NCBI GenBank assembly: GCA_015061775.1
Contig: SUVY01000022.1
Location: 1-38,199 of the forward strand
Source of the DNA: Lentisphaerota bacterium
Lineage (GTDB): Bacteria > Verrucomicrobiota > Lentisphaeria > Victivallales > Victivallaceae
Direction of reading: 5' to 3'
Length of the DNA stretch: 38,199 nt
Shown: piece by piece, positions 1 to 38,199 of the stretch
How positions within the stretch are numbered: the stretch's first letter is position 1
Layout: each line of letters starts with the position of its first letter
Translations under genes and position numbers: made by a program
The notes under the pieces: model-generated
Told to the model about the DNA's origin: nothing
What the model saw: only the letters and a program-made list of their open reading frames with translations
The model's database searches: none

Positions 1-256
1 TCAGGCGTCGCTTCGTGGCAGAAGCATTACAGAACGCGAATAGGAGCAAGACAAAAGCACACCTTTTTTTGAATCATCTTTCGCTGATTATTAAATTTTT
101 TACAATTTTTTTTGCAAACAACACTTGTAATTTAGTCTCTCATAGGAGAAAAGCGGGATACTTTGTTAAGTGCCTCTCTGTTCTTACTGGTGTTTATCTT
201 CCCCATACCAGGGGACAGAGCCAAATTATAATAAGTTCAAAACAGGGCGTCAAGTA
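1..256. other. Intergenic stretch at window start, no gene recognised
   Basis: AT-rich sequence upstream of the methionine genes. Open frames crossing it have no ribosome-binding site and no recognisable protein. A short reading frame from the window edge closes at a TGA at 70-72 and could be the tail of an upstream gene, but nothing in it can be identified. A small hairpin (TCCCC at 200-204 with GGGGA at 211-215) is present. I see no SAM-riboswitch consensus here, although that might be expected ahead of metX. Confidence 0.5.
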
Positions 257-285
257 TTGCAATTTCATAAGCATTGCATTATATT
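257..285 (+). promoter_or_regulatory. Putative sigma70-type promoter of metX-metW
   Basis: TTGCAA at 257-262 and TATATT at 280-285 are separated by 17 bp, the form seen at several other genes in this window. It would start transcription near 292, giving a leader of about 60 nt before metX. Confidence 0.5.
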
Positions 286-299
286 ATATAGATACGGAG

Positions 300-313
300 A
301 CAATTATAATTGT
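300..313. promoter_or_regulatory. Perfect 14-bp palindrome in the metX leader, possible operator
   Basis: ACAATTATAATTGT is its own reverse complement. It is flanked by CGGA (295-298) and TCCG (314-317), which extend the dyad with one unpaired base. It lies just downstream of the predicted start of transcription, where a bound repressor could block elongation. An operator role is inferred. Confidence 0.4.
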
Positions 314-352
314 TCCGGATACCAACACTACCGTACATTATGAGGTGTCAAA

Positions 353-1501
353 ATCGAAAAGCAACCAGACAAAACCTTTATCGTTCAGCCGCGGGATTAT
401 CAGCTCCCGGAACCGCTTGAGCTTGATTGCGGCCGCAGTCTCAAAAACGTAAATATCCGTTATGAGGTGGCAGGAGAACTCAACGCCGAGCGCACCAATG
501 CCATACTTGTTACCCATGCACTTTCCGGAGACGCTCACGTTTGCGGATGGCACTCCGAGAGTGACGCAAAGCCCGGCTGGTGGGATGAGATGATCGGTCC
601 CGGTAAATATATTGACACCAACAAGTACTGCGTCATTTGCTCGAATGTTATCGGAGGATGCTCCGGAACGACCGGTCCGCGCTCCATCGATCCCGATACC
701 GGCAAACCCTACAATCTCACGTTTCCCGTGGTCACGGTGCGCGATATGGTTCGCGCCCAGAAGAAGCTGATAGACCATCTGGGAATAGAGAAACTGCTTG
801 CAGTTGTCGGCGGCTCAATGGGCGGAATGCAGGTGCTGCAATGGTCGGTGGACTATCCCGACAGCGCATGTGCGATAGTTCCGATCGCAACAGCAAGTCA
901 TTTCTCTCCGCAGAATATCGCGTTTGACTGGGTCGCCCGCGAGGCGATCAAAGCAGATCCTGAGTGGAAAGCCGGAGAGTATGAAGATGATGCAGGCCCG
1001 ACCCGCGGTCTCGGAGCAGCGCGCATGCTTGCCCACATCACCTATCTCTCTGAGCAGTCGATGAGCCGCAAGTTCGGCAGAACGCTCCAGAACAAGCAGA
1101 GCCTCGACTTTGATTTCAACTTTGATTTTGCCGTTGAGAGTTACCTTGAGTATCAGGGACGCCGTTTCTGCGAGCGGTTCGATGCCAACAGCTACTGCTA
1201 TATCACCCGCGCAACTGACTACTTCGACGTCGCCGCCGATACCGGAGGAGACATAGTCGAGGCATTCAAAAAGGTCAAGGCGGATTTTCTGGTGGTTTCG
1301 TTTTCCAGCGATTGGCTTTTCTCAACCGCGCAGTCGCGTTACTTTGTCAATGCTCTGCTGAAGAATAAAGTCAAGACAAGCTTCTGTGAAGTGAAATCAG
1401 ATTATGGTCATGATGCGTTCCTGCTTGAAGTCGATACATTGGGCCGCATGGTCAGGGATTTCCTTTACCACACATACGAGGTGAGAAATGGCAGATTATG
1501 A
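353..1501 (+). CDS. metX: Homoserine O-acetyltransferase MetX
   Basis: Acylates L-homoserine in the cytoplasm, the activating step of methionine synthesis. It is an alpha/beta-hydrolase-fold enzyme: the HALSGD motif, nucleophile elbow GGSMGGMQ (Ser about residue 155), Asp in FSSDWLF and catalytic His in YGHDAFL are all present. The first ATG- or GTG-type start in frame is GTG at 467, which would remove conserved N-terminal sequence. The frame is open back to a TGA at 341-343, and the coded residues before 467 read like a normal MetX N-terminus (TFIVQPRDYQLPEPLELDCG). A GAGGTG ribosome-binding site at 342-347 lies 5 nt before an ATC at 353, so initiation at AUC is proposed, giving 382 residues, normal for MetX. 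Acetyl versus succinyl donor cannot be told from sequence. Its 3' end overlaps metW by 14 nt. Confidence 0.9.
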   Translation: MEKQPDKTFIVQPRDYQLPEPLELDCGRSLKNVNIRYEVAGELNAERTNAILVTHALSGDAHVCGWHSESDAKPGWWDEMIGPGKYIDTNKYCVICSNVIGGCSGTTGPRSIDPDTGKPYNLTFPVVTVRDMVRAQKKLIDHLGIEKLLAVVGGSMGGMQVLQWSVDYPDSACAIVPIATASHFSPQNIAFDWVAREAIKADPEWKAGEYEDDAGPTRGLGAARMLAHITYLSEQSMSRKFGRTLQNKQSLDFDFNFDFAVESYLEYQGRRFCERFDANSYCYITRATDYFDVAADTGGDIVEAFKKVKADFLVVSFSSDWLFSTAQSRYFVNALLKNKVKTSFCEVKSDYGHDAFLLEVDTLGRMVRDFLYHTYEVRNGRL

Positions 1502-2105
1502 TTTGAACAGACGCCGTGACCTTGAATTTATTTCAAGTCTGGTCAAAGAGGGCGACCGGGTTCTCGATATCGGCTGCGGAAACGGTTTGTTTCTGCGTCA
1601 CCTGATGGTGGACAGAAAAGCTGATGTGCAGGGACTTGAAATAGATACCGGATCTATCGCCGAGTGTATCGCCAACGGAGTTCCGGTGGTGCAGTCTGAG
1701 TTTGACGATAAACTTGAGTTTGCGGACGACGACTCATTTGATCTTGTGGTGCTGAGCCATACATTGCAGGAGATGAGAAATCCTGAGCAGATACTTGAGC
1801 ATATCCTGAGAGTCGGCAAACGCGCGGCGGTGAGTGTCATCAACTTCGGACATTGGAACTGCCGTCTTCAGCTGCTGTTCAAGGGCAAAATGCCGAGGAA
1901 CACGAGACTTCCGTATCAGTGGTACAATACTCCGAACATCCACCTGGGAACGCTGCATGATTTCCGTGATCTGTGCCGGACGCTCAATGTGAATATCGTA
2001 TCAGAGACTCCGATAGCGGCACGTTTTCCGCGTCTTACGGCGTTGTGGCCCAACTGGTTTGCAGTGGGCTGTGTGTTTGTGATCGAGAAGTCCAAGACAA
2101 AATAA
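1488..2105 (+). CDS. metW: MetW, methionine biosynthesis methyltransferase-like protein
   Basis: 205 residues with a class I SAM-methyltransferase fold; the SAM-binding motif VLDIGCGNG is near residue 26. MetW is the usual partner of MetX in many bacteria and is thought to be needed for full MetX activity. The ending (RFPRLTALWPNWFA, then FVIEK) is typical of MetW. The start codon lies inside the last codons of metX (14-nt overlap), implying translational coupling and one operon. Its exact biochemical role is unsettled for the family. Confidence 0.92.
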   Translation: MADYDLNRRRDLEFISSLVKEGDRVLDIGCGNGLFLRHLMVDRKADVQGLEIDTGSIAECIANGVPVVQSEFDDKLEFADDDSFDLVVLSHTLQEMRNPEQILEHILRVGKRAAVSVINFGHWNCRLQLLFKGKMPRNTRLPYQWYNTPNIHLGTLHDFRDLCRTLNVNIVSETPIAARFPRLTALWPNWFAVGCVFVIEKSKTK

Positions 2106-2136
2106 CAGTTGAAGCCTCAAATGTTGTAAAACAATC

Positions 2137-2266
2137 TGACCGGCGGGAGGCGCCCCGTGGTCAATCTCGCGCCTTGCAGCTGTGCTGCAGCGGTCGTGTA
2201 CAAAAGTACACTTCCTTGCTGTGCTCGCTGCAAAACGCGACCTTGCCTCACGGATGCATCCCCCGA
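2137..2266. repeat. Family B intergenic repeat, copy 1
   Basis: About 130 bp shared with 31171-31300. Both copies begin TGACCGGCGG, contain CAATCTCGCGCCTTGC, then GGTCGTGTACAAAAGTACAC (a hairpin, GTGTAC/GTACAC with an AAAA loop), then GCAAAACGCGACCTTGCC, and end at GCATCC(A/C)CCGA. GGTCG can pair with the later CGACC to enclose the hairpin. It lies between metW and the thioredoxin promoter. No protein is credible in any frame. Confidence 0.8.
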
Positions 2267-2284
2267 TGCAAATAAGCGTTTTGT

Positions 2285-2303
2285 GTATGTTGACAAAACA
2301 TAC
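2285..2303. promoter_or_regulatory. Inverted repeat overlapping the thioredoxin promoter -35
   Basis: GTATGTT-gacaa-AACATAC: 7-bp arms with a 5-nt spacer, covering the -35 hexamer. The position fits a repressor site; the regulator is unknown. Confidence 0.4.
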
Positions 2304-2318
2304 CTTTCGTGTTATATT
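2290..2318 (+). promoter_or_regulatory. Promoter of the thioredoxin-HAD operon
   Basis: Consensus TTGACA (2290-2295), 17 bp, TATATT (2313-2318). It lies 92 bp upstream of the thioredoxin start. Confidence 0.7.
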
Positions 2319-2410
2319 TAAGCGTATAACAAAATAGTGTTTCTAATCGTTTTTAGAAAAGTTTTTACAAAAATCGGGACAAAGCAAAATAACAATGGAG
2401 AATACCAGTT

Positions 2411-2719
2411 ATGGCAGACATCATTCATCTTGACAACAGCAATTTTGCTGAAGAGACGGCAAACGGGGTGGTATTGGTGGACTTTTTTGCGACGTGGTGC
2501 AATCCCTGCAAGATGTTCGGCAGAGTGCTCGAGCAGGCGGCAAAGGAGTATGAAGGCAGCGGAAAAATAGCCAAAGTGGATATCGACAACAGTCCTGAGC
2601 TTGCGGTGAAATATAATGTCAGCACGGTTCCGCACGTGGTGGTTTTTTCAGATGGCAAAGTCATCTATGAGGGTCCCGGAACGCTGACCAAACCCGAGAT
2701 ACTGGAGTTTTTCAAATGA
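2411..2719 (+). CDS. Thioredoxin with unusual WCNPC active site
   Basis: 102 residues, a complete single thioredoxin fold without signal peptide, so cytoplasmic. The redox motif is FFATWCNPCK (Cys30, Cys33); canonical thioredoxins have WCGPC. The cis-proline is Pro74 in TVPH, where TIPT is usual. It should be a dithiol-disulfide reductant, but the Asn between the cysteines probably shifts the redox potential or partner choice. A GGAG element precedes the ATG. Its stop overlaps the next gene's start (ATGA), so the two are translationally coupled. No thioredoxin reductase is nearby. Confidence 0.9.
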   Translation: MADIIHLDNSNFAEETANGVVLVDFFATWCNPCKMFGRVLEQAAKEYEGSGKIAKVDIDNSPELAVKYNVSTVPHVVVFSDGKVIYEGPGTLTKPEILEFFK

Positions 2720-3522
2720 CACAACACAATGATATTCCGTGGGGAGATATCCGTCTGGTGCTGCTGGATCTTGACGATACGGTTTACAGAAGCGGAGTGC
2801 TTTTTCCGACGACGATGCCGTTTCTCAAATTTCTTGAGGAGCGCAATATCAAATATGCGTTTCTCTCAAACAACTCAAGCCACAGCACAAAACAATATAT
2901 CGAGCGTCTGAATAAGACGGGAATTCCGGCGACGGAAAATGACTTCTATACATCGACGCACTATATGATCGACTACCTGAAGAAGAACCATCCCGAGAAG
3001 AAGAGACTCTATTTTCTGGGAATGCCTGAAGTGGCAAAAGAGGTATCTTCATACGGCTTTGAGATCGTGGATGAAGAACCTGATGCGGTGATCGTGGCGT
3101 TTGACCGCGAGCTGATATACAGCAGACTGTGTAAATGTGCATGGTATATCAAACAGGGAGTTCCGGCGTGGGCGACGCATCCGGATGTATTCTGTCCGAC
3201 GAATGAGGACACGGTGCTGGTGGATTGCGGAGCGATAACCAGATGTATCGAGACGGCGATCAACATGAAGATTCCGGTGCTGGGCAAACCTGATCCCGGA
3301 ATGCTGCATGCGGCGGCGGCGCGATATGGGGTGACGGCGGCGCAGACGTTGATGGCTGGAGACCGGTTGGCGACGGATGTGGCGATAGCGAAGAATGCCG
3401 GAGCGACCGGGTGCCATATCAGTACGTTGACGGAGTATCCGGATACGCCTGAGGAGTTGCGTCCGGATATAACGTGTGCAAACCTCGGGGAGTTGATGGA
3501 GAGATGGCAGAGCGCGCTCTGA
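2716..3522 (+). CDS. HAD-superfamily subclass IIA sugar-phosphate phosphatase (NagD-like)
   Basis: 268 residues. HAD motif I is DLDDTVY (nucleophile Asp18, acid/base Asp20); motif II is the FLSNNSS segment; LGKPDPGML and MAGDRLATDVAIA are motifs III and IV, with the metal-binding Asp in GDR. The cap between motifs II and III is that of HAD-IIA enzymes (NagD, 4-nitrophenyl phosphatase and phosphoglycolate phosphatase types). The substrate is probably a small phosphorylated sugar or nucleotide and cannot be specified. Cytoplasmic; coupled to thioredoxin by an ATGA overlap. Confidence 0.85.
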   Translation: MTQHNDIPWGDIRLVLLDLDDTVYRSGVLFPTTMPFLKFLEERNIKYAFLSNNSSHSTKQYIERLNKTGIPATENDFYTSTHYMIDYLKKNHPEKKRLYFLGMPEVAKEVSSYGFEIVDEEPDAVIVAFDRELIYSRLCKCAWYIKQGVPAWATHPDVFCPTNEDTVLVDCGAITRCIETAINMKIPVLGKPDPGMLHAAAARYGVTAAQTLMAGDRLATDVAIAKNAGATGCHISTLTEYPDTPEELRPDITCANLGELMERWQSAL

Positions 3523-3568
3523 CCCGCCCACCACATACACCGTACATAAAGTTTTTTGTAAGGGGAGC

Positions 3569-3609
3569 TTGAGGGGAGAAACTTTTTTACAAAAAAGTTT
3601 TCCCCTCAA
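3569..3609. terminator. Long hairpin after the HAD gene, possible terminator
   Basis: TTGAGGGGAGAAACTTTTTT pairs with AAAAAGTTTTCCCCTCAA around a short loop, with one mismatch. It lies about 45 bp past the HAD stop. It ends in CTCAAT rather than a T run, so it may be a repeat-derived hairpin rather than a classical terminator. Confidence 0.45.
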
Positions 3610-3612
3610 TAC

Positions 3613-3717
3613 CGAGCTTTGCAAAGCAAAGCGAGGCAACCATATCACGAGCTTTGCAAAGCAAAGCGAGGCAACCATACCATGAGCTTTGCAAAGCAAA
3701 GCGAGGCAACCATCTAT
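3613..3717. repeat. Three tandem copies of a 35-bp repeat
   Basis: Units begin at 3613, 3648 and 3683. Each carries GAGCTTTGCAAAGCAAAGCG and then AGGCAACCAT. The core GCTTTGCAAAGC is a perfect 12-bp palindrome. The copies are nearly identical, suggesting recent amplification. Frames through the array give only low-complexity peptides. Confidence 0.9.
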
Positions 3718-3745
3718 AATAAACTTGCGAAGCAAGAAAAAATAA

Positions 3746-3774
3746 AATAGAATAGAATAGAATAGAATAGAATA
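3746..3774. repeat. Pentanucleotide tract (AATAG)5
   Basis: Five perfect AATAG units (3746-3770) followed by a partial AATA. Such a tract is prone to slipped-strand length change. It lies upstream of the 54-residue gene, not inside a coding region. Confidence 0.9.
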
Positions 3775-3860
3775 AAACAGAGCCCTCACTCCATCCCGAA
3801 CATCCAACAGTAAGTTGCGTAATCAAAAGGGAGATATCAACAGGTCAAACGGGGAAAATC

Positions 3861-4025
3861 ATGTTGAAGGATTTTTTAGCTGCTTACGGTGTAATACGAT
3901 TGATCGAAGACGCCAGCAAGCCAAAGCCGCCTCCGGATGATAATAACAACGACGAAGATAACGGCTGTCTGTACTGCGGCTGTCTGGTCATAATGGCGAT
4001 CGCAGTAGTGCTCTGTCTCATATAA
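3861..4025 (+). CDS. Small membrane protein with paired cysteines, unknown function
   Basis: A 54-codon gene from ATG at 3861 with GGGGA five nt upstream. In order the product has a short amphipathic N-terminus (MLKDFLAAYGVIRLIEDA), a proline stretch (KPKPPP), a very acidic linker (DDNNNDEDN), a cysteine cluster CLYCGC, and one hydrophobic helix (LVIMAIAVVLCLI) running to the C-terminus. This suggests a tail-anchored inner-membrane protein with thiols at the membrane face. No family is recognised. It stands alone between convergent neighbours, and whether it is expressed is unproven. Confidence 0.55.
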   Translation: MLKDFLAAYGVIRLIEDASKPKPPPDDNNNDEDNGCLYCGCLVIMAIAVVLCLI

Positions 4026-4061
4026 ACAGAGAGTTGAAACGGCTGAGTGCCCAAAGCATAC

Positions 4062-6839
4062 CTACCTTATTATTCTGGTGAGCTTGACGGGTCCGAATAA
4101 GCCGAAGGGAAGTCCTGAGAGGCGGTCACGGTTGGCTGGAGCGTTGAGGACAGACACCTCGATAAGATGCCTGCCCGGAACGAGCTCCCCGATATCACAA
4201 CGGTACGGAGGATGCAGCAAAGTGCAGACTTTTTTACCATCAATAAAGACGATTGCGGCATCTTCTACTCTTCCTAAATCAAGCCGCATGAAACCGCCTC
4301 GCCACTCGAAAGACTGCTTGTAGGAGACCTTTCCGGAAAAAGTACCCCAGCCGGCAGACCGCAAGTCTCCGGCAGGAACATCAAACGAGAGCGGGCTTGC
4401 CTCAAGATAAGGCATTTCGTTGGGAGTATGTCTGAATTTGACGGAGAAATTTCCGTATAGCCGCGGGGGTTCAAAACAGCCGGACATTCCGTCCGGAAAC
4501 TCAAAGGTGAGCAGGTTGACCGTTGCCGTACTTCCCTGGCGGATGAAATCTGTTATTCCGCATACGATATTGCGGCAGTCGTAAACGGCTGCCGGGGCAA
4601 AGCCGGGAACTGGAACTCCGTTGACCAGGCAGATGTAAGGAGCAGAAAAACTGCTCTCCTCAAGGACGAGCTTCACAAGAGAAAAGTCGCCCTGCGCGAA
4701 AAACTTGAACTCACATTTTTGAATACAGCATCCGGAAGGAAGATCGATGCTTTTGTTGTCGTCGAGCAGACGGATGTACTTTTCTGTGCCGTCAGAGAGC
4801 TCAAGCCTGGCAGTCTGGAGCGCGACGTGATTTTCAGGTGCGGAAAAACTCCAGATATGCGGAAGTTCCATGCTGAATACCTTTTCGCACTTTTCCTCTT
4901 CGGCTGCGGCTGCTGCTTTTTCGAGCAGTTCTCCTGATCGCGGAGCAAGCAGGACTTCTATCTGGTTGAAGGTGCCGCGGAATTCGCGGTCGGCGCGGTT
5001 GAAGAGATATACGGTTCCGTCTTCACATTTGCGGTAAAAGATGTTTTCAGCTCCGTCACCGGATATATCTTGGCGCGGAAGTTCGTTGAGGGGAGAAGAA
5101 TATGCGTTGTCGGCACAGCTGCTCCACAGCTCCCGGGTTCCGGTAATAACAGGAACCGTTTCGCCGCAGCAGACCAGTTTTCCGGAGTAGTTTTCAAGTT
5201 CGTCGGCAGCGGCGCGGGAGATGGAGCTTATTTCCGGAACGACGAAGGCATCATATTTTTTTGAGATATGATCGGCTCCGAGTTCGACCAGAGTGAGTTC
5301 GTCGATAAAGTCAAAGTCACAGCCTCCGGTGAGCAGATCATCGGCGAGCAGGTGCAGCTTCTCTTCGATCAGACGGTTTTCCGCCTGATCTTTGCAGCAG
5401 AATTGGCTCACCGGGTAAAGCATGGCGACCCGGCAGGCTGATGGAGATGCCGAAAGACGGCGGCAGACCTCTCTTGTTCCATTGAGCAAGTCAGCCATAA
5501 GCTCCCATTGCGTGTGCTGGTAGAATAGGCTCGGAGGAGCTTCGTCTTTGCGTAATCCGTCGATGGAGTAGTCTATTCCGTGGATATTGAACCAGGTGAT
5601 CCCCATGACCATCTGGAAATCAAGATTGAACTTCAAATCGCGCATTGCCGCTTCGCTGCCGACGACTCCGAGGGCATCGCTGCCGGCTTGTCTTTTTCCG
5701 AAAAGTTTGGCGGCTGAGCTTGCGACTTTCAAGCCGACTGCGTAACTTGCTGTGTCGCGCAGAGCTATGTTGTTTCCGAGCGGATCGGTGCAGGGAATAT
5801 CCAGATGGCGGCAGCACCGCAGTTCATCGGGCCAGAGGACTCCGTTGCAGAAAGAGAGGTTTTCGCAGCGGCTGAGATGGCCGGTGCTGAGAATTCCGTG
5901 TTCGCGGCACCACTTGCGCAATTTGTTGAGATAATTTCCGCAGATGAGCTCTTTCTGGGTCAGCCGGTAGCGGTAACGGATGATGGAGCTCTCAGGAGAT
6001 ATATCGCAAAAGAGGTGAGGAAGATCAGGAATAAGAGACTTTTCCCACATATCGCAATAGCGGTCGTCAAATTTATCTGTCCACGGGTAGGTTCCGTCGA
6101 TGCTTGGTTCATCGAGAAAGGTCGAGATAATGGTGTTTCCGAAGTAACTTGAATACCGTTTGTAATACTCTTCGAGGGTGACTTCGATAAATTTGTCAAC
6201 AGCTTTTTCATTCATTATATCGACGCTGTGGAGATGTCCGAATCCCCGCTTGCGTTTGACGGCAAGTACGCGGCAGTCGCTCCGCGGAGTAAAGCATACC
6301 GCCCAACGGCGGTTTCCGTGTCTGGCGCGTATATGGGGAGTACCCATCTTTAATACCGGAGTGTATGCGCTGTATTGGATGAAAGGCTTTTGGAGCTCTG
6401 GCGCAACAGTTCCGCACGAGGAGGTGATGTCTTCAATACAGTCCTCAGCGTAAATGGCATAACAGGCAAGCAGATCATCATCTCCGTCGATGACCTGATA
6501 GAACAATGTGTTGCCCCGGGCGGAAAAAATCTGCGGTTCGAGATATTGCGAAACAAATCCGGGGTCTGCCCATACAACTCTGTTTCCTGCGGTCGGAGAG
6601 GGGTAACCATCCTCATCCCAGATGGCAAATTTTATTCCGTGTCTGCGGCACTCTTCGAGGATGACATCCATCGCGTGCCACCAGGCGTCGGAAAAATACG
6701 GAGTGAGCAATCCGAAGCGTGAGTGAGCGTGCAGACACTCAAATCCGGCATCTGAAATCATTGCCACCTGTTCCCGCAGTTCATCATCTTTGAGCAGATG
6801 GTTCAAAAAATATTGACAGGTGATGTGGATGTTGTCCAT
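4062..6839 (-). CDS. GH106-like glycoside hydrolase (alpha-L-rhamnosidase superfamily)
   Basis: 925 residues, no signal peptide, so it probably acts on imported oligosaccharides in the cytoplasm. The N-terminal TIM-barrel half carries IWDEDGYPSPTAG (about residues 73-85), matching the DE-G-PSG-AG motif of GH106-like enzymes, and a segment from VDIMNEKAVDKFI (about 207) to STFLDEPSIDG (about 239-249), where the family has its DEPS motif. The C-terminal third looks like beta-sandwich/galactose-binding-like modules ending in a region with RCDIGELVPGRHLIEV. Rhamnosidase activity is plausible but not certain, as this superfamily is broad and expanded in Lentisphaerota. GGAGA precedes the ATG. Confidence 0.75.
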   Translation of the reverse strand: MDNIHITCQYFLNHLLKDDELREQVAMISDAGFECLHAHSRFGLLTPYFSDAWWHAMDVILEECRRHGIKFAIWDEDGYPSPTAGNRVVWADPGFVSQYLEPQIFSARGNTLFYQVIDGDDDLLACYAIYAEDCIEDITSSCGTVAPELQKPFIQYSAYTPVLKMGTPHIRARHGNRRWAVCFTPRSDCRVLAVKRKRGFGHLHSVDIMNEKAVDKFIEVTLEEYYKRYSSYFGNTIISTFLDEPSIDGTYPWTDKFDDRYCDMWEKSLIPDLPHLFCDISPESSIIRYRYRLTQKELICGNYLNKLRKWCREHGILSTGHLSRCENLSFCNGVLWPDELRCCRHLDIPCTDPLGNNIALRDTASYAVGLKVASSAAKLFGKRQAGSDALGVVGSEAAMRDLKFNLDFQMVMGITWFNIHGIDYSIDGLRKDEAPPSLFYQHTQWELMADLLNGTREVCRRLSASPSACRVAMLYPVSQFCCKDQAENRLIEEKLHLLADDLLTGGCDFDFIDELTLVELGADHISKKYDAFVVPEISSISRAAADELENYSGKLVCCGETVPVITGTRELWSSCADNAYSSPLNELPRQDISGDGAENIFYRKCEDGTVYLFNRADREFRGTFNQIEVLLAPRSGELLEKAAAAAEEEKCEKVFSMELPHIWSFSAPENHVALQTARLELSDGTEKYIRLLDDNKSIDLPSGCCIQKCEFKFFAQGDFSLVKLVLEESSFSAPYICLVNGVPVPGFAPAAVYDCRNIVCGITDFIRQGSTATVNLLTFEFPDGMSGCFEPPRLYGNFSVKFRHTPNEMPYLEASPLSFDVPAGDLRSAGWGTFSGKVSYKQSFEWRGGFMRLDLGRVEDAAIVFIDGKKVCTLLHPPYRCDIGELVPGRHLIEVSVLNAPANRDRLSGLPFGLFGPVKLTRIIR

Positions 6840-6858
6840 AGGGAAATCTCCGAAAATA

Positions 6859-6892
6859 AAAAACGGTTCTATTTTTCAATATAACCGTTTTT
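6859..6892 (-). terminator. Hairpin with U tail between the deacetylase and the glycosidase
   Basis: On the - strand AAAAACGGTT pairs with AACCGTTTTT around a 14-nt loop and is followed by TATTTT. It resembles an intrinsic terminator for the deacetylase transcript. It also sits only 20 nt before the glycosidase start codon, so it could act as an attenuator in that gene's leader. Confidence 0.5.
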
Positions 6893-6966
6893 CAAGTAAA
6901 ATCAAAGAGTCTTGCATCAATTTCCGCCGCGGATCACCGGATTCATTCCGGCAGGAAAGCAGATGA

Positions 6967-7854
6967 TTATTTCAAAGTGATTTTGGATTTGGGAGCAAGC
7001 GTGATTTGTTTTCCGTCAACGCGCAGGTGAAGTGTTACATCTGTCGGGTTGACGATTTCCGGAAACTTTGACGCTTTCTCTGCCGCTTCACAGGCTTGAA
7101 CGTATCGGGCTATTTCCCAGTTGGTGGCGTACCAGATATCCGGCTTGTTGGCTATGGTTTTGCAGATGTTTTCAATGATTTCCCAGCATGGAGCCGGACG
7201 GACGAACTCATAACTGTGCCCCCAGATGTAGCAGACACTCATCTTTTGCGGCTTGAATTTGAGGTACCGTTTGCAGACGCTGTTTCCCATTTTGTGGTGT
7301 CCGTTGGGAGTCCATGCCAGCCAGTTTAAGGGCAAGTCGAAGTCCTTTTTTCTCTTGCAGATTCTCGCGTAGCGCAAGTTGTGTCTTTTCAGAGCTTTGA
7401 AAATGCGGTCGGGAGCCTCCTGCGTAGTATAGCATCCATAGGGATAGGCAAATCCCGGAGGTGCTGACCCCATAAGTTCGGCAATCGCTTTCTGGTTGTC
7501 GGCGATTTCCGCCTCGAGAGCCTTGTCACTCTGTTTGGTCATCGTCTTATGCATGAAACCGTGGGAGGCTATCTCATGGTTTTTGTAGAGCTCTTTCATT
7601 TCCTGCGGAGGAATGAAGCGCGACGGCTTTTTTACGGCTCTGCCCAGACTGACGTTGAAAGTAGCTTTGATATTGTATTTGTTGAATATCCTGACCAGCT
7701 CCCGGTCTTCAATAACTCCGTCATCATAGCTGAAAGTAACGGCTTTTAATTTGCCTCCGGGGTAGGTGAACAGCCAATCCGCGGCAAAACTTTCGGCAAA
7801 CCAGCAGGCGAGAAACAGCGGAGCAAACAGCAGGCTGAATATAAACTTTTTCAT
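6967..7854 (-). CDS. Secreted polysaccharide deacetylase (NodB homology domain)
   Basis: 295 residues. A cleavable signal peptide (basic MKK, hydrophobic core, SFA cleavage region near residue 24) predicts export. The NodB domain follows: motif 1 is TFSYDDG (Asp44, Asp45), motif 2 is HEIASHGFMH (His98 and His102 as metal ligands), and motif 3 is FAYPYG. These enzymes remove N- or O-acetyl groups from carbohydrate polymers (CE4). A TFSYDDG in place of TFDDG is common in the branch found in Bacteroidota and Lentisphaerota. The substrate is unknown. The ribosome-binding site is weak. A family A repeat abuts its upstream side. Confidence 0.85.
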   Translation of the reverse strand: MKKFIFSLLFAPLFLACWFAESFAADWLFTYPGGKLKAVTFSYDDGVIEDRELVRIFNKYNIKATFNVSLGRAVKKPSRFIPPQEMKELYKNHEIASHGFMHKTMTKQSDKALEAEIADNQKAIAELMGSAPPGFAYPYGCYTTQEAPDRIFKALKRHNLRYARICKRKKDFDLPLNWLAWTPNGHHKMGNSVCKRYLKFKPQKMSVCYIWGHSYEFVRPAPCWEIIENICKTIANKPDIWYATNWEIARYVQACEAAEKASKFPEIVNPTDVTLHLRVDGKQITLAPKSKITLK

Positions 7855-7879
7855 GATCTGACACAGTCCTATATAAAAT

Positions 7880-8040
7880 GGCTCTGTTCCCGATATGGGG
7901 AGATGATGCGGGGAAAGCGGGAAAACTTCTTTTCGCGAGAAAAGAAGTTTTCCCGCTCTCCCCGCGCCCCTCTCACCCTTTCAAGAAAAGCGAAAAAACT
8001 TTTTTATTTACTTTTACCTACCTTTGTCGGGAACAAAGCT
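7880..8040 (+). repeat. Family A hairpin element, copy 1 (complete)
   Basis: About 161 bp bounded by inverted repeats GCTCTGTTCCCGA and TCGGGAACAAAGC (one mismatch). An internal stem of 19 bp (7916-7934 with 7939-7957, loop GCGA) extends by six more pairs beyond one mismatch. The right part shares TCAAGAAAAGCGAA and a T-rich block ending CTACCTTTGTCGGGAA with the copy at 36796. It resembles a MITE or REP element and encodes nothing; open frames through it are artefacts. Confidence 0.85.
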
Positions 8041-8068
8041 TATAAAATATTTATTGAAATACCATATC

Positions 8069-8103
8069 CGGAAATACAGCAGCTCTTGAGTTGCGGATTT
8101 CCG
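8069..8103. other. Hairpin in the 8041-8238 gap
   Basis: CGGAAAT (8069-8075) pairs with ATTTCCG (8097-8103), with a further GCA/TGC pairing inside. Apart from this the stretch between the repeat element and the acyltransferase promoter shows no gene or recognisable site. Confidence 0.35.
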
Positions 8104-8238
8104 TACTTCTATATATTATACAGAAAAATCGTTCATCCGCAAGTGGAAAAAGGTCAGCCGGGCGATTTTTTGAGCATTTTTTGGGGAGAGAATTTCCGGG
8201 CTGAACGCTGTCAGGCGAAAAAAACTCTTCCTAACTGC

Positions 8239-8267
8239 TTGCAATTATGGATGAATAACACTATTTT
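8239..8267 (+). promoter_or_regulatory. Promoter of the acyltransferase gene
   Basis: TTGCAA (8239-8244), 17 bp, TATTTT (8262-8267). Transcription would start about 18 nt before the ATG at 8293, which argues against any start further upstream. Confidence 0.5.
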
Positions 8268-8292
8268 ATGTGGCAGAAAGGGGAATCGAACC

Positions 8293-9345
8293 ATGTTTTT
8301 ATCTCAACTTGCTCAGGATGAGCGTCCGATAGATGATTATTTGAGTAAAAAGTTTTCGCTTCTGTCATTCGCTGCGATATTTTTTGTGGTTTTTGCCCAC
8401 AGCTGCAACTGGGATTTTTTTGCGTTTCCGGACAAGTCGGCTGGAGTTTTTTTCCGTGTTGAGGTGTTTTTTCATCAGGCGGTGTGCCGTTTTACTATTC
8501 CGTATTTCTTTTTCTGCTCCGGGTTTATGATGTACGCAAGTTTGCGTTCACAGGATTTCAAACAGCTGTTTTCCAAGCTGGTCAAACGCGGAAGAACTCT
8601 GCTGATCCCGTGGGTGTTGTGGCTCATCTTCGGAATGCTCTTTTACTGGTGTGCCTACAAGGCAATCAATTTTATCTGGAACAAAAATATGGTCTGTGAC
8701 TGGGCTGTAAGTCCTGAGCCTGTAAAATATATCTTTACCAGATATGTCTGGAACAACAGTATAGAATATCTGTGGTATCTGAAACGCCTTATGCTGTTCG
8801 CGGTTTTGAGTCCGCTCTTTTATTTACTGATAAAGTATTCGGGATTCGGATTTCTCTTCGTGTCCTGCGCGGCGGCGTTGACGATAGATTCGTCATATCT
8901 CAATGACCACTTCTGCTGGTTCATTGCCGGAATGACTTTGAGTTTGCTGAGGATAAATATAAAAAAGCGCACTCCGTTTTATATCGGAGCGGTATTTTTT
9001 GTTTTGTGGATAGCTATGTGTTTCTACTGCAAGGGAACAGCCGCCTGTTATGTGCGCAATTCGGTCGGAGCAGTTTCCGTCTGGATGGTTTACGATACGG
9101 TTTATCCCATGATAAGAAAAATCGAAAAGCCGCTTCTCTTCTGTGCGTCTTATACATTTTTCATCTACTGCATACACATATATCCGATATTTGTCTATGA
9201 TCTTGCGTTCCGCAAATTTTGTCCTGCGGAGTGGGCGCGTTTTCCCGGAACGCTGTTGTTGACTCTGGCAACATCCATCGGCGCAGGCTGGTTTTTGAAG
9301 AGATTTGCTTCTCCCGTTTACAATGTGTTGACCGGAGACCGCTGA
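8293..9345 (+). CDS. Membrane acyltransferase, acyltransferase-3 family
   Basis: 350 residues with about ten hydrophobic segments. The family signature is at the start: FFVVFAHSCNW contains the catalytic-type His in the first membrane helix, followed by TIPYFFFCSGFMM. Such proteins O-acetylate extracellular or lipid-linked sugars (OafA/WecH-like) in the inner membrane. The ATG at 8293 is preferred because it follows an AAAGGGG ribosome-binding site and a promoter; the frame stays open upstream only because it runs through the repeat element. The neighbouring surface glycoprotein operon is convergent, so a role in modifying those glycans is only a guess. Confidence 0.8.
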   Translation: MFLSQLAQDERPIDDYLSKKFSLLSFAAIFFVVFAHSCNWDFFAFPDKSAGVFFRVEVFFHQAVCRFTIPYFFFCSGFMMYASLRSQDFKQLFSKLVKRGRTLLIPWVLWLIFGMLFYWCAYKAINFIWNKNMVCDWAVSPEPVKYIFTRYVWNNSIEYLWYLKRLMLFAVLSPLFYLLIKYSGFGFLFVSCAAALTIDSSYLNDHFCWFIAGMTLSLLRINIKKRTPFYIGAVFFVLWIAMCFYCKGTAACYVRNSVGAVSVWMVYDTVYPMIRKIEKPLLFCASYTFFIYCIHIYPIFVYDLAFRKFCPAEWARFPGTLLLTLATSIGAGWFLKRFASPVYNVLTGDR

Positions 9346-9374
9346 CGGAAGAGGCCACTTGCCTGTCTTACAGA

Positions 9375-9409
9375 TAAAAAAACCTCCGCTCTGAGGCAGA
9401 GCGGAGGTT
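9375..9409 (-). terminator. Intrinsic terminator of the surface glycoprotein operon
   Basis: A perfect 12-bp stem, AACCTCCGCTCT with AGAGCGGAGGTT, loop GAGGC. On the - strand it is followed by a run of T. It lies 18 bp past the repeat-protein stop and may also slow transcription of the convergent acyltransferase. Confidence 0.85.
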
Positions 9410-9427
9410 CGGGATTGCATTGCAATA

Positions 9428-12400
9428 TCAGGCGATGATATCGAAACTGCTCTTCATGTCGGTTTCGATACGCGCTCCGAGATCGACCCAGTTTCCGGCA
9501 TAGCCGCAGCCCCAGTAACCGAGTCCGCCCCAGCCGGATTTGTGTTCGCGGAGCAGCAGATCGGCACAGCCGTCGCCGTTGTAGTCACCGGCAGCTTCGA
9601 TTTCAAAGCCCTCTCCGAGAGTACCTCTCCAGCGTTTGGTGCTGCTGTTGCCGTCATCCCAGACCCAGACGTTGTTGGTGTTGCGGTCGAGTACCATGAT
9701 GTCGTCGATGCCGTCACCTTCAAAGTCTCCGACAGCGGCGATTTCCCATCCGCTTTCGAGTTTGCCGATGCTCTGGGTCTTCCAGTTCCATGTGTTGAAG
9801 GTGGTGTCCTGGTTTGTCCAGAGATAGACCTGATTATTGTAGTTGTTGACCATGACAAGTTTATCCATGCCTTCGTCGAAGGAGCCTGCGCCTTTGATGG
9901 TCCAGGTGGCGAACTCTCCTGCGTTGACGTGGAAAATATCCTTGTAGGTAGTTCCGCCGAGGACAACTCCGATGCTTCCGTTGGTGTCGTAGATGAGGAT
10001 ATCATCATACTCATCACCGTCGAGATTTGCGAGGCATTGGGTGTTGAAGGAGCCATCTACTTTGCAGAGGTTGACGTAACCGTAGCTGCCGGTGCGGATA
10101 TTTGTCCATGCGGCGAAACGGTTGCCGACTCCGTTGTAGAGGAGTATTCCGTCGTAGTCAACTTCTGAGCCTTTGAAGTGACCGACTCCGGCGACGCGCC
10201 AGAGCGCGGCATCGGCTCCTGACCACTCCCAGACGCCTCTCCATTTGGGATATTTGTTTCCGTCAGCAGCCATGTAGCCGACTTTGCCCTGTGCGCTGTC
10301 CCAGGCGAGGATCTGGGATACGCCGTTGGTGAGCAGATTGACGTCGGTGTCGAGACCATTGGTTCCGGAGACAGTCAGCGTGAGATCGCTTCCATCCATT
10401 CCGAGGGTGTACTCTGCACCCGTGACTGAGACGGTGGAGCCGACTGAAAGGTACTGGCTGAGTGTCTCGTCTCCGACGGTGATCTGCAATGAGCCGTAGA
10501 AGCTGTCGGCGTTTTCAGCGATGACATAGGTTCCGTTTTTCTGTGACGCACTCACCTTGAGAGAGATGTTTCCGCCGGAAATCATGGAGTAGTTGCTGAT
10601 GAGATAGTCATCGTTGAGACCGGATTTTGAGAGGTCGAAAACGACTTTCGCACTCTCATTGCTGCTGATCTGGGCGTTGAGGATGTTTTCTCCCTGCAGA
10701 TAGATGGTTCCGTCAACGTTGCGGATGGTATCCGTTGAAGTTGAGAGGGTGATATCCTGAGCGTAGATGACAGAGTCTTCGTTGAGGATAGCTCCTCCGT
10801 TGTTTCCGGTGTTGCCGGAAAAACTGACGTTTTTGAGCTTGAGCTCAGAGTTTGCTTTGTTGAGAACAGCACCTCCGCCGTTGGCGTAATAGACGCTGTT
10901 ATTGTTGAATTTGCCGTTTTCGATCGTAAGTTTGCTGTACTCGTTTACGATCGCTCCGCCCCATGTTGCGGTGTTTCCGGTGAAGGTCGCTGAGGACATG
11001 ATGGTCGTGCCGGAGCTGTTGTAATAGGCTCCTCCGAGCTCGGTTGCCTCATTGTTGTTGAAGGTGACCTTTTCGAGGGTGACGCTGCCCCATTCGTTGA
11101 ATATCGCGCCTCCCCATTGGGAGACTTCATCGGATATGGTGGTGTTACCGATATACATGCTGCCGTTGCGGCAGTTGATGGCAGCTCCCCAGTCGTTGGC
11201 AGTGTTGCCTTTGAAAGTGCAGCTGTCGAGACGCATGGTGCCGCTGTCGTTCATGACGGCGCCTCCCCAGCGGGCTGTGTTGCCGGTGAAGGTTGCGTTT
11301 TTGACCGAGATGGTGCCGTTGTTGAGGATGGCTCCACCGTTCATGGTGGCGGTGTTGCCGGTGAACGCTGCGCTGGTGACAGAGGCATTGCCTGACTCGT
11401 TGTTGTATATGGCACCTCCCCAGAAGGCGCTGTTCTGTTTGAACTCATAGATATCGAGGGTCATCACACCTGCGTTGAAGATCGCACCGCCGGTGCCGTT
11501 GGTACCGAGGGTTTTGTTGCCGGAAAAGACGGTCTCCAGGTTTCCGTAGATGGTGATTTTGTCGAGGTTGCAGATGGCTCCGCCGTTGCCCTTGTCATTG
11601 ACGGTGTTGCCGACATAGTTTATGACGCCGAGGGTCATGGAGCCTGAGTTGTTGTAAACGGCTCCACCGACATTGGCGTTGTTGACTGAGAAGTTTCCGA
11701 AGTGCTGGGTGTAAGAGCCGCCGTTGTTGTTGACTCCTCCGCCCGTGTTGGCGGAGTTTCCGGCAAAGGAGGCGTTTTCGACGGTCATCTCTGCTGCTGA
11801 TGCGACGGCAATGGCTGCTCCCCAGTAGCCGTAGTTGTCGTTGAAAGTCGCGTTATCTATACGCATGATACCGCCGGAAGTGTTGTAGACCGCTCCGCCG
11901 AAACCGAAGCCGCTGTTTCCGGAAAATACCGCGTTTGTGAGGTTCATCGTGCCATTGTCGTTGAGGATCGCTCCGCCTCCGGCATTGGCGATGTTTTGAT
12001 TGAAAGTCGCGTCGGTGAGTTTGACGTTTCCTGAGTTGTTGAGGACGGCACCTCCGGTCTGGGCGGAGTTTCCGGCAAAGGTGACGCGGTCGAAGGTTGC
12101 GGAGGTGAATGCTTCAAACGCAACCGCTCCGCCCCAGCTCGCTGAGTTGTTTGTCACTGTGGCGTCGGCGACGGTGTAGTAACCGTTCGAGGCGTTGAGG
12201 ATTGCTCCGCCCATGCCTTCGACGACTTTGTTGCCGTCGATGGAGGCGTTGGCGATGGTCATTGAGCCTCCGGCGTTGAGGAAAGCGCCGCCTCCGCGGC
12301 TCGCGGTGTTTCCGGAAAAGTTCGCTTTATCGAAAGAGGCGGTTCCGAAGTAGTTGTAAACGGCTCCTCCGATCACTCCTGAGTTGCCTGAAAAGAGTGC

Positions 12401-12916
12401 GTCGTAAGCAGAGAATGCGCAATTTTTGTAGGCTTTTCCCGGAGTGTTATAGAGCACGCCGCCATTGGTTCCTTTGTTGTCGAGGAAATTCGCATGAGAG
12501 ACGGAGATATTTCCGTTTGAGCCATTCATAAAGACTCCGCCGTTGGTTCCGGAGTTGGCAGAGAAATAAACGTTGTCAAAGTTCATTACTCCGCCTTCGT
12601 TGTAAACGGCACCTCCGCGCTCGGCGTTGTTGCTGACGAAGTTTCCTCCGTCGATGGAGAACGTGGCGTAATAGTTGTCTACTGCGCCTCCGTAGTTCGC
12701 GCTGTTGTTGTAGAAGTCGGCGTTTTTGTACTCGAGGACGGTGTTGGTAACAGGATTGTAAAACTCGTTGTAGTTATCCACCGCTCCGCCGTAACCGGAA
12801 TAGGGCCACGGAAGTCCGGAGTAGATGACATCGGTGAAGCTTTGGGAGCTTCCCCAGTTGAAAATACGGTCTTGCGCTGTTTTTACAACGGCGCCTTCTT
12901 GAATAACTTCAGTCAT
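9428..12916 (-). CDS. Pmp-like repeat surface protein with FG-GAP C-terminus
   Basis: 1162 residues. Residues about 40-770 hold roughly 25 repeats with GGA(V/I)YN-like and FxGN/FxxN tetrads, the signature of chlamydial polymorphic membrane protein repeats, predicting a right-handed beta-helix very rich in Gly, Asn, Ser and Thr. The C-terminal part (about 910-1140) has FG-GAP/VCBS-like beta-propeller repeats with calcium-type loops (DLDGDEYDD, DFEGDGIDD, DYNGDGCAD). It ends in SSFDIIA. There is no Sec signal peptide (it starts MTEVIQEGAVVKTAQ) and no C-terminal autotransporter barrel, so export must use another route; the hydrophobic-ended C-terminus would suit type I secretion, which is inference. 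Last gene of the operon, 20 nt after the glycosyltransferase; it is the likely substrate of the O-heptosyltransferase. Confidence 0.85.
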   Translation of the reverse strand: MTEVIQEGAVVKTAQDRIFNWGSSQSFTDVIYSGLPWPYSGYGGAVDNYNEFYNPVTNTVLEYKNADFYNNSANYGGAVDNYYATFSIDGGNFVSNNAERGGAVYNEGGVMNFDNVYFSANSGTNGGVFMNGSNGNISVSHANFLDNKGTNGGVLYNTPGKAYKNCAFSAYDALFSGNSGVIGGAVYNYFGTASFDKANFSGNTASRGGGAFLNAGGSMTIANASIDGNKVVEGMGGAILNASNGYYTVADATVTNNSASWGGAVAFEAFTSATFDRVTFAGNSAQTGGAVLNNSGNVKLTDATFNQNIANAGGGAILNDNGTMNLTNAVFSGNSGFGFGGAVYNTSGGIMRIDNATFNDNYGYWGAAIAVASAAEMTVENASFAGNSANTGGGVNNNGGSYTQHFGNFSVNNANVGGAVYNNSGSMTLGVINYVGNTVNDKGNGGAICNLDKITIYGNLETVFSGNKTLGTNGTGGAIFNAGVMTLDIYEFKQNSAFWGGAIYNNESGNASVTSAAFTGNTATMNGGAILNNGTISVKNATFTGNTARWGGAVMNDSGTMRLDSCTFKGNTANDWGAAINCRNGSMYIGNTTISDEVSQWGGAIFNEWGSVTLEKVTFNNNEATELGGAYYNSSGTTIMSSATFTGNTATWGGAIVNEYSKLTIENGKFNNNSVYYANGGGAVLNKANSELKLKNVSFSGNTGNNGGAILNEDSVIYAQDITLSTSTDTIRNVDGTIYLQGENILNAQISSNESAKVVFDLSKSGLNDDYLISNYSMISGGNISLKVSASQKNGTYVIAENADSFYGSLQITVGDETLSQYLSVGSTVSVTGAEYTLGMDGSDLTLTVSGTNGLDTDVNLLTNGVSQILAWDSAQGKVGYMAADGNKYPKWRGVWEWSGADAALWRVAGVGHFKGSEVDYDGILLYNGVGNRFAAWTNIRTGSYGYVNLCKVDGSFNTQCLANLDGDEYDDILIYDTNGSIGVVLGGTTYKDIFHVNAGEFATWTIKGAGSFDEGMDKLVMVNNYNNQVYLWTNQDTTFNTWNWKTQSIGKLESGWEIAAVGDFEGDGIDDIMVLDRNTNNVWVWDDGNSSTKRWRGTLGEGFEIEAAGDYNGDGCADLLLREHKSGWGGLGYWGCGYAGNWVDLGARIETDMKSSFDIIA

Positions 12917-12936
12917 GGGACAGGATTCCTTGTGTG

Positions 12937-15465
12937 TTACTTGATCAATGCTCTTTTAACTCTTCTCATCCAGTTTGGGATATGACGCTGTTTCCAAGTG
13001 ATCCAACGGTTGCGTTTATCTCTGCCTTCGAGGGTGTCGGTGAACTCCCAGTTGAGGAGCTTGAGGTATTTTGCGCCCTCAGAGTTATCTTTCCACCACT
13101 GCATGATCTCGGCAAATTTTTCCGGGTCATTTGCGTAAGCGAGATAGAAGAACGAATGGTGGTAGGCGATGTTGAGCAGATAGGAGGCTGTATTATCTTC
13201 TTTGCCTGCAAATTTGCTGTAATGCACCATAAGGTTTTTGAGGATATTGTAGTTCATATCCAGCTTTTTGACGATCACCGCAGGATCGACCGACTGTCCG
13301 GGGCGTCCCAGACGGTAGTAGTAGAGTTCGATCATCTGATAGGCGATGCTCTTCACGAACGGGAATGGGTATGAGATATACTCCTGATCGACGTAGAAGG
13401 ATTTTTCCGTGATGGTGATTTTGTTGTCCTTCAGCAGAGAAGTGCGGTAGGTGATGGCGTGCATGTGGATATAGGAATACATGCTCTCATCTTTGTGGAG
13501 TGCCTCGCGCAGCTCTTCCGGAGTATAGAACTTCTCCTCAAGGCGGTCACGGTAGGAGATGCTCTTTATTGAACCGTCGGTGAAGAACTGGCAGTAGTCG
13601 CAGACGACCATATCCACGTCGTTCTTTTTCAGGAATTCAAGGTGTTTGATGAATGCCATGGGCTCAAGGTAGTCATCGGCATCGACCAGCTTGAAATATT
13701 TTCCGGTGGCGTTTTTGACTCCGGAATTGATGCAGGAGCCGTGTCCGCCGTTCTCTTTATCGACGACTTTGACGATGCCGGGATATTTTTTCTCGTACTC
13801 TTGTGCGACTTTGAGAGTGTCATCCTTTGAACCGTCGTTGACGATGATGACTTCGATATCTTTGAGCAGAGCCGGATGGTCGAGCTTCATGAAGAGCTCA
13901 GGCAGGTAGTCCTGCATATTGTAGGAGGGAACTGCGATAGAGAGCACAGGATCTTTTCTCTCAGCCGGAACTCCGTACTCTTCGATAAAGTTCATGATGC
14001 GTCCTGAAATCGCCTGCCAGGTGTTGGCATCGGACTCCTCTTTGAGGGCAGCCATATACTTCGCGTCCTCTCTCATGGTGAGAGCCTTATCGACCTGCTT
14101 CACGAAGTCGGCAGGGTCTTCGGCGATCAGGCAGGATTTGTAGAGTTTGCACTCCGGCATAGCTGATGTGACCACCGGAATACCCTGAGCCATGTACTCG
14201 AACATCTTGACCGGAGAGACCGAGATGGTGACTTCGTATATCCTGAACGGAATGATTCCGACATCGAAGAAGCGCGAGAAGTATTTGAGGTTTTCATATC
14301 TCTGAGCCGGAATGATGAACACGTTGGGATAGTTGGCAAGTCCGCTCTTGGCAAACGCTCCTTTGCCCCACTCGTAGTCATATCCGATCATGACGATGCT
14401 GTAATCCGGACGCTCTTTTGCGAGGGTCACGAGCATATCGTAGTTGAGCCAGGGGGCAAAACTTCCGTAGAAACCGATGATCTTTCCTTTGCGGGCGAGA
14501 ACAGGCTCCATCTCCGGAGGTATCTTGCTGTTTTCGGGCAGTATCCAGTCTTCGGGACGCACTCCGTTTTTGGAGAGGATGACCCGTCCTGAGCGGTATT
14601 TCGCCGCTTTGCGGTAGAGGTTTTCTGCGGTGGAACAGACCAGAACGTCCGGGTTCTGGAGCAGGTAGTCGTGACGCTCGAAGTGCTGCGGAGTCACTCC
14701 GGGGAAGATGTCAGCGCAGAGCTCATCGAAGTAGTCGTAGTAGATGGTGACTCCGGAGGACTGCAGGAATTTTATATCGTCGATGGTGGTTCCGGGCTCG
14801 GTGGGCATCAGGCTGTAATAGACCGGTTTTTTGCTGTTGAGGATAAGGGTGTTGAGGATATCCTGACGCTTTTCTCGGTCGTTGAAGTTGACCAGATAGA
14901 GATTTTCCTGTTCCCTTCTCACGTAATCGGTGATGTCGCGGGGAAAATCCGGATTCATGGCGCAGAAGACCAGATATCCCTGTGCCATCAGGTTGTCTGC
15001 GAGGTGGTGGTGACGCTGTTTGAAGGTCTCATACCAGCCCATGACGAGTGAGCCGATGATCCAGACTCCGCGGTACTCACCCTTGCGGAGGCGTTTGACG
15101 AGCGCATTTTTGATCTCGGAGCGGTCTCCGCGCGTTCCCTCGATCTGGAGGTGCATACGGTAGATGGTCTGCTCAATATCCGCCAGCGGAGAGATGGGCA
15201 GATCGCGCTTGAAAAGAGCAAGCTTCACCATGTCTTTCAGCGTGCGGAAGGGGTGGTGACGCAGATTGCGGAACAACGCTCCCATTTTCATCGGACGGCT
15301 CTTGCCGGTGTCGATCACCTGACAGGAGAGATCGTAGAGACTCTTTGAGAGGTCGGCAAAAGCCTGAGTCTCACGCTCGCTTTTCTGTTTGAGCAGTTCG
15401 TAATTCTGTTTAAGAGTTTCAAACTCCTCAACGCTTATATGTTTTTTTCCCATTTCGTTATCCAT
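12937..15465 (-). CDS. Two-domain glycosyltransferase, GT4-like plus GT2
   Basis: 842 residues, cytoplasmic. A short coiled coil (about 8-50) is followed by a GT-B domain (about 130-490) with a GT4-type C-terminal motif (VSPVKMFEYMAQGIPVVTS). A GT-A/GT2 domain follows (about 505-740), with LSIAVPSYNMQDYL, EVIIVNDGSKDDT and the metal-binding VDADDYLEP. A helical tail ends it. It could add two successive sugars to one acceptor. Its place between the heptosyltransferase and the repeat protein suggests it extends protein-linked glycan, but donors and acceptor are unknown. A second ATG at codon 5 is an alternative start. Confidence 0.85.
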   Translation of the reverse strand: MDNEMGKKHISVEEFETLKQNYELLKQKSERETQAFADLSKSLYDLSCQVIDTGKSRPMKMGALFRNLRHHPFRTLKDMVKLALFKRDLPISPLADIEQTIYRMHLQIEGTRGDRSEIKNALVKRLRKGEYRGVWIIGSLVMGWYETFKQRHHHLADNLMAQGYLVFCAMNPDFPRDITDYVRREQENLYLVNFNDREKRQDILNTLILNSKKPVYYSLMPTEPGTTIDDIKFLQSSGVTIYYDYFDELCADIFPGVTPQHFERHDYLLQNPDVLVCSTAENLYRKAAKYRSGRVILSKNGVRPEDWILPENSKIPPEMEPVLARKGKIIGFYGSFAPWLNYDMLVTLAKERPDYSIVMIGYDYEWGKGAFAKSGLANYPNVFIIPAQRYENLKYFSRFFDVGIIPFRIYEVTISVSPVKMFEYMAQGIPVVTSAMPECKLYKSCLIAEDPADFVKQVDKALTMREDAKYMAALKEESDANTWQAISGRIMNFIEEYGVPAERKDPVLSIAVPSYNMQDYLPELFMKLDHPALLKDIEVIIVNDGSKDDTLKVAQEYEKKYPGIVKVVDKENGGHGSCINSGVKNATGKYFKLVDADDYLEPMAFIKHLEFLKKNDVDMVVCDYCQFFTDGSIKSISYRDRLEEKFYTPEELREALHKDESMYSYIHMHAITYRTSLLKDNKITITEKSFYVDQEYISYPFPFVKSIAYQMIELYYYRLGRPGQSVDPAVIVKKLDMNYNILKNLMVHYSKFAGKEDNTASYLLNIAYHHSFFYLAYANDPEKFAEIMQWWKDNSEGAKYLKLLNWEFTDTLEGRDKRNRWITWKQRHIPNWMRRVKRALIK

Positions 15466-15516
15466 TTTGATTTTCCCTTGATTTAAAGTGCAGCGCTGAT
15501 TTTCCCCCGCAGCGCA

Positions 15517-16872
15517 TTATTTTTCTTTCTGCTCTTCGGCGGGCTGGAAGGTCGGAATCTTTCTGATGGTGGTGATGACCTGTTCCGGAGAGATGAGTTT
15601 GGTGCACTCAAAGTGGCGGTCGGTACCCTTGTGACGCGGACACCAGAGGAAATCGAAGTGGTCGAAGTCAAGTCTCATATCGTTCCAGCAGCTGTGGCAG
15701 GTGTGGTAGTTGATGACTCTGTACGGAGTCTCGAATTCGTTGGTGGGATGGGTGAATCCTGAAATCATCAGTACCGGGACTTTGCAGCCCCAGGCAAGCC
15801 AGCTCAGACCGCTCGAGAGACCGATAAAGAAGTCGGCGTCTTTGATGAGGTCGATGCGCTCCTGGAGCGGAAGGTCTCCTGTGAAGTCCTCTGCTCCGTA
15901 GGGGATGAAGTTCCAGTTGAGCCCGGTTCCGTGGACTTTTTCCTTATCGATGCAGATGACGCGGTAGCCGTTGTCTTTCAGGAATTTCACCACGGTCATC
16001 CATCCGAAGGGGTTGTTCCAGTATTTTGCCTGACTTGAGCTCTGGGCGGCGATGCAGACGTATTTCTCTTTGATTTTGCGCGGAGCTGAGAGGTCGAAGC
16101 GCGGAGGAATATCGGCAGGATCGACTCCGAGGATGTATCCGGCAGTACGGTGCAGTCCGATGTAGCGGAAGTCGATCGGCTGGTGATCGACGTCTCCCTT
16201 GAAGAAGAGGCCCATGTAGTAGCAGGCGTAAGGCTTGTAGTTTTTGGTCTCAGCTGTGGTGATGAAGGTGATATCAGGATACTGCTTTTTGACCACTTCT
16301 GCGATCCACGGAGTCATGACGCAGATGACTTTGCAGCCGTGTTTCTGCTGGAAACGTTCGACATAGCTGAACCAGCCGATACTGTCGCCGAGAGTTCCGA
16401 CGGGGAGCTGGATCATCACCTCTTTGTCGCGGCAGTCGAAATCGTGGGTGAAGATCGGCTCTTTGCCTCCCTTCTCATGGATGATGAGGCGGAAGCGGAT
16501 GTAGAATTTTTTGACGCTGGTGACATAAGCTCCCGGAACGGTGTCGTTGCTGTAAAGAATGATTCCGGTGTCGATGTCGGTGAAGGTCACGTGGTACTCT
16601 TTTCCGTTGTGCGGGAAGAGGATACGGATACCTTCGTTGAAGTCGAATTTGATTCCCTCGACTGCGTCCTGGGTCGGGATCTGCGGAACTTCTCCGTAGA
16701 TGGATTGCTGCTTGGGCTGCGCCGGAGCGGGCGCGGGGGCAGGAGCGTTCTGCTGGGCAGGAGCCTGTGCCTGGGCGGGAGCCTGTACTTGAGCAGGCGC
16801 CGGAGCAGAGATGTTTATTGAAATATCGTTGGTGTTGAGGGAAGGGTTGACACTGATGATGTTGTCACTCAT
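15517..16872 (-). CDS. Autotransporter strand-loop-strand O-heptosyltransferase (TibC/Aah type)
   Basis: 451 residues. Enzymes of this family transfer heptose from ADP-heptose to serines of strand-loop-strand repeat adhesins in the cytoplasm before export. Family hallmarks are dense: PVGTLGDSIGWF, YWNNPFGW, GAEDFTGD, GLSSGLSWLAWG, MISGFTHPTNEF. Four cysteines (C392, C395, C411, C423; HTCHSCW, WCPRH, FEC) match the iron-finger region of TibC. A 60-residue N-terminal extension rich in Pro, Ala and Gln is atypical and may be a flexible docking tail. First gene of the operon; AGGAAAC precedes the ATG. The repeat protein encoded two genes later is the obvious substrate. Confidence 0.92.
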   Translation of the reverse strand: MSDNIISVNPSLNTNDISINISAPAPAQVQAPAQAQAPAQQNAPAPAPAPAQPKQQSIYGEVPQIPTQDAVEGIKFDFNEGIRILFPHNGKEYHVTFTDIDTGIILYSNDTVPGAYVTSVKKFYIRFRLIIHEKGGKEPIFTHDFDCRDKEVMIQLPVGTLGDSIGWFSYVERFQQKHGCKVICVMTPWIAEVVKKQYPDITFITTAETKNYKPYACYYMGLFFKGDVDHQPIDFRYIGLHRTAGYILGVDPADIPPRFDLSAPRKIKEKYVCIAAQSSSQAKYWNNPFGWMTVVKFLKDNGYRVICIDKEKVHGTGLNWNFIPYGAEDFTGDLPLQERIDLIKDADFFIGLSSGLSWLAWGCKVPVLMISGFTHPTNEFETPYRVINYHTCHSCWNDMRLDFDHFDFLWCPRHKGTDRHFECTKLISPEQVITTIRKIPTFQPAEEQKEK

Positions 16873-16977
16873 TTTTTTGTTTCCTGTTTGCGGACAGTTT
16901 CTGCCGTCCGTATGTTTTATGTTAAATTTTTTATTGAAACCCGATCGTCAGGGCACAAAAAATCCCTAACCTTATAT

Positions 16978-17006
16978 AATATAACGCGCATACGCGCAAT
17001 TGTCAA
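16978..17006 (-). promoter_or_regulatory. Promoter of the surface glycoprotein operon
   Basis: Read on the - strand, TTGACA (17001-17006), 17 bp, TATATT (16978-16983), a near-consensus promoter. The spacer holds the direct repeat ACGCGCAT-ACGCGCAA, which is also a GCGC-atac-GCGC dyad. The leader to the first ATG is about 100 nt and contains a small hairpin CGGAC/GTCCG just before the ribosome-binding site. Confidence 0.75.
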
Positions 17007-17214
17007 GCCCTTTCGGTATCATTGAGTGTTGAAGGTTTTTAAGTTTTTTTTGATGAATTGATATGAAATGCATCGGTGGCACTTCCGGGATATTCCGGTG
17101 ATTGCAAGTTTTGTAATATTATGCATTATATCGTGTTATAATAATCTTTATGATAAAATTATTTTGCTTTTGATGGATTTGTGAAAAAATTGAAATTTAA
17201 AGGCTGCTGATAAC

Positions 17215-17243
17215 TTGCATTTTTCTCTCCGGAGAGGTATTGT
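17215..17243 (+). promoter_or_regulatory. Putative promoter of the mutarotase-hisA operon with spacer palindrome
   Basis: TTGCAT (17215-17220), 17 bp, TATTGT (17238-17243). The spacer contains the perfect 12-bp palindrome CTCTCCGGAGAG (17225-17236). The hexamers are weaker than elsewhere, which would suit a regulated promoter. Confidence 0.4.
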
Positions 17244-17287
17244 ATATAGAAAGCATCATCAAAATCATTCACGAGGAGTTTTATCTT

Positions 17288-18133
17288 ATGGAAATAACCA
17301 CTGTAAACGGTATCGAAAGCATCGTTGTCGAAAACAGCTTTTCAAGCGCAGTCATCTCTCTTCTGGGAGGTCACATCACCAGCTTTGTTCCGGCAGGAAA
17401 AAGCGATCTGCTCTGGATGAGCAACAAAAGCGAATTCGCTCCCGGCAAGGCGATCCGCGGAGGAGTTCCCGTCTGCTGGCCGTGGTTCGGAGACAAGGCT
17501 CCGGGACTGCCCAAGCACGGTTTTGTCCGCAATGAGATGTGGTATCTGCGCAGCCATGCCGATCTTGCGGACGGAAGCACGGTGGTGACGCTTGAGATCA
17601 CAGATCGGGATGTGAAGTTTTTCAAGCCGGAGTTTCCCTTTACTTTGCAGATGACCTTTTACATCGGTAAACATCTCGAGATCACTCTTACTGCAATAAA
17701 CGAGGGAGATGTTCCGGTCGAAGCTCCGGTTGCGCTGCATACATATTTTTCGGTAGGTGATATTGCCGACGTGAAGATATCCGGACTTGATAAAGTACAG
17801 TTTTCCGAGCGCGTGGTCGGAGCTGATCCCGCACTCCAGACTCAGCATGGAGATATCATCATCGACCGCGAAGTCGATCGTCTCTATGTCGATACTGCCG
17901 ACACCGTGGTGATCCGCGACGCCGAGCGCAAGATAATCGTCGAAAAGAGCGGAAGCCGCACCTGCGTGGTTTGGAATCCGTGGATAGAAAAATCCTCCAA
18001 ACTGCCCGATTTCGCCGACGGAGGCTACCGCAATATGGTCTGTGTCGAGGCATTGGCTGCGTTCGACGATACCAGAGTTCTCCACCCCGGAGTTCCGGTG
18101 TCCATCACCCAGAAAATAACCCTCGCGGAGTAA
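17288..18133 (+). CDS. D-hexose-6-phosphate mutarotase (aldose 1-epimerase family, YeaD-like)
   Basis: 281 residues; interconverts alpha and beta anomers of glucose-6-phosphate-type sugars in the cytoplasm. Family features: GGHITSF near the start, IRGGVPVCWPWFG, LPKHGFVRN with the probable catalytic His77, and VALHTYFSVGD. A basic residue cluster replaces nothing obvious; the length is normal. ATG at 17288 is chosen because GAGGAG lies 9 nt upstream; a longer in-frame start at 17240 has no such site. Followed after 3 nt by hisA and then an isomerase, forming one operon. Confidence 0.88.
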   Translation: MEITTVNGIESIVVENSFSSAVISLLGGHITSFVPAGKSDLLWMSNKSEFAPGKAIRGGVPVCWPWFGDKAPGLPKHGFVRNEMWYLRSHADLADGSTVVTLEITDRDVKFFKPEFPFTLQMTFYIGKHLEITLTAINEGDVPVEAPVALHTYFSVGDIADVKISGLDKVQFSERVVGADPALQTQHGDIIIDREVDRLYVDTADTVVIRDAERKIIVEKSGSRTCVVWNPWIEKSSKLPDFADGGYRNMVCVEALAAFDDTRVLHPGVPVSITQKITLAE

Positions 18134-18136
18134 AAT

Positions 18137-18898
18137 ATGTCGCTTTTCAGACCTTGTATAGATCTGCATGACGGTAAGGTGAAACAGATCGTCGGCAGTA
18201 CGCTCAATGACAGCGAGAGCCCCGAGACCAATTTCGTCAGCGATAAAACTCCGGAGTATTACGCCGAACTCTACAAAAAAGACAACCTTTCCGGAGGTCA
18301 CATCATCCGGCTTGGCAAAGGCAACGATGAGGCGGCGCGCCGGGCTCTGTCTGCCTGGAAAAACAATCTTCAGCTCGGCGGCGGGATCAACAGTGCCAAC
18401 GCCCGCGAGTGGCTGGATGCCGGAGCAAGTCAGGTCATTGTGACCAGTGCGGTGTTCCGCGACGGCATCATCGACTACGAGGAGCTCGACAAGCTCTGTT
18501 ACGCAGTACCCTCCGACCGGCTGGTGCTCGATCTCTCCTGCCGCAAAGCCGACGGAAAATATCTGGTGGTCACCGACCGCTGGACACGTTTTACAGAGTG
18601 TGAGGTCAATAAAACCCTTTTGAAACGTCTTGCCGGCTGCTGCTCAGAGTTTCTCATCCATGCGGTCGATGTCGAAGGAAAGTGTTCCGGAATCGACGTT
18701 GAGCTGCTGAAAATGCTTGCAGACAACTCTCCTATAACCTGTGTTTACGCCGGAGGCATCCGCAGTTTTGAAGACATTTACACCATCGAAGAGTGCGGTG
18801 CCGGACGCATCGCATACACCATCGGTTCTGCCCTCGATATTTTCGGAGGCAGTTTGAGTTACCGCGAAATAGCTGATTATTCCAACAGGGAGAAATGA
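18137..18898 (+). CDS. hisA: Phosphoribosyl-AICAR-imidazole isomerase HisA, eukaryote-type
   Basis: 253 residues. Catalyses the fourth step of histidine synthesis, ProFAR to PRFAR, by Amadori rearrangement on a TIM barrel. The start (FRPCIDLHDGKVKQIVG) and the phosphate-binding segments (LQLGGGIN, VYAGGIRS) resemble fungal/plant HIS6 rather than the usual bacterial HisA. This variant is known from some PVC bacteria. No other his gene is near; it sits 3 nt after a sugar-phosphate mutarotase and 6 nt before another TIM-barrel isomerase. Confidence 0.88.
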   Translation: MSLFRPCIDLHDGKVKQIVGSTLNDSESPETNFVSDKTPEYYAELYKKDNLSGGHIIRLGKGNDEAARRALSAWKNNLQLGGGINSANAREWLDAGASQVIVTSAVFRDGIIDYEELDKLCYAVPSDRLVLDLSCRKADGKYLVVTDRWTRFTECEVNKTLLKRLAGCCSEFLIHAVDVEGKCSGIDVELLKMLADNSPITCVYAGGIRSFEDIYTIEECGAGRIAYTIGSALDIFGGSLSYREIADYSNREK

Positions 18899-18904
18899 TA
18901 TATT

Positions 18905-19771
18905 ATGAAAGATGTTCCAGTTACTTATTTGTTTGTCGGCGATGATGAGAACGCATTGCGCAGCACTTTGCCGGAGTTTGCCGCAAACGGAGTGAAAAAT
19001 GTAGTTCTTAGCGATCTTTTGATTTCCGCGATCATGAAGAAGTACAGTTTCGCTGATACCATCCGCAAATATCTCGATCTTACGGGAGTGAAATTTGTTG
19101 ACAGTCATGCTCCTTTCGGACCGTATATCGATATGAATGTTCCTGAGCCCTCCCGCCGCCGCGAGATGATACTGCGCCATAAGCTTGCGCTCAATATCGC
19201 GGCGAGCTTCGGAGTCGATACCATGACCATCCATGTCGGCAATGATGTACGTTTCCCCGAGGTTCCTCCGGAGCGGCAGACAGAGTTGGTATGTGAGGCG
19301 CTGTCAGAGCTTCTTCCTGAGGCGGAAAAGTGCGGTATCACCATCTGTATCGAGAATATCTGGTTCCGGATCAATACTCCGGATGTGCTGTTGAAGATAA
19401 AGAGCCATTTCCCGACTCCCAACCTCGGTTTCTGCTACGATGCCGGACACGCCAATCTGATGACCAACGGCAGGGTATTTGCCGACGGTGCGGCAAGCAA
19501 AGCGTGGGGTATGTTCGGTGAGACTCCGGACTGGGACGATCCCATCCTCGAAAAAATGCTTCCTCACATCGTCAACTGCCATCTGCACGACAACGACGGT
19601 TTTGAGGACAGTCACCGGCTCTGCGGAAAAGGCAACGTTGACTGGAAGAAGGTCGCCTCCCTGCTTAAAACTGCTCCGAGACTGAAAAATATCCAGTGTG
19701 AGTCGATCTCAACGAAGCACGCCTTCTCTGTGAAAGAGATGATTGAGACAACAAACGCTGTACTGAATTGA
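18905..19771 (+). CDS. Sugar phosphate isomerase/epimerase-like TIM-barrel protein
   Basis: 288 residues of the xylose-isomerase-like/AP-endonuclease-2 superfamily. Probable metal ligands are seen in MTIHVGND, ICIENIW, FCYDAGHAN, NCHLHDND and the late QCESIS, in the expected order around the barrel. Members isomerise or epimerise sugars, inositol derivatives or hydroxypyruvate; the substrate cannot be named. No signal peptide. Third gene of the mutarotase-hisA operon. Confidence 0.8.
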   Translation: MKDVPVTYLFVGDDENALRSTLPEFAANGVKNVVLSDLLISAIMKKYSFADTIRKYLDLTGVKFVDSHAPFGPYIDMNVPEPSRRREMILRHKLALNIAASFGVDTMTIHVGNDVRFPEVPPERQTELVCEALSELLPEAEKCGITICIENIWFRINTPDVLLKIKSHFPTPNLGFCYDAGHANLMTNGRVFADGAASKAWGMFGETPDWDDPILEKMLPHIVNCHLHDNDGFEDSHRLCGKGNVDWKKVASLLKTAPRLKNIQCESISTKHAFSVKEMIETTNAVLN

Positions 19772-19796
19772 AATTTTCTCCAAACAGGTGTATTTT
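19768..19796 (+). promoter_or_regulatory. Putative thrC promoter
   Basis: TTGAAA (19768-19773), 17 bp, TATTTT (19791-19796), preceded by TG at -14 (extended -10). The same layout recurs at 21371. Confidence 0.5.
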
Positions 19797-19840
19797 ATAT
19801 AAATAAACAATTTATAAAAACATCTGTTATGGAGAGAAAA

Positions 19841-21328
19841 ATGTTTTTTACCAGCACCAGAAGCAAGTGCAGCATCCAGTCCGCTGAGGCGATCGCCAAA
19901 GGTCTTGCCTCAGACGGAGGTTTGTTTGTTCCGCAGGAGTTTCCGCAGTTCAGTTCCGAAGACATCGACCGCATGACCGCGATGGATTACCGGGGAAGGG
20001 CGGTCGAAGTCCTGTCGCGTTATCTTACTGATTTCACCGCTGATGAGATCAGAAAGTGTGTCGATGCCGCATATACCGGAAAATTCGATAACGAAGAGCC
20101 TGCTCCGCTTGTGGAGGCGGCTGAAAATATGTTTATGCTCGAGCTGTGGCATGGACCTACCTGTGCATTCAAAGATATGGCTCTCCAGCTGCTTCCGCAT
20201 CTCTTGACAGCTTCTGTGGCAAAGACTTCCAGCGGACGCACCACCGTGATCCTCGTCGCTACGAGCGGAGATACCGGCAAGGCGGCTCTCGACGGATTTG
20301 CCGATGTTCCCGGAACCAGGATCATCGTCTTCTATCCCCAGAACGGAGTGAGCGCCATGCAGAAGCTCCAGATGACCACCCAGCAGGGAAATAATGTCGC
20401 AGTCTGTGCGATCAACGGCAACTTCGACAACGCCCAGACCGGAGTCAAAAACATCTTTTCCGATAAAGAGATGGCGGCAAAACTCGATGCTCACGCCATG
20501 GATTTTTCAAGTGCCAACTCGATAAATTTCGGACGCCTTGTTCCCCAGATCGTCTATTACGTTTCGAGCTACTGCGATCTGCTCAAGTCCGGAAAACTCA
20601 AGAGTGGAGATAAGTTCAACGTAGTCGTTCCCACCGGAAACTTCGGCAATATCCTCGCCGCCGTTTACGCCAAAAAGATGGGTATTCCGATCAAGACTTT
20701 TATCTGCGCGTCCAACCGCAACAACGTGCTTACCGATTTTATCAATACGGGAGTATATGACCGCAACCGCGAGTTTTTCACTACGACCAGCCCCTCGATG
20801 GATATTCTCATATCCTCCAATTTGGAGCGTCTGCTCTATCTGCTTTCGGACTGCGATTGCGAAAAGGTGGCAGCTCTTATGGAAGAGCTCAAAACTTCCG
20901 GAAAATACTCCATTCCGCAGGAAGTTCTCTCCGTCCTGCAACAGGAGTTCTACGGAAACTGCGCCTGCGATGAAGAGGCTGCATCAGCCATCTGCGAGCT
21001 GTTTGAGAAGAACGGTTATCTCTGCGACACCCATACTGCTGTTGCGGTGAGTGTTTACAATAAATACGTTGCTGAGACCGGAGACCGTACTCCGAGCGTC
21101 ATCGCTTCTACTGCGTCTCCTTACAAGTTCTCTCCTGCGGTTCTCTCCGCGCTTACCGGAAAAGAGTGCTCCGGAGACGAATTCGCCGTTGTCGAAGAGC
21201 TTTCGCGTCTTACATCGACCGATATTCCTGCTCCGCTTGCCGGACTTGCCGGAAAAAGCGTTCTGCACAAGACCTGTGTCGAAAAAGAGGATATGGCGCA
21301 GTTTATTTCAGATTTCCTCGGAGTTTGA
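19841..21328 (+). CDS. thrC: Threonine synthase
   Basis: 495 residues, PLP-dependent fold type II; converts O-phosphohomoserine to threonine. The N-terminus (MFFTSTRSKCSIQSAEAIAKGLASDGGLFVP, residues 1-31) is typical. The PLP lysine is in HGPTCAFKDMALQ, the phosphate-binding loop is ATSGDTGKAA, and VVPTGNFGNILAA is the glycine-rich loop near the cofactor. ATG at 19841 is chosen over 19829 because GGAGAG (19831-19836) then becomes its ribosome-binding site. Monocistronic between two promoters. Homoserine-derived metabolism is thus represented twice in the window, with metX. Confidence 0.93.
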   Translation: MFFTSTRSKCSIQSAEAIAKGLASDGGLFVPQEFPQFSSEDIDRMTAMDYRGRAVEVLSRYLTDFTADEIRKCVDAAYTGKFDNEEPAPLVEAAENMFMLELWHGPTCAFKDMALQLLPHLLTASVAKTSSGRTTVILVATSGDTGKAALDGFADVPGTRIIVFYPQNGVSAMQKLQMTTQQGNNVAVCAINGNFDNAQTGVKNIFSDKEMAAKLDAHAMDFSSANSINFGRLVPQIVYYVSSYCDLLKSGKLKSGDKFNVVVPTGNFGNILAAVYAKKMGIPIKTFICASNRNNVLTDFINTGVYDRNREFFTTTSPSMDILISSNLERLLYLLSDCDCEKVAALMEELKTSGKYSIPQEVLSVLQQEFYGNCACDEEAASAICELFEKNGYLCDTHTAVAVSVYNKYVAETGDRTPSVIASTASPYKFSPAVLSALTGKECSGDEFAVVEELSRLTSTDIPAPLAGLAGKSVLHKTCVEKEDMAQFISDFLGV

Positions 21329-21370
21329 AAAAAAATCCGCTCCGGCGCATCTATAATTCATCAACAGCAC

Positions 21371-21399
21371 TTGAAAAACGCCTGAGAAAGATGTATTTT
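21371..21399 (+). promoter_or_regulatory. Putative promoter of the dksA-lspA-nnr-pepF-hydE unit
   Basis: TTGAAA (21371-21376), 17 bp, TATTTT (21394-21399), with an upstream TG as in the thrC promoter. The leader is about 75-80 nt. Confidence 0.5.
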
Positions 21400-21486
21400 A
21401 TTATGATGTAAATAGTTGCGTGCCGTTGTCCGCGGCGGTGCGCCAGGAGGGATTTTGTAAAGCGGAAAAACCTCATGGAGAACAAA

Positions 21487-21876
21487 ATGACCAAAAAAGC
21501 CGCCAAAACATTTGAGGGCAAAGATCTCGAATTTTACAATTTGCTGCTCAAGAGCCGCGAACAGGTTTGCAGTCAGATGCAGCAGTACAGCGAAAACGCA
21601 TTGGATGTATCCAACTCCGACAAGCGCGGAGTGACCACCCACATGGCAGATATATCCAGCGACAACTCCCGTCATGAGATGGAGCTTCAGCTGCTCTCTG
21701 AGGATGGAGACGTCCTCAAACTGATCGATGCCGCGATCGAGCGTCTGCACAAGGGAACCTACGGACGTTGTCTGGATTGCGACCAGATGATTCCCGAGGG
21801 CAGACTCAAGGTGCGTCCTTATGCGATCTACTGCATCAAATGCAAAAGCAAACGCGAAGAGATGCAGAAATACTGA
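21487..21876 (+). CDS. DksA/TraR-family C4 zinc-finger protein
   Basis: 129 residues. A helical hairpin N-terminal part is followed by the zinc finger CLDCDQMIPEGRLKVRPYAI then CIKC. DksA-type proteins enter the RNA polymerase secondary channel and modulate initiation with ppGpp; shorter relatives have less clear roles. The ATG at 21487 has GGAGA at 21477-21481; an in-frame ATG at 21475 adds four residues but lacks a good site. The acidic tip normally seen in DksA is not evident, so I do not use the dksA symbol. Placed directly before lspA, a common arrangement. Confidence 0.85.
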   Translation: MTKKAAKTFEGKDLEFYNLLLKSREQVCSQMQQYSENALDVSNSDKRGVTTHMADISSDNSRHEMELQLLSEDGDVLKLIDAAIERLHKGTYGRCLDCDQMIPEGRLKVRPYAIYCIKCKSKREEMQKY

Positions 21877-21891
21877 ATTTGCAGCGGTGTT

Positions 21892-22419
21892 ATGAAAAAG
21901 ATTTTTCCGGCAGCATTTGAAAAGGGATCATCTGCGGAGAAGCGTCTGATAGCTGTATCTGTGATCCTGGCTGTGCTCTTTCTTGCAGCAGACCAGATCA
22001 CCAAGCTCGGAGTGATGCAGAATTTCGTGCTGTATGAGAGCGTTCCTGTGATCGACGGAATACTGAGCTGGACTTATGTCCGGAACCGCGGCGCGGCATG
22101 GGGGATACTTGCCGGACGTACATGGCTGCTTCTGGTCGTGGCGACGGCGGTGTTTGCGCTGATGGTAAAGTTTTTCCGTTATCTCACCGAAGGATACGCC
22201 GAGCGGATAATTGCTCTCGGACTTGTGATGTCAGGCATCATCGGCAACTCGATAGACCGCATCTGGCACGGTGAAGTGATCGATTTTATCGACGTTCATT
22301 ATCACAATGTCTGGCACTATCCTGTGTTCAACATCGCCGATATAGCAATCTGTACCGGAGTAGGTATATTCATACTGTCAAGTTTACTGCGTCCGTCAGC
22401 GAAGGATAAGGAAAAATGA
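21892..22419 (+). CDS. lspA: Lipoprotein signal peptidase (signal peptidase II)
   Basis: 175 residues, four membrane helices. Cleaves prolipoprotein signal peptides at the inner membrane. The aspartyl-protease motifs are present: GNSIDRI with Asp122 and FNIADIAI with Asp150, plus the upstream VRNRGAAWGIL. Fifteen nt after the zinc-finger gene, and overlapping the next gene by ATGA. The window encodes a probable client lipoprotein at 29907. Confidence 0.95.
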   Translation: MKKIFPAAFEKGSSAEKRLIAVSVILAVLFLAADQITKLGVMQNFVLYESVPVIDGILSWTYVRNRGAAWGILAGRTWLLLVVATAVFALMVKFFRYLTEGYAERIIALGLVMSGIIGNSIDRIWHGEVIDFIDVHYHNVWHYPVFNIADIAICTGVGIFILSSLLRPSAKDKEK

Positions 22420-23915
22420 AGACGTTTGACTCATCCGGAACGCGCTTCATCGAGGAGAAGCATACCGGCAAATGTGTCAATGCGGGTTATCAGCTCATGC
22501 TCCGCGCTTCATCGCGTGCTGCCGCAGTTATCCGAACTGTGCTCGACACTTACAGCCGGGCAGTCGTGCTTGCCGGTAAAGGAAACAATGGAGGCGATGC
22601 GCTTTGTGTCGCCTCTTTGCTTTACAACTCAGGTTTCCGCAATATAGTGATTTACAGCGTCTGCGGCAAAGAGCAGTATTCCGGAGAAGCGGCAATGGCG
22701 GTGCGCGATCTTGCGCCTGAGATACCGTTTCTTACTCCTGACGAGCTTTTTCCGGAAGACTTTATGTGCGGAGACATCGTTGTCGATGGACTGCTCGGAA
22801 TCGGTTTTTCAGGAACTGAAGTGAGAGGCAGAGCCGCCTCGTTTATCCGGGCTGTCAATGCGGCGAAAGTTCCTGTGATAAGTCTCGATGTTCCATCCGG
22901 TCTCGATGCCTCGGACGGAAGAGCCGCCGAGCCTTGCATATCTGCCGCCGCGACGCTGATGTTCGGAACTGTGAAATCCGGAGTCATGATGTCTCCGCAA
23001 TACAGCGGTAAAACACGTTTCATCGATATCGGTATCGCTCAGGATATTCCGGAAAACTGCGGAGTTTATACTCAATATGAAGCGTTCCGCGATCTGTCTG
23101 CTCCTGCTTGGAACGCCCACAAAAACAGCCGTCCGCGGGTGCTCATTTTTGCCGGGTGCCGCAAATACAGCGGAGCGGCTTATCTCAATATGCTCGCCGC
23201 CCTGCGCAGCGGCGCCGGCATCTGCCGTCTGGTGACGGCTGCTGATTTTCCGGCAGGGTTTCCCCTTGCCGGTATCGTTCACAGATGTATGAGTACAGAT
23301 GACAGCACGTATCCGTCAGAAGCGGTTTCGGACAATTTTGAACTCTTTGAAAAGAGCGATGTGGTGATCGCTGGCTCAGGATGGGGAAATGCCGATAAAA
23401 AACTGCTGAGCGATGTGCTGAGTTTTCCGGGGCCCGTGGTGCTCGATGCTGATTTTCTCAATACGCTGAGCCGTCACCCCGAATCATGGAACTGCAAACA
23501 CAATGCAGTGCTCACTCCGCATCTTGGTGAAGCGCGCCGCCTTGCCGCGGCGTTTGGAATAACTGACGACAAAAATTTGGCAGCCGCGCTTGCGGAAAAA
23601 CTGCAATGTACCGTCATTCTCAAGGGACCGCACACAGTATGTGCCTCCTGTGACGGAAGCATCTGGCAGAACATCTCAGGCTCATCAGCTCTTGCCACCG
23701 CAGGCAGCGGAGACGTGCTTGCCGGAATAGTCGGCTCTTGCATCGCAGGAGTCTCTTCGGCTGACTCCATCTGCCGCCGCGCCGCCTGCGCGGTCTGGAT
23801 ACACGGCTGCGCCGGAGAGATGGCGCGGGGAAGTCTGATAGCTGATGATCTTCCTGAACTTGCCGGGCAGGTCATCGAAAAGACCTTGAACAACAAAATA
23901 ATACCGATTTTATAA
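22416..23915 (+). CDS. nnr: Bifunctional NAD(P)H-hydrate epimerase / dehydratase
   Basis: 499 residues, a fusion of YjeF N-domain (about 1-215) and ribokinase-like dehydratase domain (about 225-499). It repairs hydrated NAD(P)H: the N-half epimerises R-NAD(P)HX and the C-half dehydrates S-NAD(P)HX using ADP or ATP. Seen: AGKGNNGGDALC and VDGLLGIGFSG in the epimerase, LTPHLGEARRLA and ATAGSGDVLAGIVG with the catalytic Asp in the dehydratase. Start overlaps lspA stop (ATGA), so coupled translation is likely. Confidence 0.92.
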   Translation: MKTFDSSGTRFIEEKHTGKCVNAGYQLMLRASSRAAAVIRTVLDTYSRAVVLAGKGNNGGDALCVASLLYNSGFRNIVIYSVCGKEQYSGEAAMAVRDLAPEIPFLTPDELFPEDFMCGDIVVDGLLGIGFSGTEVRGRAASFIRAVNAAKVPVISLDVPSGLDASDGRAAEPCISAAATLMFGTVKSGVMMSPQYSGKTRFIDIGIAQDIPENCGVYTQYEAFRDLSAPAWNAHKNSRPRVLIFAGCRKYSGAAYLNMLAALRSGAGICRLVTAADFPAGFPLAGIVHRCMSTDDSTYPSEAVSDNFELFEKSDVVIAGSGWGNADKKLLSDVLSFPGPVVLDADFLNTLSRHPESWNCKHNAVLTPHLGEARRLAAAFGITDDKNLAAALAEKLQCTVILKGPHTVCASCDGSIWQNISGSSALATAGSGDVLAGIVGSCIAGVSSADSICRRAACAVWIHGCAGEMARGSLIADDLPELAGQVIEKTLNNKIIPIL

Positions 23916-23930
23916 GGGATAAATTCTATT

Positions 23931-25697
23931 ATGGACAAAAACTGCTGGGATCTCGGAGCGATGTATGCGGCTCCGGAACTTTGGGAAGAGGATTTCAAAA
24001 AGCTTCCGCTTCTTGCCGATAAATATTATGCTTACCGCGGACGCCTTGCGGAAAGTGCCGCGGCTCTCAAAGAGGCGATCGAAGCCGGAGATGAACTCTC
24101 CCGTCTCGGAGAAAAAGTTTACTGCTACGCCCATTTGAAGAGCGATGAGGATACTTCCAACAACGCCAACCGTGAGCGGGTGGACAGAGTGGGTGCGCTC
24201 TTTGCCGAATTGTCTGACAAGGAGGCGTGGTTTGACCCTGAGCTCATGGCGATATCCGATGAGCGCATGAAAGAGCTGCTCGACGCTCCTGAGTTGTCGT
24301 TCTACCGCAGAAGCATCGAGGAGCTGCTGCGCGACAAACCCCATATCCTGAGTGAGAAGGAGGAGACCCTGCTCGGAAATTACTCCGCAGTTCTCGGTTC
24401 ATCCGGCAAGACCTTCGGTATCCTCAATGACGCCGACCTCGACTTCGGAACAGTCAAAAACTCCGACGGCAAACGCGAAAAACTCACCCACGGCAGTTAC
24501 CGCCGCTTTATGGAGTGTCCCGACCGCAGCGTGCGCAAGGCGGCGTTTGACAAACTCTATAAGGTTTACGGAGCTTTCCGCAATACATTTGCTTCCACGC
24601 TGAACGCAACGGTGCAGCTCCACGCGACGGGAGTGCGGGTGCGCAACTACAAGAGCTCTCTCGCCGCGGCGTTGTCCGGAGACAATGTTCCTGAGAGTGT
24701 TTACCGCAATCTGATTTCCAGCGTTCACGCCAACTTCCCGGCATTCTACGACTACATGAAGCTGCGCCGCGAAGTTATGGGGCTGGAGAAACTTGATATG
24801 TACGATATGTATAATCCGCTGGTATCCGAGTGCCGCTGTGATTATACTTTTGAGCAGGCAAAAGAGCTGGTCAGAGCTTCGCTTGCTCCGATGGGCAAGG
24901 AGTATATCCGGGATATCGAGCTTGCGTTTTCCCAGAGATGGGTCGATGTTCCCGAGCGCAAAGGCAAGCGTTCCGGAGCGTATTCCGGAGGCTGTTACGA
25001 CAGCTATCCCTATATGCTTCTCAACTACAACGGAACGCTCAATGATGTCTTCACTCTCACTCACGAGCTCGGACACTCGATGCACAGCTTTTACAGCAAC
25101 AAAAACTGTCATTATCACTATGCCGACTACCGCATATTTGTTGCAGAAGTCGCCAGTACCACCAATGAGATACTGCTTTTTGAGTACCTTTACGAAAACG
25201 CCGCAAGTCCCGAGCTGCGCAAATATTTGCTCTGCCATCTGGCTGATGAGATACGCGGAACGATCTTCCGTCAGACCATGTTTGCCGAGTTCGAACTGTG
25301 GATGCATGAAGCTGTTGAAAGCGGAATGCCGCTCTCAGCGGATACTCTGAGCAAAAAGTATTATGAACTCAACGCCCTCTATTACGGAAACGAGGTGGAG
25401 CCTTCCAAAGCCATCGAACTTGAGTGGGCGAGAATTCCGCACTTCTACTACAACTTCTATGTTTACAAATACGCTACCGGAATGTCTGCCGCTCTGCAGC
25501 TGGCAAAAAATCTCCGCTCCGGAGACGAAGCCAAACGCAAGGCGTATATCGGATTCCTCTCTGCCGGATGTACCAAAGATGTGCTGGATATCATGCGCGA
25601 TGCCGGAGTCGATCTTGAGACTCCTGAGCCGGTCGATGCAGCTCTCAGCTACTTTGCTGATCTGGTGCAGAGAATGAGAAAAGAGTTCGGCAAGTGA
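23931..25697 (+). CDS. pepF: Oligoendopeptidase F (M3 metallopeptidase)
   Basis: 588 residues, cytoplasmic zinc peptidase of the M3B family that degrades short peptides. The active-site helix is TLTHELGHSMHSFYS (HExxH), with the downstream third ligand Glu in EVASTTNEILLFE. N-terminal helical domain begins WDLGAMYAAPELW. Length is normal for PepF. Starts 15 nt after the NAD(P)HX repair gene and ends in a GTGA overlap with hydE, so it belongs to the same operon. Confidence 0.93.
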   Translation: MDKNCWDLGAMYAAPELWEEDFKKLPLLADKYYAYRGRLAESAAALKEAIEAGDELSRLGEKVYCYAHLKSDEDTSNNANRERVDRVGALFAELSDKEAWFDPELMAISDERMKELLDAPELSFYRRSIEELLRDKPHILSEKEETLLGNYSAVLGSSGKTFGILNDADLDFGTVKNSDGKREKLTHGSYRRFMECPDRSVRKAAFDKLYKVYGAFRNTFASTLNATVQLHATGVRVRNYKSSLAAALSGDNVPESVYRNLISSVHANFPAFYDYMKLRREVMGLEKLDMYDMYNPLVSECRCDYTFEQAKELVRASLAPMGKEYIRDIELAFSQRWVDVPERKGKRSGAYSGGCYDSYPYMLLNYNGTLNDVFTLTHELGHSMHSFYSNKNCHYHYADYRIFVAEVASTTNEILLFEYLYENAASPELRKYLLCHLADEIRGTIFRQTMFAEFELWMHEAVESGMPLSADTLSKKYYELNALYYGNEVEPSKAIELEWARIPHFYYNFYVYKYATGMSAALQLAKNLRSGDEAKRKAYIGFLSAGCTKDVLDIMRDAGVDLETPEPVDAALSYFADLVQRMRKEFGK

Positions 25698-26764
25698 AAA
25701 ACATCTGCGAAAAAAGTCTCGCCGGAAACGATTTGAACTCAGATGAGATACTTGCATTGCTCAAGTGCTCAGATGAGCAGTTTCCAACTGTTCAGAAGTA
25801 CGCCTGTATGGTGCGCGATAAATATGTCGGCAATGCGGTGCATCTGCGCGGATTGATCGAGTTTTCCAATTTCTGCACCTGTGACTGCCGTTACTGCGGT
25901 ATCCGCAAAAGCAATGTTCATGTCAACCGTTACACCATGGACAAAGAGGCGATATTGGAAGCCGCGCACTTTTCCCGCAACCGCGGATACGGTTCGGTAG
26001 TGCTGCAAAGCGGAGAGCGCAGAGATGAAAAATTTGTGAGCTTCGTAGAGGATGTGGTAAGAGAGATTTCCGCGATAGGCGATGGAGAGCTCGGAATAAC
26101 CCTCTCATGCGGAGTGCAGTCTCCGGAAGTTTACCGCCGCTGGCGCGACGCCGGAGCAAACCGTTATCTTCTGCGTATCGAGACGACAGACCGCAAACTC
26201 TTTGCAGCTCTCCACCCTGACGGAGACTTCGACAGCCGCAAAGAGGCGTTATCTGCGCTCAAAGAGTGCGGATATATCACCGGTACAGGAGTTATGACCG
26301 GTCTTCCGGGGCAGACTGTTGAAATGCTTGCCCGCGATGTGGAGTATTTCCGCGAGCTCGGAGCCGATATGATCGGTCTCGGCCCCTATGTTACCCACTC
26401 TGAGGCGGTGCTCGAGGAGTTCGGTACAGACACTCCTGAGCGTATGCGTGAACGTCTTGCAATCACCTACCGTATGCTTTGCGCCTGCCGACTGGTACTC
26501 AGGGACGTCAATATCGCTTCCGCGACCGCACTCTCTGCGCTCGATCCTGAAAACGGAAGAGTGGACGGTCTGCTCTCAGGAGCCAATGTCGTGATGCCCA
26601 ACACCGGAAGCCTCAAACAGAGAAAAGAATACGACCTCTATAAAAATAAACCCGAAACCTCCGAAAGCCTCGAAGATATCCGCCAAAGCACAACCCGCGC
26701 CGGCTGTACCCTCGAACTCTTCACCCAGGGCAACCCTCCGCGCCAAGTGCGTCATAACGCATAA
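25694..26764 (+). CDS. hydE: [FeFe]-hydrogenase maturation radical SAM enzyme HydE
   Basis: 356 residues. HydE acts with HydG and HydF to build the H-cluster. The radical SAM cluster motif is FCTCDCRYCGIR (CxxxCxxC) preceded by HLRGLIEFSN, characteristic of HydE; TGVMTGLPGQT and MIGLGPY follow as in the family, and the protein ends with ELFTQGNPP. The start is GTG at 25694 overlapping the pepF stop. No hydF, hydG or hydrogenase subunit is in the window. BioB and ThiH-like relatives are less likely given the IEFSN/YCGIR context. Confidence 0.9.
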   Translation: MKNICEKSLAGNDLNSDEILALLKCSDEQFPTVQKYACMVRDKYVGNAVHLRGLIEFSNFCTCDCRYCGIRKSNVHVNRYTMDKEAILEAAHFSRNRGYGSVVLQSGERRDEKFVSFVEDVVREISAIGDGELGITLSCGVQSPEVYRRWRDAGANRYLLRIETTDRKLFAALHPDGDFDSRKEALSALKECGYITGTGVMTGLPGQTVEMLARDVEYFRELGADMIGLGPYVTHSEAVLEEFGTDTPERMRERLAITYRMLCACRLVLRDVNIASATALSALDPENGRVDGLLSGANVVMPNTGSLKQRKEYDLYKNKPETSESLEDIRQSTTRAGCTLELFTQGNPPRQVRHNA

Positions 26765-26797
26765 CACACATTTGTAAATGATAATTGTATAAGTATT

Positions 26798-26896
26798 CCG
26801 CTTTTCTTGAAGTTCCACCTTCGCGCAAGGCTACGGTGGACAGGGGGGGGCGTGAAAAGAAGTTTCGCCCTTCCCCCGCATCATCTGCCCATATCA
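26798..26896 (-). repeat. Family A hairpin element, copy 2 (degenerate)
   Basis: Inverted relative to copies 1 and 4. It keeps the CCGCTTTTCTTGAAG end and the GAAAAGAAGTTTCGCCC / TTCCCCCGCATCATCTGCCC half, but the other stem arm is replaced by an unrelated hairpin (TTCCACC with GGTGGA) and a run of G. It fills the gap between hydE and the convergent glnN. Confidence 0.7.
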
Positions 26897-26907
26897 GAAA
26901 ACCGAAA

Positions 26908-29043
26908 TCAATATACAAAGAGCATCTCTCTGTACTTGGGCAGCGGCCAAGTGCTGTCATTTATCACAAGTTCGAGCGCATCGACTGCAAGGCGCAGTTC
27001 ATGATGGGCTTTTGTGATGCTTTCATGGGTATCGGTGAGTGCGCGTTCAAGATCAAGGCAGCCTGAATAGAGTTTATCCAGAGCCGTTCCCAGTTTGTCC
27101 ACGGTATTTTCGAGGGCGGATATTCCGTATTTTACAGAGTTGTTCCGCGCAGACTCAAGTGCGGAAGATGCTTTTGAAAACTCTTCGAGCGCAGCTGGAT
27201 AGATTTGACTGCGCACCATTTCGAGTGCAACTTCTCCCTCTATGCGTATCTTGCGGTGATACTCTTCGACAAATACATCGTGACGGGATATGAGTTCGCT
27301 TTCGTGGAGAACTCCGTATTTGCTGAAGAGCTCCACGGTTTTGGGACTCTTCAGAACCTTCAACGCTTCCAGTACATTCGGAGTGTTGGGCAGACCGCGT
27401 CTCTGCGCCTCTTCGATCCATGCTGAACTGTAATTGTCTCCGTTGAAAATGATTCTGCTGTGAGAGGTGATGATCTCTTTGAGCAGGATTTGCAGAGCTT
27501 CGTTGAACTCTTCGCGCGGAACGTTTTCGAGCCTGGAAGCAATGTAATCTATCGACTCCGTCACAATGGTATTGAGCACCATATTGACTCCTGAGCACGA
27601 CTGGCTGGCTCCGGGAGCGCGGAACTCGAATTTGTTTCCGGTAAATGCGAACGGACTTGTTCTGTTGCGGTCGGTCGCGTCTTTGGGAAGTGACGGAAGA
27701 GTATCAACACCGATTTTGATTTTAGGACGGCTGCTGGTGTCCTCATGGTCGATTCCGGCGAGCTGGTCGATGACCTGGGTGAGTTCATTGCCGAGGAAGA
27801 TCGATATGATGGCAGGAGGTGCTTCGCTCGCTCCCAGACGGTGTTCGTTTCCGGCACAGGCTGTTGCGGCTCTGAGCAGATCTCCGTGCAGATCTACGGC
27901 GCGCATCACCGCGCAGAGCGTGGTGAGGAATATTGCGTTCTGGCTGGGGTCTTTGCCGGGGTCGAGCAGTCTCATCGTGCCGTAATCCACCGCCCAGTTG
28001 TTGTGTTTTCCTGAGCCGTTGACTTTGCGGAAAGGTTTTTCGTGGAACAGACAGACCAGACCGTGACGGTCGGCAGTCTGACGCAGAACTTCCATGACCA
28101 GCATATTGTGATCGACGGCAAGATTGAGTTCCTCAAACATCGGAGCAAGTTCAAACTGCGCAGGAGCCACCTCGTTGTGGCGGGTGCGGGCAGGGATTCC
28201 GAGTTTCCACAGCTCCTTTTCGACCTCGGTCATAAAGGATATGATGCGCGGACGGATGGCTCCGAAGTAGTGGTCTTCGAGCTGCTGGTGTTTCGGAGGA
28301 GGGGCTCCGAACAGCGTTCTTCCCGTCTGGATAAGGTCGGGACGCTGCATGTAGAATTTTTTATCGACAAGAAAATACTCCTGTTCAGCTCCGAGGGTCA
28401 CTCTGGTCTGTGCCTGTTCTTTGCCGAAGCACGCCATCAGGCGGTCGAGTGCTCTGCCGAGCGACTGTATGGAACGCAGCAGCGGAGTCTTTTTGTCCAG
28501 AGCTTCCCCCGTGTAACTGCAGAAGATGGTCGGAATACAGAGTGTCGCACCGTTGCTGTGGCGTTTGATGAACGCCGGACTTGTCGGATCCCAAGCTGTG
28601 TAGCCGCGCGCTTCAAAGGTGCAGCGCAGACCTCCGGAGGGAAAACTTGAGGCATCGGATTCTCCGACGACCAGATTTTTTCCGGAAAATTTCAGGATCG
28701 CTTTGGCAGTTCCCGCGGCTTCGAGGAAGGAGTCATGTTTTTCAGCAGTTCCTCCCGTGAGCGGCTGGAACCAATGGGTGAAGTGGGTCGCTCCGCGAGA
28801 AAGAGCCCACTCCTTCATGGCGTTCGCCACGTCGTCGGCGATATCCTGATCGAGGGGTTTGCCGCGTTCAATGGTCGCCAGAAGCTTGTCTGCACTCTCT
28901 TGGGGCATGAATTGTCGCATGACCGGAATGCTGAAGACGTCCTCACCGTAATAATCGACTCCTGTCGGAGCTGCCGGAAGAGCTTCCGGAACTTTGCCGC
29001 AGGCGATGGTGTTGATGGCGAATTGCCGGTTTGCGTTATTCAT
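26908..29043 (-). CDS. glnN: Glutamine synthetase type III (GlnN)
   Basis: 711 residues, the size of GSIII (GSI is about 450). Makes glutamine from glutamate, ammonia and ATP. GSIII signatures: FTHWFQPLTGGTAEKHDSF, GESDASSFPSGGLRCTFEAR, TLGAEQEYFL and GSGKHNNWAVDYG. The ATG at 29043 is chosen because AGGAGC lies just upstream; the frame is open for 25 more codons without a site. Carries its own promoter with a palindrome, so nitrogen control is plausible but not shown. GSIII is typical of Bacteroidota, cyanobacteria and gut anaerobes. Confidence 0.95.
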   Translation of the reverse strand: MNNANRQFAINTIACGKVPEALPAAPTGVDYYGEDVFSIPVMRQFMPQESADKLLATIERGKPLDQDIADDVANAMKEWALSRGATHFTHWFQPLTGGTAEKHDSFLEAAGTAKAILKFSGKNLVVGESDASSFPSGGLRCTFEARGYTAWDPTSPAFIKRHSNGATLCIPTIFCSYTGEALDKKTPLLRSIQSLGRALDRLMACFGKEQAQTRVTLGAEQEYFLVDKKFYMQRPDLIQTGRTLFGAPPPKHQQLEDHYFGAIRPRIISFMTEVEKELWKLGIPARTRHNEVAPAQFELAPMFEELNLAVDHNMLVMEVLRQTADRHGLVCLFHEKPFRKVNGSGKHNNWAVDYGTMRLLDPGKDPSQNAIFLTTLCAVMRAVDLHGDLLRAATACAGNEHRLGASEAPPAIISIFLGNELTQVIDQLAGIDHEDTSSRPKIKIGVDTLPSLPKDATDRNRTSPFAFTGNKFEFRAPGASQSCSGVNMVLNTIVTESIDYIASRLENVPREEFNEALQILLKEIITSHSRIIFNGDNYSSAWIEEAQRRGLPNTPNVLEALKVLKSPKTVELFSKYGVLHESELISRHDVFVEEYHRKIRIEGEVALEMVRSQIYPAALEEFSKASSALESARNNSVKYGISALENTVDKLGTALDKLYSGCLDLERALTDTHESITKAHHELRLAVDALELVINDSTWPLPKYREMLFVY

Positions 29044-29077
29044 GATGATATTGCTCCTGTTAGTGAAATCAGCTGAA

Positions 29078-29105
29078 AATATACCACATTTTGCAAAATT
29101 TTCAA
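29078..29105 (-). promoter_or_regulatory. Putative glnN promoter with spacer palindrome
   Basis: On the - strand TTGAAA (29100-29105), 16 bp, TATATT (29078-29083). The spacer contains the perfect palindrome ATTTTGCAAAAT (29088-29099), a candidate operator. A TTGACA at 29113-29118 is too far from the -10. Confidence 0.5.
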
Positions 29106-29193
29106 GGCATATTGTCAAATGTACTGGCGAAAAACAAAAAATGATGTTATATTTTAGCAGTTATATCTAATCCAGCCGGGAAGGAGTCTTCAA

Positions 29194-29904
29194 ATGAGCA
29201 GATTTAATCGTGTATTGCTTAAGTTGAGCGGTGAGGCACTCAAAGGCGATCTCGCATTCGGTTATCAGCCCGAGGCGATCAGCGATATCGTCGAGCGCAT
29301 TTCCAAAGTAGTCAAAAACGGAGTCGAAGTGGCGATCGTCGTCGGAGCAGGAAATCTCTGGCGCGGTCTTGCCGGAAGCAGCAGCGGCATGGATAGAGTC
29401 CGCGCCGACCAGATGGGTATGCTTGCGACCATGATGAATGCCCTTGCCCTCAAAGAGTATTTTGAACAATCAGGAGTTCCCGCCCTCGTCCAGAGCGCGT
29501 TCGGCGTCGAAGGAATGCTTCCGCGCTACGACCGCGATACCGCTGTTTCCGCCCTCGAGTCAGGTAAGGTCGTCATCTTTGCCGGCGGTACCGGAAATCC
29601 CTTCTTTACCACCGATACCGCTTCTGTCGTCCGCGCCCTTGAGATCAACTGCGATGCCGTGCTGAAAGCGACAAAAGTCGATGGAGTTTACTCCGCCGAC
29701 CCCTTCAAAGATCCCACCGCCGTGCGCTATGAAGAGATCTCCTTTGATGAGGCGATCGAAAAGCGTCTCAAAGTCATGGACGCTTCGGCGTTTTCGCTTT
29801 GCCGCGACAACAATCTTGCGATCATAGTCTTTGACTTCGCGGCTCCCGGCAGCCTTGAAAAAGTCGTCTCAGGAGACACCTCCTGCGGAACTATTGTGAG
29901 CTGA
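29194..29904 (+). CDS. pyrH: UMP kinase
   Basis: 236 residues, amino-acid-kinase fold, hexameric enzyme making UDP from UMP. Seen: VLLKLSGEAL, VVGAGNLWRG, the MDRVRADQMGMLAT segment that contacts UMP, VIFAGGTGNPFFTTDTA and KATKVDGVYSADP. Usually found in tsf-pyrH-frr; here frr is absent and a binding-protein gene follows after 2 nt. A TATATT at 29148-29153 could be the -10, but no good -35 accompanies it. Confidence 0.95.
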   Translation: MSRFNRVLLKLSGEALKGDLAFGYQPEAISDIVERISKVVKNGVEVAIVVGAGNLWRGLAGSSSGMDRVRADQMGMLATMMNALALKEYFEQSGVPALVQSAFGVEGMLPRYDRDTAVSALESGKVVIFAGGTGNPFFTTDTASVVRALEINCDAVLKATKVDGVYSADPFKDPTAVRYEEISFDEAIEKRLKVMDASAFSLCRDNNLAIIVFDFAAPGSLEKVVSGDTSCGTIVS

Positions 29905-29906
29905 AT

Positions 29907-31127
29907 ATGATAAAGCGTACCCTGCTTGCTCTCTTTGGCACGCTCTTTATGTTATGCGGCTGCGTCAATCCCGACGATGTCTTGAGTAATCCGGTGCTGC
30001 TCGGAGAGCAGACCCTCATTCAGTCCGACGTGGTCATCGGAGCCGCTTTGCCGCTCACAGGCAAATACTCCGTCCAGGGTATGGAAATGCTCCGCGGCAT
30101 AGAGACCGCAGTCGATGTCCTCAATGCGCGGCGCGGTATAGCCGGCAGACGCGTCCGGCTTGAAACTGCCGATACGAACGGAACTCCTGACGGTGCAGAA
30201 AAAGCGATGAGCAGCCTTGCAGCAAAAAAGGCTTCTATCGTTGTCGGAGGATATTCCACGACCGAGACTGACGGTCTGATAAAAAACATCGCCAATCTGC
30301 GGATACCGCTTGTGATCCCCTGTGCGACTGCCGATGGGTTTTCCGGAGTGCATCCTTTTGTATTCCGGACAAGCTACACCGACACCCAGCAGGCAGAGGG
30401 GCTCGCCGCCTACCTCTGGTACTGGCGGCAGATCAAACGTGTCGGAGTCCTGATCGACATGAGGCCCTCCGCCGAGTATGAGCGCAATGTCGCGCGCAGC
30501 GTGGCGCAGAGTTTCTCCGACCTCGGCGGAGAAGTTGTGCGTACAGCTGAATATACCGACGTAGACAGTTGTGTTGCCGCAATGCGTGAAGTCATGGGAT
30601 TCGGACCGCAGGCGATAATGGTTCCCGCCATCGGAGAAGAGGCTGCAATGATGGTTAGAGCCCTGCGGAAACTCAACTACAAAGGAGTCATCTGCGGCGC
30701 AGACGGTTGGGACGGAATCGATTTCTTTACCGCACTCGGTAAGAATTACGATCCCGGAGAGTGCTTCTATGTGACCTACTTTTCCAACGAGTATCAGGAT
30801 GATGAGTTCAAATCGTTTGTCGCTGATTTCCAGCGCAAGTTCTACCATATTCCCGGAAGCCGCTCAACGGCTGCGCGCGATGCCCTGATTATGGCGGCAA
30901 GCTGTATCGGCAATGCTGAAACCATTCAGGATTTCAAGCGCAACTGGCTGGCTTTGCAAAACTTTTTCGGAGCGTCTTCGGTATTCAATCCCAAGCGTTC
31001 CGGAGATGTTGACCGCCTGCTGTTCCTCAATTCAGTCTCTCCCGGAGGAGTTCGCTTTGACTACCCATATCCGAGGCTGATAAGAAGTTTCATGCATTCA
31101 AAACTTGAGACTTATAAGTTCGATTGA
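29907..31127 (+). CDS. Branched-chain amino acid ABC transporter-type substrate-binding lipoprotein
   Basis: 406 residues. Signal sequence MIKRTLLALFGTLFMLCGC has a lipobox (LCGC, lipidated Cys19), so it is anchored in a membrane facing the periplasm. The mature part is a type I periplasmic binding fold (LivK/Peripla_BP_6): VVIGAALPLTGKYSVQG, GIAGRRVRLETADTNG and IVVGGYSTTETDG. Ligand unknown; amino acids, urea or small amides are typical. No permease or ATPase gene follows, so partners must be elsewhere. Two nt after pyrH. Confidence 0.85.
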   Translation: MIKRTLLALFGTLFMLCGCVNPDDVLSNPVLLGEQTLIQSDVVIGAALPLTGKYSVQGMEMLRGIETAVDVLNARRGIAGRRVRLETADTNGTPDGAEKAMSSLAAKKASIVVGGYSTTETDGLIKNIANLRIPLVIPCATADGFSGVHPFVFRTSYTDTQQAEGLAAYLWYWRQIKRVGVLIDMRPSAEYERNVARSVAQSFSDLGGEVVRTAEYTDVDSCVAAMREVMGFGPQAIMVPAIGEEAAMMVRALRKLNYKGVICGADGWDGIDFFTALGKNYDPGECFYVTYFSNEYQDDEFKSFVADFQRKFYHIPGSRSTAARDALIMAASCIGNAETIQDFKRNWLALQNFFGASSVFNPKRSGDVDRLLFLNSVSPGGVRFDYPYPRLIRSFMHSKLETYKFD

Positions 31128-31170
31128 CCTTTTTTGGTACTTTTATTTCCCATTGCGTATGTTAGAAAGA

Positions 31171-31300
31171 TGACCGGCGGCGGCGCATTACGGGCAATCT
31201 CGCGCCTTGCCGACTGCGCCTCTTTGGTCGTGTACAAAAGTACACTCCCTCGTGTGCTCGTCGCAAAACGCGACCTTGCCTCGTACTGCATCCACCGAGG
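31171..31300. repeat. Family B intergenic repeat, copy 2
   Basis: Same orientation and order of blocks as 2137-2266 (TGACCGGCGG, CAATCTCGCGCCTTGC, the GTGTAC-AAAA-GTACAC hairpin, CGCAAAACGCGACCTTGCC). Differences are concentrated between the blocks, and complementary arms look preserved, which suggests structure matters. It lies between a lipoprotein gene and a DMT transporter promoter. Confidence 0.8.
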
Positions 31301-31368
31301 GTAACAGACGTGGAGGTATGTGGAAATACGATACTGCATACTCTGAGGACAATTTGCTGTTTGAGTAT

Positions 31369-31397
31369 TTGACAAAACATCTGCTCAGCAGTATATT
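31369..31397 (+). promoter_or_regulatory. Promoter of the DMT transporter gene
   Basis: TTGACA (31369-31374), 17 bp, TATATT (31392-31397). The spacer holds a dyad CTGCT-c-AGCAG (31381-31391). Confidence 0.7.
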
Positions 31398-31476
31398 TGG
31401 TAAATTGCAACAGACGCTGTATTTGTGTTCTGTCGCTTATAAAAAAATACAGGATACTATTCAGAAAGTTCATACA

Positions 31477-32328
31477 ATGCAGGCAATCATCTACGCTGTT
31501 TTGTCGCTGTTGTTTTCTTCCGGAAACGACTTGCTTTTCAAGTTTTTCGCCAATAACCGTAAGTCTATCGGAATATTTGTCAGTGTAGTTGGCGTCGTCT
31601 GGGGAATTTATGCAGCCTGCACCCTTGATGGAATGCCGGCAAATATGACACAGACGATCATCTGGGGAAGTATTTCCGGACTGTTTTCCATCGGAGGAAA
31701 CCTGCTGCTTATCGGAGCTATGAGCAAGTTGAGCGCGGGAGTCTGTTCGACCATCTATCGCCTCAATCTGGTTCCGGCGGTCCTCGGAGCGTGGCTGATA
31801 CTGGGAGAACAAATCTCACTTCCCCAATGGTGCGGAGTCATGCTGGCGATTTTTGCAGTCTTGGCATTTATTCCCAAAAGCAGCGAGCGCAAGGAGTTTT
31901 CCTGGAGCTGCTTTTTCATGGTGCTCGCCGGATCATTGATGCGTGCCGGAATGGGTTTGAGTTACCGGTACGGATTTGATACAGCGGGAGCCGACCGCAA
32001 GATGGTGGTGCTGATAAACGCGCTTTTCTGGGTCATCGGAGGTCTCCTCTGGTATCTGATATTCGAGCGCAAAAAATGTTCCTGTGACCGCAAGACGATT
32101 GGTTTCGGAGTGCTTTCCGGAATTTTCGTTACCGGAATCGTGGTATTCATGGCACTTTCACTTCAGTACGGAAAAGCCGCCGTGGTTCTTCCCGTAGCCC
32201 AGATGAGTTTTCTGCTGACGGGAGCTGCAGGAGTGATATTCCTGAAAGAGAAGTTCACACTCCGCACAGCAGCAGCGTTCGCCTGCGGCTGCGGAGCGAT
32301 CTTAGTGATGTCGCTGTTCAGCAAGTAA
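31477..32328 (+). CDS. DMT-superfamily (EamA-type) transporter
   Basis: 283 residues, about ten membrane helices arranged as two EamA-like halves (about 1-135 and 145-283), each ending in a GAW/LILGE or IFLKEKFT motif typical of drug/metabolite exporters. The substrate is unknown; sugars, amino acids or nucleotide sugars are all possible. ATG at 31477 fits the promoter at 31369 and the start of the first helix; the frame is open further upstream, but that part is the family B repeat. The ribosome-binding site is weak (AGAAAG). Confidence 0.8.
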   Translation: MQAIIYAVLSLLFSSGNDLLFKFFANNRKSIGIFVSVVGVVWGIYAACTLDGMPANMTQTIIWGSISGLFSIGGNLLLIGAMSKLSAGVCSTIYRLNLVPAVLGAWLILGEQISLPQWCGVMLAIFAVLAFIPKSSERKEFSWSCFFMVLAGSLMRAGMGLSYRYGFDTAGADRKMVVLINALFWVIGGLLWYLIFERKKCSCDRKTIGFGVLSGIFVTGIVVFMALSLQYGKAAVVLPVAQMSFLLTGAAGVIFLKEKFTLRTAAAFACGCGAILVMSLFSK

Positions 32329-32350
32329 AATCAGTCGAAAAAAGAAGACA

Positions 32351-32373
32351 GACCGTGAAGCATATCCACGGTC
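32351..32373 (+). terminator. Hairpin after the transporter gene
   Basis: GACCGTG (32351-32357) pairs perfectly with CACGGTC (32367-32373). It is 22 bp past the stop. No T run follows, so termination efficiency is uncertain. Confidence 0.4.
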
Positions 32374-32420
32374 ACTGTATAGATAAATGTACGCAGGAAC
32401 AATCCCGTTGAAAAAGGACT

Positions 32421-32500
32421 CCGCTTTTCTTGAAAAGGGAAGGGGTTTGGGGAAGGGGAAAACTTCTTTTCACGGGAAAAGAAGTTTTCCCCTTCCCCAA
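32421..32500 (-). repeat. Family A hairpin element, copy 3
   Basis: Inverted orientation. A perfect 25-bp stem (32447-32471 with 32476-32500, loop ACGG), preceded by CCGCTTTTCTTGAA. The terminal inverted repeats of copies 1 and 4 are absent, so it is shortened. Confidence 0.8.
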
Positions 32501-32524
32501 GAACGCTCTCCCCTTATCCAAAAA

Positions 32525-32600
32525 CAAAAAAGGAAAGGCGCCGTTGTCGCACACCTCCGGGGGGATTCAGGTGTTTCGAGCGACCAAACGGAGCCTTTCT
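32525..32600 (-). ncRNA. Candidate small structured RNA
   Basis: Read on the - strand, about 76 nt folds into one long interrupted hairpin: GAAAGGC/GCCTTTC (7 bp), one mismatch, CCGTT/AACGG (5 bp), GTCGC/GCGAC (5 bp), ACACCT/AGGTGT (6 bp), with two asymmetric bulges and a 12-nt apical loop containing a C run. The 3' side runs into T6-G-T4, an intrinsic-terminator tail. A promoter, TTGGAT (32630-32635), 16 bp, TATATT (32608-32613), would start transcription at about 32600, the base of the stem. It does not match 4.5S, 6S or tRNA that I can recognise. It is divergent from the HD-ADP-ribosylglycohydrolase gene. Confidence 0.45.
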
Positions 32601-32607
32601 ACATATC

Positions 32608-32635
32608 AATATAAAGTGTTTTAAAAGAAATCCAA
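32608..32635 (-). promoter_or_regulatory. Putative promoter of the candidate small RNA
   Basis: TTGGAT, 16 bp, TATATT on the - strand; the -10 is as strong as elsewhere in the window but the -35 is weak. Confidence 0.4.
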
Positions 32636-32781
32636 GCGCAAAACGGAAAAAACAGCAAAATTTTTACGCTATCTTGTCTCTTTGGGACGCAAGAAGCAAC
32701 GATTGACGAAGTCATGCAATTTTGTCCTCTGGCACGATAGATGTTTTTGTTCCGGGAAAATTTGAATGATCGAGGAGGTTT

Positions 32782-34308
32782 ATGATGAGAAAATTGGCTG
32801 AAAAATATCATGCGGGACAGTTCCGCAAAGGCGAAGAGAAACTTCCTTATATCGTCCATCCGCAAGCGGTAGCCGAGACGTTGGAGCGGTGGGGCGAAAG
32901 CCCGGCTTCTACTGCGATCCAGATCGCATGGGGACACGATCTGCTGGAAGATACCAGCGTCTCTGATGCCGAGATAGTTGCCGCTTCAAGTGCGGAGGTT
33001 TTGCAGGGAATCAAGCAGCTCACCAATTCCGGAAATATCGCCAAACGCCTCTATTTGCAGCAGGTCGCCGATTGCGGGATACGCGAGGTGCTGCTGGTGA
33101 AAATTTCCGACCGGATATGCAACTCGCGGGATTTTATCAAGTTCAAAGGCACGCTGTACGCCTTCAGGTATATGCACGAAGCCGACTGTCTGATTCCGGC
33201 ATTGGAGCGGCTTAATGATGATGCTGTTGTGAAAAACGCATTGCATGAATGGAAAATTTTGGATGAGGAGCTTTTTTCTTCCGTTCAACATGATATTATT
33301 CGCGGCTGCATGCTCGGAGGCGCTGTCGGCGATGCTCTCGGCGCGCCGATCGAATTTCTTGATTTGCAAGGCATCGAAAAAGTTTACGGAGGCGCAGTCA
33401 GCGATTATGTGGAGTTCTCTGACGGAACAGGAGCCATTACCGATGATACCCAGATGGCACTCTTTACCGCCGAAGGAGTATTGCGGGCAACTGTGCGAGG
33501 TAACAGCAAAGGTATTTGCGCTCCGGAAGGTGTTGTGCATTATGCCTATTTGCGTTGGCTGAAAACGCAGGGAATTGTTGTCGGCTGTGACGAAAAAGAT
33601 TTGAACAGCGGTTGGCTTATCAATGAAAAACAGCTCTTTTCATGCCGTGCTCCCGGCAGAACGTGCCTCAACGCGTTGGAAAGCAACGACTCCACCAACG
33701 AGGCGTCCAATAACAGCAAAGGCTGCGGTACAGTAATGCGTATGGCACCTGTGGGACTGCATTTGATTCCGGAACTGGCATACGAATTCGGCTGTAAATT
33801 TTCCGCCATCACCCACGGCCACCCAACCGGAATCACGGCAGGCGGAGCATTTGCCATGCTTATATCATACCTGCGTTACGGAAAATCTCTGGATTCCGCG
33901 TTGGATATGGTTGAAAAACATCTGGAGTCTGAGTCTGACGCCGCCGAAACGCTTGCCGCTATCCGCAAAGCAAGAACCGCCCAGAGCATTGTTGAACTCG
34001 GAGAGGGGTGGGTTGCAGAAGAGGCATTGGCAATAGGCATATATTGCGCCTTGCGCTTCCCGTGGGATTTCAAGGCGGGAGTGCTGGAGTCAATCAATAT
34101 AACTGGAGACAGCGATTCCACCGGCTGCATAGCCGGGCATATCCTCGGCGCGTTAAACGGAGAAAACGCCATTCCGGAAAAATGGCGTAAAAACCTGCGT
34201 GAATACAATATCGTAAGTCAAATCGCCGATGATCTTCACACGAATTTTGAAGAAACTCCAGATGGAAACGTAACCCGATCCTGGTGGGAAAAATACCCCG
34301 GATTTTGA
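32782..34308 (+). CDS. SpoT-like HD hydrolase fused to ADP-ribosylglycohydrolase
   Basis: 508 residues in two enzyme domains. Residues 1-145 resemble the (p)ppGpp hydrolase domain of SpoT/small alarmone hydrolases: YIVHP (His26), GHDLLEDT (His52, Asp53, Glu56, Asp57) and KISDRICNSRD (Asp110, Asn114); no synthetase domain is present. Residues about 172-480 are an ADP-ribosyl-acceptor hydrolase (DraG/ARH): GCMLGGAVGDALGAP (Asp184), TDDTQM (Asp221, Asp222), NNSKGCGTVMRMAP, THGHPTG and ITGDSDSTGCIAG (Asp443, Asp445), so all metal ligands are kept. Cytoplasmic. AGGAGG precedes a doubled ATG (32782 or 32785). It could undo both an alarmone signal and ADP-ribosylation, perhaps as immunity or antitoxin; that role is inference. 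Confidence 0.88.
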   Translation: MMRKLAEKYHAGQFRKGEEKLPYIVHPQAVAETLERWGESPASTAIQIAWGHDLLEDTSVSDAEIVAASSAEVLQGIKQLTNSGNIAKRLYLQQVADCGIREVLLVKISDRICNSRDFIKFKGTLYAFRYMHEADCLIPALERLNDDAVVKNALHEWKILDEELFSSVQHDIIRGCMLGGAVGDALGAPIEFLDLQGIEKVYGGAVSDYVEFSDGTGAITDDTQMALFTAEGVLRATVRGNSKGICAPEGVVHYAYLRWLKTQGIVVGCDEKDLNSGWLINEKQLFSCRAPGRTCLNALESNDSTNEASNNSKGCGTVMRMAPVGLHLIPELAYEFGCKFSAITHGHPTGITAGGAFAMLISYLRYGKSLDSALDMVEKHLESESDAAETLAAIRKARTAQSIVELGEGWVAEEALAIGIYCALRFPWDFKAGVLESINITGDSDSTGCIAGHILGALNGENAIPEKWRKNLREYNIVSQIADDLHTNFEETPDGNVTRSWWEKYPGF

Positions 34309-34364
34309 TTACGTCCTCAAGATGTTTCCGTTTTGATCTGTGCTGCGCCTGTCCCCGGGATTTT

Positions 34365-35194
34365 TCAGGGAAGATTGGGAAACGCCATTATGTTCTTTAT
34401 GAGTCCTTTTTCGGAAAGCTTCCGTTTCAATGCGCGGATAACTCCGGGACAGGTGCATGGATTTCCGTATTCGGGCTGAAAATCCTCGACTTTGTGCTGC
34501 AATTCGTTCATTTTTTCGGTGTCGCCATTTTCCACAGCTTCCGCCAGGCTGCTGAAGAGTTCAGGCATGAAATTGGCTCCGCCGTTAACTCCGCCGTCGG
34601 CTCCTGCGAGCATCGCCTGCATGGTCAGGTGTTCCGGACCTGCAAAGACGGATTTTCCGAGATTTTTGGCTTGGGGCAGCAGATAGAGCAGATCCTCCAA
34701 AATTCCGCTGCTGTCCTTGTATCCGATCACGCCGGGGAGGACGAGCAGTTTCAGCGCAAGATCCGGAGTGATAGATATTTTCGTCAATGCCGGCATATTG
34801 TAAACAAAAAGTTTTCCGCTGAACTCTTCGGACAGGACCTTGTAATAATTAAAAATCTCATCTTCGTTCTGCGCCGGAATATAGCATGGAGGAGCGGCAA
34901 CCACGGCATCTGCTCCCGCTTCGAGGGCAAATTTTCCCAACTGCTTTCGGCTCCGGAAGCTCCGGAAATTCCAACGAGAAGCGGAACTCTCGAAGCGATC
35001 ACTTTGACTGATTCCAGGATGAATTTTTTCTGTTCAGCGCAGGAAAGTGCCGGTCCCTCTCCCGTAGAGCCGAGAATGAAAACAGCATGGACTCCGCCAT
35101 CGATCATGTAATCAAAAAAGGGCTTTACCGCCGGAATATCCACGGTGTAAAGTAACTCATGATCGGTTTTTATTGTAATTGCAAGGGGTATCAT
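34365..35194 (-). pseudogene. DapA/NanA-family aldolase gene disrupted by a frameshift
   Basis: Two adjoining frames together give one near full-length (about 276 codons) dihydrodipicolinate synthase/N-acetylneuraminate lyase protein. The 5' part (35194 to about 34940) ends at VGISGASGAES and has the FILGSTGEG signature. The 3' part continues from LGKFALEAGADAVVAAPP and holds the catalytic residues of the family: Tyr in FVYNMPAL and the Schiff-base Lys in IGYKDSSG. The break lies near 34935-34945 and is equivalent to a lost base (or four). Everything else is intact, so it is either a recent inactivation or a sequencing error. Pyruvate-dependent aldolase activity on a keto-acid sugar is likely; NanA versus DapA cannot be decided. 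Confidence 0.8.
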
Positions 35195-35211
35195 CTCTGT
35201 TTTAATATAAT

Positions 35212-35227
35212 GTTGCTTTAAAGTAAC
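35212..35227. promoter_or_regulatory. Palindrome upstream of the aldolase gene, possible operator
   Basis: GTTGCTTTAAAGTAAC is a palindrome with a single mismatched pair. A TATATT on the - strand (35204-35209) lies between it and the start codon, so the dyad would cover the promoter spacer. Possible site for a sugar-acid-responsive repressor; unproven. Confidence 0.35.
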
Positions 35228-35350
35228 AACATTGATTTCATTTTTTTTCGATCATAATTTGTTTCGTGTTGAACTATCAAAACTATTGAAAGTGCCATTC
35301 CGGAAGAAGCAAAATACCTCCGTTGGCAGCCGATACAAGATACCCTTGAA

Positions 35351-36796
35351 TTGAATGATCCTCCGCCGTTTCCAGCGGAAGCATTACCGCCAGTTCTCCG
35401 GAATATGGCTGAAGGAATTTCACTTTCCCGCAAAGTTCCCCTTGCAATGTCATCTGCCGCTGTTCTTACCGCTGTGGGAATGGCAATCGGACGCAATGTC
35501 TATTTTCAGCGCAAACGCGGCTTTATCGGACGGGCCAATTTATATGCTATTGTCTTTGCCGCCCGCGGAGAACGTAAATCTGTCACCTTCCGTCCGGCAC
35601 TTTTGCCGTTTTACAGTTGGATGAAGAAAAAAGATCCGGCATACAAACAAAAAATCAAAGAATACCGCCGTAATCTTGCTCTGATGCAGAACTTGGAAAC
35701 AGCATTGAGTAAACCCGGCTTGAAAGGAAATAAACGTCAGGAATTTGCTGACGAGCTGGCAATGCTTGAACATGGAATCGGCGAAATGCCCCGCAACCCG
35801 TGGTTTCTTGCCGACGATGCCACTCCGGAGGCGTTATTTAAGCTGATGAGCGAAACCGGAGGAACTGCCGGAATATTCAATGACGATGCCCGGTTGGTAG
35901 TCAAGATGCTGCTGGGCAATGTTTACAGCAATTCCGGAGAGGGGCGGGAAGAGTTTTTACTTCGCCCCTACGATGGAGAACAGCCTTTGATCAGACGGCG
36001 TATCGGTACCGGAGATGATCATATCGACCGCCCCTGTATCGGAATGCTGCTGATGTTGCAGACAGACTTCCTCAAAAAAATCGGAACTTCCGTATCGTTT
36101 TTTGACAGCGGACTTGCTTCACGTTGTCTCTTTTGTTACCCTGAAAGCTGGGTCGGCAAACGTGATGAAAATGGCAATCTGCTCCGGGCGGACGATGATT
36201 ACGAAATCCCATTGGCGGTTGAGGAAAAGTATAATGCTTTGATTTATGACCTGCTGGATAGAGCTTATGATTCAGATGATGTTTGCTATTATACTTTGAG
36301 CAAAGAGGCTTTGAATGTGTGGCGGGATTTCTATCATGAGGTTGAAACAGAAAGCTCTCCCGGCGGAGAATATGCCAATATGCAGGATTTTGCCATCCGC
36401 TATCCGACTCTTGTTTTGCGGTTGGCATTGTTATTGGCGGTCGTTGAGAGTAATGAAAACATTTCCATAAAAAATATGAATAATGCGGTTAAGTTGATGC
36501 ACTATTTTATGGCAAGTGCCAAACGCTGTAACGATGCTATGCGGCAGACCAATATTCCGGATAACGCACGTAAGATAATCTCTTACTGGCACAGGAATCT
36601 GTCCGGCAGACCCCGTCCGGTTTCCATCCGGGAGTTGGAGAACAGTATCGGATTGCTCAAAAGCGAAGTAGAAGAAGCGTTGCAAGTTCTCATTGAACGC
36701 AACTACTGCCGGTATCTTCCGCAGGAGTCTAACGAAGGCAAGAAAGGCAGAAAGCCCAGTCCGAAACTGGAAATAAATCCGCAGTTTTTTGAATAG
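35351..36796 (+). CDS. DUF3987-domain protein, 5'-truncated
   Basis: 481 codons from a TTG at 35351, but the frame is open from 35273 and the residues before the TTG (IPEEAKYLRWQPIQDTLEL) read like the linker that normally joins an N-terminal primase-like domain to DUF3987. No ribosome-binding site or ATG fits, so the upstream domain appears lost. The DUF3987 part begins PPPFPAEALPPVLRNMA, has a degraded P-loop-like AARGERKSVT (about 70-79) and GIFNDDARL, and ends with a winged-helix-like SIRELENSIGLLKSEVEEAL. Such proteins are carried by plasmids, prophages and integrative elements. Its stop codon touches a family A repeat. Probably a remnant. Confidence 0.7.
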   Translation: MNDPPPFPAEALPPVLRNMAEGISLSRKVPLAMSSAAVLTAVGMAIGRNVYFQRKRGFIGRANLYAIVFAARGERKSVTFRPALLPFYSWMKKKDPAYKQKIKEYRRNLALMQNLETALSKPGLKGNKRQEFADELAMLEHGIGEMPRNPWFLADDATPEALFKLMSETGGTAGIFNDDARLVVKMLLGNVYSNSGEGREEFLLRPYDGEQPLIRRRIGTGDDHIDRPCIGMLLMLQTDFLKKIGTSVSFFDSGLASRCLFCYPESWVGKRDENGNLLRADDDYEIPLAVEEKYNALIYDLLDRAYDSDDVCYYTLSKEALNVWRDFYHEVETESSPGGEYANMQDFAIRYPTLVLRLALLLAVVESNENISIKNMNNAVKLMHYFMASAKRCNDAMRQTNIPDNARKIISYWHRNLSGRPRPVSIRELENSIGLLKSEVEEALQVLIERNYCRYLPQESNEGKKGRKPSPKLEINPQFFE

Positions 36797-36952
36797 GCTT
36801 TGTTCCCGATATGGGTAGATGATGTGGGGGAAGGGCGAAACTTCTTTTCACGAGAAAAGAAGTTTCGCCCTTCCCCCACACCCCCAACCCACTTCAAGAA
36901 AAGCGAAGTACTTTTTTATTTACTTTTACCTACCTTTGTCGGGAAAAGAGCC
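36796..36952 (+). repeat. Family A hairpin element, copy 4 (complete)
   Basis: 157 bp with terminal inverted repeats GGCTTTGTTCCCGA and TCGGGAAAAGAGCC (12 of 14 match). The internal stem is perfect over 26 bp (36824-36849 with 36854-36879, loop ACGA). It begins at the last base of the preceding gene's stop codon, as if that end had been created by insertion. Confidence 0.88.
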
Positions 36953-36973
36953 TTTCTCTTACTGCCCGAACTG

Positions 36974-37252
36974 TCACGAAAATAAATTACTGTGAGATCC
37001 GGTTCTGGAAAGTGTCAGGATCAAAGTATCGTTACTCAATGAATAAATCAGCAGCCAGTCCGACTTGATGTGACATTCCCGGAAGTCCGAATAATTGCCG
37101 ATCAATGCGTGGTCACGGTATTGTTCCGGCAATGTTTCGCCACTACTGAGCAGTCTGATTACATCGTCAAGCAAAGACATATCTGCTCCTTGCTTCATCA
37201 AAAGTTTGTAATCTTTCTTGAATCTGCTGGTCCAGATGACTGTGTAACTCAT
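36974..37252 (-). CDS. yafQ: YafQ-family mRNA interferase toxin
   Basis: 92 residues, RelE/ParE-fold ribosome-dependent endoribonuclease. The YafQ signature LPEQYRDHALIGNYSDFRECHIKSDWLL is at 41-68; the catalytic residues known for E. coli YafQ have counterparts in His48, His61, Asp65 and His87 (RTGSHSNLF). The start overlaps the antitoxin gene by 4 bp (ATGA), toxin second. Length and all key residues are intact, so an active toxin is likely. Confidence 0.93.
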   Translation of the reverse strand: MSYTVIWTSRFKKDYKLLMKQGADMSLLDDVIRLLSSGETLPEQYRDHALIGNYSDFRECHIKSDWLLIYSLSNDTLILTLSRTGSHSNLFS

Positions 37253-37527
37253 TTTTTAAGCTCCGCAAGGGCATCTTCAACGCTGGCATAAGTTTTGGCG
37301 TTGGGATTCTTTGCCAACTGCCGGGCTTCTTCCATCGCTGCAAGCGTTACAGCGTTAGGGGTATCCATTGTGATTTGAAAAGGAATACCTCTTGTACGCA
37401 AAGACTGCTTGATAAAAATATTGATGGCAGTAGTCAAGCTCATCCCCAGAGAGTCAAACATAGCCTCTGCTTCTTTTTTGGTTTCAACATTCATCCGAAT
37501 ACTTAAATTGGTGGTCGTAGTACGCAT
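37249..37527 (-). CDS. dinJ: DinJ/RelB-type antitoxin
   Basis: 92 residues. The N-terminal ribbon-helix-helix DNA-binding segment (TTNLSIRMNVETKKEAEAMF then LGMSLTTAINIFIKQS) is typical, followed by a toxin-binding tail (about 55-92). It neutralises the YafQ-type toxin and represses its own promoter with it. AGGAGG lies just upstream of the ATG. Confidence 0.92.
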   Translation of the reverse strand: MRTTTTNLSIRMNVETKKEAEAMFDSLGMSLTTAINIFIKQSLRTRGIPFQITMDTPNAVTLAAMEEARQLAKNPNAKTYASVEDALAELKK

Positions 37528-37548
37528 ATTGCACCTCCTGATTATCTT

Positions 37549-37598
37549 ATTGCACTAATAATATATAAGTTTTTTCGTGCAAATCAAGTGTTTTGCAC
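37549..37598 (-). promoter_or_regulatory. Promoter and operators of the toxin-antitoxin operon
   Basis: On the - strand TTGATT (37582-37587), 16 bp, TATATT (37560-37565). An inverted repeat GTGCAAA (37577-37583) / TTTGCAC (37592-37598) overlaps the -35, and ATTGCAC recurs at 37549-37555 and 37528-37534. The repeated TGCAC cores fit cooperative binding of a ribbon-helix-helix antitoxin. Confidence 0.6.
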
Positions 37599-37822
37599 AA
37601 AAATATTTCACATTTATTGATATATTGCAATAGAAGTGACCATTGTATAAGGACACTGGTTCGTTGAAATCCAAAATGGGTAGTATAGAGTTTTGCAAAA
37701 TCTTTGTTAGCGTTTGAGGGGGATTTGAGAGCGGATCAAGTTCCCCTCGAAATCTGTAAAAGTTATAGAAAACACCTGTTTTAGAGGTTTCGACTCATCT
37801 CAAGCGGGTCGGATTATAGTTT
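37599..37822. other. Intergenic stretch without a recognised gene
   Basis: AT-rich sequence between the toxin-antitoxin promoter and the GIY-YIG gene. No reading frame with a ribosome-binding site, no strong hairpin and no repeat copy was seen. Confidence 0.5.
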
Positions 37823-38071
37823 TCAAAAGTGGCGGTTGGAGAAAGATCTTCCGCTATGCGTTTTCAGGTATGCTTCAAATGCGTAGGCTTTTTCTTTGGA
37901 TGAAAATGCAATGGCAGTTTCAATTTTCCACGGCTTGAATTTTGAGGTGTGGGGTACTTCACCCGCGTTATGCTTGGCAAGGCGGGCAGTCAAATCTTCC
38001 GTAACTCCGGTATAACGGTGCGATTCTGTGGCAACATCGACCAACAAGTAAACGTAGTAGAATTTTGCCAT
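37823..38071 (-). CDS. Small GIY-YIG nuclease-superfamily protein
   Basis: 82 residues, essentially one GIY-YIG domain. Motif elements: FYYVYLLV and RYTGV for the GIY and YIG strands, Arg in DLTARLAKHN, and the metal-binding-type Glu in YAFEAYLK, followed by SGRSF. The family (UPF0213/YhbQ-like) includes small nucleases of unknown biological role. The ATG at 38071 has GGAGA nine nt upstream; the frame stays open into the tandem repeats, which are not coding. Placed next to structured 50-bp repeats. Confidence 0.85.
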   Translation of the reverse strand: MAKFYYVYLLVDVATESHRYTGVTEDLTARLAKHNAGEVPHTSKFKPWKIETAIAFSSKEKAYAFEAYLKTHSGRSFSNRHF

Positions 38072-38099
38072 GCCGATTTTCTCCATTTTGAGTAAATTG

Positions 38100-38199
38100 C
38101 CCGTGCCGCCCGGCTTCGGGTTGCTGCGCAACTTATTCCGCATCCCTTGCCCGTGCCGCCCGGCTTCGGGTTGCTGCGCAACTTATTCCGCATCCCTTG
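38100..38199. repeat. Two perfect 50-bp tandem repeats ending at the window edge
   Basis: Units 38100-38149 and 38150-38199 are identical. Each holds two hairpins, CCCG-GCTT-CGGG and GTTGC-TGC-GCAAC. The window stops exactly at a unit boundary, so the array may continue or the contig may break in it. Confidence 0.92.

Follow-up and report, generated by a model that had tools for sequence, protein, structure and literature searches.

A TibC-type heptosyltransferase operon of a Lentisphaerota bacterium as the probable modification-plus-substrate unit of a type I secretion adhesin system

Our analysis of a contig from a Lentisphaerota bacterium revealed an operon encoding a TibC/Aah-family O-heptosyltransferase (HT), a two-domain glycosyltransferase (GT) and a Pmp-type repeat protein, and we consider it probable that this locus supplies the modifying enzyme and a substrate for a type I secretion system of heptosylated adhesins. 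According to the best reading of the sequences, TibC-type heptosylation in this organism would serve adhesins of a type I secretion system (T1SS), not autotransporters. The window analyzed is an entire contig (C71, 38 kb) from a 2.7-Mb genome that is 98% complete. Genome-wide scans of this source genome covered named families and chosen query sequences, and the data used here derive almost entirely from MAGs. The closest named relatives of the source genome are Lentisphaeria/Victivallales MAGs, many of them from animal guts, and the source is a gut bacterium related to Victivallis.

The operon and its glycosyltransferases

As originally predicted, a promoter, HT, dual GT, repeat protein and terminator were all found, arranged in this order on the minus strand. 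More specifically, a strong sigma-70-like promoter (TTGACA-N17-TATATT; 16978..17006), which matches 11 of 12 consensus positions and is the best in the region, lies upstream of the genes for HT (451 aa; 15517..16872), GT (842 aa; 12937..15465) and the repeat protein (1162 aa; 9428..12916), and is matched at the other end by an intrinsic terminator comprising a 14-bp stem and a T run (9380..9410). The intergenic gaps are short, at 51 bp (HT to GT) and 20 bp (GT to repeat protein).

HT scored 583 bits (2e-175) against TIGR04414 (hepto_Aah_TibC), well above the curated family cut-off of 200 bits; it also carries the TibC-specific N-terminal domain (PF21129, TibC_1st) according to Pfam and matches the TibC structure 4rap at 3.7e-141, with an additional N-terminal extension of ~60 aa rich in Ala, Pro and Gln. 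We compared HT with the TibC residues named in PMC4358343, and found that the catalytic Asp110 corresponds to D163 and that the sugar-binding residues Lys230, Arg286, and Trp305 correspond to K283, R339, and W358, respectively, whereas Thr226 is conservatively changed to Ser279. All four iron-finger Cys residues are kept. Thus, as judged from family and active-site residues, HT is a TibC-family O-heptosyltransferase. The sugar that it transfers would be heptose, the family being characterized by dodecamers that use ADP-heptose as donor; a homologue of HldE with the kinase domain (RfaE domain I) is encoded elsewhere in the genome (G000:C16), scoring 327 bits, just under the curated cut-off of 345 bits. 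The stereoselectivity residue Pro300 of TibC is Ser353 in HT. In this respect HT is unlike TibC but like Aah, which has Ser294 at this position and accepts both ADP-heptose epimers (PMC4358343), so HT may use either epimer as well.

GT combines a GT group 1 and a GT family 2 domain (Pfam), and it perhaps extends the sugar added by HT. No close relative was detected among 59 related genomes at E<=1e-60, and GT was accordingly rejected as a conserved partner of HT, being present in the source genome only, of 60.

The repeat protein and its C-terminal family

The repeat protein matched the Pfam families Chlam_PMP (PF02415; 3.2e-18) and FG-GAP_3 (3.8e-9), with the Pmp-type repeats preceding the FG-GAP repeats. 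Its Pmp-type passenger (10727..12790) has a period of ~25 residues. Within residues 1 to 760, we counted 26 GGA-phi type motifs (shuffled mean 2.3, maximum 8) and 21 FxxN motifs (shuffled mean 6.1, maximum 16); since both counts exceed the shuffled means and maxima, the Pmp-type repeats are not a chance occurrence. These repeats are rich in Ser, Thr, and Asn, and the passenger was all-beta in a single-sequence AlphaFold model (pLDDT 62.7), for which the top Foldseek match, a PL6 alginate lyase (E 0.069), was not significant for a beta-helix. SLS repeats (TIGR04415) and RTX nonapeptide repeats were both absent from the protein. RTX nonapeptide repeats are typical of T1SS substrates, but not universal among them.

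The start codon of the repeat protein is, by the sequence around it, well placed, with AAGGA ~10 nt upstream of the ATG and an open frame of only 13 codons (KSIDQVTHKESCP) above it. The N-terminal hydrophobicity of the protein was 0.44, versus 2.5 to 3.1 in Sec-signal controls. Together, the 13-codon limit on any extension, the proximity of AAGGA to the ATG and the low N-terminal hydrophobicity indicate that the protein lacks a Sec signal; these findings also led us to reject a revised start that would yield a signal peptide. Neither Pfam nor NCBIfam detected an autotransporter barrel in the protein. It therefore displays neither trait of a type Va autotransporter, i.e., an N-terminal Sec signal and a C-terminal PF03797 barrel, consistent with the original prediction of a surface protein devoid of both. 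That prediction also drew a link to chlamydial surface biology, which is not supported. The GGA-phi and FxxN repeats (PF02415) are indeed those of chlamydial Pmps. Chlamydial Pmps, however, are autotransporters with a signal and a barrel, and the likeness is confined to the repeat type, as both of these parts are missing here.

The last ~310 aa of the repeat protein (9431..10369), a candidate export/anchor module, recur in 13 further proteins of the source genome, so that a search for paralogs with a shared C-terminus, as had been proposed, uncovered a 14-member family. Identity to the paralogs is 42 to 88% over the module and up to 71% across longer stretches. The module was modelled, at good confidence, as a beta-propeller (pLDDT 82.5, pTM 0.84), and the best PDB matches of the model were propellers. 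It closes with a conserved extreme C-terminal tail (GWGGLGYWGCGYAGNWVDLGARIETDMKSSFDIIA; 9431..9535) of the pattern GWGGLGYWGxGYAGNWVDLxARIETD...F-x-I-I-A (end ...ARIETDxxSSFDIIA), which is kept even in the majority of diverged members. The passengers of the paralogs vary, being of SLS, Ig-like, or other types. SLS or AIDA repeats occur in at least 7 of the 13, and TIGR04415 SLS repeats score above cut-off in those on C73, C67, C92, C106, and C37. The N-terminus is readable in ten paralogs, none of which has a Sec-like signal. Outside the source genome, strong full-length relatives of the FG-GAP C-terminus were found in G002 only; proteins of other genomes align partially with the FG-GAP repeats, some reaching the tail end.

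The repeat protein thus combines two traits of T1SS substrates, namely the absence of an N-terminal signal and a conserved C-terminal region, and its tail is a candidate T1SS export signal. Across species, a phi-phi-[AS] C-terminus is present in 24 of 35 barrel-less SLS proteins versus 9 of 672 other ORFs, for a motif defined post hoc, an SLS set that includes homologues and a control set that includes spurious ORFs. Several SLS proteins (L157, L159, and L251) have other C-terminal ends. Type I secreted RTX proteins and adhesins likewise have no N-terminal signal and a conserved C-terminal end (PMC3034196), and glycosylated RTX-type surface proteins, i.e., SwmA and oscillin, have been suggested (PMC3034196). 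Unlike RTX proteins, the repeat protein has an FG-GAP propeller and is paired with a dedicated, presumably cytoplasmic, O-heptosyltransferase.

Exporters and their linkage to the heptosyltransferase

The original prediction held that the protein must leave the cell by another system, and we looked for a T1SS set in the genome. We found one HlyD (TIGR01843, over cut-off) adjoining an HlyB-type ABC protein on another contig (G000:C23), as well as two OEP/TolC-family proteins. These components are those of type I secreted RTX systems (HlyB-type ABC, HlyD, OEP/TolC-family channel; PMC3034196), which the present case also resembles in having operon-linked relatives with RTX repeats. The T1SS on C23 adjoins neither HT nor the repeat protein, and the nearest paralog on the exporter's contig is ~19 kb away; nevertheless, this exporter may well carry the repeat protein. 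Because the exporter lies on C23 and HT is the sole copy in a genome with 13 paralogs of the repeat protein, the description of the operon as self-contained is not supported.

Among 60 genomes, HlyD was present in 40 and HT in 24. HT and HlyD co-occur (22/2/18/18 genomes with both, HT only, HlyD only, and neither; p 6e-4), and co-occurrence of SLS proteins with HT is far tighter (17/1/7/35 genomes with both, SLS only, HT only, and neither; Fisher p 1.4e-8). A T1SS was found without HT in 18 of the 60 genomes and is therefore not dedicated to heptosylated cargo.

The strongest evidence is provided by gene linkage in public genomes. An ABC-HlyD pair lies within ~10 kb of HT at 8 of 71 loci, which are not all phylogenetically independent, compared with ~0.4 expected if one T1SS is assumed per 2.5 Mb. 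The order is ABC-HlyD-HT at L246, L247 and Desulfovibrio L255, HT-adhesin-small gene-ABC-HlyD at L239 and L242, and HT-adhesin-ABC-HlyD at L272; the two other Desulfovibrio loci read adhesin-HT-ABC-HlyD-TolC (L256) and HT-640-aa protein-ABC-HlyD (L257). The TolC homologue of L256 scored 214.7 bits, below the TIGR01844 cut-off of 225.15. L255 is unlikely to be misbinned, because the same contig holds a Desulfovibrio-type porin. The adhesins of L239, L242, and L256 carry SLS together with RTX calcium-binding repeats, and that of L272 carries SLS repeats. As far as gene content and order can tell, complete operons in Victivallales and Desulfovibrio, and hence in two phyla, tie enzyme, acceptor and exporter together. 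Export by a system other than a barrel is thus supported by the T1SS in the genome, the lack of a barrel and the HT-T1SS operons elsewhere.

Alternative readings, proposed pathway and significance

The most serious competitor, which we regard as possible yet the lesser prospect, is that HT modifies the SLS paralogs in trans only, the Pmp-type protein being a T1SS adhesin that is unheptosylated or modified by GT alone. SLS repeats, the known acceptor of TibC/Aah enzymes, are missing from the Pmp-type protein, SLS presence follows HT presence, and GT is found in the source genome alone, all of which fit this reading. Against it, the Pmp-type protein is encoded within the HT operon, separated by gaps of 20 and 51 bp, and genes for TibC/Aah enzymes (BAHT), which have been described as autotransporter heptosyltransferases, usually adjoin their acceptor gene (PMC4358343). 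Moreover, the Ser/Thr/Asn-rich composition and all-beta model of the Pmp repeats make an acceptor loop possible in them. The Pmp-type protein, besides the SLS paralogs, may be an HT acceptor; given that it lacks SLS repeats, the SLS paralogs are the better-supported acceptors, and HT may act mainly in trans.

The remaining alternatives are far less probable. Both repeat types, Pmp and SLS, stem from autotransporter biology, as do TibC enzymes (PMC4358343), and this would be expected if the repeat protein were a degenerate autotransporter that had lost its signal and barrel; its reading frame is intact over 1162 codons, however, the 13 paralogs have the same barrel-less C-terminus, and PF03797 was found in none of the 34 genomes of the genus sampled. 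The truncated-autotransporter reading was accordingly rejected, and we give it next to no credence. Neither outcome that the original prediction had named as contradicting it, i.e., a start giving a signal peptide or a paralog with a barrel, was encountered. It is very unlikely that export is Sec dependent with a C-terminal sorting domain of the type IX or PEP-CTERM-like kind: a shared C-terminal domain behind varied passengers, as seen here, is what sorting tags usually look like, but the repeat protein and the ten readable paralogs lack a Sec signal, no NCBIfam sorting tag matched the domain, and HT is linked to T1SS instead. Equally improbable is that the proteins remain in the cytoplasm or periplasm, or that HT targets lipopolysaccharide instead of protein. 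HT does share a GT9-type fold with lipopolysaccharide heptosyltransferases; its equivalog-level TibC score, TibC-specific N-terminal domain, iron finger and strong co-occurrence with SLS proteins speak against such a role.

In the heptosylated T1SS adhesin system that we favor, HT, and perhaps also GT, would modify passengers that are built of repeats, rich in Ser and Thr, and devoid of a Sec signal, while these are still in the cytoplasm. All 14 family members, the Pmp-type protein included, share the predicted propeller with its conserved hydrophobic tail (phi-phi-Ala), and the ABC and HlyD proteins of C23, with an OEP/TolC-family channel, would recognize this C-terminal end and export the chain in one step. 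Once outside, the propeller would fold, its DxDGDGxxD-like loops perhaps binding Ca2+, and leave the passenger displayed at the surface. Somewhat less confidently, but still as the likelier case, we propose a general pathway in which TibC-type enzymes glycosylate SLS and Pmp beta-solenoid passengers in the cytoplasm and HlyB/HlyD/TolC exports the chains, by then glycosylated, via a C-terminal propeller or RTX tail, the unit being mobile between Lentisphaeria and ruminant-gut Desulfovibrio.

Compared with the TibC-TibA and Aah-AIDA-I systems of E. coli (PMC4358343), the present one has the same enzyme family and active site, an enzyme gene that adjoins an adhesin gene, and SLS-repeat acceptors, here in paralogs. 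It is unlike them in having no signal peptide or beta-barrel; in their place stand a T1SS and, at the C-terminus of the exported protein, either a beta-propeller or an RTX tail. In our search of the open-access literature, neither a TibC-type enzyme that serves a T1SS nor a heptosylated T1SS adhesin came up. A known enzyme and a known exporter thus appear in a new pairing, and the C-terminal module is apparently unnamed.

TibC/Aah heptosyltransferases have been defined, named, and studied as autotransporter modifiers. Should an entire lineage apply them to substrates of type I secretion, the family would not be bound to type V secretion, and a T1SS would then have to pass an already O-glycosylated chain, which would bear on the tolerance of the channel for modification. 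A further outcome of the analysis is a 14-member adhesin family whose shared C-terminal propeller module apparently has no name as yet, and the data suggest a glyco-adhesin operon that is likely shared horizontally in ruminant gut communities.

Heptosyltransferase extension and other window genes

The TibC/Aah-family O-heptosyltransferase (HT) of the window (15517-16872, minus strand) carries an Ala/Pro/Gln-rich N-terminal extension of about 60 aa, which is also present, but variable, in Lentisphaeria HTs. Elsewhere in the window, a GH106-like alpha-L-rhamnosidase gene (4062-6839) adjoins a polysaccharide deacetylase gene, and the [FeFe] hydrogenase maturase gene hydE (25694-26764) is surrounded by ordinary metabolic genes (hisA-like, thrC, pepF, and metX).

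Adhesin termini and an intervening small gene

An GGVQYVPQIAVQYVYLDFDGE-like N-terminal motif is common to many strand-loop-strand repeat proteins lacking an autotransporter beta-barrel (loci L157, L159, L161, L171, L172, L174, L175, and L242), and possibly represents a separate N-terminal domain of type I secretion system (T1SS) adhesins. Between the adhesin and ABC transporter genes, L242 (4720-5211) and L239 (16371-16919) encode a small signal-peptide protein (LKPGWNLVTL...), for which the L242 copy gave no Pfam match. In the congener genome G021 (L151-L156), FG-GAP matches occur by the dozen within long open frames, with tails ending in DTSFAALA or DTSFALIS; these proteins are apparently a separate expansion of the window family's design.

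Desulfovibrio loci

Desulfovibrio metagenome-assembled genomes sourced from goat rumen (L255, L256, and L257) encode HTs close to those of Lentisphaeria (66-67% identity), and their T1SS ABC genes share 57-62% identity with Lentisphaeria counterparts. These similarities suggest that the whole HT and T1SS unit was horizontally transferred between Lentisphaeria and Desulfovibrio.

What the first reader, a model, noticed from the sequence alone, without database searches (positions are those of the whole stretch)
32782..34308. Fusion of a SpoT-like alarmone hydrolase and an ADP-ribosylglycohydrolase
One polypeptide joins an HD domain with the SpoT/MESH1 residue set (HP, HDxxED, DRxxN) to a DraG/ARH domain with all metal ligands kept. 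Both activities reverse signals made by bacterial toxins: small alarmone synthetases of the toxSAS/Tas1 type, and ADP-ribosyltransferase toxins. The protein could be a dual antidote against interbacterial or phage-defence toxins. Seen: both domains and their motifs. Known: the separate families' activities. Inferred: a joint immunity role. The accessory context (toxin-antitoxin pair, repeats, decayed genes) supports that reading weakly.
Basis: partly seen in the sequence, partly recalled or inferred. Interest (0 to 1): 0.85.

Follow-up and report, generated by a model that had tools for sequence, protein, structure and literature searches.

The report
Two-domain enzyme predicted to remove ADP-ribose
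A gut bacterium (Lentisphaeria) makes one protein that joins an enzyme domain that cuts ADP-ribose tags off molecules to a phosphate-removing domain of the SpoT type; it is most likely a Lentisphaeria form of an already predicted bacterial system for undoing ADP-ribose damage inflicted by viruses or rivals, and probably not an alarmone antidote, because this bacterium and nearly all its family lack alarmone-making enzymes.

Summary
Window 32782-34308(+) is one intact ORF: an N-terminal SpoT/MESH1-type HD domain joined by a long helix to an ADP-ribosylglycohydrolase (ARH), with the catalytic motifs of both kept. Eight orthologous fusions were aligned from other Lentisphaeria genomes (55-68% identity), patchily present even within the genus, so the join is not an assembly artefact. 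The 'dual antidote against alarmone and ADP-ribosyl toxins' reading is only partly supported. No alarmone synthetase domain is detectable in the host genome or in 76 of 78 genomes of its family, and no ADP-ribosyltransferase or alarmone synthetase was identified among neighbours. Relatives instead show a WYL-type regulator just upstream (4 of 9 loci), a DUF6994-like gene (6 of 7 fusion genomes, 7 of 382 others), and elsewhere the same ARH subfamily fused to a different phosphatase (CDKN3/DSP type) in AAA-WYL-ARH-nuclease-helicase operons. This matches the ARG-phosphatase-WYL systems that Iyer et al. 2022 (PMC9503650) predicted to reverse phage-made ADP-ribosylation; that paper lists an alarmone-type HD phosphatase as a variant. 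Best explanation: ARH removes ADP-ribose and HD dephosphorylates the released or exposed product. Biochemistry is untested. Additions here: Lentisphaeria distribution, no alarmone context, the DUF6994-like partner, loss or decay of either domain.

The parts
32773..32779 (+). ribosome-binding site AGGAGGT
   Evidence: read from sequence; better spaced for the second ATG at 32785, the likely start since orthologues align from M2
32782..34308 (+). HD-ARH fusion protein, 508 aa (507 from the second ATG)
   Evidence: open frame; orthologues; alignment A2
32782..33222 (+). HD domain of the SpoT/MESH1 type (residues 1-147), motifs RK, HP, HDxxED, DRxxN; subfamily signature AWGHDLLED
33223..33351 (+). 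continuous helix 148-190 linking HD to ARH
   Evidence: AlphaFold2 model, pLDDT about 90
33304..34179 (+). ADP-ribosylglycohydrolase domain (residues 175-466), metal ligands E191, D221, D222, D443, D445
   Evidence: PF03747 8e-68; Foldseek best hits MJ1187, DraG, ARH1, ARH3, Tri1
34180..34305 (+). C-terminal tail ending YPGF, shared with ARH-only relatives (YPGY in Plesiomonas)

Best explanation
The protein is a two-step ADP-ribose-removal enzyme. The ARH domain hydrolyses the ADP-ribosyl bond on a protein or on a nucleic-acid end (inferred from the family). The HD domain, a SpoT/MESH1-type metal phosphohydrolase, then removes a phosphate from the released or exposed nucleotide product (for example a 2' or 3' phosphate on an ADP-ribose derivative or RNA end), just as an unrelated DSP phosphatase is fused to the same ARH subfamily in Alphaproteobacteria. 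It belongs to the ARG-phosphatase-WYL conflict systems predicted by Iyer et al. 2022 to repair ADP-ribosylation inflicted by phages; in several relatives a WYL regulator lies upstream. Shown: both domains, kept motifs, recurrence, neighbours, absence of detectable alarmone synthetases. Inferred: substrates, order of steps, defensive role.
For: ARH family and fold. HD of the SpoT/MESH1 group. WYL-type regulator upstream on the same strand, directly or one gene away, in L021, L022, L026 and L030 (WYL domain in the L021 copy by Pfam). Same ARH subfamily fused to a CDKN3/DSP phosphatase in AAA-WYL-ARH-(HEPN)-PD-(D/E)XK-UvrD plasmid operons, in a viral-collection contig L121 with AAA-WYL-DSP-ARH, and beside a separate CDKN3 gene in Roseomonas; WYL near a solo ARH in P. 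veronii. Published system with the same parts, including an alarmone-type HD phosphatase. No alarmone synthetase in the lineage, agreeing with zero RSHs in the PVC genomes surveyed by PMC3153485. A characterised SAH and MESH1 also remove the 2' phosphate of NADPH (PMC9765508), and an ARH-like enzyme removes ADP-ribose from RNA phosphate ends (PMC11833690).
Against: No biochemistry. The window's own locus has no WYL gene nearby (best match in the genome 29% identical, on another contig). Either domain can be missing or dead in relatives: solo ARH in G169/G041, ARH without metal ligands in L030, HD without a detectable ARH in G123, so a tight two-step coupling is not universal. The HD substrate cannot be read from sequence.
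Confidence: 0.62

Rival explanations
1. Dual antidote: HD destroys toxic alarmones ((p)ppApp, (p)ppGpp or pyrophosphorylated tRNA) delivered by rivals or phages, ARH reverses toxin ADP-ribosylation, two unrelated threats met by one protein.
For: HD motifs complete and the HD profile also hits the (p)ppApp hydrolase 7smg; with no alarmone synthesis of its own, any alarmone would be foreign; an orphan SAH protects against killing by a rival (PMC9765508); patchy distribution.
Against: No alarmone synthetase or ADP-ribosyltransferase identified beside the fusions; the interchangeable partner of this ARH subfamily is a DSP phosphatase, which argues for a shared phosphate-removal step rather than an alarmone role.
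Confidence: 0.17
2. Nucleotide salvage or house-cleaning enzyme (free ADP-ribose, ADP-ribose phosphates, NADP breakdown products) with no conflict role.
For: SAH/MESH1 enzymes act on NADPH; in L069 the neighbourhood holds vWA and RtcB RNA-ligase genes, and an HD-only relative in G296 lies next to a SLOG-like gene by sequence reading, both compatible with RNA or nucleotide repair.
Against: Very patchy even within the genus, varying flanks, and plasmid and viral-collection versions beside nucleases, helicases or AAA genes fit accessory conflict genes better.
Confidence: 0.15
3. The HD domain is a nucleotide-binding or regulatory module rather than a working hydrolase.
For: Domains separate or decay independently in relatives.
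Against: All HD catalytic residues invariant across nine fusions, including L030 whose ARH has lost its metal ligands.
Confidence: 0.06

Closest known systems
ARG-centred systems with WYL or Nudix regulator and coupled phosphatase (Iyer et al. 2022, PMC9503650, section 3.8)
   Same: ARH core, fused or adjacent phosphatase, WYL regulator, vWA, nuclease and helicase neighbours, no coupled ADP-ribosyltransferase; an alarmone-type HD phosphatase is named as a variant
   Different: Lentisphaerota are not named in its text; the DUF6994-like partner is not named in the section read; the window copy lacks a nearby WYL gene; that system itself is an untested prediction
DSP(CDKN3)-ARH fusions on Alphaproteobacterial plasmids (Leisingera, Fuscovulum, Cereibacter)
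   Same: same ARH subfamily (37-43% identity by tblastn), N-terminal phosphatase, WYL gene upstream in Leisingera and Fuscovulum
   Different: unrelated cysteine phosphatase in place of HD
MESH1 / small alarmone hydrolases / SpoT HD domain
   Same: HP, HDxxED, DRxxN motif set; sequence-profile match
   Different: AWGHD instead of the LLHD/LHD-type signature seen in the aligned PDB chains; fused to ARH; host lacks detectable alarmone synthetases
DraG / ARH1 / ARH3 / Tri1 ADP-ribosylhydrolases
   Same: fold and metal ligands
   Different: subfamily with NNSKGCGTVMR and YPGF tail; 18-24% identical over aligned structure to solved members; no partner transferase identified

Membership tests
ADP-ribosylglycohydrolase (PF03747) | significant family match over the whole domain | tested here: met
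   E 8e-68, profile 1-286 of 287
ADP-ribosylglycohydrolase (PF03747) | dinuclear metal ligands (VEF Glu, TDD, GDxD) | tested here: met
   E191, D221-D222, D443, D445; lost in the L030 orthologue
ADP-ribosylglycohydrolase (PF03747) | ADP-ribosyl bond hydrolysis | not testable with these tools
   needs purified protein
SpoT/MESH1 HD hydrolase | HP, HDxxED and DRxxN motifs with profile match to RSH/SAH | tested here: met
   Pfam HD_4 itself below its cut-off
SpoT/MESH1 HD hydrolase | alarmone hydrolysis | not testable with these tools
   needs an assay; the host lacks detectable RelA_SpoT synthetases
toxSAS or Tas1-type immunity protein | encoded beside an alarmone synthetase toxin | tested here: not met
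   no RelA_SpoT domain anywhere in the own genome; none identified among neighbours of relatives, read by eye and by partial Pfam scans
ART toxin / ARH immunity pair (Tre1-Tri1 type) | ADP-ribosyltransferase gene adjacent | tested here: inconclusive
   none in the Pfam-scanned window genes, but not every neighbour ORF was scanned; the DUF6994-like partner has an unknown fold
ARG-centred conflict system (Iyer 2022) | ARH with fused or adjacent phosphatase | tested here: met
   fusion itself
ARG-centred conflict system (Iyer 2022) | WYL or Nudix regulator in the operon (reported for about 42% of such systems, so not universal) | tested here: inconclusive
   present in 4 of 9 orthologous loci; absent at the window's own locus
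ARG-centred conflict system (Iyer 2022) | protection against phage ADP-ribosylation | not testable with these tools
   prediction only, also in the source paper

The most novel reading that the evidence does not exclude
In lineages that make no alarmones, the SpoT/MESH1 HD fold has been re-used as the second step of ADP-ribose reversal (dephosphorylating ADP-ribose-derived or RNA-end products handed over by the fused ARH), working with a WYL sensor and a DUF6994-like protein as an anti-phage or anti-toxin repair system.
Probability: 0.35. Interest if true: 0.7.

Novelty: new member of a known kind. Interest (0 to 1): 0.42.

Why it matters
It gives a single-chain, testable example of the predicted but unassayed ARG-phosphatase systems, in a lineage without detectable alarmone synthetases, so the HD domain's non-alarmone substrate could be identified directly. 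It also singles out a DUF6994-like family as a likely partner by co-occurrence. If shown, it would add a function to the SpoT/MESH1 hydrolase fold.

Tried and rejected
Assembly artefact or pseudogene: rejected, intact orthologues in separately assembled MAGs. Housekeeping gene: rejected by patchiness. Alarmone-metabolism gene: unlikely, no RelA_SpoT domain. Known defence-library match: none in PADLOC. DUF6994-like partner as a hidden ADP-ribosyltransferase: suggested by its YRG motifs, but a low-confidence, mostly helical model (pLDDT 67) with no PDB match, so left unknown; no viral-contig relatives found. Foldseek with the whole fusion listed ARH structures only in the rows shown, so the HD assignment rests on sequence profiles. 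Papers: no experimental work on HD-ARH found in the searches made.

Full report
Observation. The frame at 32782-34308(+) is open and encodes 508 residues. Residues 175-466 are an ADP-ribosylglycohydrolase (PF03747, E 8e-68). Residues 1-147 match SpoT/MESH1 HD domains: weakly by Pfam HD_4 (0.0012, below cut-off), better by NCBIfam spoT_relA (3e-11), and clearly with a profile of nine fusions, whose 22 PDB hits are RSH, SAH, MESH1, (p)ppApp-hydrolase or HD-domain chains. AlphaFold2 gives a confident two-domain model (pLDDT 87) with one helix running from HD into ARH. An RBS at 32773-32779 favours the second ATG, 32785, as the start.

Distribution. The genome belongs to an uncultured Lentisphaeria lineage, judged by its relatives' record titles. 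Intact or near-intact fusions occur in G021, G011, G001, G381, G238 and G334 and in further MAGs L026 and L031, the last cut by its contig end. In the genus sample only 4 of 24 genomes, own included, carry it, and flanks differ between loci. A tree of the ARH domain groups the fusions (100/99) together with two solo ARHs of the same family, G169 and G041, nested among them (92/88), which suggests that these lost the HD domain. In L030 the opposite happened: the ARH has lost Glu191, one Asp of TDD and the GDxD ligands in frame while HD is intact. In G123 the HD frame stops after the linker and no ARH is detected in the remaining contig. The last two are single MAGs and need confirmation.

Context. 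The window locus has no obvious partner: an EamA transporter 450 bp upstream and a broken DHDPS-like gene downstream. In relatives, a WYL-type regulator lies just upstream on the same strand in four of nine loci (L021, L022, L026, L030). A DUF6994-like gene (PF22507, just under its cut-off) lies upstream on the opposite strand in L021, L023 and L025 and beside the HD in G123. It occurs in 6 of 7 fusion genomes (in the own genome as a more distant copy, on another contig, within a leucine-rich-repeat protein) and in 7 of 382 others (Fisher 2.6e-9, uncorrected for phylogeny). In G107 and G198 a DUF6994-like gene follows a WYL gene directly, and in G001 a second copy lies beside an ARH-PDDEXK_4 protein. 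L069 also has vWA, an EF-G C-terminal-like protein and RtcB downstream of it.

Same ARH elsewhere. On plasmids the subfamily is fused to a CDKN3/DSP-type phosphatase in Leisingera and Fuscovulum, within AAA-WYL-ARH-(HEPN)-PD-(D/E)XK-UvrD operons; a viral-collection contig L121 has the AAA-WYL-DSP-ARH part; in Roseomonas ARH and CDKN3 are adjacent genes; P. veronii has a WYL gene near a solo ARH. The interchangeable element is thus a phosphatase, not an alarmone enzyme.

Alarmones. The own genome (98% complete) has no RelA_SpoT synthetase match, and only 2 of 78 family genomes do; the same search scores in 11 of 14 control genomes. PMC3153485 lists zero RSHs for the Verrucomicrobia, Chlamydiae and Planctomycetes it surveyed. 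An alarmone-turnover role inside this cell is therefore unlikely. Foreign alarmones remain possible.

Literature. PMC9503650 section 3.8 describes ARG-centred systems with WYL or Nudix regulators and a fused or adjacent phosphatase, names an alarmone-type HD phosphatase among the alternatives, and predicts a role against viral ADP-ribosylation. PMC9765508 shows that an SAH removes the 2' phosphate of NADPH besides alarmone phosphates. PMC11833690 shows ARH-like and macrodomain enzymes clearing ADP-ribose from RNA phosphate ends. No assay of an HD-ARH protein was found in the searches made.

Verdict. Real and intact; best read as a Lentisphaeria member of a published but untested class of ADP-ribose-reversal systems. 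The dual-toxin antidote idea is only half supported, with the alarmone half made unlikely by genome content. What is added is the single-chain HD version in a lineage without detectable alarmone synthetases, a statistically linked partner gene, and evidence that either domain can be lost.

Noticed in passing
window 32447-32500 and 36827-36876: A 25-bp perfect hairpin with 4-nt loop, and a second copy of the 50-nt element 90% identical 4.4 kb away: a repeated palindromic element.
   Followed up: partly
window 38097-38196: Two identical 50-bp tandem copies at the contig end, probably an assembly-end duplication.
   Followed up: no
window 34365-35194 (-): DHDPS-like gene split over two overlapping frames: frameshift by decay or sequencing error.
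   Followed up: no
window 35351-36796 and 36974-37527: DUF3987 protein (matches a phage DNA-helicase PHROG family) beside a RelB/DinJ-YafQ-type toxin-antitoxin pair: mobile-element flavour.
   Followed up: no
L030 1860-3311: Orthologous fusion whose ARH lost its metal ligands in frame while HD motifs are intact.
   Followed up: partly
L107 5116-6993 and L108 6975-8174, 8312-10402: DUF6994-like domains fused to BspA-type leucine-rich repeats (own genome) or next to an ARH-PDDEXK_4 fusion.
   Followed up: partly
L131 5722-6822 (viral contig): Virus-collection protein with an HD domain of the same WGHDLLE type behind an unrelated N-terminal region; PHROG 990 also matches this HD domain.
   Followed up: no
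L078 5772-6859: HD-only relative directly followed by a SLOG-like gene, judged by sequence reading only.
   Followed up: no
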